In this document: piece by piece, positions 1 through 35,468 of the stretch
How positions within the stretch are numbered: the first letter of the stretch is position 1
How the letters are laid out: each line of letters opens with the position of its first letter
Assembly (NCBI GenBank): GCA_013374505.1
Contig: QENJ01000220.1
Span: 1-35,468 of the forward strand
Direction: 5' to 3'
Length of the DNA: 35,468 nt
Source: Candidatus Methanophagaceae archaeon
GTDB lineage: Archaea > Halobacteriota > Syntropharchaeia > Alkanophagales > Methanospirareceae
The notes under the pieces: model-generated
The model's database searches: none
What the model was told of the DNA's origin: nothing
Seen by the model: only the letters and a program-made list of their open reading frames with translations
Translations under genes and position numbers: made by a program

Positions 1-1119
1 TTTCAAGCTGAAGACAATAAAAACGTATCTCTCGTAGGGTCCACAGAAGTCCCGATACCTGCGCTAAACGCAGGGCGCGAGAAGAAAGTAACAATCACCG
101 TTCAAGTAGACGAAGGTATCCCGAATGGGGTTTATGCCATACCTGTCAAATATTCATGGAATGAATATTATTTTCATCCAGAACGTGGTTATTTTATAAC
201 CATACCGAATAATTTCTTTTATCATCCGGATGTGGGTGGGTTTCATGGTAACCCCGTGACCTCGGACATCGCTTTCACAGTAAGAGGCAGTCCAATACTA
301 ACTCTTGTTGATGTACATACAGAGCCTGAGTACATAAGACCTGGGTCTAAGGGTGTTAAGATAGCTATGACAATAACAAATACCGGCGAAGCGACAGCAA
401 AAGAAGTCGAGGCGAAATTGGCTTGCAATGATGGTATGACACCTTCCAAGTCGGGTGCTACTCATGTATACGTAGGAGGAATTAACGCGGGCTATGGAAT
501 CTCAGCACCGTTTTATGTTAATATTGCAGCAGATGTGGCAGCAGGGGTTTATAACCTTCCATTGGTGATCACGTATAAAGATACGGGGAACCGGGAATAC
601 GTATTGAACAAGAGTATGGAATTAGTGGTGGAAGGCAAGCCGGAGCTTGATATTTATTCGTATTATACCGATCCCACGAACCTAAGCGCGGGCGACTCTG
701 CTGTGCTGCACGTAAGTGTACGGAACGTAGGATCAGAGCAAGCAGAATCGGTTAGCGTTCGTGTAACGGAAGCCGCCGATACACCTTTCAATTTCAGTAC
801 GAAAAGCGATTATGTGGGTAATTTGAAGGTAAATGCCGCTGGCAATGCAGTAATGAAGTTCACTGTAGATGCAAACGCAACGAATAATGTGTATCCACAG
901 GGTTTAGACCTAATATGCCGGGGGGACCCTGGCTCTGGTAATTACACCTTCAACGACAAAATCCAGTTGGAGGTGTTTTCGGTTATGTCGAATACGTCAA
1001 ACCTGTCGGTTACACCAGAAGCGCCTTCTCCTACAGCCCTTGGATTTGATGCTTCACTCACCTTCATTGCTCTCTTCGTAATTTCGGTATTTCTATTGTG
1101 CCGAAAAAGGGGGAAGTAG
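1..1119 (+). CDS. Surface protein with CARDB/NEW3-like repeats, 5' end outside window
   Basis: The reading frame is open from the first base, so the gene starts upstream and the methionine at 232 is internal. The visible 372 residues contain repeated beta-sandwich modules of the S-layer/CARDB type (conserved phrases such as TNTGEATAKEVEA and RNVGSEQAESVSV, spaced about 110 residues apart). These modules are common in archaeal envelope proteins and serve as extracellular adhesion or structural units. The C-terminus has a proline/serine-rich linker, the phrase PTALGF, a hydrophobic span and a basic tail (CRKRGK). This resembles a degenerate PGF-CTERM archaeosortase signal, so the protein is probably anchored outside the cell. 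The ligand cannot be read from the sequence. It runs convergently towards the LysE-type gene. Confidence 0.75.
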   Translation, partial: FQAEDNKNVSLVGSTEVPIPALNAGREKKVTITVQVDEGIPNGVYAIPVKYSWNEYYFHPERGYFITIPNNFFYHPDVGGFHGNPVTSDIAFTVRGSPILTLVDVHTEPEYIRPGSKGVKIAMTITNTGEATAKEVEAKLACNDGMTPSKSGATHVYVGGINAGYGISAPFYVNIAADVAAGVYNLPLVITYKDTGNREYVLNKSMELVVEGKPELDIYSYYTDPTNLSAGDSAVLHVSVRNVGSEQAESVSVRVTEAADTPFNFSTKSDYVGNLKVNAAGNAVMKFTVDANATNNVYPQGLDLICRGDPGSGNYTFNDKIQLEVFSVMSNTSNLSVTPEAPSPTALGFDASLTFIALFVISVFLLCRKRGK

Positions 1120-1149
1120 AAGGGGATTTACAGATGATCACACAGACTT

Positions 1150-1854
1150 TTACACAAACTTTCCCGCAAAGAATGTTTGTGACAATCCCGTGATAAAGAA
1201 CATGGTGCCCAGGACGACCATAAAAATAGCAATTACGACCATCGCGAGCTCATATCTCCTACCGACAAAAAGCTTTCTCCCTCGTGAAAAAGAATAAGAT
1301 ACGAAGGAATACCAGACGAAATCCGAAAGGAAATGCCCTATTGTAACTAAGAGTATTCCAGTCAGGGCAAGCCACTCAAATCCCGTTAATAAAATTGGGT
1401 ATCCTATTGCTATCCACCAGGGTATAAAAGAAGGATTAAAAGCAGTGAGTAAGAAACCACCAAAAATCGAACTGTTATACTTATTATACTTCACGCCACT
1501 CATTTCAGTGCCTATCATTTCACCTTTTGAAGTCCGTGATTCCACTGCTTTTGCCTCTTTAACAATGCACGCGGACATCAGTATGAGCGCAATCCCGCCT
1601 ATTAGATATATCCCGGATTCGATTTGACTGAAATAGTTTTTCAATTCAAGCCCTAAAAGTACAAGTGCTGATATTAGCAAACATTCAACGGAAACGTGCC
1701 CTATCATAGTAAGTGGTCCGGCTAATGGCCCTTTCTTCAATGTATCGGAGATCACAAAAGCAAAAAGTGGTCCGGGTATCAAAGCTCCGCTCAAACCGGT
1801 TAGAAACCCCAGTCCTACCAGGAATGCACCGCTGACGAATGATGAAGGGTCCAT
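1150..1854 (-). CDS. LysE/RhtB-family amino-acid exporter
   Basis: This 234-residue polytopic membrane protein has about six hydrophobic segments. The N-terminal region GLSGALIPGPLFAFVISDT carries the PGP motif typical of LysE/RhtB translocators, followed by a basic loop (TLKKGP). Family members export amino acids such as lysine, homoserine or threonine, or related metabolites, by secondary transport; the substrate here is unknown. Length agrees with the family (200-240 residues). The start ATG is the first in the frame, and the gene is divergent from the tRNA at 1956. It sits alone, convergent with the surface protein at 1-1119. A lysine role would fit dapA and lysA in this window, but they are far away and not linked to it. 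Confidence 0.8.
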   Translation of the reverse strand: MDPSSFVSGAFLVGLGFLTGLSGALIPGPLFAFVISDTLKKGPLAGPLTMIGHVSVECLLISALVLLGLELKNYFSQIESGIYLIGGIALILMSACIVKEAKAVESRTSKGEMIGTEMSGVKYNKYNSSIFGGFLLTAFNPSFIPWWIAIGYPILLTGFEWLALTGILLVTIGHFLSDFVWYSFVSYSFSRGRKLFVGRRYELAMVVIAIFMVVLGTMFFITGLSQTFFAGKFV

Positions 1855-1955
1855 CTATTTTAAACCAAAGCTCCTCACTTAATAACTGTGAAGCTTATAT
1901 CTATTCATCCGTATATTCATTAATAATAAGATGGAAAAAGGGCTTAACCTGACGG

Positions 1956-2027
1956 GGGCTCGTAGCTCAGTGGAAGAGTGCCTCCTTCGCGAGGAGGAAG
2001 CCACGGGTTCAAATCCCGTCGAGTCCA
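1956..2027 (+). tRNA. tRNA-Ala (anticodon CGC)
   Basis: A full cloverleaf can be folded by eye. The acceptor stem is GGGCTCG with CGAGTCC, the D arm GCTC/GAGT, the anticodon stem CCTCC/GGAGG around loop TTCGCGA, and the T arm ACGGG/CCCGT around TTCAAAT. The discriminator is A. Anticodon CGC reads GCG (alanine). The third acceptor pair is G:U, the classic alanine identity element, which supports the call. No CCA is encoded. An AT-rich TTAATAATA about 30-35 bp upstream could be the TATA box. psmA starts 26 bp after the tRNA, so the two may share a transcript. Confidence 0.96.
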
Positions 2028-2053
2028 TAATATACGTATAAAAGGTGATGTAA

Positions 2054-2839
2054 ATGCAAATGATGCCACAGATGGGATATGATAGAGCGATAACGGTGTT
2101 CAGTCCGGATGGAAGGTTATTTCAGGTAGAATACGCACGTGAAGCAGTGAAGAGAGGAACCACGGCCATTGGAATAAAGGCAAAGGATGGTGTTGTGTTA
2201 TTAGTGGACAAAAGATTAACGTCTCGGCTGTTAGAAGGCGGTTCGGTAGAAAAGATATTTCGGATTGATGACCATATAGGAGCAGCAACTTCGGGTTTGG
2301 TCGCGGACGCAAGGGTACTCATAGATAAAGGCCGGGTAGAAGCGCAAGTAAACAAGATCATCTATGACGAGGAGATAGACGTGCAAACTCTGGCGAAAAA
2401 GATATGTGATTTTAAGCAGGCATATACACAAATTGGTGGACTCCGACCTTTTGGCACGGCGTTGTTGATAGGTGGCGTCTATAACGGGGGCAATTATCTC
2501 CTTGAGACGGACCCAAGTGGGGCTTTGCTTGAATATAAAGCGACTGCGATCGGTTCCGGACGGACAATCGTGACAGAGATGTTTGAGGAGATGTATGAAG
2601 AGGACATCACGCTCGAAGAAGCACTCTTGCTCGGTTTGGAAGCTTTGTATAGGGTAACAGAGGGTAATATAGATGTATCAACGGTGGATGCAGGCCTCGC
2701 GGAGTCAGAGAAGAAACAATTCCGGATTTTGAGTGCAGACGAGTTAGAGCCGTATATACTTAAAGTGAAGAAGAGGAATGAGAAGGTAGTTAAGGAAAAG
2801 AGTAAAGAAGATAAAGAAGAAGAAGAGAAGGAGAACTAA
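2054..2839 (+). CDS. psmA: Proteasome subunit alpha
   Basis: This is the alpha subunit of the archaeal 20S proteasome, which forms the outer heptameric rings and gates entry to the proteolytic chamber. The N-terminus has the alpha-specific signature [25 protein letters not shown]. It then follows the Ntn-hydrolase fold ([36 protein letters not shown]) without a catalytic N-terminal threonine, as expected for an alpha subunit. At 261 residues it is slightly long because of a charged lysine/glutamate-rich tail of about 20 residues. A Shine-Dalgarno GGTGATG lies just before the ATG. It leads the proteasome-exosome superoperon known in many euryarchaea; no beta subunit is present in the window. 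Confidence 0.97.
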
Positions 2840-2845
2840 GGGCTA

Positions 2846-3538
2846 ATGGTCAGTTTGGACAAGGCGGTGATAGCGAGGTATAAGCACGGTAAGAAGATTT
2901 TTGAAGTACTTGTAGATCCGGAAAAGGTAGATGCCGTCAAAACGGGTGACGGTGTAGATATGGCCGATGTATTGGCTGCCGAAGAGATATTTGAAGATGT
3001 CTCAAAAGGTGATAAAGCAACAGAAGGCGATTTGATGACTGTATTTTCTACCACCGATGTAGAGGAAATAGCGAGTAGGATAATAAAAGAGGGCGAGGTG
3101 CAACTGACCACCGAGCAAAGACGGAAAAGAGTGGAGGAGAAGAGGAAAATGGTGATAAATCAAATCGCACAAATCGCCATAAATCCTAAGACTGATACTC
3201 CACACCCACCCGCAAGAATAGAGATAGCGATGAAAGAGGCTAAGGTGCATATTGATCCTTTCAAGACGGTAGATGTGCTGGTAAGCGAGACGGTGAAGGC
3301 TATACGGCCAATAATACCCATAAAAATAGAGGAGACACAGATAGCAATAAAGATACCGGCTGCGTATACGGGACATGTATACGATCTAAAGAAGAAGTAC
3401 AAGGTGACGAAAGAGGACTGGCAGGGAGATGGGTCCTACATAGCGTTGTTAGAATTCCCTGCGGGTATGAGAGAGGACGTGTTCTCGTTTTTGAACATGA
3501 TGACGAAAGGTGAAGTTGAGACGAGGATTGTGAAGTAA
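2846..3538 (+). CDS. SBDS family ribosome maturation protein
   Basis: This is the archaeal homologue of Shwachman-Bodian-Diamond syndrome protein (yeast Sdo1), which acts in late maturation of the large ribosomal subunit with an EF-2-like GTPase. The N-terminal FYSH domain begins VSLDKAVIARYKHGKKIFEVLVDPEKV. A helical middle domain holds the conserved IAINPKTDTPHPPARIEIAM, and the C-terminal ferredoxin-like domain follows. At 230 residues it has the normal archaeal length. It starts 6 bp after psmA and ends 4 bp before rrp4, so translational coupling is likely. Its place before the exosome genes is conserved in archaea. Confidence 0.96.
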   Translation: MVSLDKAVIARYKHGKKIFEVLVDPEKVDAVKTGDGVDMADVLAAEEIFEDVSKGDKATEGDLMTVFSTTDVEEIASRIIKEGEVQLTTEQRRKRVEEKRKMVINQIAQIAINPKTDTPHPPARIEIAMKEAKVHIDPFKTVDVLVSETVKAIRPIIPIKIEETQIAIKIPAAYTGHVYDLKKKYKVTKEDWQGDGSYIALLEFPAGMREDVFSFLNMMTKGEVETRIVK

Positions 3539-3542
3539 GATA

Positions 3543-4214
3543 ATGTATAAAATAGTAATCCCTGGTGATCTTGTTTCTGATGATGCAAAACGAGCAGGAG
3601 AAGGAACGTACGTTGAAGACGGTAAAGTCTATGCTACGACCTATGGTGTAGTAGATGATAAGGGCGAGATAAGGGTAGTGGCGTTTAGCGGGAAGTATCT
3701 ACCGACAAGGGGCGATGTGGTGATAGGCAAGGTAGTTGAGATTTCGTTCCCATACTGGATCGTGGACATTGCCTCGCCTTACGAAGCGCGAATACACATG
3801 TCGGAAATTTCGACACGGGGTGGAAAGAGAATTGAGTTTGGGGACATGAATGCGATTCTAGATTTGGATGATTTAGTCGCGGTGAAAGTATTAAACGTGG
3901 ATGCGCTGATGAGAATAGACTTGGGCTTGAAGGAAGATTTACATATAGGGCGGGGTAACGGGCGGTTAATAGAGGTACCACCCACTAAAGTGCCCCGTAT
4001 TATAGGACGGAAAGGTTCGATGATAAGGATGTTAAAAGACAAATGTAACTGTTTTATCTTTGTCGCAAAGAACGGTCGCATTTGGATAAAGGGAAAGACA
4101 AAGGATATAAAGCTCGCATCTGAAGTGATATTAATGATTACAAAGGAAGCGCATACATCCGGTTTAACGGACCGCGTGGCAGAATTCTTGAATTCCGTCA
4201 AGACAGAGAGGTAA
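3543..4214 (+). CDS. rrp4: Exosome RNA-binding subunit Rrp4
   Basis: Rrp4 is one of the cap proteins of the archaeal exosome and recruits RNA to the Rrp41/Rrp42 ring. The N-terminal domain (VIPGDLVSDDAKRAGEGTY) is typical. It is followed by an S1 domain around residues 60-130 (RGDVVIGKVVEISFPYWIVDI) and a KH domain with the GRKGSMIRMLKD loop near residues 155-165. The length of 223 residues is normal. The ATG lies 4 bp after the SBDS stop with little sign of its own Shine-Dalgarno site, which suggests coupled translation. The catalytic subunit follows 24 bp downstream. Confidence 0.96.
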   Translation: MYKIVIPGDLVSDDAKRAGEGTYVEDGKVYATTYGVVDDKGEIRVVAFSGKYLPTRGDVVIGKVVEISFPYWIVDIASPYEARIHMSEISTRGGKRIEFGDMNAILDLDDLVAVKVLNVDALMRIDLGLKEDLHIGRGNGRLIEVPPTKVPRIIGRKGSMIRMLKDKCNCFIFVAKNGRIWIKGKTKDIKLASEVILMITKEAHTSGLTDRVAEFLNSVKTER

Positions 4215-4238
4215 AAGGGAGATAGGATAAAGAGTAAA

Positions 4239-4988
4239 ATGAAAAAAGAAGGAGAGATCGAGTTCATAAAAGACGGAAAGAGAGTAGATGGTAGAAGGTT
4301 TGATGAACTCAGGAATATAAAGATAGAGGTAGGGGTCCTAAAGAGGGCAGATGGGTCTTGTTATTTCGAGTTAGGTGATAACAAGGTACTAGCTGCTGTA
4401 TATGGGCCAAGAGAGATGCACCCAAGACACGCTCAGGATGCAAAGATGGCTGTGGTCAAATTCCGGTACAACATGGCACCTTTTTCGGTTGATGACCGGA
4501 AGAGACCGGGACCTGATAGAAGAAGCGTGGAGATTTCAAAAGTAAGTAGAGAAGCATTAGATCCCGTTATTCTAAGGGAATATTATCCGAAGGCTGCGAT
4601 AGAAGTTTATGTAGAGATACTTCAGTCGGATGCCGGCACGAGAACAGCGGGGATAAATGCTGCTTCCGTTGCCCTAGCCGATGCGGGGGTACCAATGAGA
4701 GACCTGGTTTCTTCTGTTGCTGTGGGCAAAGTAGGCGGAGAAATAGTCCTAGATTTGAACGCGGTGGAGGATAATTATGGTGAAGCAGACATGCCGATTG
4801 CGATGATCGCAAGGAGAAATACGATCACCGCGCTGCAAATGGATGGGAATCTGACAAAAGACGAGTTTGAAAAAGGACTGAAGCTTGCAATGAAAGCTTG
4901 TCAGCAGATATATGAATTGCAACGCGCGGCGTTAATAGGGCGCTACAATAAGGACGAGAGTGCGAAGTCTAAGGATAGAGGTACGTAG
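4239..4988 (+). CDS. rrp41: Exosome catalytic subunit Rrp41
   Basis: This is the phosphorolytic RNase PH-like subunit of the exosome ring, which degrades RNA 3' to 5' and can add heteropolymeric tails. RNA-contacting arginines occur in [18 protein letters not shown]. The catalytic acidic segment is [17 protein letters not shown], where the family carries its essential aspartate, so this copy looks active. The N-terminus [18 protein letters not shown] is typical. At 249 residues it has the usual length. It lies between Rrp4 and Rrp42, as expected for a complex whose subunits are made in fixed ratio. Confidence 0.97.
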
Positions 4989-5006
4989 GAACAAGGAGAA
5001 ATAGAG

Positions 5007-5792
5007 ATGGGACTTGAAATTATGGATGATGTAAGGAAAGATTTTGTTCGTAACATGCTAAGCGAGGGTGATAGAGAAGATGGTAGAGGTTTCCGCGAAT
5101 ACCGGGAAATAAGTCTAAAACGGGATATAATAAATAAGGCGGAAGGTTCAGCATGTGTGAAACTAGGGGATACAGAGGTTTTAGTAGGCGCGAAACTCGA
5201 AGTTGGCTCTCCTTTCCCAGATTCTCCGACAGAAGGCGTATTAATAACGAATGCAGAGCTTGTTCCGTTGGCGTCTCCCGAGTTTGAGTCGGGGCCACCA
5301 AATGAAAAAAGTATACAATTAGCGCGAGTAGTGGACCGAGGAATCCGTGGTGCAGGGGTTATAGACTTGGAAAAATTGTGCATAGAAGAGGGGGAGAAGG
5401 TGTGGATACTATTTTTAGATATACATGTATTGGACAACAATGGTAATCTGATAGATGCGGCTGCATTAGGCGCTATTGCTGCGCTTCAGAATATCCGTGT
5501 ACCGAATGAAAGATATGGCTTAACAGGTGATGAAACACTCCAAGTGCATGATACTCCCGTGGATGTAACGATGGTAGAAATAGACGGGACTATAGTGGTA
5601 GACCCGACTTGTAATGAAGAAAACGCTGCTACAAACAGGTTGACAGTAATTTCCAATGCTGATGGTTCTTTGTCAGGGCTACAAAAGACAGGGAGTAACG
5701 GGATGAAGGAAGAAACGATAGTGGAGATGGTGGAGCTAGGAATAGAAAAGGCGGGGGAGATAAGAGAAAAGTTCCTTAAGGTACCTTCCTAA
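5007..5792 (+). CDS. rrp42: Exosome structural subunit Rrp42
   Basis: Rrp42 is the RNase PH-like partner that alternates with Rrp41 in the hexameric exosome ring and lacks catalysis of its own. Recognisable segments are EGDREDGRGFREYR near the N-terminus, KLGDTEVLVGAKLEVGSPFPD, and VLDNNGNLIDAAALGAIAAL. The C-terminal VVDPTCNEENAATNRLT segment lacks the Rrp41-type catalytic aspartate arrangement. The start ATG at 5007 has GGAGAAATAG upstream. An alternative in-frame ATG at 5022 is possible. It closes the exosome block; after 76 bp of AT-rich sequence TFE begins, probably from its own promoter. Confidence 0.96.
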   Translation: MGLEIMDDVRKDFVRNMLSEGDREDGRGFREYREISLKRDIINKAEGSACVKLGDTEVLVGAKLEVGSPFPDSPTEGVLITNAELVPLASPEFESGPPNEKSIQLARVVDRGIRGAGVIDLEKLCIEEGEKVWILFLDIHVLDNNGNLIDAAALGAIAALQNIRVPNERYGLTGDETLQVHDTPVDVTMVEIDGTIVVDPTCNEENAATNRLTVISNADGSLSGLQKTGSNGMKEETIVEMVELGIEKAGEIREKFLKVPS

Positions 5793-5868
5793 GACTTTCC
5801 TGAGATGAAAATACCGAAAGTTTAATTAATCGGGAACTATATTATTAGTAATAGGGTGATAGTAGCGG

Positions 5869-6378
5869 ATGTTAGAGCCAGATAATTTCGTGGTGAGGGA
5901 ATATTTCAGGAAGAGAATAGGGGATGAAGGATTGAAGATAATGATGACCGTCCCCGAGGGTGAGATAACGGATGAGGAGATCGCAAAGCTGAGCGATACG
6001 AAACTCACAGCGGTAAGGAAAACGTTATATAGGTTATACGAGAATCGGATAGCGGAGTACAGGACTGAGCGAGATGATAACAGTGGCTGGATTACCTATC
6101 TGTGGCGGTTTAATTACACTAACGTGAAGAAGATAATGGAAGATGAAGCGGATGGTAAACTAGCGGAGCTAAACGGGCAGCTTGAAGAGGAACAGAAAGG
6201 TGTGTTTTATCAGTGTGGGTGCCAACGTGTTTTATTTGAAGAGGCAGCGGCTGATAACTTCTTGTGTGCCGAATGTGGCGCGAATTTTGAGTATGTTGCT
6301 AATGATGATTTAATAAATTCGTTAGAGGGGCAGATAGCGAAGCTAGAGAAGTGGAAAGAGAAGATAAAGAACGAATAA
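5869..6378 (+). CDS. tfe: Transcription factor E, alpha subunit (TFE)
   Basis: TFE is the archaeal homologue of the TFIIE alpha N-terminal half. It binds the RNA polymerase clamp and assists promoter opening. Residues 1-90 form the extended winged helix (EEIAKLSDTKLTAVRKTLYRLYENRIAEYRTERD). A zinc ribbon follows with cysteines at residues 116, 118, 133 and 136, then a coiled C-terminal helix. The first knuckle is C-G-C, one residue shorter than the usual C-x2-C. The Shine-Dalgarno GGGTGAT precedes the ATG. Its end overlaps the proposed GTG start of the following HD gene by 28 bp. Confidence 0.95.
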   Translation: MLEPDNFVVREYFRKRIGDEGLKIMMTVPEGEITDEEIAKLSDTKLTAVRKTLYRLYENRIAEYRTERDDNSGWITYLWRFNYTNVKKIMEDEADGKLAELNGQLEEEQKGVFYQCGCQRVLFEEAAADNFLCAECGANFEYVANDDLINSLEGQIAKLEKWKEKIKNE

Positions 6379-6887
6379 ACAAAGAGTGCACAATGTTGAT
6401 GAGAGGTGCGGGATGTAAAGCCTCGGTAATTAAACATTGTGTGGCGGTTGCAGAACTTGCGCTGGAACTCGCTGTTAATCGAAATCGTATTGAGGATTCT
6501 GATAAAGTAGATGAGCAACTGGTTTATACGGGTGCGTTGCTACATGATTTAGGTAGAGCTCGCACACATGGTGTGGATCACGGCGTTGTGGGTGGCGAAA
6601 TGGCAAAAGAGTTAGGGCTACCGGAAAATGTGGTGAGGATATTAGAAAGGCATGTAGGTGCGGGGATAACGGCGGATGAAGCGAAGACACTGGGGCTACC
6701 CGCGAAGGATTTCATGCCAGAGACGATGGAAGAGAAGATAGTAGCAGATGCCGATAACTTGATTAGTAGAGCGAGAAGAACGAGTATAGAAGAAGCAATA
6801 GCGGACTTGAAGAGGAAGTTAGGAACAACGCACCCAACAATAACCCGGGCAATGGCGCTACATGAGGAAGTGATGGGCAACGAGTAA
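6351..6887 (+). CDS. HD-domain metal-dependent phosphohydrolase (TIGR00295-like)
   Basis: This small HDIG-type protein is of the archaeal family usually described as TIGR00295. Metal ligands are visible as H29, the H65-D66 pair in GALLHDLGRARTH, and later histidines (HGVDHG, ILERHVGAG) with a distal acidic residue in VADADNLI. Members are assumed to be phosphohydrolases acting on nucleotides or similar phosphates; the natural substrate is unknown. The GTG start at 6351 overlaps TFE by 28 bp. An in-frame ATG at 6393, just downstream of TFE, gives a protein starting MLMRGAGC and is equally plausible. Co-transcription with TFE is likely. Confidence 0.85.
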   Translation: MEREDKERINKECTMLMRGAGCKASVIKHCVAVAELALELAVNRNRIEDSDKVDEQLVYTGALLHDLGRARTHGVDHGVVGGEMAKELGLPENVVRILERHVGAGITADEAKTLGLPAKDFMPETMEEKIVADADNLISRARRTSIEEAIADLKRKLGTTHPTITRAMALHEEVMGNE

Positions 6888-6953
6888 CACCGAATTCAAA
6901 ACAACCCTTTCTCTTAGGATTTTGATATTGTTTAGGATTTGGTGCTTCAATCT

Positions 6954-7307
6954 TTATCGGTTCAATGCACTTTCTCTTAGCTTATCTTTCAACTCTAACT
7001 TGGTTATCCTCACATTAGATGGATGTATGGGTCATGGCACCTCGGATAAGTCAGACCTCGCAACGACAACTCCTTCCACTGTTATCTTCCCCCGCTTCAG
7101 GTCTATGGTTCTTACTTTTCCTGTCGTTCCTTTATCGTCCCCTCTCATTACCTTTACTGTATCCCCTTTTCGCAGCGGGAAGCCCCTCTTCTCATATTTA
7201 CCCTGCAGTTCGTCAGAAAGCAGTGCACCCATGAACTTGTGTCGCACGTGCAAAGGTGCGTTATACCTTGCTTTTCTCTGTTTCCGTGGCTGTTTAGATT
7301 TTTCCAT
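6954..7307 (-). pseudogene. rpl24: Ribosomal protein uL24 (L24p) with in-frame UGA
   Basis: The frame starts at ATG 7307 with a good Shine-Dalgarno GAGGTGAT upstream. It encodes an archaeal uL24: a basic N-terminus ([18 protein letters not shown]), a KOW motif ([21 protein letters not shown]), then DLSEVP. A TGA at 7032-7034 stops it at 91 residues. The same frame continues with PIHPSNVRITKLELKDKLR to a TAA at 6954, which is the normal uL24 C-terminus and restores a typical length of about 117 residues. In homologues the interrupted position is often arginine (EVPRPIHPSN), so CGA to TGA is the simplest change. It could be a sequencing error, recent nonsense mutation or readthrough. The gene stands alone here rather than between L14 and S4e. 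Confidence 0.9.
7032..7034 (-). other. In-frame UGA within rpl24
   Basis: Read on the minus strand the codons are GAG GTG CCA TGA CCC ATA CAT CCA. Conserved uL24 sequence lies on both sides in the same frame, so this is a substitution, not a frameshift. UGA serves as an ordinary terminal stop for other genes in the window (rps15, rps17e, lysA, the S2P protease), which argues against genome-wide reassignment. Confidence 0.9.
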
Positions 7308-7410
7308 TCTCTTTCATCACCTCAAACCTGTTCGGTTATTTTATTTCACTAATGTTGTTTATTAACCTTTTCAGATATAAAATAAACGTGGCTGAGTTTA
7401 TGAATTTGTT

Positions 7411-8667
7411 ATGCTCGAATATGATGTCGTGGTGGTGGGTGCAGGACCTTCGGGCTGCATGGCCGCGAAATATGTATCGAAAGCGGGAGCTTCTACGTTA
7501 ATTGTGGAGAAGAGTGCAGAACTAGGTGAACCCATACAATGTGCGGGGCTTATAAGTAAAAGAGCGCTAGAAGAGAGCGAACTGAAAGATGTAAAACCAT
7601 TCATAAACAACGAGATAAAAGGTGCTATTGTTCGTTCGCATTCCTATGAATTGAGGATAGAAGTACCATCGCCGGAGAAGAGTGCATTTGCCATAAGGCG
7701 AAACGTGTTTGACAAGGCATTGGCAAAAGCGGCGCAGGAAGAAGGTGCGGACATAATTCTTGGGGGCAAGTTAAAGAATATAATAAAGGGATGCGGAGGG
7801 GAAAAGCAAACATTATTAGTAGATACTGTGGATGGCAAAGAGGAACTAAAAGCAACCGTGGTCATTGGCGCTGACGGCGTTAGGAGCAGTGTGGCAAAGC
7901 TGGCTGCGATGACAGTCACAAGAAACTACTTGAACTGCGTGCAAGTGGAGGGCGAATATGATGCGGACGAAGCATTTGCAGAGATTTTTGTGGGTAGAAC
8001 AATAGCGCCGGGTTTCTTTGCATGGACTATCCCACTTGTAGCGGAAAAGGTTGCTCGGATCGGTCTGTGTACAGATAAAAGGTGTTCACCGCATTCAAGT
8101 CCAATGCCGTTTTTAAAACGGTTTTTGGCGGAGCATCCAGAAATTAAAGGCACACATTCAGGTTTCATGGGTGGCGCAATCCCCATACCCGCAAGTGCAG
8201 GACTGCAAAGGCGAATGCAAGGTCAGAGTACAGTGAAAATAAATGACGGCAACGGCATTATGCTGGTGGGAGATGTCGCGGCACAGGTTAAGCCGATCAC
8301 GGGCGGGGGCATATTTTATGGCTTGAAATGTGGTAAGATCGCGGGGGCAATAGCGGCAGAAGCGTGTTTGAAGAATGACATGGGTGTGCTGCGCGAGTAT
8401 GAAACTAAGTGGCGGGCGGAGATCGGGGCAGAGATAGCGTTTGGGTTGAAGGTGCATAAATTGCGATGTATACTTAACGATGGAGACTTCGATACGATAT
8501 GCCGGGTACTATCTCAGGAGGATATGTTGCAGCGAATAACGAAACATGGCGATATGGACTATCAAGCATTGGCATTCCGTGAATTTGTAAAAAATCCTGT
8601 ACTTTTCAAATTAACAGCAAGGAATATCATAAAATATTTATATGCTAAGCGAAGATTAGATATTTAA
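7411..8667 (+). CDS. Geranylgeranyl reductase family flavoprotein (copy 1)
   Basis: This FAD-dependent oxidoreductase of 418 residues belongs to the digeranylgeranylglycerophospholipid reductase family, which saturates isoprenoid chains of archaeal membrane lipids or quinones. The N-terminal Rossmann motif is [29 protein letters not shown] conserved cysteine follows in [11 protein letters not shown]. The second FAD motif is [13 protein letters not shown], and the third [17 protein letters not shown]. It differs markedly from the second family member at 20033, so the two may reduce different isoprenoids. It starts downstream of a divergent intergenic region shared with rpl24 and leads a run with rps15, 17 bp downstream. 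Confidence 0.88.
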
Positions 8668-8684
8668 GAAAAGGGACGTATAAA

Positions 8685-9149
8685 ATGGCAAGGATGTATG
8701 CAAGGCGGAGAGGTAAGTCTGGGTCTAAGAAGTCGCTTAGTCGCAGGACGGAGGCACCGGAATGGCTGGATTTGTCGGCGGAGGAAGTAGAGACGAAGGT
8801 AGTTACGTTGTATAACCAAGGACTTTCAACAAGCGAGATAGGTATAGAGCTTAGGGATAGCTATGGCATGCCGTGTGTTGCACATGTCACGGGAAAAAAG
8901 ATGACGGGTATTTTAAAGGAACAGAATATTGCACCCGAGATACCAGAAGACCTACAGAATTTGATGCGAAAAGCGCTTCGTGTCAGGAAGCACATAGAGG
9001 TGAATAAGAAAGACGTCCATAATAAAAGAGCACTACAGTTAACGGAATCTAAGATAAGACGGCTTGTAAAGTATTATAGGCGTGAAAAAGTTTTAGCTAT
9101 GGATTGGCGCTACAAGCCAGAAATTGCTGAATTTGTTCTTAGGCGGTGA
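8685..9149 (+). CDS. rps15: 30S ribosomal protein uS15
   Basis: This is an archaeal uS15, which binds the central domain of 16S rRNA early in small-subunit assembly. The archaeal N-terminal extension ([16 protein letters not shown], then [12 protein letters not shown]) is present, followed by the S15 core with the conserved [28 protein letters not shown]. At 154 residues the length is normal for archaea. It starts 17 bp after the reductase gene and is followed by a small membrane protein and rps17e. These are probably one transcript mixing lipid, translation and lysine genes. Confidence 0.97.
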
Positions 9150-9158
9150 TATTGAAAC

Positions 9159-9386
9159 ATGAAAGGATATGGGGAGATATTGGTAGGACTTCTGTTAGTC
9201 GTTTTGGGCGTAGCAGGGATATGGTATTTCCGTGTAGATGTGTTGACTATTATCAAAGGAGTAATCGGCATAATCGTGTTGTTAGTGGGTGCGGTGTTTT
9301 TGATGATTGGCGTGAGTGACGTGAGAGAGAAAGGAGAAGAAGAGTTGACAATGGACACAGAAGACATAAAGGGAGAGGGTGAATAG
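9159..9386 (+). CDS. Small membrane protein, two predicted helices
   Basis: This 75-residue protein has two hydrophobic segments, about residues 7-25 and 30-52, separated by a short loop (FRVDVLTII). A strongly acidic cytoplasmic-like tail ends in EDIKGEGE. No family is recognised. A Shine-Dalgarno GGTGATATTG lies upstream. Its stop lies almost at the start of rps17e, and it sits 9 bp after rps15, so it is part of the operon and likely translated. Its function is unknown. Confidence 0.7.
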   Translation: MKGYGEILVGLLLVVLGVAGIWYFRVDVLTIIKGVIGIIVLLVGAVFLMIGVSDVREKGEEELTMDTEDIKGEGE

Positions 9387-9387
9387 T

Positions 9388-9582
9388 GTGGGCGCGATTA
9401 AACCGAGATATATAAAGAAATTGGCAAAGCAACTGATACGGGAAGTGGATGAGTTCACTGATGACTTTGACGCAAATAAGAAGATGGTGGAAGAGTACAC
9501 GAATATAAGGAGTAAAGGCGTACGAAACAGAGTAGCAGGATATATAGCACGCAAAAAGAAGGGTAGTAGTGAAGAGGATTGA
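9388..9582 (+). CDS. rps17e: 30S ribosomal protein eS17
   Basis: This short archaeal/eukaryotic-type ribosomal protein of the small subunit has 64 residues. The sequence GAIKPRYIKKLAKQLI followed by DEFTDDFDANKKMVEEYT and SKGVRNRVAGYIARKKK is the whole family consensus. A GTG at 9379 is the first possible start, but GTG at 9388 gives the usual N-terminus (MGxIKxxYIKK). It also places GGGTGA about 5 bases upstream, so 9388 is preferred. The coding region overlaps the upstream membrane gene slightly only if the earlier start is used. dapA follows directly. Confidence 0.94.
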   Translation: MGAIKPRYIKKLAKQLIREVDEFTDDFDANKKMVEEYTNIRSKGVRNRVAGYIARKKKGSSEED

Positions 9583-9583
9583 A

Positions 9584-10471
9584 ATGCTGAATATACAGGG
9601 GACGTGTCCTGCACTTATAACGCCTTTTACCAAGGATGACGAAGTAGATGTGGAAGGTTTGAGGCGATTAGTGGATTATACGGTAGAGGGTGGAGTAGCA
9701 GGGATAGTTCCGTGTGGTACGACTGGCGAGTCGGCAACACTTTCTAATGAAGAACATAAGCGTGTGGTAAATGTGGTTGTGGACTGCTCAAAGGTGCCGG
9801 TAATAGCGGGTACGGGCTCGAATAATACCTCGGAGGCAGTAGAGCTCACGAAACATGCGGAAGATGCAGGAGTTGACGGTTGCCTCTTGATTACGCCTTA
9901 TTACAATAAACCGAACGTGAGTGGGCTGAAGGCGCATTTCAGGCGGATTGGTGAATCGGTGGAGTTGCCGCTGATTTTGTATAATATCGCTTCGCGGACG
10001 GGTTTGAATATGACTGCGGATACGATGGTAGAGCTTGCGGCTGAGGTCACAAATATAAAAGGTGTGAAAGAAGCTTCGGGCGATTTGAAACAGGTGGGCG
10101 CGGTTATAAAATTGGCTAAGGAACGTGATTTGGAGTTCACGGTGATCGCAGGTGATGATTTTCTTACGCTGCCTATAATGAGCTTGGGTGGAACGGGTGT
10201 GATTTCGGTGGCTGCGAATATTGTACCGAAGCCGATGAGTGATATGGTGGCTGCGATGTCGAAAGGCGAAGTTGAGAAGGCGCTGGAGATACATCTGCGG
10301 TTGTTTCCGCTGTTTGAGGCGATGTTTCTGGAGACGAATCCGATACCTGTGAAGAAAGCAGCGGAGATTATGGGGCTGGCGTCTGGAGATGTCCGGCTGC
10401 CGTTGGGTGCTTTGAGTGCTGCTAACGAAGAGAAGTTGAGGCGGGTACTGGAAGGGCAGGGGCTGGTGTAG
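9584..10471 (+). CDS. dapA: 4-hydroxy-tetrahydrodipicolinate synthase
   Basis: DapA condenses pyruvate with aspartate semialdehyde in the diaminopimelate route to lysine. The TIM-barrel sequence shows GTTGESATLS (substrate-binding threonines), ITPYYNKP with the catalytic tyrosine, and IKGVKEASGD with the Schiff-base lysine. The length of 295 residues is normal. ATG 9584 is preferred to GTG 9569 because GAGG lies just before it; the earlier start would overlap rps17e by 14 bp. lysA, the last step of the pathway, is 21 kb away at 30555. Codon usage from about 9900 on is rich in TTG and GCG but otherwise like its neighbours. Confidence 0.95.
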   Translation: MLNIQGTCPALITPFTKDDEVDVEGLRRLVDYTVEGGVAGIVPCGTTGESATLSNEEHKRVVNVVVDCSKVPVIAGTGSNNTSEAVELTKHAEDAGVDGCLLITPYYNKPNVSGLKAHFRRIGESVELPLILYNIASRTGLNMTADTMVELAAEVTNIKGVKEASGDLKQVGAVIKLAKERDLEFTVIAGDDFLTLPIMSLGGTGVISVAANIVPKPMSDMVAAMSKGEVEKALEIHLRLFPLFEAMFLETNPIPVKKAAEIMGLASGDVRLPLGALSAANEEKLRRVLEGQGLV

Positions 10472-10547
10472 TAAGGTAAATTAAATGTTTGTTTGAGAGA
10501 TTTAATATAAGATTAAAAGTCCGTTGATATGTAAGGTGTGGGCAGGG

Positions 10548-10661
10548 ATGAGAAAGAACTTTCAAAAGGGGTATATGCGCATTGCGGATATAAAACCAAT
10601 TTGGGATGACATACGCATTACGGATATACCTACGTTAAGTGAACTAACTTTCCGGGGCTAA
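10548..10661 (+). other. Possible 37-codon ORF with internal imperfect repeat
   Basis: An ATG with GGCAGGG immediately upstream opens 37 codons. A TTTAATATAA motif lies about 45 bp before it and could be a TATA box. Inside, ATGCGCATTGCGGATAT and ATACGCATTACGGATAT repeat 36 bp apart, so the peptide repeats a R-I-x-D-I pattern. No family is recognised. It lies in the dapA-transposase gap and may be debris of a mobile element. The rest of the 10472-10740 gap shows nothing clear apart from a candidate transposon end near 10715. Confidence 0.2.
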
Positions 10662-10714
10662 AAACGAAGAGGGCTGTTTTCTTCCCAAAGAATTATAGCT
10701 TACTTGGTAAGGTT

Positions 10715-12057
10715 CATAACATCGCTGACACGCAACACATTCAGAACTTGCACACGAACTCTTTTACAGTTTCATCACTTTTGTACTCATAAATCTTGAT
10801 AATCCCCGCCTTTTCCGCCTTCTGCCCCCGATAGTAGATCATCAATTGTTCCTGCTTCGTGTGAATGGTCGCCCAAACATATTCATAAGCCAACGATTTA
10901 TTGACCTCAAAATCTTCATTCAAGACATTGATAGTCCCGTCTTCCTTCACGTCCCTTATAAAGTGGACCTTTCCCTCAGTAATCGGCAGATTAATACCAT
11001 CAATCGTAAAATCCACAGGAATTTTGCGATGGCGTATAGACACCAGATTAGCATTCCGGTATTTCCAGTCCTGGCGATTGCTATGCCGTGTCAGGAAGAT
11101 TTTTGCTTCTCTTCGGAGGTGCTCTAGATCCGAGAATCGCTCTCGTGCCCACAATTTCTCTTCGAACTCGCCATTAAAGTCCTCTATCGTACCGTTCATC
11201 CACGGCTTCCTTGGTGCGATAAACACAGGTTCAACGCCAAAACAGAGGCATAGTCTAACAACGCGGCTGAAGTGTCTTGCGTGTCTCAAATCCCCAATGA
11301 AATATGCCCCATTATCCATCTGAATATATTTCGGAATCGCATTATTAGTCCAACAATCAAGTAGGAACTCGATCACTGTATCCATACTCCGGCCTGCGTA
11401 TTGCTGGATATATGCCTTGTTACCGAACGACATCAATCAAGTTCCGGGACGATATAGCACCATAACCTTTGATGTTTCTCGGTCCGATAAAGTCTATTTG
11501 ATGGACCTCATTGACTTTAGTCGGATTCAAAAGAGTGTACCGTTTCTTGGATTTGCACCGGACATATCGCTTTCTCTTTTGGATGAGCAGTTTATTCCTC
11601 TTGATTATGCGTTTAATTGTTGACAAACTTGGTGTATCACCTTCTGAGGATCCAAGCTCGTGCATTCGGAGTTGTATTTCTTCGGCTCCGATACAGCGAT
11701 ACTTTGTATCTTCGTTTTCTCCGTCCATCAATGACTTTCGCGCCTTCACCACAAGAGTTTCTAGCTCTTGATTAGTTTTCCGTTGCACTGTTTTCGGCGC
11801 ACGGGACTCTTCCCTGAACCATTCACTCCTATCACTTTTCTTGAAGTTACTGTGTCTTTCAATCCATTTGTACAACCACGTTCTTGACCTATCAATACTT
11901 CCACAAATTTGGGCTGCTCGTTCGCCTCTAAGGTATCGATTAACTGGATCGATACGCACCTGTTCCTCTTTCGTGTAGTTTGTTTTTGCCATAACGCATC
12001 ATCAGATGCACTATGGCTTTTTTATGCAGAAATTACCTAATTGTAAGCGATGTGTTG
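10715..12057. mobile_element. Decayed IS481-like insertion sequence with candidate ends
   Basis: The element is defined by a minus-strand DDE transposase (10741-11992) and a pair of imperfect inverted repeats. The left end, CATAACATCGCTGACAC at 10715-10731, matches the reverse complement of 12041-12057 at 13 of 17 positions, including an uninterrupted ACATCGCT. The ends lie close to the stop and about 50 bp before the start of the transposase, as expected for an IS of about 1.35 kb. No convincing target duplication is visible, so the outer limits are tentative. Confidence 0.5.
10741..11992 (-). pseudogene. IS481-like DDE transposase, frameshifted
   Basis: Two overlapping frames together make one transposase. 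The first (11992 to 11420) has a helix-turn-helix region (GERAAQICGSIDRSRTWLYKWI) and the start of the rve catalytic domain with the first aspartate in HQIDFIGP. The second (from about 11436 to 10741) continues with the second aspartate in YIQMDNGAYF and the glutamate in WMNGTIEDFNGEF. The switch occurs in the overlap at 11420-11436. No A-rich slippery heptamer is visible there, so decay is more likely than programmed frameshifting. The family is inferred from the HTH plus rve architecture. Confidence 0.8.
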
Positions 12058-12137
12058 AGCCTTTCCAACTACGTAACTACTCCAACAGATTGGATCTATG
12101 TAGGCCCTTGATAGGTGATAAAAACTGGGTGATAGAA

Positions 12138-12314
12138 ATGAAAAACACAAAGAAAAGTTTGTGGGGTGAAGGCAGTTTGATGGTAGGGGCATCATCATCC
12201 GCCGTGAGTATTGCTATCAACCCCACAGGCATTTTTTATTTTATTGCATTTGTGGTTTTACTCCTGATTGTGATTTTGATCTGGAGATATTGGAGGAAGA
12301 ACACCATTAAGTAA
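12138..12314 (+). CDS. Small single-span membrane protein
   Basis: This 58-residue ORF has one strong hydrophobic segment (GIFYFIAFVVLLLIVILIW) followed by a basic tail (RYWRKNTIK). It therefore has a positive-inside C-terminus. The frame is open further upstream to 12006, but ATG 12138 has GGGTGA six bases before it and is the best start. It lies isolated between two transposase remnants. No family is recognised and a function cannot be given; it may be a passenger or a leftover of a larger gene. Confidence 0.45.
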   Translation: MKNTKKSLWGEGSLMVGASSSAVSIAINPTGIFYFIAFVVLLLIVILIWRYWRKNTIK

Positions 12315-12444
12315 AAGCAAAATATCTGGTGTAAAATTATTATGCAAATGAAGATATGGTGACTTTTGAGTAAATGTTTGCGAACTGGAATCTGAGAGTC
12401 CCATAGCGGCTTTTTAGACTGGTATTGCATTCATTTATATTGTA

Positions 12445-13152
12445 CTATAACAAGTACTTTTTCAGCATATAATCAACAGCAATACCTGAAACATATTCCC
12501 AATATTTCCATCGTTTAATGAAGGCACCTTTATGCCAAACTTTGAGTCCTCTCAATGTATCTCTGACTTCCACGGTTTCACCAGCCATTTTTTCACTCAC
12601 GTGATACCTTTTCCCCTCAAATTTAACTTTGCCGTTTTCTTTTACTATTCTTTCCGCTTTTTCAAAAAACTGATAATTATCATAGAAACATTTCCGGTCC
12701 TGACTGTGAGCTCTTTCCTTCTTTCCATTTCCCTTTGGATTCTCTACCTCTATTGGGACATCCACGATGCTGAGCATCTGAAGTAACCGAGAGACAACTC
12801 CATTATCGTACTCGCCACCGTTGTCGTGATGGAATAATTCGGGTTTGCGGTGCAACCTGAAAGCTCGAAGGATGGTTAATACAACGAAATAGGAAAGCTT
12901 CTTCGGGAATACGCAAAGAGCCATGTAGCCTCTTGAATAGTCGTCTTCAACATAGATTTGGCATATTAGCGACCCGTTTCCGAGCGTAACCTCCCTGGTA
13001 TCTGCGTGATACATGACGTGTGGCCTGGGTTTTTCATAAAAAATCACTTTCTCGACAATTTCAGAAGATTTATACCGCTCAGGATCGAGAACACGCAAAA
13101 AGCTCATTGTAGGGACGTGAACAGCAAATTCATACGACAGAAGTAAAGACAA
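12445..13152 (-). pseudogene. Second DDE integrase/transposase remnant (rve domain)
   Basis: This frame of about 235 residues contains an rve-type catalytic core. The likely catalytic residues are an aspartate in MYHADTREVTL, an aspartate in LFHHDNGGEYDNG, and a glutamate in NPKGNGKKERAHS. A C-terminal beta-rich region follows (KFEGKRYHVSEKMAGETVEVRD). It has no proper start: the only initiator in the open frame is a TTG at 13152, just after an upstream stop. Its N-terminal part lies separately at 13293-13532. It is unlike the neighbouring IS481-like transposase in sequence, so this is a different element. Confidence 0.75.
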
Positions 13153-13292
13153 ATTCCATGAACCAATCCCAGGCTACTGCTGTTTGCTTCTTTAATTGCC
13201 TCTATTCGCCCAGAATCACCATTTGGGGTTCTCTGAGGATTTGTCAACGGGTTCGTGTAGACCATGGATATTCCCCACACCTTCGCGACTCC

Positions 13293-13532
13293 TCAAATCC
13301 CTGTTTTTGGACTTGAATTTTTATCCTCTTTTTCTCCGTTGTTTTTTTTGAACGCCGCCCGGTATCTTTTTATCTGATGTCGCTGTAATATCCGTTCAAT
13401 TGTTCTGACAGTCTTGTCAAATCCATACAGCTCTGTAACTATGTTCCAAATATCATTTGCGTCCAATTCCTTATTATCTGTAGCTATCTGTACTATTTTT
13501 GTCTCAATATCCTCTGGTGTTTTTATATATAT
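13293..13532 (-). pseudogene. N-terminal fragment of the second transposase
   Basis: The minus strand reads KTPEDIETKIVQIATDNKEL, then NDIWNIVTELYGFDKTVRTI and ERILQRHQIKRYRAAFKKNN, before stopping at a TGA at 13293. This is a helix-turn-helix, resolvase-like N-terminal module of the sort found before rve domains. The same frame continues past the TGA towards 13153 with weak similarity, so the stretch 13153-13292 is probably also part of the dead element. No intact gene is present between 13153 and 13570. The 5' end of this fragment abuts the TATA box used by the next gene. Confidence 0.55.
13522..13531 (+). promoter_or_regulatory. Candidate TATA box of the S2P protease gene
   Basis: TTTATATATA matches the archaeal box A consensus well. 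It lies about 40 bp before the ATG at 13571, giving a leader of roughly 15-20 nt if transcription starts about 26 bp downstream. It sits at the edge of transposase remnant 2, so the insertion may have supplied or replaced the promoter. Confidence 0.45.
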
Positions 13533-13570
13533 TCACAAGTCCATTATAAATTAAGATCGAGAGATAAAAA

Positions 13571-15247
13571 ATGGATCCATATTACCTGACACTAGTGCTG
13601 TACCTAATCCTGATTTACTGGTTTATTGTGGTAGTTCTCGACAGAAAGGGCATTTTAGAGCGATATAATATCTCTGCCTACGGCCCCATTCTGATGATAA
13701 GGACGCTAAGAGGTCAGGATTTTCTGGACAGTATGGCAAAAGGCGAACAAAGGAAAAGATTCTGGCGTATTTATGCCAATATCGGTACTGTCTTAGTACT
13801 TATAGCCATGGTGTTCATGGTAGTCCTCGTGGTGTCTAGCGTGTACTTAACGTTTTTGATGCAACCTGAACCAACGGAGTTGAACGAACCACGTAATTTG
13901 CTGCTTATACCAGTATTAAATGAGTTTATACCTATGTGTGCCTGGATCGGGTTTGTAGTTGCGTTAGTTGTGCATGAGTTTTCGCATGCTATTTTGAGTG
14001 TCGTAGAGCGGATAAAAATAAAGTCAATGGGGCTTTTAGTCCTGGTGGTGCCGATAGGTGCATTCGCAGAGCCAGATAGCGAACAACTATTTGGTAAAAA
14101 AGAAGAAAAAGGAAAGAATAAAGCGGAATACCCGTTAGAGCCCGATAAAGATACGGAAGACGGGAAAAGTAAGAAAATAGCAACGTCTCGTGAACGAACA
14201 CGCATACTTTCCGCAGGTGTAACGAGCAATTTCTGCGTGGCGTTAATTGCATTTGTCCTATTCTTTGGGATTTTATTTTCCATTCAGCCCGTCAGTGACA
14301 CGGTACTTTATGTTTATGATGTTGCCGAAGGCAGTCAAGCGGAAAAATATGGTATCGCACCGGAAACGTTCATCACAAAAATTGACGGTTCAAAGACTAT
14401 GGGCGTAGAAGGAATGAACCTTGTGCTGAAAGAACGGCGTGAGACTTCGCTCACGGTACTGGACAAAACGAGCAAAGAGAGAGAGATACTCGTAATTGAT
14501 GGCACTGAACGAGAAGGGGTGGCAATAGTAAGGGTGGAAGGGGGCACACCTGCTGCTAAAGCTGGTATGAATGATGGTATGTTCATAATAAGGATGGACA
14601 ACAGGAGCATAACCGGGCATAACGATTTCCATGAGTTCATGAATCATACTTTACCCGGGCAGGAAATAGAAGTGCAAACCGGGGAAGAAACGTTTATTGT
14701 AAATCTGGCGAAATCACCGTATTACGCTAATAGGGGCTATTTGGGCATTGGCATCGCCAATAACCCCTTGGGTATGACCGTGGTGGATTTTTCCATAACC
14801 GGTTACCTGCACTATCTGCGTGGTGTATCCCATTCTCTTCTGGTTCTTTCACCCCGCGGGTGGCTGATGTTGACAATCATGCCTTTTGGGACGCTCGATC
14901 AGGGTGGATTCAGCACTTTTAATCCGCTACTATCGCATTTTTATGAGCCCGTAGGTATGGCATCTTTATTCGGCGAAAGTATCTTCTTCATTGCCGACAT
15001 CCTGTTCTGGATCGGCTGGATTAATTTCTATGTGGGGTTATTTAACTGTCTGCCTGCTATTCCGCTGGATGGTGGCTATGTATTTCGCGAGATGCTGAAT
15101 TCTGTGCTGGGGGTAGGCATAAAGGATAAGAAGAAGAAAGAGAAAGTTTCAATGGCTATCGTTAGTATTGTGGCAGTCCTCATCCTTATAGCCATCGTTT
15201 TCATGATTGTGAGTCCTTACGTATTCAGATTTTTTGCTGCTGGATGA
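13571..15247 (+). CDS. Site-2 protease family intramembrane metalloprotease with PDZ domains
   Basis: This 558-residue polytopic zinc protease is related to S2P/RseP. The zinc-binding HEFSH motif is at residues 135-139 within a membrane helix. The third ligand motif, NCLPAIPLDGG, places an aspartate at residue 500. Between them is a long soluble part with one or two PDZ-like modules (VRVEGGTPAAKAGMNDGMFIIRMDN). A highly charged linker precedes it (residues about 180-210). Such proteins cleave membrane-bound regulators or leftover signal peptides. All catalytic elements are present, so it should be active. The substrate is unknown; no partner regulator is seen next to it. Confidence 0.93.
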   Translation: MDPYYLTLVLYLILIYWFIVVVLDRKGILERYNISAYGPILMIRTLRGQDFLDSMAKGEQRKRFWRIYANIGTVLVLIAMVFMVVLVVSSVYLTFLMQPEPTELNEPRNLLLIPVLNEFIPMCAWIGFVVALVVHEFSHAILSVVERIKIKSMGLLVLVVPIGAFAEPDSEQLFGKKEEKGKNKAEYPLEPDKDTEDGKSKKIATSRERTRILSAGVTSNFCVALIAFVLFFGILFSIQPVSDTVLYVYDVAEGSQAEKYGIAPETFITKIDGSKTMGVEGMNLVLKERRETSLTVLDKTSKEREILVIDGTEREGVAIVRVEGGTPAAKAGMNDGMFIIRMDNRSITGHNDFHEFMNHTLPGQEIEVQTGEETFIVNLAKSPYYANRGYLGIGIANNPLGMTVVDFSITGYLHYLRGVSHSLLVLSPRGWLMLTIMPFGTLDQGGFSTFNPLLSHFYEPVGMASLFGESIFFIADILFWIGWINFYVGLFNCLPAIPLDGGYVFREMLNSVLGVGIKDKKKKEKVSMAIVSIVAVLILIAIVFMIVSPYVFRFFAAG

Positions 15248-15308
15248 CTCTACTGCGTGTGCATAAAGAAGGTTTTATTTGAAATGCTATATTACATATC
15301 GTAACACA

Positions 15309-16115
15309 ATGCAAAACCTAAAAGAAGGCGAACTTGTGCATCTGATAGATAAAAGAGGCAGAAGGTACCAGCTTTTATTAAAAGCAGGGTCTTCTTTCTC
15401 GTCCACTCATGGCGCTATTTCGCATGATGATATAATCGGCCTGGAAGACGGTAGTGTCATAAGGTCATCGCTCAGAGACTCTATTTTTGTTGTACGACCA
15501 ACGTTAGCGGAATACATAACTAAGATGCGAAAAGGCGCGCAGATAATATACCCAAAAGACATCGCAGTCATTTTAATGCTTGCGGACATATTTCCGGGTG
15601 CAAAAGTGTTAGAAGCGGGTACAGGATCTGGAGCTCTTACGACGGCTTTACTCCGTGCGGTGGGCAAAGACGGAATAGTAGTATCATATGAAAAGAACAC
15701 CGAATTTCAGGCGGTTGCACAGAAAAACATAGATACTTTCTTCGGTAAGGTAGAGCGTACGGACTGTTCGGGGGAGCTGATACTAAAGGAGCAGGATGTG
15801 TACCAGGGCATAGAAGAGAAAGAATTGGACCGCATACTATTGGACCTTTCAGAGCCCTGGCGAGTACTGGAACACGCAGAAGAATCGTTGTTAAACGGTG
15901 GGATCCTCCTTTGCTACAATCCCACGGTACTGCAAATATACAAGCTATCGCGAAGGTTGGAATTGCGATACGGTAGAAGCTTTCGTACGATGGGTATTTA
16001 TGAAGTTGGTCTGCGTGAATGGGAGATAAAAGATCGAAGCATGCGTCCCGAGCATAAAATGATAGCACATACGGGGTTTATTTTTGTAGCAAGAAAATGT
16101 ACCGCGCGTGGATAG
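15309..16115 (+). CDS. trmI: tRNA (adenine-N1)-methyltransferase TrmI family
   Basis: This SAM-dependent methyltransferase methylates adenine 57/58 in the T loop of archaeal tRNA. The N-terminal small domain (GELVHLIDKRGRRYQLLL) and the SAM motif VLEAGTGSGALTTALL are clear. The segment ILLDLSEPWRVLEHAEESL carries the catalytic-pocket aspartate and the usual P-W pair. Length with the ATG at 15309 is 268 residues. A TTG at 15279 would add ten poor residues and was not chosen. It follows the protease by about 60 bp and may be co-transcribed with it. Confidence 0.93.
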   Translation: MQNLKEGELVHLIDKRGRRYQLLLKAGSSFSSTHGAISHDDIIGLEDGSVIRSSLRDSIFVVRPTLAEYITKMRKGAQIIYPKDIAVILMLADIFPGAKVLEAGTGSGALTTALLRAVGKDGIVVSYEKNTEFQAVAQKNIDTFFGKVERTDCSGELILKEQDVYQGIEEKELDRILLDLSEPWRVLEHAEESLLNGGILLCYNPTVLQIYKLSRRLELRYGRSFRTMGIYEVGLREWEIKDRSMRPEHKMIAHTGFIFVARKCTARG

Positions 16116-16196
16116 TATTTATGCCCCAGTATATGCGGGTCCACTTATAACGCTGGATATTGTCATGAAGCTTTTTTTATTGTGTCGTTATACCTA

Positions 16197-16230
16197 CTTT
16201 ATTTAAACGAAAAAGCGTATTGATATATTA
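16197..16230 (+). promoter_or_regulatory. Candidate promoter of the DUF3160 gene
   Basis: Two AT-rich box A candidates, TTTATTTAAA near 16197-16206 and TTGATATATTA near 16219-16229, precede the GTG at 16281. The second is better spaced for a leader of about 25 nt. A short ORF from ATG 16236 is probably chance. Confidence 0.35.
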
Positions 16231-16280
16231 CTCATATGACAAAAATGTTAGGTCTGTCACGTTAAAGGGGTGAGTGAAAG

Positions 16281-19130
16281 GTGAAAGCAGGTACGAAGAA
16301 GATATGGACTTTAACAACGGGGTTGCTCATTCTGATGAGTGTGTTTGCAGTGTGCATAGCGGTGTCTGTATTTGCACAGCCGACACAGTTTCTAAGCTCT
16401 GCGGAACTGTCACAGTTCTTCGATACAGGAAAACCAGCTAATCCTTACCCTAGCATCTCGGGCATACACAACGGAACTTTAACGCCGAAAGTGACAATAC
16501 ATAATGTATCCAAGCTTTACACGTATCCCTGCCCTGGAACCGGTGGGCATACCGAGCACGTTGCATTTTATGATTCGACAACTGACGCCCTGATAACGGA
16601 AGGGTATTGGAATGGCTACACAGATGACGATCGGCACAATGTCTCTTTCTCTGCTTTCACAATGTATGCGGGTATTACTTACAAATTCAGCATACGCACA
16701 GGCTCATATCCGCAGATAATTCATAATCAAACGTTTACAAATGATTATGGCACAATCAACTGCACAGAGTTCATTGATGCAAACGGGCGTTCGCATAACA
16801 ATTGGATACCTGCGCTTCGTCTGTCTGGCAATTTTGTACTCGCAGAAACGGGCTATTGTAATCCAAAGACCGCGTTCACGTCGCACTACAATCCCGTGAA
16901 CATCACGGTAAATCCCTGCGTGCCTCGGTACCAATTACCATTGAACGAGACAGAACTCACGAATTTTGAAACTATAACGTCTCTTGTATTGAGTCAGCAG
17001 GAAAGCGAACTGCTAAAGACGAACGGTTTCGTTATACTGGATTACGGGACGGAAACAGATATTGTAGATCCGTATGAACACATGAAGGAACGTGACATTC
17101 CTATATTCGTTACTGCGGATACATTACTCCATCTTTACCATATCCAGTTCAATGAGATACTCAAAGGAATTGAGGAGCGAGAATTCTTTGATGCACTCGT
17201 GGATATGAGTAATGCAATGCTCGAACGGTCTAAGACAGATTATGAAACTTTTGATGACCCGGCGATGAAGGAAGCGGCGAGAAGAAATGTCGCTTATTTC
17301 TCGGTTGCCTTGACGCTGTTGCAAACGCCGACCGAGGGTTATGATGCAGAAGCGGAGAAGAAGGCGATCGAAGAGTGGAATAAAGAGAACCCGTGGGATA
17401 CGAAAACATTTGTGCCTATAAAAAAAGTGGACTTCTCTACCCCGGATTACGTGAAAATGGACGTAAATGAAGAGTTGGAAAATATAGGGGACCACCAGGG
17501 TTTTTTACCAAGCTACATATTCAACTCTGACCCAAATAGAGGTTGTGATGATAAATGCTGTTACTGTGAGGATTATTCGCAATACGTGCCAAGAGGGCAT
17601 TACACACGAAGCGAGATGCTGAAGCGATATTTCAAAGCGATGATGTGGTATGGCAGGATGGCGTTTCTTTTGAAAGGTGGGGACGTTAGTGAGTGCGGTG
17701 GCGGAGAAGCTCCACTATTAACAGAAGAAGACGCAAAAATTGCTACTATTCAAGCAACTTTGATTTCTTCCGAATTACCCGCGGTCGAAGTAGGTGATAC
17801 GACCACGCAGGAACTATGGACACGGATGTATTCGGTAACCGCCTTTTTTGTTGGTAGTGCAGATGATTTGACGCCGTATGATTACCAAAACGCTATCGGC
17901 GAAGTGTTTGGTTCCGACTTTGATGTTACGGCGTTAGCGGATGATGAGAACTTACTGAATCTAAAAGCGGAACTGGCAAAATTGCCAAGTCCCGAGATAT
18001 ATGGTGGTTCGGGCGTTTGCGTGGTATATCCGCCGATAACGCGCGAAAAACTGCAAGGCTGTCTAGCGAAAACCAAAGGTTTAAGGTTTATGGGGCAGCG
18101 GTTCATTCCCGATTCTTATATGCTCCAGCAATTGGTTTCTCCTGCGGTTGGGCTATATGCAGGAACGAACTGCGAAGATGCTTTTACGTGCTGTTACTCA
18201 GATGTAGGACCCGCAAGATGTTTTCCACGCGGTCTGGATGTGATGACGGTCTTAGGCTCGGAAAGGGCGGAAGCGATCTTGAAAGAAGAAGGCGATACCG
18301 AATACGCAGGTATGAATACCAGTTACCAGCAACAATTGTATTCGTTAGAACATGAATTCGACCAGTTTAACGTTTCTGATTGGAATAGAAACCTGTACTG
18401 GTCGTGGCTGTACACGTTGAAAACGCTCCTTAAAGATTACCCCGCGGGATATCCAACTTTTATGCAGACCGAAGCATGGCAAAATAAGGAGTTGCAGACG
18501 GCTCTCGCTTCCTGGACGGAATTACGGCATGATACGATACTTTATGCCAAGCAGAGTTATACTAATCGAGTATCGGAGCCACTACCACTACCGGTCCATG
18601 AGGTAGTAGGCTACGTGGAACCAGTACCAGAATTTTACGCTCGGTTATTGTCATTAACGGAAATGACAGAAAACGGACTGGAAGACTTGGATGCCCTGAA
18701 TGAAACAGAGAAAGCAAGGCTACAAAGTTTAGAAGGCATTCTTGAGCGGTTGATCACAATATCGGTGGATGAACTTGAGAACAAGGAGTTGAGCGAAGCC
18801 GATTACGAGTTCATATCGGATTTTGGCGAGAATATGGATTCTACTATTGAAGGCGTGAGTAAAGAAGGCAAAGAAACCACGATTGTTGCGGATGTGCATA
18901 CTGATTGTAATACCGGAAAGGTTCTGGAAGAAGGAGTCGGATACGTGAAACTGATTTTAGTTGCCTACAAGGTTCCGGACGGCAGCATAATAGTGGGTGC
19001 GGGTCCGGTATTCAGCTATTACGAGTTCAAACACCCTATGGGGGACCGGTTGACCGATGAGGCGTGGAAGGAGATGCTACAAAATAATCCGCCGGAAGAG
19101 CCTGAATGGGTTAAAGGGTTTAAGGCTTGA
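16281..19130 (+). CDS. Exported DUF3160-domain protein
   Basis: This is a 949-residue exported protein. A basic N-terminus and hydrophobic stretch (residues about 8-32, ending SVFAQPTQ) form a signal peptide or anchor. The region from about residue 250 (NETELTNFETITSLVLSQQE) through ADTLLHLYHIQFNEILKGIE to the end matches the DUF3160 family of large, mostly alpha-helical extracytoplasmic proteins of unknown function. Two cysteine-rich patches (DKCCYCEDY, EDAFTCCYSD) suggest disulfides or metal binding. The preceding 220 residues are beta-rich and may be a separate domain. The GTG start has a strong AAGGGGTGAG Shine-Dalgarno. The gene stands alone. Confidence 0.85.
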   Translation: MKAGTKKIWTLTTGLLILMSVFAVCIAVSVFAQPTQFLSSAELSQFFDTGKPANPYPSISGIHNGTLTPKVTIHNVSKLYTYPCPGTGGHTEHVAFYDSTTDALITEGYWNGYTDDDRHNVSFSAFTMYAGITYKFSIRTGSYPQIIHNQTFTNDYGTINCTEFIDANGRSHNNWIPALRLSGNFVLAETGYCNPKTAFTSHYNPVNITVNPCVPRYQLPLNETELTNFETITSLVLSQQESELLKTNGFVILDYGTETDIVDPYEHMKERDIPIFVTADTLLHLYHIQFNEILKGIEEREFFDALVDMSNAMLERSKTDYETFDDPAMKEAARRNVAYFSVALTLLQTPTEGYDAEAEKKAIEEWNKENPWDTKTFVPIKKVDFSTPDYVKMDVNEELENIGDHQGFLPSYIFNSDPNRGCDDKCCYCEDYSQYVPRGHYTRSEMLKRYFKAMMWYGRMAFLLKGGDVSECGGGEAPLLTEEDAKIATIQATLISSELPAVEVGDTTTQELWTRMYSVTAFFVGSADDLTPYDYQNAIGEVFGSDFDVTALADDENLLNLKAELAKLPSPEIYGGSGVCVVYPPITREKLQGCLAKTKGLRFMGQRFIPDSYMLQQLVSPAVGLYAGTNCEDAFTCCYSDVGPARCFPRGLDVMTVLGSERAEAILKEEGDTEYAGMNTSYQQQLYSLEHEFDQFNVSDWNRNLYWSWLYTLKTLLKDYPAGYPTFMQTEAWQNKELQTALASWTELRHDTILYAKQSYTNRVSEPLPLPVHEVVGYVEPVPEFYARLLSLTEMTENGLEDLDALNETEKARLQSLEGILERLITISVDELENKELSEADYEFISDFGENMDSTIEGVSKEGKETTIVADVHTDCNTGKVLEEGVGYVKLILVAYKVPDGSIIVGAGPVFSYYEFKHPMGDRLTDEAWKEMLQNNPPEEPEWVKGFKA

Positions 19131-19142
19131 ATTATTATTCTT

Positions 19143-19958
19143 TTAGCCATACATGTATTGAGATGCGTCAGCCCCGATTCCATCACCGCGATAGACAGCA
19201 GCTTCCTCCTTTTGGCGTTGTAATCGTTCTTCCACACCTTCTGCACTTTCTGTAAGCATCTTTTCTATCTTTTCCGTCTCTATCATTAGCCCTGACATTT
19301 TCTTAAAAGCTCTGAGTGCTCCGGCACATGCTCTCAAATCCTCCGGATATTTGCCCACGCCGAGAATAGAGTAGCTTTCAATGCCCAGTTTAGCAGCAAA
19401 ACCCGGTAGAAGACCGGTTTTACGAATTATGGAATACCTACCTATGTTCTTCCGTGTCATCTTTTCTGTTCCCGACGAAACTTCCTTATCCGAGCCTTCA
19501 AAGAATCCGACATACGCTTCTATTCCGGGCTCTAAATCACGAAAAGGTTCTTGAAAGGGCATGATAACACCCACAGTATATAACTCTTTGACATTGAGCA
19601 CTTTTGCGATGCGAGCTATGGTCTATGCATGTTTATACGCCGCTTTTGGTATATATTCGGTCTCGGGATATTTGCCTACATAACAAAACAACTGCATTTC
19701 CTCGCTGTACCAAATCTCGTCATGCGGGATTTCAAATTCGTCCGCACGCGCTTCCGCCATAGGCGGGAAGTTATAAGAATACAAATCCAATATCTCCTCA
19801 GAATCAGTTAAAAGCTCCTTCAGATGGTAAGGTATGATATTTCCCAGCGGAGGAAACCCTGCAATTAAGATATTATCGTTTTTCTTTGCCTTCTTTTTAA
19901 ACTTCTCCTCGTCCACGTTCCAGTAAATCGAGATCTCGTCTATTTCAAAACGTTCCAT
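19143..19958 (-). pseudogene. PAC2-like (proteasome assembly chaperone) protein with in-frame UAG
   Basis: Read from ATG 19958, the frame gives ILIAGFPPLGNIIPYHLKEL and more PAC2/DUF75-type sequence up to PKAAYKHA. A TAG stands at 19623-19625. The same frame continues TIARIAKVLNVKELYTVGV and later TGLLPGFAAKLGIESYSILG, which are the typical second half of PAC2 proteins. Without the stop the product would be 271 residues, a normal family length. PAC2 proteins resemble eukaryotic proteasome assembly chaperones; the archaeal role is unsettled. The TAG could be a nonsense mutation, an error, or a decoded codon. Reinitiation at GTG 19601 is possible but would give half a domain. Confidence 0.85.
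19623..19625 (-). other. In-frame UAG within PAC2-like gene
   Basis: On the minus strand the codons are TAT AAA CAT GCA TAG ACC ATA GCT. Conserved sequence flanks the stop in one frame, so it is a substitution (for example CAG, AAG or GAG to TAG). TAG also ends rrp41, dapA and trmI normally in this window. UAG is the pyrrolysine codon in some methanogen relatives, so readthrough cannot be dismissed from sequence alone. Confidence 0.85.
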
Positions 19959-20032
19959 TTTTACGCATCATTAAATTAGCAAGAGGATAATAGAATAAAT
20001 AGAACATATACATAACTATTAAGGGTTGACAA

Positions 20033-21214
20033 ATGAGAGAGGATAGACATGACGTTGTAGTGGTAGGGGCAGGACCCGCAGGTAGTGTAACTGCGAGAGT
20101 TCTCGCAGAGCGTGGATTAGACGTCCTTTTGATAGATAGGAATCTGGAGATCGGCGTGCCGGTAAAATGTGCGGAAGGTGTGAGTAAAGAGATAAAAGAC
20201 CTTGTTACGCTCGATGAGAAATGGATATGTGCAGAGGCAAAAGGAGCGCACATATACAGTCCCGATGGCACGAAAGTGGTGATGGGCGAAGATAACATGG
20301 ATGAAGTGGGCTATGTGCTCGAGCGTAGATTATTTGACAAGTTCCTTGCAAGCGAAGCTGCAAGAGCCGGCGCAGAGTTGCGTATAAAAACAGAAGCTTA
20401 TGACGTCATCAAAGGAGACGGCTATGTGAAAGGCGTCTATGTTCGCGGTATGGATGGCAATACACGCATACATGCACAGATCGTGGTGGGTGCGGACGGT
20501 GTGGAATCGCGGGTGGGCAGATGGGCAGGCATGGACACGCGGCTGTCGCCTTCTGAAGTAACTACCTGTGCTGAGTACCTGATGTGTGGTATCGAGTTTG
20601 ACCGGGAACATTCAGAATTTTTCGTGGGCAGTAATATAGCACCAAAAGGCTATGCCTGGGTATTTCCAAAAGGCGGAGATTGCGCGAATGTGGGTCTCGG
20701 GATATGCGGAGATGTCAGTGGTGAAAACCATCGTGCAATTGATTATTTGAATGCTTTCGTACGTGACAAGTTCCCGAAAGGCAAAATAGTGGCTGAGATG
20801 TACGGTGCGGCACCGCTTAGTGGCCCGTTAAAAGAAAACGTGGCGGACGGGCTTGTTTTAGTAGGTGATGCGGCAAGACAGATAAATCCCATTACCGGTG
20901 GCGGTATTACGTATGCAATGCACGCAGGTGAAATAGCAGGCGATGTAATAGCAAAGGCGGTACAGGAAAAGGATTGTTCAAAGAAGAGGTTGAAGGAATA
21001 CGAGAGTAGATGTAAAGCAAAATTTGGTAAAAGGCTGGATGCCGGTTTGAAAACAAAGGAGTTCTTCTTCAGGATCTCGGACGACGACCTTAATACACTT
21101 GGTCATTCAGTAGAAGGCATAAAAATAGCGGAGATTAATCCTAGAGCACTACTGATGGAATTGATAAAGAAGAATCCAAAGATGCTGCTAGGATTGGCGC
21201 GGCAGTTGCTATAA
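20033..21214 (+). CDS. Geranylgeranyl reductase family flavoprotein (copy 2, GGR-like)
   Basis: This 393-residue FAD enzyme is close to archaeal digeranylgeranylglycerophospholipid reductases, which hydrogenate the double bonds of ether lipids. Motifs in order are [21 protein letters not shown], the cysteine-containing VPVKCAEGVSK, VVGADGVESRVGRW, YAWVFPKGGDCANVGLG, and LVGDAARQINPITGGGITYA. It has the classical length and looks complete. The ATG at 20033 is 74 bp from the divergent PAC2-like gene. Compared with copy 1, its signature motifs fit the lipid reductase better, so this is the more likely lipid enzyme. Confidence 0.9.
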   Translation: MREDRHDVVVVGAGPAGSVTARVLAERGLDVLLIDRNLEIGVPVKCAEGVSKEIKDLVTLDEKWICAEAKGAHIYSPDGTKVVMGEDNMDEVGYVLERRLFDKFLASEAARAGAELRIKTEAYDVIKGDGYVKGVYVRGMDGNTRIHAQIVVGADGVESRVGRWAGMDTRLSPSEVTTCAEYLMCGIEFDREHSEFFVGSNIAPKGYAWVFPKGGDCANVGLGICGDVSGENHRAIDYLNAFVRDKFPKGKIVAEMYGAAPLSGPLKENVADGLVLVGDAARQINPITGGGITYAMHAGEIAGDVIAKAVQEKDCSKKRLKEYESRCKAKFGKRLDAGLKTKEFFFRISDDDLNTLGHSVEGIKIAEINPRALLMELIKKNPKMLLGLARQLL

Positions 21215-21364
21215 CACTTTTTATTGCGACTCTTCGCCTGATCTTTATTTATCTTTTAGGCATACCGCTTGTGGCTCATCGAAATCAAAATGTCACACGT
21301 ATTGAACTTTTTTAAAAGGCAATCGAAATATTTATTGGGAACGTGTGCAAGAAGTTATTAGGCT

Positions 21365-21463
21365 ATGGTAAAACTTAAAACACTGTTCCTCAAATATCTA
21401 TATTATGTTCTCAGTCGTGGTTGTGTCTTAGCACTGATGAAAGACGACCACATGCAGGACTAA
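21365..21463 (+). other. Possible 32-residue small ORF
   Basis: An ATG with TTAGG a few bases upstream and an AAATATTTATT motif about 30 bp before it opens 33 codons ending in TAA. The peptide begins MVKLKTLFLKYLYYVL and is hydrophobic then charged. No homologue is recognised. It is the only candidate coding element in the 21215-21495 gap. It could equally be part of the leader of the cohesin-domain gene. Confidence 0.2.
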
Positions 21464-21495
21464 AATAGTACAAATGCGGGGTGATTGACTAATAA

Positions 21496-22293
21496 ATGTG
21501 TGAAAAGCGAACGGGATTGGTAATCGGTATAACACTAGTATTGTTAACAGCGGTATTTGGAACGTTTGCCGCACTTACATTATCACTGCCTACCGCAACT
21601 AACTTCGGCGTGGGCGATACAAGCGGATACAAGAATACTCACGTATTGATACCCGTAAACATTACCAATGTGCAGAATGGACCTGTGCCATGTATAAAAT
21701 TTGATGTGTTATACGATAACCGTGTCCTAAACGTCACGGATGTCCAGCGCGGTACACTAACGTCAGACTGGGCTATTCCTGCATATTTTAACCATGATTG
21801 GGGCACCAGGGTCGCAATAGTGTATAATTCCGTAGATGCAGATTCAATACAGAACGGTTCGACTGGCTCTGTCGTACTGCTTAACTTCAGCGTTATTGGA
21901 GTATCAAGTGACACGAGCTGGATGGACTTCGCTAATATACAACTGGCGGAAGGCTATCCGAACTATCAAATAGGAACCGCGCCAGTAAATAACGGTACGT
22001 TTAGTTTACTAACACAAAGTGGCACAATAGAGGGGCAGGTAACGGACGTCAAGGGTACAGGGTTAAGAACCGTAACTGTTACGCTAACCACACGTGATTC
22101 TGGTGTAGTTGTGGAAACTACAACCACAGATAAAAAGGGTTATTTCGGCCTTACAAACGTTGCGCCGGGTGATTACTACTTGAACTGCTCAAAGCTAAAT
22201 TTTTGTGATGTTTCAGTGATGCTGACGCTACAGCCAGGCGAAACAAAAACGGAAAACATCATCCTTCAGAAGAAAGGCAAACCTACACGCTAA
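21496..22293 (+). CDS. Exported cohesin-like domain protein with carboxypeptidase-regulatory domain
   Basis: This 265-residue protein has an N-terminal signal segment (residues about 6-30). A domain with cohesin pattern follows: HVLIPVNITNV, CIKFDVLYDNRVLNV, VQRGTLTS and later VVLLNFSVIG. Residues about 175-260 form a carboxypeptidase-regulatory-like beta-sandwich (GTIEGQVTDVKGTGLRTVTV, GYFGLTNVAPGDYYL). Cohesins bind dockerins in cellulosomes but also occur alone in archaea, where roles are unclear. No dockerin is seen in this window. There is no C-terminal membrane anchor. The start GTG/ATG choice is simple: ATG 21496 with GGGGTGA upstream. Confidence 0.8.
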   Translation: MCEKRTGLVIGITLVLLTAVFGTFAALTLSLPTATNFGVGDTSGYKNTHVLIPVNITNVQNGPVPCIKFDVLYDNRVLNVTDVQRGTLTSDWAIPAYFNHDWGTRVAIVYNSVDADSIQNGSTGSVVLLNFSVIGVSSDTSWMDFANIQLAEGYPNYQIGTAPVNNGTFSLLTQSGTIEGQVTDVKGTGLRTVTVTLTTRDSGVVVETTTTDKKGYFGLTNVAPGDYYLNCSKLNFCDVSVMLTLQPGETKTENIILQKKGKPTR

Positions 22294-22690
22294 TGGTGCT
22301 CAGGTAATACATCGCCATGTATTTACGATTCTTTCTGTGTATCCTTTGCTCTTTGCACACACAATTAAACTTGTAAACGCCCTCCGCCACCTTTCTACTC
22401 CTAGTACAACCACAGTTTTTGTTATCTGTCCTAAGCTTTTGGAACCTTCGTAGTGATCACGACTGAACAGCGTAAATCTTATCGTATGGTGCATCCACTT
22501 TAGACCCGTCAAAACCGGTAATCATACCCGTGATAAACAGTTATCTGTCCGAGTTGTTACCCACCTTTTCTACTCTTCCTGGTTCATTCATATTGCCTAT
22601 TTATAGTTCCATATGCTATCATGAACCAGTTTTTAAAACGAATAATGTGTTTACTTTTATACTACAAATCTAAAATATCATACATACATT
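22294..22690. other. 397-bp gap with two short dispersed direct repeats
   Basis: No convincing gene is seen. GTTATCTGTCC occurs at 22421-22431 and again near 22540-22550, and CCACCTTTCTACTC at 22387-22400 recurs as CCACCTTTTCTACTC near 22561-22575. The order of the two motifs is swapped between the copies. A minus-strand frame of 70 codons at 22300-22512 has no recognised homology and no good Shine-Dalgarno site. The end near 22660-22690 is AT-rich and probably holds the promoter of the radical SAM gene. Confidence 0.4.
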
Positions 22691-23659
22691 ATGACAAAAA
22701 GAGGCGTTCAATATTTCACGCTTTCGGAGATAGAACCCCGCATTTGGTTCATGCTGACCGGATGTGACTTCAGTTGCAGAGGTTGTTTCCGCCCCGCACG
22801 CGATGGTGGGGGAACCATGCTCAGCGCGGAAGAGACGCTGGTGCGTGCAGAACAGGCTTGCCTCATGCACTATGGACAGCTACCCCCCAAAGCGATGATC
22901 ACGGGTGGAGAACCTACCTTGGACCGGGAATATCTAATTGCACTCGTTAAAGGTTTGAAGGCGAAAGGCTTTAAAGAGATTATATTGATGTCCAATGGCT
23001 ACGAGATAGGGCTGGAAGAGACTTATGCTTCTGAGTTAGTAGATGCCGGCTTAACCGAGGCACACATAGACGTAAAAGCGTTCTCTGAAGACATCCATAT
23101 ATGGTACACCGGGAAATCAAATAGACCGGTATTGAATGCGGTGAAACTGCTAAATGAGACCGGGATAGAACTGCTTATTCAGACAGTTTACATGCCCGGT
23201 AGCGTGGACGCAGAGGAGATAGAGCGAATAGCTAAGTTCCTTTCGACAGTAAATAAAGCCATAAAACATCGGATAAACCCGTTTACACCGACTTTCGCGT
23301 TTGAAGAGGTCACGAGGCGTCCAACAATAGAAGAGATAGAGCATGCTTACAAACTCGCGGTCAAGCACCTTCCTAATGTTATAATAAGCCAGAGTTGTTA
23401 TCGTGAATATCCTACACCACCGACACAAGAAACCTGGATAACCGTTTATCCTGACCTCACATCCAAGCGCAGAAGCATAAAGGATCAGGAAGAGGATAGG
23501 ATCGCGTGGCTCAGTAAATCAAGAGCGGTACCAGAGGAAGAGATACTGCAAGCGCTTAATCGTGCTGACCCGGCATACTTACTGGAGCTGGGACAGGTAA
23601 TAATGAAAAATACGCCTTTGTATCCGGCTCCAAGCACAGTACAAAAAGACGGTGAATGA
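22691..23659 (+). CDS. Radical SAM protein, PFL-activase-like
   Basis: This 322-residue radical SAM enzyme has its 4Fe-4S cluster motif C-x3-C-x2-C at residues 25, 29 and 32 (GCDFSCRGCFRP) and the SAM-binding MITGGEPTLD near residue 70. The N-terminal arrangement, with FMLTGCDFSC soon after the start, resembles pyruvate-formate-lyase activating enzymes and NrdG-like proteins. The substrate is unknown, and no glycyl radical enzyme is adjacent. The C-terminal part (residues about 240-322) is not recognised. It stands alone, 60 bp before a convergent small gene. Confidence 0.85.
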   Translation: MTKRGVQYFTLSEIEPRIWFMLTGCDFSCRGCFRPARDGGGTMLSAEETLVRAEQACLMHYGQLPPKAMITGGEPTLDREYLIALVKGLKAKGFKEIILMSNGYEIGLEETYASELVDAGLTEAHIDVKAFSEDIHIWYTGKSNRPVLNAVKLLNETGIELLIQTVYMPGSVDAEEIERIAKFLSTVNKAIKHRINPFTPTFAFEEVTRRPTIEEIEHAYKLAVKHLPNVIISQSCYREYPTPPTQETWITVYPDLTSKRRSIKDQEEDRIAWLSKSRAVPEEEILQALNRADPAYLLELGQVIMKNTPLYPAPSTVQKDGE

Positions 23660-23730
23660 GGTTTGTTAAATCAACCGGTACTACTTCGGTACTAGATCAA
23701 GATCCCGGATCGTGCGGGTAATATGTGTCT

Positions 23731-24096
23731 TCAAATTTGATATTCGTCCCCTATCTTCTTTATTAGCCTCCGGGCTAAGTCATTAATAAAAATAGTGACA
23801 TTACCATTATGTGCAATTTCGATAAGAGTTGGAATGGCTTTTGGGCCTATTTGAACGATAACATCCGATACCAAATCCGCTCTTCTATCTATTTGGTCAT
23901 CCGTACTTGATGAAACTGCTATATAGCATTCAACGGTATATAATAGCGGATTTATCGCTGCAGTACCGTTATCTAATATTTTTGCCACTTTTTCCGCTTT
24001 TTTATTCTTATTTCTGATGCCTAACGTTATTGCCACTGCAAAAATATCATCAAATTCGGGCTGCTCTTCTGGCGATATGCCCCAACCGCCTGTCAT
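23731..24096 (-). CDS. Small hypothetical protein, HEAT-like helical
   Basis: This 121-residue protein is predicted to be mainly helical, with a segment (VIVQIGPKAIPTLIEIAHNG) that resembles a HEAT or armadillo-like repeat. No family can be named. The ATG at 24096 begins MTGGWGISPEEQPEFDDIF, and no strong Shine-Dalgarno is visible. It is divergent from the DUF2254-like gene (46 bp apart) and convergent with the radical SAM gene. Its base composition is like its surroundings. Confidence 0.55.
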   Translation of the reverse strand: MTGGWGISPEEQPEFDDIFAVAITLGIRNKNKKAEKVAKILDNGTAAINPLLYTVECYIAVSSSTDDQIDRRADLVSDVIVQIGPKAIPTLIEIAHNGNVTIFINDLARRLIKKIGDEYQI

Positions 24097-24142
24097 AGTT
24101 TTAATTTAAGAATATCATCATTAAAAAAGACATTTTATTTGT

Positions 24143-25753
24143 ATGCAAGAGGGGAAAGAGAATTCCACGGGATTTGTAAAAAACATCTGGAATAAGCTGC
24201 AAGATTGGTGGATGAGTTTTGAATACAAACATCTGTGGATTGCACGGCTCATTGTGTATTTCACGTATCTTGCTGCAGTAGTTTCGGTTTGCTTTATTCT
24301 ATTCCCGTATTTCAATCTTTATCATACTGAAGCCAATAGTGCCAGATACATGCTCAGCGCATTGGTTCAAAGTCAGGCGGCAATCGTTGCCATTGTCATC
24401 ACACTGACTTTGATTGCGGTTCAACTTACCGCTTCGGCGTATTCGCCACGAGTAATTGACATTTTCAAAAAGAATCCTGATATGTGGATACTTTTGGGTT
24501 GTTACGGTGTATCAATATTCTATGGGTTCATTGTATTGAAATTGGTGGTGGGGAAAGAAGGTGATTTTGTGAGCCGGATTGCCATCTGGTCGTATGGTTC
24601 TGTTTCTATTTCGTTTGAGTTTTGTGTTTCTCTGGCGTATTGGTTTGGAGTATTCACGTTTGTTGTGTTGTTTCCGTATATGTGGAATATTTTTGGTCTT
24701 TTAAAGCCGGGAAATATTATAAAACGATTGGCAACCGAGATTACCAAAGATAAAATTATAAAGAAGGAAGAAGACCCGATTCAGCCTATCGTGGATATTA
24801 TTCATGGTTCAATCATGAAATATGATCTTGAGACAACACGAGTTGGGTTAAAAGCAGTAACTGATCGTGTAATTGGAATTATTGAAACCGAAATTATTGG
24901 TTCAGATGGTGAGAAAGAGATTTCAGAGCGTTTTTGTAGTCATCTAACGCGAGTCGGCAGATTGACTGCAAGCAGAGCGGATGAAGAATCAACCACAGAA
25001 GTTATTAAGAATTTAGAGAACTTTGGGAAAGCAACTGCGGGAAAAGGACTTAAAAAGGCGACAACGCAAGCGGTAATGTCTCTTGAAGTAGTTGGAAAAA
25101 CTGCTGCAGGAAAAGAACTGGAAGATGCGACATGGGAAGCGGTAAAGTTTCTTGGAGAAGTTGGAGTGGCAGCAGCAAAACAAGGTCTTAAAGACGCAAC
25201 AAGCCGGGCAGTATCATCTCTTGAAGGAATTGGGAGATCTGCTGCAGAGAAACGTCTTGATGGTGCGACAAAAATGGCAGCAATAGGTCTTGGAAAGGTT
25301 GGAGAAGCAGCAGCGGAAAAAGGGCTTGGAGACGAAACAAGCCGGGCAGTATCATCTCTTGAAGGAATTGGAAGATCTGCTGCAGAGAAACATCTTGAAG
25401 GTGCGAAAGGGCGAGTAGCAGAATCTCTTGGAATTGTTGGAAATGCAGCAGGAAAACAATGTCTTGAAAGTGCGACACGCCAAGCAGCAACGTCTCTTAT
25501 AGTTGTTGGAATAGCATATGTGAAAAACAGTCTTGAAGATGCGACAAGGCGAGCAGCAAAGTCTCTTGGTCTTGAAAGTGCGACAGAGAAAGCAGCAAGG
25601 TCTCTTGCAGAATTAAAACGTTTAAATGAAGAAATCGTCAAAACTGCGATTAAAACCTACGAATCGATATTTGAAGAAAAAGACCATGACTCCTTCCAAA
25701 AATTCATAAAATTATACAAACAGAAACTCGAAGAACTGCGAGCCGAGAACTGA
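24143..25753 (+). CDS. DUF2254-like membrane protein with tandem 23-residue repeats
   Basis: This 536-residue protein has an N-terminal membrane domain of about four helices. The block ALVQSQAAIVAIVITLTLIA then VQLTASAYSPRVIDIF resembles the DUF2254 membrane family. A soluble part follows, and residues about 284-475 hold eight or more copies of a 23-residue helical repeat. Each begins with T and carries A-V-x-S-L-E-x-x-G and A-A-x-K-x-L-x-x-A positions. The repeats probably form a solenoid or coiled bundle for protein contacts. The function is unknown. Its TGA stop overlaps the start of the uridine phosphorylase remnant (TGATG). Confidence 0.75.
   Translation: MQEGKENSTGFVKNIWNKLQDWWMSFEYKHLWIARLIVYFTYLAAVVSVCFILFPYFNLYHTEANSARYMLSALVQSQAAIVAIVITLTLIAVQLTASAYSPRVIDIFKKNPDMWILLGCYGVSIFYGFIVLKLVVGKEGDFVSRIAIWSYGSVSISFEFCVSLAYWFGVFTFVVLFPYMWNIFGLLKPGNIIKRLATEITKDKIIKKEEDPIQPIVDIIHGSIMKYDLETTRVGLKAVTDRVIGIIETEIIGSDGEKEISERFCSHLTRVGRLTASRADEESTTEVIKNLENFGKATAGKGLKKATTQAVMSLEVVGKTAAGKELEDATWEAVKFLGEVGVAAAKQGLKDATSRAVSSLEGIGRSAAEKRLDGATKMAAIGLGKVGEAAAEKGLGDETSRAVSSLEGIGRSAAEKHLEGAKGRVAESLGIVGNAAGKQCLESATRQAATSLIVVGIAYVKNSLEDATRRAAKSLGLESATEKAARSLAELKRLNEEIVKTAIKTYESIFEEKDHDSFQKFIKLYKQKLEELRAEN
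24992..25610 (+). repeat. Tandem 69-bp coding repeats (8 full units plus partial)
   Basis: Units begin at 24992, 25061, 25130, 25199, 25268, 25337, 25406, 25475 and (partial) 25544, always in phase. The units at 25199 and 25337 are almost identical in DNA (shared ACAAGCCGGGCAGTATCATC and more), whereas others differ at many bases. This shows a recent two-unit (138 bp) duplication or conversion inside an older array. Confidence 0.85.
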
Positions 25754-26081
25754 TGAAAAGATACTTCAAAGGCACACAGCCACATAGAGCAAATAAAAGC
25801 AGAAATCGCTTTTTTACCCGGCCCACCAGAGATAGCTTTAGCAATCGCAAACATTTTCGCATCTTACGAGAAGGTAACAGAACAGCGTAAATTCGTCACG
25901 TATAAGTGCGAAAAAACAGATGGTAAAACTGTTTGCGTAACTTCCACGGGCACCGGCTACCCTTCTGCCGCGATTGTAATAGAAGAGCTTGCGAATTGCG
26001 GCGTTAAGACGTTCATACGAGTGGGCACAACAGGTGCAATTCAAGCGGACATTGAACTTAGGTGACGTGATAATACCATAA
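25753..26081 (+). pseudogene. udp: Uridine phosphorylase remnant, frameshifted and truncated
   Basis: The sequence reads MKRYFK from ATG 25753, then changes frame to SHIEQIKAEIAFLPGPPEIA, and on to VCVTSTGTGYPSAAIVIEEL and GVKTFIRVGTTGAIQADIEL. This is the N-terminal half of a uridine/nucleoside phosphorylase (phosphate-binding and ribose-binding segments). At 26060 a further one-base shift gives GDVIIP before a stop. At least two frameshifts and the loss of the C-terminal half make it inactive. The intact enzyme would cleave uridine to uracil and ribose-1-phosphate. The remnant ends where the promoter of the FmdE-like gene begins. Confidence 0.8.
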
Positions 26082-26147
26082 CTATTTAAGTAGCACGTAA
26101 ATGTTTCTTTTATGAAATCATGTATTTTTAAAACAAATAGGAGGTGA
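26082..26147 (+). promoter_or_regulatory. Promoter and Shine-Dalgarno of FmdE-like gene
   Basis: CTATTTAAG at 26082-26090 is a candidate box A, and AGGAGGTGA at 26139-26147 is the strongest Shine-Dalgarno in the window, nine bases before ATG 26157. Intact initiation signals upstream of the MITE show that the original start was here, not at the TTG beyond the insertion. Confidence 0.5.
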
Positions 26148-26188
26148 AAAAAGAAGATGAAAAGAAAAGTGACCGTGACGGTTTTAGC

Positions 26189-26196
26189 ATTATTCT
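26189..26196 (+). repeat. Left target site duplication of MITE
   Basis: ATTATTCT here is repeated exactly at 26437-26444, immediately outside the two inverted-repeat ends. An 8-bp duplication is the hallmark of DDE-transposase-mediated insertion. Confidence 0.9.
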
Positions 26197-26436
26197 GTAT
26201 CCTCTTCAAATTAAAGGGTAACCGAGTATTATCTGAAAATCCGCAACTTATAGCCACAAATTTATGCAGATAATACTCCAATTCCGCGCAATATGTGTTA
26301 ATTCCAACCTTAAAAGTAGAGTAAAGTGCTACCTGACCGATAACAGATAAATTTTAGGAATCAAAGCAGGTCAGGACACAGGATTCAGATAATTTGAAGC
26401 CCGCATACGTTTTACCATACTTTTTGAAGAGGATAC
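26197..26436. mobile_element. MITE-like non-autonomous insertion, 240 bp
   Basis: The ends are inverted repeats: GTATCCTCTTCAAA at 26197-26210 equals the reverse complement of 26423-26436 exactly, and matching continues imperfectly (20 of 25). It is flanked by the 8-bp duplication ATTATTCT. The interior has no ORF of note but holds a perfect 12-bp palindrome pair, GAGTATTATCTG at 26224 and CAGATAATACTC at 26267, and a CCTGACC/GGTCAGG pair further on. It needs a transposase supplied by another element; none in this window has matching ends. The clean duplication suggests a fairly recent insertion. Confidence 0.88.
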
Positions 26437-26444
26437 ATTATTCT
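26437..26444 (+). repeat. Right target site duplication of MITE
   Basis: Exact copy of ATTATTCT at 26189-26196. It continues directly into the remaining signal-peptide codons of the FmdE-like gene. Confidence 0.9.
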
Positions 26445-27804
26445 TGTGCACAGTACTCGCAGTAACTGCTTCAGCACAGGTGACAGATGATCAAGAGCTA
26501 CTGTATTTACTGGGCTCTCGAGCATCGGAGATAGCGATGAAAGACCTACCTTTCGATAAGGACGATCCAAATATTTTGGTAATGTCGAGTGCGAGCTATG
26601 CAATAATTGACGGGCATAATACAGATAGATGTATCGATGGCGTTGCAGATGCAAGTGGTTGTACGGTCGGTAAGGGAAACTTGCTTTTAATACACAGAAG
26701 TAGAGAGAAGCCTCTCTGGTTTGCCTTCTTCAGTAAGAATACGAAAGAGTGCGTGTATCTTCAAGTGAATAATGCGGTGCTCGGTAAGAGTGTTGATGAG
26801 CTCAATGCGCTTGCTGACGAAGAGGTCTTTACAAAGATTACGAAGGCGAATATCGGTGCGGATAAGCTGCTGAGCGAGCCAGAAGCATGGGATGAGAAGA
26901 TGAAGGCAGGGATATTTGGTGGCGGTGCAAAGCCATTTAACAACGAGTTCACGATAATGACGATTGCAAACATCTGGGCAAAAGGCGCACCACCGGAACT
27001 CATTCGTGCAAATCAATTCCATAACCACCTCTGCCCGGGGTCTGCAAGTGGATTTCTCTTCGTCAAATATATAGACAATAATCTGCCATTGGAAAAACCA
27101 AGCCAACGCTACCAGATAATTGCAATTAAGCCCTGGTGCAAGGACGACATCATGCAATGGATATTAGAAGCTACCATAGGAAATAAAAATTACATTGCAA
27201 AGGATCTTACTCCTGAACAGATGAAACAATTGCCAGAAGACGCAAAAGATGTCGCCAATGTCGTAATCAGATGGGATTCTGCTACGGGGACGGGAAAAGG
27301 AATAGTCATAGCATGGGATTGGGATAATGCGTGTCAAATGTGCGGCGGAGTAAGCAAAAAAGACCTCACAGCTTTTGATACACATAGATGGTGGTGGATG
27401 AGGTTGAAGATGAATCAATGGATGTTGGATTACACGGACAGCCCGGAGACACTTATTCACACAGTAAAAGAATTCGATGTCAATAGTCTGGCTGAACTGA
27501 ACTATCTCAAATCTGCTGGCGTAAATCCACTGGTTGAGCTTGGTGTCATGCCAAAATCAGAAACGACACCGACACCCGCAGAAAAAACGCCATCAATCCC
27601 TGGACTTGGTGTCATTGCAGCCATAGCCATAGCAGGTGCGCTTGTGTATGTGGTGAGAAGAAGAAAAGCATAATATAACTCACTAAGAAAGTTTAAAAAT
27701 CCGGGTCGTGAGGGCGTAAACGTAACATTACCCTCATCCTTCCCTTCCCTTTTTTTGCAGGAATACTATTACGGGAAAAAATCGGAAAACTTATAAAAGC
27801 CGTC

Positions 27805-28650
27805 TCACAAATAACTCTTGCAAAACTCTACATTCCTTTTCAACTCTTCATAATCCATTTCGTCCTTATTTCTATTTCGCCAGAAAGTCTCTATCAACAG
27901 ATATTTATAACTCGTACTCTTCAAAAGCGCGAATATCTTATCGAACTCCAACTCGCCTTTTCCTATTGATAAATGGTCCTGCTTCTCTGTAAGACAGCAA
28001 TCATGCAAATGCACCGCCAGTATTTTCGCACCACATTTCTCTATCCACTGCTCAATATAATCCATATAGCTACCTTTTTTCTGTCCCACTGTGCTCAACA
28101 GCTCGGATAAAACTGCATGCCCAACATCAAAGGTGAAATACAAATTCGGTGCCGAAATAGCTTCGAGTATCAGGTCAGATTGTTCCAGAGTAACCAGATC
28201 ATTCTCCACCGTTACTACTATACCGGATTTCGCCGCTATTTCTGTTATCGCGTGGCATCTTCCGAGTCCTTTTGTTTTTATCTGCATCCGCACATCCTCT
28301 AGCTTAAACGTGGAAACTTGTGGATGTAAGTGCAAATTGTAATATAACGAAATAGGCTGGAACTCAGCAGAAAAATCCAGGCAACGCTTCAAAACGGTCA
28401 TACTCGCATCTGCCAACTCCTCTCTTGGATGTGCCACTGATATATCAAGCGGAGAATGAAACGCGATTTTCAAGCCTCTGTCTTCTAATAAACTCTTCAG
28501 CTCTTCCCGTTCCGCATGTTTCATACAGTCAGGCAATGGATAGTCTAACGAAAACTCAAAATAATCCAGTTCAAGCTTGTACAGCTCTTCTATTGTCCGC
28601 TTGAATGGGCGGTTGCCGTACCATACCGGTGCGCCTAAGAGAATACTCAT
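27805..28650 (-). CDS. Sugar phosphate isomerase/epimerase-like TIM-barrel protein
   Basis: This 281-residue protein is of the xylose isomerase-like/AP endonuclease 2 superfamily. Visible metal-site elements are IAFHSPLDISVAHP, VVTVENDLVTLEQSD, LYFTFDVGHAVLSE and LAVHLHDCC, followed by HLSIGKGELEFDKIFALL and LIETFWRN. These supply the glutamate, aspartate and histidine ligands typical of the fold. The exact reaction cannot be told from the sequence. Archaeal homologues are usually annotated only as isomerase/epimerase. The ATG at 28650 lies about 85 bp from the end of the NfeD gene, so the two may form a minus-strand operon. Confidence 0.8.
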   Translation of the reverse strand: MSILLGAPVWYGNRPFKRTIEELYKLELDYFEFSLDYPLPDCMKHAEREELKSLLEDRGLKIAFHSPLDISVAHPREELADASMTVLKRCLDFSAEFQPISLYYNLHLHPQVSTFKLEDVRMQIKTKGLGRCHAITEIAAKSGIVVTVENDLVTLEQSDLILEAISAPNLYFTFDVGHAVLSELLSTVGQKKGSYMDYIEQWIEKCGAKILAVHLHDCCLTEKQDHLSIGKGELEFDKIFALLKSTSYKYLLIETFWRNRNKDEMDYEELKRNVEFCKSYL

Positions 28651-28734
28651 CTGTTATTACCTCACGATTTGTTTAATGGCCAAATAGGGAATAGAACTTT
28701 CCATTTTTTATTTTTATAATCCCTATTTGCCTTT

Positions 28735-30051
28735 TTATTCCTTCCTTTTAACAAACAACGTTAACCCCTCTCGTGCAACAATTTCCACTTTCTCGCCCTC
28801 TTCTATTTCATCTGCCTGTGTTCGTGCATTCCAGATTTCGCCATGTATCTTTATAGTGCCTTTTTCTTCTGTTATTTCCGTATCGGCCTTCGTTACTTGT
28901 CCGATAAGTTCTTCACCACCCACTTTTATGCTTCGCTTTCTCAGCTTCAATACCGCTCCGAGCGCGAATATAAAAAAAACAGCGGATGCAGCGGCAATAC
29001 CTAATATAGTAAGTAAAAAACCTCTGAACCATTCGGGATCGAAGAGTAAAGGCTCTTTTGGGAGTATCAGAGCGCCTATTATCAGGCATACCACTCCGCC
29101 CACAGTGAGTATCCCAAAAGTCGGTGTAAGTGCCTCAGCTATGAATAAAATAACGGCGATTACTAATAAAAGTACACCAAACATATTCACCCCGAAAAGC
29201 CCCATACCGTATAGCGCTAAAATCAGGCATATCGCACCTATCATCTCCGGTACGTAAGTCCCGGGCGACATGAACCCAAAAATCAGCCCATATATGCCAA
29301 CCATAAAGAGAATAAATGCTATTTGCGGGTTGCCAAGCAGATTTAATACAGAAGACCGCGTACTCTTCTTCTTTATGTATAACGAAGCATCCGCAGTCGC
29401 TAAAGTCTGGTTTTCACCGTTTACTTCTACTGTCATGCCATCCACGGCATTCAAAAGCTCGGTTTCGTCCTCGGCAATGAGGTCAATTATTCCTCTTTCT
29501 AGGGCGGTATTCTCATTCAGCACATCGTTATCGGTGACGAACCGCTTTGCCTGCGTTGCATTCCTACCCCTTGAGGCTGCTATGCTCTCCAGATGCCCGG
29601 CGTAGAACTTTATTGTCTTATTATCCGCAGCCTTTCTGCCTTCTATACCTATCGCAACCGGCATTGCCGCACCTGTTGTCGTTCCGGGAGACATCGCTGC
29701 GATATTACCGGAAACCAGGATAAAAGCACCTGCAGATGCTGCAATCGCGCCTTTTGGCGTTACATACGTGATAACCGGCGTTTGCGAATTCAAAATCGCT
29801 TCCGTTATTTTACGTGTGGAATCCACAATTCCGCCTGGTGTATTTAGTTCGAGCAATACCGCTTCTGCACTCATATCTTCTGCTTCTCTTAAACCTTCCA
29901 CGACCTCTAAAGCTGTGCCTTCTGTAATCGTGCCCTCGATTTTCAGTACGTAAATTACGTTTTTATCGTCTTTGCTCTCGCCGCTAACGTAGGTGACAAA
30001 GGCAAGTAGCACGAGCACGATAAATATACTGCGTAGAAGTTTAGTAGTCAT
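28735..30051 (-). CDS. NfeD family membrane-bound serine protease (ClpP class)
   Basis: This protein of about 438 residues has a signal segment and then a ClpP-like protease domain (VIYVLKIEGTITEGTA, LELNTPGGIVDSTRKI, and the catalytic serine in AIAASAGAFI with the lysine downstream in the hydrolase helix). Four to five membrane helices follow, and the C-terminal NfeD OB-fold domain (GEELIGQVTKADTEI, GEIWNARTQADEIEEG). The archaeal family (PH1510-like) cleaves a stomatin-type partner; none is seen here. The ATG at 30051 is preferred to the TTG at 30075. The full-length domain order fits the family. Confidence 0.92.
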   Translation of the reverse strand: MTTKLLRSIFIVLVLLAFVTYVSGESKDDKNVIYVLKIEGTITEGTALEVVEGLREAEDMSAEAVLLELNTPGGIVDSTRKITEAILNSQTPVITYVTPKGAIAASAGAFILVSGNIAAMSPGTTTGAAMPVAIGIEGRKAADNKTIKFYAGHLESIAASRGRNATQAKRFVTDNDVLNENTALERGIIDLIAEDETELLNAVDGMTVEVNGENQTLATADASLYIKKKSTRSSVLNLLGNPQIAFILFMVGIYGLIFGFMSPGTYVPEMIGAICLILALYGMGLFGVNMFGVLLLVIAVILFIAEALTPTFGILTVGGVVCLIIGALILPKEPLLFDPEWFRGFLLTILGIAAASAVFFIFALGAVLKLRKRSIKVGGEELIGQVTKADTEITEEKGTIKIHGEIWNARTQADEIEEGEKVEIVAREGLTLFVKRKE

Positions 30052-30131
30052 CGTTGCAGACCTGTTGTGTAACAATAAATAAGTTATATGTCTTTCCGCA
30101 TTAAAATGTATAGCACTGGTAATTGTAATAA

Positions 30132-30509
30132 ATGAAGAGCGGAAAAATGTTTACAGAAGAAGATTTTGCACTCGATACTCTCGTGCAAGGAATGAAAAAA
30201 CCGGAACTGGGCTGTATTGTCTCGTTCATCGGTGTCGTGCGGGATGACGAGGGAACAAAGGGCATGGAAATAGAGATAGACGAGCAAACGGCGAAAACTG
30301 AGCTTGAGCAGCTAAAACGAGAAGCACTGGAGAACTTTGACATAGAATCAGTGGAAATAGTGCACAGAAAAGGTTTTTTAGACGTGAGTGATAGCATCGT
30401 GGCTATTTTAGTGGGTGCGGGACACCGAAAAGAAGCGTTCCGAGCTTGTGAACATCTGATAGACGTATTGAGGCTAAGCGGGTCTATACGGTTGACCGAC
30501 CGGAAATAA
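30132..30509 (+). CDS. MoaE-like molybdopterin synthase large subunit
   Basis: This 125-residue protein has the MoaE fold (GCIVSFIGVVRDD, VEIVHRKGFLDVSDSIVAIL, VGAGHRKEAFRACEHLID). MoaE is the catalytic subunit that adds sulfur from MoaD to make molybdopterin, the cofactor used by formylmethanofuran and other Mo/W enzymes. The C-terminal active-site segment normally reads near PxWKKE but here is SGSIRLTDRK, so activity is uncertain. ATG 30132 is the first start; an internal ATG at 30147 is also possible. It lies 80 bp from the divergent NfeD gene. Confidence 0.78.
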   Translation: MKSGKMFTEEDFALDTLVQGMKKPELGCIVSFIGVVRDDEGTKGMEIEIDEQTAKTELEQLKREALENFDIESVEIVHRKGFLDVSDSIVAILVGAGHRKEAFRACEHLIDVLRLSGSIRLTDRK

Positions 30510-30554
30510 TATATATTTGCACAAACAAAGTTATAGCAAGAGTGTGAAATAGAA

Positions 30555-31838
30555 ATGGCAAAAGAAGACAACCATCTATTCTTTGGTGGTGTGGACGTTG
30601 TAGAACTGGCTGAACGATACGGTACGCCGCTCTATGTGACAGATGAGACAATGTTAAGAGCGAATATCAGGAATTATAAACGTACTTTCGGGAAGCCCAA
30701 CACGGACATAGATACCGACATATTCTTTGCGGTAAAAGCAAACGGTAATTTAGCGATTTTGAAGGTGCTGGCACAAGAGGGTATGGGTGCGGATGTGTTT
30801 TCAGCAGGCGAACTCCATCTTACTAAGTTAGCGGGCATACCACGTGAAAAGATTTTGTTCAACGGTAATTCAAAGAGCGAAGACGACTTAAGAACTGCGG
30901 TAGAGTCGGGTGTAAAGATCTCAGTAGATTCGCGTGACGAGCTGAGCGCTTTAGCTGCGGTTACTGACGAGCTGGGCAAAGAAGCGGCGATAGCCATACG
31001 AGTAAATCCTGATGTATCGCCTGCGGTAAATCCCAAAATAGCCACGGGCTTAAAAGAATCGCAATTCGGGGTGCCATACCACGAAATTATATCTGTCTGC
31101 GAAGAAGCAGAGCAGTATAGAAACATTGCTCTTAAAGGCTTGCATTGTCATATCGGCTCGCAAATACTGAAGTTAAACGTATTTGGCGAAGCTGCGGAGA
31201 AGATGATGAACCTCGTTGAGCAATTACATGAACGTGGAATGGAACTCGAATTCGTGGACCTCGGTGGCGGGCTTGGAATCGGTTATAGTGACGAGGATAA
31301 AAAGATAGTGCCTACGCCTGACGACCTCGCAGAAGTAATATTACCTATTCTTACAGATAGGATGAATTCATTGGGGCTAAACCTGAAGCTAATCCTGGAG
31401 CCGGGACGGTCTATTGCCGGCACTACCGCCATACTACTAAGCCATGTGAATGCGGTTAAGCCCGCGCATAAGATTTTCGTGGCGATAGATGCCGGGTTTA
31501 ATTTGTTGATACGACCTGTGATGTACGATGCGTACCATGAAGTGGTGGTAGCGAACAGGCAAAATGAGCGTGCTTCGACTCTATATACCGTTGTTGGTCC
31601 CGTATGCGAATCCGGAGATATAATCGCGAAGGACAGGATGCTGCCGGCAGTAAAACGAGGCGATTTGATTGCAATACAGGATGTCGGTGCTTACGGTTTC
31701 TCGATGAGTTCGCAATATAATGGACGGCCGAGATGTGCCGAGGTGCTTGTAAATGATGGCACGGTGGATTTGATACGGTCGAGAGAGGGCATAGAAGATT
31801 TGTTGAGGACACAAAAGGTTCCGGATAGGTTGATGTGA
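30555..31838 (+). CDS. lysA: Diaminopimelate decarboxylase
   Basis: LysA is a PLP enzyme that makes lysine from meso-diaminopimelate. The PLP lysine is in IFFAVKANGNLAIL, followed by GLHCHIGSQI, the glycine-rich FVDLGGGLGIGYS, ILEPGRSIAGTTA, and the inter-subunit motif VGPVCESGDIIAKDR. The C-terminal AYGFSMSSQYNGRPR is typical. At 427 residues the length is normal. Its TGA stop overlaps the GTG start of pheA, so the two are translationally coupled. It completes the pathway opened by dapA at 9584. Confidence 0.96.
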   Translation: MAKEDNHLFFGGVDVVELAERYGTPLYVTDETMLRANIRNYKRTFGKPNTDIDTDIFFAVKANGNLAILKVLAQEGMGADVFSAGELHLTKLAGIPREKILFNGNSKSEDDLRTAVESGVKISVDSRDELSALAAVTDELGKEAAIAIRVNPDVSPAVNPKIATGLKESQFGVPYHEIISVCEEAEQYRNIALKGLHCHIGSQILKLNVFGEAAEKMMNLVEQLHERGMELEFVDLGGGLGIGYSDEDKKIVPTPDDLAEVILPILTDRMNSLGLNLKLILEPGRSIAGTTAILLSHVNAVKPAHKIFVAIDAGFNLLIRPVMYDAYHEVVVANRQNERASTLYTVVGPVCESGDIIAKDRMLPAVKRGDLIAIQDVGAYGFSMSSQYNGRPRCAEVLVNDGTVDLIRSREGIEDLLRTQKVPDRLM

Positions 31839-32761
31839 GTGAAAAAGGCATGAAAATCGGGATATTAGGTCCTGCCGGGACGTTTACGGAAACGGCGGCA
31901 GTGCAGTGGCTGAAAGAGTCAGTAAAGAATGATACAGGCGAGATAAACTATTATGACACGATATTTGAGGTAGCGGAAGGACTGTTAAAGAACGAGGTGG
32001 ACTATGGGATTGTACCAATCGAGAATTCTCTGGAAGGTTCTGTGGGTGAGACCTTAGATGTTCTATCAGGCGAAAATGCCGAAGGCGGTATGCAGATAGT
32101 AGGCGAGATATTAGTGCCGATACGGATTTGTTTGATGGCGAAACAAAACCTTTCTTTAAAAAAGAAAGCTTTAGCAAAGAAACATGTTTATTCGTCTCAC
32201 GAAGACGATGCACAGGCTCTTGCCGGAATAAGAACGATAGTTTCTCGCCCGCATGCACTGGCGCAGTGTAAGCGGTTCCTACGGGAACGGTGTAAAGGGC
32301 TGGAACTGAAAGCTGTGGACAGTACGGCGGGTGCTGCGAAATTGGCTTCGCAATCAGAAGAGTTAGCAGCGTTAGCGTCTGAAGAAGCAGCGGACAAATA
32401 CGGGCTTAATATAATCGTGGAAGATGTGCAGGACCGAGATAGTGTTACGAGATTTGTCGTGCTTTCTTCTTCTGGTATAAAAACATATCCTACCGGTAAC
32501 GATAAGACTTCTATATTGCTATACCTGAAGGACAGTCCGGGTGCGTTATACGATACTTTGGGTGAATTTGCACAACGTGAAATAAGCCTCACGAAGATTG
32601 AGTCACGACCGTCAAAGAAGGCTATGGGTGATTATATGTTTCACATCGATTGCGAAGGGCATATAGAGGAGAAGAAGATAAAAGAAGCGTTAGAAGGTGT
32701 TAAAACTAAGGTGGTGATGTTGAAAATGCTGGGTGCTTATCCTGTGGCAAGTAACTATTAA
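31835..32761 (+). CDS. pheA: Prephenate dehydratase
   Basis: This 308-residue enzyme converts prephenate to phenylpyruvate in phenylalanine synthesis. The catalytic domain shows ILGPAGTFTETAAVQWL, VDYGIVPIENSLEGSVGETLD and the TRF motif in DRDSVTRFVVLSS. A C-terminal ACT domain (SILLYLKDSPGALYDTL and the ESRPSK motif) gives feedback control by phenylalanine. The GTG at 31835 overlaps the lysA stop. An in-frame ATG at 31850 is a second candidate. No chorismate mutase is present next to it. Confidence 0.95.
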   Translation: MSEKGMKIGILGPAGTFTETAAVQWLKESVKNDTGEINYYDTIFEVAEGLLKNEVDYGIVPIENSLEGSVGETLDVLSGENAEGGMQIVGEILVPIRICLMAKQNLSLKKKALAKKHVYSSHEDDAQALAGIRTIVSRPHALAQCKRFLRERCKGLELKAVDSTAGAAKLASQSEELAALASEEAADKYGLNIIVEDVQDRDSVTRFVVLSSSGIKTYPTGNDKTSILLYLKDSPGALYDTLGEFAQREISLTKIESRPSKKAMGDYMFHIDCEGHIEEKKIKEALEGVKTKVVMLKMLGAYPVASNY

Positions 32762-32769
32762 GATTGTGG

Positions 32770-32840
32770 TTTCTAAAAAGGTTGCGGGTAAACAGCACAG
32801 GAGTGATTTTAACCATCTGGCGGATCAAACTACGAGGCAC
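32770..32840 (-). mobile_element. 5' fragment of group II intron-like element (copy 1)
   Basis: This 71-base stretch on the minus strand starts GTGCCTCGTA and includes TGTGCTGTTTACCCGCAACC. It matches the start of the larger copy at 34049-34515 with five mismatches, and similarity begins sharply at GTGCC. In copy 2 the segment GAGGGTTAAAATCCCTC forms a stem; two of the mismatches break that stem here, so this copy is decaying. It is truncated right after TTTTTAGAAA. The rest of the 32762-32937 gap is AT-rich, with a TATA-like AACTATATA near 32903. Confidence 0.5.
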
Positions 32841-32937
32841 CGTCCCACTCTGACTAAAATCGGAGGCATCCATGAGAGCAGTTGAATAAACTATAAAGGT
32901 GAACTATATAGAAGGGCAATATTATAGTTGATTAGAT

Positions 32938-33735
32938 ATGGAGTTTAACGAGAGCGATTTGATTAGGGAATATCTAAAATTTTGTGACTTAAGAAATAAA
33001 GCACTTCATACGAAAGAGATGGACTTATCCAACATAGACTGGTTTTATCCAACAAAACTCCTCCCATTAGGCATTTTCATAAAAACAAATCGCGATATTT
33101 CTGTTATCCCTCCAACCTCCTCTTATGTTTTAAGTTATTATAATATCATCACTAAGGGTAAGCAACACGTTTCTCCTAGAAGTAGCTATCATCCTATTGC
33201 AGAAATACCACCCGATGAGCATCAACGAGAAAGAATGCTTGAACCGTTATATGCTTTTGAAAGTGATTATATTGGTGGTCGTAATGCCTTTGCTTATCTT
33301 ATTGGTGAATTAGTTGATAATGTGTACCAACATTCAAGCTTCTCAACCGCGTATATAATGGCTCAGAAATATCCAACAAAGCGATTTATAGAGATCAGTA
33401 TAATGGACAATGGGATTACTATACCAGGATCTTTCAAAGAAGCGGGATTTGAATTTGATGATACCACCGCCCTTTCAGAAGCAATAAAAGGGCAATCTAC
33501 AAAACACGATAAAGAAAGAGGGTTTGGCTTAATATCTTCCATAAACTTACTTACAAAGGGTTTAGATGGAGAATGTTTAATCGTGTCGAGAAAGGGGGGA
33601 TTCACCGCGGAAGGGGAAGGCGAGAAAACTTTTTATAATATGGGTAAATATTATGCACTAAACGGCACATTAATATCTATTAGAGTACCTTATATAACTA
33701 AAACGGTGAATATATATGACTACCTTGAGCAGTGA
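32938..33735 (+). CDS. GHKL-type ATPase domain protein
   Basis: This 265-residue protein has a Bergerat-fold ATP-binding domain in its C-terminal half. The N box is IGELVDNVYQHSS, the G1 box IMDNGITIPG, and the G2 box KERGFGLISSINLL. There is no histidine phosphotransfer domain or sensor domain, so it resembles anti-sigma-type kinases (SpoIIAB/RsbW) more than a full histidine kinase. The N-terminal 110 residues are not recognised. Its end overlaps the start of the STAS-like gene by 20 bp, which implies coupled translation and a physical partnership. Confidence 0.85.
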   Translation: MEFNESDLIREYLKFCDLRNKALHTKEMDLSNIDWFYPTKLLPLGIFIKTNRDISVIPPTSSYVLSYYNIITKGKQHVSPRSSYHPIAEIPPDEHQRERMLEPLYAFESDYIGGRNAFAYLIGELVDNVYQHSSFSTAYIMAQKYPTKRFIEISIMDNGITIPGSFKEAGFEFDDTTALSEAIKGQSTKHDKERGFGLISSINLLTKGLDGECLIVSRKGGFTAEGEGEKTFYNMGKYYALNGTLISIRVPYITKTVNIYDYLEQ

Positions 33736-34048
33736 AATAGTATTGCAGCTTGCAGAACACATATCTGAGAATTTAGCTTTTAGAGATAGTGTAGACAATT
33801 TATTTAGTCATATAGCTAGTCTTGAAGAAACTAATATAATAATCGATTTTTTAGGAATCAAATCAATAACCGGCTCATTTGCACATCAATACATAATAAA
33901 CAAAAAAAAGGCTATAAAACATCTCACCGAGAGAAATATGCCCCTTGATGTTAAAAAGATGTTTGAACTAGTAGAACGGCGAAATTTAAAACCTAGAGAA
34001 ATAAGCACTGAACCCATAGAGGTCTTAGATGTCGTTTCCAGTTTTTAA
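33716..34048 (+). CDS. STAS-like (DUF4325-type) protein, partner of GHKL ATPase
   Basis: This 110-residue protein has the STAS-like pattern of the DUF4325 group: an N-terminal strand and helix, then ETNIIIDFLGIKSITGSFAHQYII, where a conserved serine or threonine follows the strand as in anti-sigma factor antagonists. It overlaps the ATPase gene by 20 bp. The pair resembles a partner-switching module, in which an ATPase/kinase acts on a STAS partner. Archaea lack bacterial sigma factors, so its target must be different. The assignment rests on pattern and context. Confidence 0.65.
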   Translation: MTTLSSEIVLQLAEHISENLAFRDSVDNLFSHIASLEETNIIIDFLGIKSITGSFAHQYIINKKKAIKHLTERNMPLDVKKMFELVERRNLKPREISTEPIEVLDVVSSF

Positions 34049-34515
34049 GTTGCAGAGTAAGAAGAGAGCTTTCAACCTCCGTCCCCTCATCGAACAGCAC
34101 GTACGGATTTCCCGTATGCTGCTCTCCTTTCAAACTTTAGGAAAGTTTGACCAAAAAGTTTCGCAAATACCGACCATAATCGGTCATGCTAACCCTCTAT
34201 GGGGATTCCAGTTTTCACCCCCCGTAGAGGCATCGAACTTCCCCAAGTGGAGGGCGGGTCGTCGTTTAGCACATCCCACCTCGGGTTCGCTTGCGCTTCG
34301 GGCTGAAGACCGCCTCAGGCTCTTCAGAAAACTTTTAGAAAAAGTTTTATCAAAAATGCTTTCGCTATCCCCCTTACGAGGGACACCATGCCACTGTTGG
34401 CTTCTGCATAATCCAAGCCGTAGGCGGATGTTTTTGATTAGCCTTTTCTAAAAAGGTTGCGGGTAAACAGCACAGGAGGGATTTTAACCCTCTGGCTGAT
34501 TAAATTACGAGGCAC
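34049..34515 (-). mobile_element. Truncated group II intron-like RNA element (copy 2)
   Basis: On the minus strand this region begins GTGCCTCGTAATTTAATCAG at 34515. It contains many short hairpins, including GACCGATTATGGTC, and near 34080-34130 a motif typical of group II introns: GGAGAGCAGCATACGG, a GAAA-type loop, then CCGTACGTGCTGTTCGATGA and a GGGG run. No reverse transcriptase or domain V is found, so it is truncated downstream where the STAS-like gene ends. A plus-strand frame of 140 codons over it is not coding. The remaining gap up to 34583 shows only a short ACCCGAATGAATTCGGGT palindrome near 34524-34541. Confidence 0.5.
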
Positions 34516-34523
34516 GCCGCCAC

Positions 34524-34541
34524 ACCCGAATGAATTCGGGT
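34524..34541. terminator. Palindrome between intron fragment and nuclease gene
   Basis: ACCCGAATGAATTCGGGT forms a 7-bp stem (ACCCGAA/TTCGGGT) with a short loop. It lies just upstream (minus-strand sense) of the intron-like copy and 40 bp beyond the stop of the nuclease gene. It could be a terminator-like hairpin for that gene or part of the insertion target. No T run follows it directly. Confidence 0.3.
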
Positions 34542-34583
34542 GCATCCGTTGTGCGTACAGGGCTTCACATCCCTTTCTTGTGT

Positions 34584-35468
34584 TCATTTAACATCATTTT
34601 TTAAAAACGTAACATTTCCTCTATTTATTCTATTAACATATAACTCTATCTCCCCACTCAATTCAGATTTTTTTGCATAACCATTTTCAATCTTGATTAA
34701 CGAACCTATACTTAGCCTGTCGACAAGATCAGTATATTCATCCCAAAGTGATACATCAATGCTACCAGTGTCATCTGATATGTAAACATGTGCTATTTTT
34801 CCTCCTTCAAATTCATTTTTAACACCAACCGAATCAACTTTGCAGATAATATTGCAGAGTTTATTTGGCTCAATACCAGCAATTTTTGTAATGCTCTCTT
34901 CTATATCACCATCATACATTGGAATATTCTCGCCAAATTTTGATAAATCTCCCAAAAATAGCGTTTTCCAGTTTATACGACCTGATTCAACAGCCTCTTT
35001 GATTTTTTTCTGAGTAGGATTCAAATAAGCACTCTTTCCTGTTTTAACCTCCATAAAAATTATCGTAATCTGATCATCTGTATTTCTATCTTTAACGTCG
35101 GTATATCTATCAAAAATCACATAATCAATAGGGCTTCCTATGAAACGAGCATCTGCTGGATTGTATTCAAATATTGGCAGAAGAGGGGCCATTTGTTCCC
35201 CAATTCTTCCTTTTAAACTGGCACGACTCGTTTCAAGTGTTTTCTTCTTTATAGCTTTTTCCGCTTCCCTCTTCCAATTTTCAAATCTTGCTTCGTAATC
35301 TCTTTCTATTGATGCCTTAAGTTCTTCTTTTTGCCGATTAAAAAATTCTTTTCCTTTCTCTTCTACCCTTTCGAGAACTTCACCCTTCGAAACTGCTTTA
35401 TATATCAAAAACCCAAGAATAAAACCAAAAATTAGAGCTAATAATATGAAAAATATCATTCCATCCAT
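34584..35468 (-). CDS. Membrane-anchored Holliday-junction-resolvase-related nuclease with OB fold
   Basis: The protein has an N-terminal membrane helix (FFILLALIFGFILGFLIY), then a charged coiled coil. A PD-(D/E)xK nuclease domain of the archaeal HJR-related group (COG4741-like) follows: GRIGEQMAPLLP, GSPIDYVIFDRYTDV and IIFMEVKTGKS contain the acidic and lysine active-site residues. From about residue 195 an RPA-like OB fold follows (NIICKVDSVGVKNEFEGGKI, DDTGSIDVSLWDEYTDLVDR). The first ATG coincides with the window edge at 35468, so the true start may be there, at the in-frame ATG 35459, or upstream. DNA processing is likely; a membrane-tethered nuclease with OB fold is unusual. Confidence 0.8.
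   Translation of the reverse strand: MDGMIFFILLALIFGFILGFLIYKAVSKGEVLERVEEKGKEFFNRQKEELKASIERDYEARFENWKREAEKAIKKKTLETSRASLKGRIGEQMAPLLPIFEYNPADARFIGSPIDYVIFDRYTDVKDRNTDDQITIIFMEVKTGKSAYLNPTQKKIKEAVESGRINWKTLFLGDLSKFGENIPMYDGDIEESITKIAGIEPNKLCNIICKVDSVGVKNEFEGGKIAHVYISDDTGSIDVSLWDEYTDLVDRLSIGSLIKIENGYAKKSELSGEIELYVNRINRGNVTFLKNDVK

Follow-up and report, generated by a model that had tools for sequence, protein, structure and literature searches.

An IS66-type MITE splitting the signal-peptide region of an FmdE-domain gene in an ANME-1 archaeon

Pairings of archaeal MITEs with autonomous insertion sequences (ISs) have been thoroughly catalogued across many families (PMC3852290), and the presence of MITEs inside archaeal genes has a precedent in pyrE of Sulfolobus solfataricus, reviewed together with other gene insertions (PMC10969869). 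Within the IS66 family, an element of the ISBst12 group (e.g., ISDge4) is described that carries a single ORF between imperfect ends, is flanked by an 8-bp duplication, and moves by copy-and-paste (PMC12898284). None of the papers searched combines ANME-1, insertion sequence, and MITE.

The window analyzed here, i.e., the whole 35,468-nucleotide stretch of contig QENJ01000220.1 from a Candidatus Methanophagaceae archaeon, contains a 240-bp element that resembles the prokaryotic MITEs reviewed in PMC10969869, including that in S. solfataricus pyrE, in being short and geneless, with inverted ends and a target duplication, in lying inside a gene, as those sometimes do, and in its presumed mobilization in trans; the reviewed MITEs differ in their transposase families and hosts. 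An IS66-like element on another contig of the same genome (C223) is like the ISBst12 group in its single transposase ORF, its imperfect repeats starting with GT, and its 8-bp duplication. In contrast to the GTAAC/GTGAC ends of that group, the archaeal elements described here have GTATCC ends, the C223 transposase is divergent and scores under curated cut-offs, and the window element has no transposase. Our explanation, which we consider very probable as a whole, is that an IS66-type MITE (8-bp target duplication, GTATCC ends) recently entered an exported FmdE-domain gene of an ANME-1 lineage, that it would have been mobilized in trans, most likely by the approximately 565-aa transposase of the C223 element, and that the insertion, by separating the signal peptide from the protein, would have knocked the gene out.

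Structure of the element and its empty counterpart

The interrupted gene and the inserted element comprise the following features, where G002 denotes another species of the same genus:

26157..26196, + strand: 5′ fragment of the interrupted gene, with the start codon and the first half of the signal peptide (homologous start in G002)
26189..26196, unstranded: left copy of the target-site duplication, ATTATTCT (read from the sequence; exactly equal to 26437-26444; single in G002)
26197..26436, unstranded: 240-bp non-autonomous IS66-type MITE without a meaningful ORF (240-250-bp full-length relatives in other ANME-1 genomes)
26197..26222, + strand: left terminal inverted repeat (26/26 bp shared with the autonomous IS66-like element at G000:C223, at its left end)
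26411..26436, − strand: right terminal inverted repeat, perfect in its outer 14 bp
26437..26444, unstranded: right copy of the target-site duplication, ATTATTCT (read from the sequence)
26444..27673, + strand: remainder of the interrupted gene, encoding a protein with an FmdE domain (PF02663), a C-terminal hydrophobic anchor, and RRRKA as its last residues (Pfam, G002 homologue, and translation)

The earlier note had described a 240-bp element bounded by 14-bp perfect inverted repeats, with an 8-bp target duplicated exactly on either side, all of which can be read directly: GTATCCTCTTCAAA at 26197-26210 recurs as its exact reverse complement at 26423-26436. The extended repeat spans 26 nt at 81% complementarity, in line with the 20 of 25 positions counted previously. 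Within the interior, the longest open stretch is 52 codons and no transposase gene is present; the window element is thus short and without a transposase gene, and combines terminal inverted repeats with a target duplication, as defines a MITE. When the window was simulated 60 times under a first-order Markov model, inverted-repeat pairs of at least 14 bp spanning 100–600 bp occurred at a mean of 0.05 per window, and an abutting 8-bp duplication accompanied none of them, so the combination seen here is not expected by chance. The element also folds more strongly than its shuffles (DNA parameters, z about −5), as is expected for any element with inverted ends. When nine copies are folded to a consensus, covariation contributes little (−2.2 kcal/mol), and several internal pairs are weak or broken. 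A conserved RNA function was considered and set aside on these grounds.

Decisive and independent evidence comes from G002, where the homologous gene (96% protein identity, with conserved flanks on both sides) is uninterrupted. Its site, GTTTTAGTATTATTCTTGTGCACAG, contains a single ATTATTCT and nothing inserted, so that exactly 248 bp are absent at the MITE insertion point, and the gene encodes the intact signal peptide MKIKVTVTVLVLFLCTVLAVSASAQ. Since a single target copy stands at the same point in an uninterrupted gene, the MITE is an insertion; a homologue retaining the 248 bp, for which the earlier note had advised looking as counter-evidence, is not what G002 offers. A DNA search found no copy of the MITE in G002, and no relative of the C223 transposase was detected there at the thresholds used (this genome is 83% complete, and absence from it is not proof). 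Because both are missing, the G002 site is best read as ancestral and never filled, rather than as a product of excision. An assembly origin, with the insertion confined to a minority strain or created by an assembler join, is extremely improbable: the window's genome is indeed fragmented (369 contigs, 79% complete), but a misassembly would not be expected to produce a perfect 8-bp duplication together with precise element ends, and a search of the genome revealed no second full-length MITE copy that could have been misjoined.

Copies in ANME-1 genomes and an autonomous IS66-like element

Full-length relatives of 240-250 bp with 70-88% identity occur in several other ANME-1 (Methanophagales) genomes. 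DNA searches recovered them in G004 (88%), G069 (80%), G071 (two copies, 70-72%), G005 (71%), and G014 (71%), while a pattern scan for both ends at the MITE spacing in 85,462 GTDB species returned nine stretches, each from a record that bears the label Methanophagales, ANME-1, or, for UBA203 and B131_G9, Methanosarcinales. Given that UBA203 and B131_G9 carry members of the same MITE family, we provisionally take them as ANME-1, and the family is apparently confined to this group. UBA203 bears three full-length copies, and the incomplete genome of the window bears one, together with one partial copy; the multiple dispersed copies typical of a MITE family are thus provided by the full-length copies in other ANME-1 genomes. 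Viral contigs gave no match to the pattern. The partial copy on contig C76 was examined as a candidate longer parent and rejected, as beyond 58 bp it had no convincing transposase similarity.

Perfect 8/8 duplications of unrelated sequence flank the copies in G005, G014, WYZ-LMO13, B131_G9, and UBA203 (two copies), namely GTTTTTCT, TTTTCTTT, GATTTATG, GAAAAGTT, GTAAAACT, and TGTTACTG; the G004 copy has a 7/8 duplication, and a few others have none. Across the copies (aligned without copy L095), the two ends co-vary at two positions, a pattern to be expected where a single transposase has to recognize the pair. An open frame whose halves rejoin in phase is also split by at least two further copies, one in G004 (membrane transporter-like by eye) and one in UBA203 (a repeat-rich protein).

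A complete IS66-type element of 2005 bp lies at G000:C223:702-2706, in the same genome as the window MITE, with GTTTTATC on both sides as its own 8-bp duplication. Its left 26 bp are those of the MITE without a mismatch, so the ends that a MITE should have in common with an autonomous IS are found on the left, and the right end fits less well (GTATCCTCTCCATA). A single transposase ORF of approximately 565 aa, counted from an internal ATG, fills most of the element. Against the NCBIfam IS66 model NF033517, the transposase aligns over both halves (E=1e-27), in keeping with homology to the IS66 transposase, although its score of 97 bits lies under the curated cut-off of 180; a 512-aa part of it falls under the Pfam cut-off as well. 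The 8-bp target duplication characteristic of IS66 is present at the C223 element and, as 8/8, at most MITE copies. The tnpA and tnpB accessory ORFs of the typical multi-gene IS66 are lacking, and the single-ORF architecture is consistent, within IS66, only with the ISBst12 group. A second such element, with an 85% identical transposase, is present in G048.

Both the full-length copies in related genomes and the ends common to the C223 IS bear out the designation as a MITE, and the other copies of the ends that the earlier note had asked for are found in the same genome (the partial copy and the IS ends) as well as in related ones. The interiors of the MITE and the C223 IS have no similarity, so the MITE is not a simple recent internal deletion of this IS; it has the look of a separate, older family using the same ends. 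That the C223 transposase moved the window MITE is, judging from these ends, most likely. The locus adds to the record an IS66-type MITE family, apparently restricted to ANME-1, with a probable autonomous partner, and documents an exact filled/empty site pair across two species of one genus. The event, clearly displayed here, is of a familiar type and leaves general knowledge of MITEs unchanged.

Two further mobile sequences were observed. Upstream of the uninterrupted gene in G002, a different insert of 235 bp (L027:1178-1412), missing from the window, is bounded by 12-bp inverted ends (CATGACTTTCGG) and flanked left and right by TTTTA. It has one near-full relative in G001 (90%) and a weaker match in the window's genome (C242, 66%), while fragments of its ends turn up in further ANME-1 genomes; it probably represents a second MITE family unrelated to the window MITE. 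In the window itself, broken pieces of an IS481-like transposase occupy 10741-13152 on the minus strand, as two adjoining fragments (10741-11436 and 11420-11992) and a separate one (12445-13152).

Consequences for the interrupted gene

The MITE lands in codons 13-14, inside the signal-peptide codons of a gene whose start codon is preceded by AGGAGGTGA. The FmdE domain (PF02663) is recognized in the remainder with a Pfam E-value of 4.2e-20, and the gene is the single FmdE-like match in the window's incomplete MAG. The frame from the original start runs into the MITE and meets a TAA stop after 38 codons. As the earlier note had calculated, removing the MITE and one target copy leaves an open frame of 1269 bases that begins with MKRKVTVTVLALFLCTVLAVTASAQ. 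Compared with G002, the remainder contains no frameshift or stop, and dN/dS over the gene is 0.23, a two-species value that mostly reflects the time before the insertion and indicates an absence of decay without giving an age. Because the rest of the gene is undecayed, the insertion is probably young, in agreement with what had been proposed from the clean duplication. The suspicion that the gene may be dead is likewise strengthened: since translation halts at 38 codons and the signal peptide is severed from the protein, the gene has most probably been knocked out recently, and the likeliest consequence of the insertion would be loss of the exported protein.

Continued use of the gene is unlikely. 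A restart at the in-frame TTG at 26444, 11 nt downstream of a GAGG in the right end of the MITE, would enter an intact frame and yield a protein with a changed location; however, the GAGG-TTG spacing is long, the new N-terminus MCTVLAVTASAQV has lost its basic start along with half of the hydrophobic core, the protein would be without a normal signal peptide, and a recent insertion would equally leave the frame intact. Still less probable is the switch suggested by the earlier note, in which precise excision would reinstate the frame in a fraction of the population. The frame does return in phase once the element and one target copy are removed, and an autonomous transposase with matching ends exists in the genome, but any clean target duplication would allow the frame to be regained in this way, which is uninformative on excision. 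Moreover, the empty relative G002 has neither element nor transposase, its site being best read as ancestral, no filled/empty allele pair was found inside one species, and an IS66 element of the ISBst12 group is described as copy-and-paste (PMC12898284), which would leave the site unrestored. We accordingly give very little credence to a reversible or stress-linked off-switch for the surface display of this FmdE-domain protein in ANME-1 populations. The record of this MITE family, with its probable partner and the filled/empty site pair, is of use for the annotation of ANME-1 genomes and for spotting a disrupted gene whose start codon would otherwise be miscalled.

On visual inspection, a short frame at 25760-26064, immediately before the interrupted gene, is similar to the N-terminal half of a uridine phosphorylase; it has small indel differences relative to G002. 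Elsewhere, one ANME-1 genome carries a cluster of several FmdE-like genes of the same kind (G014:C27:17374-29679), including frames of approximately 745-760 codons that hold two copies.
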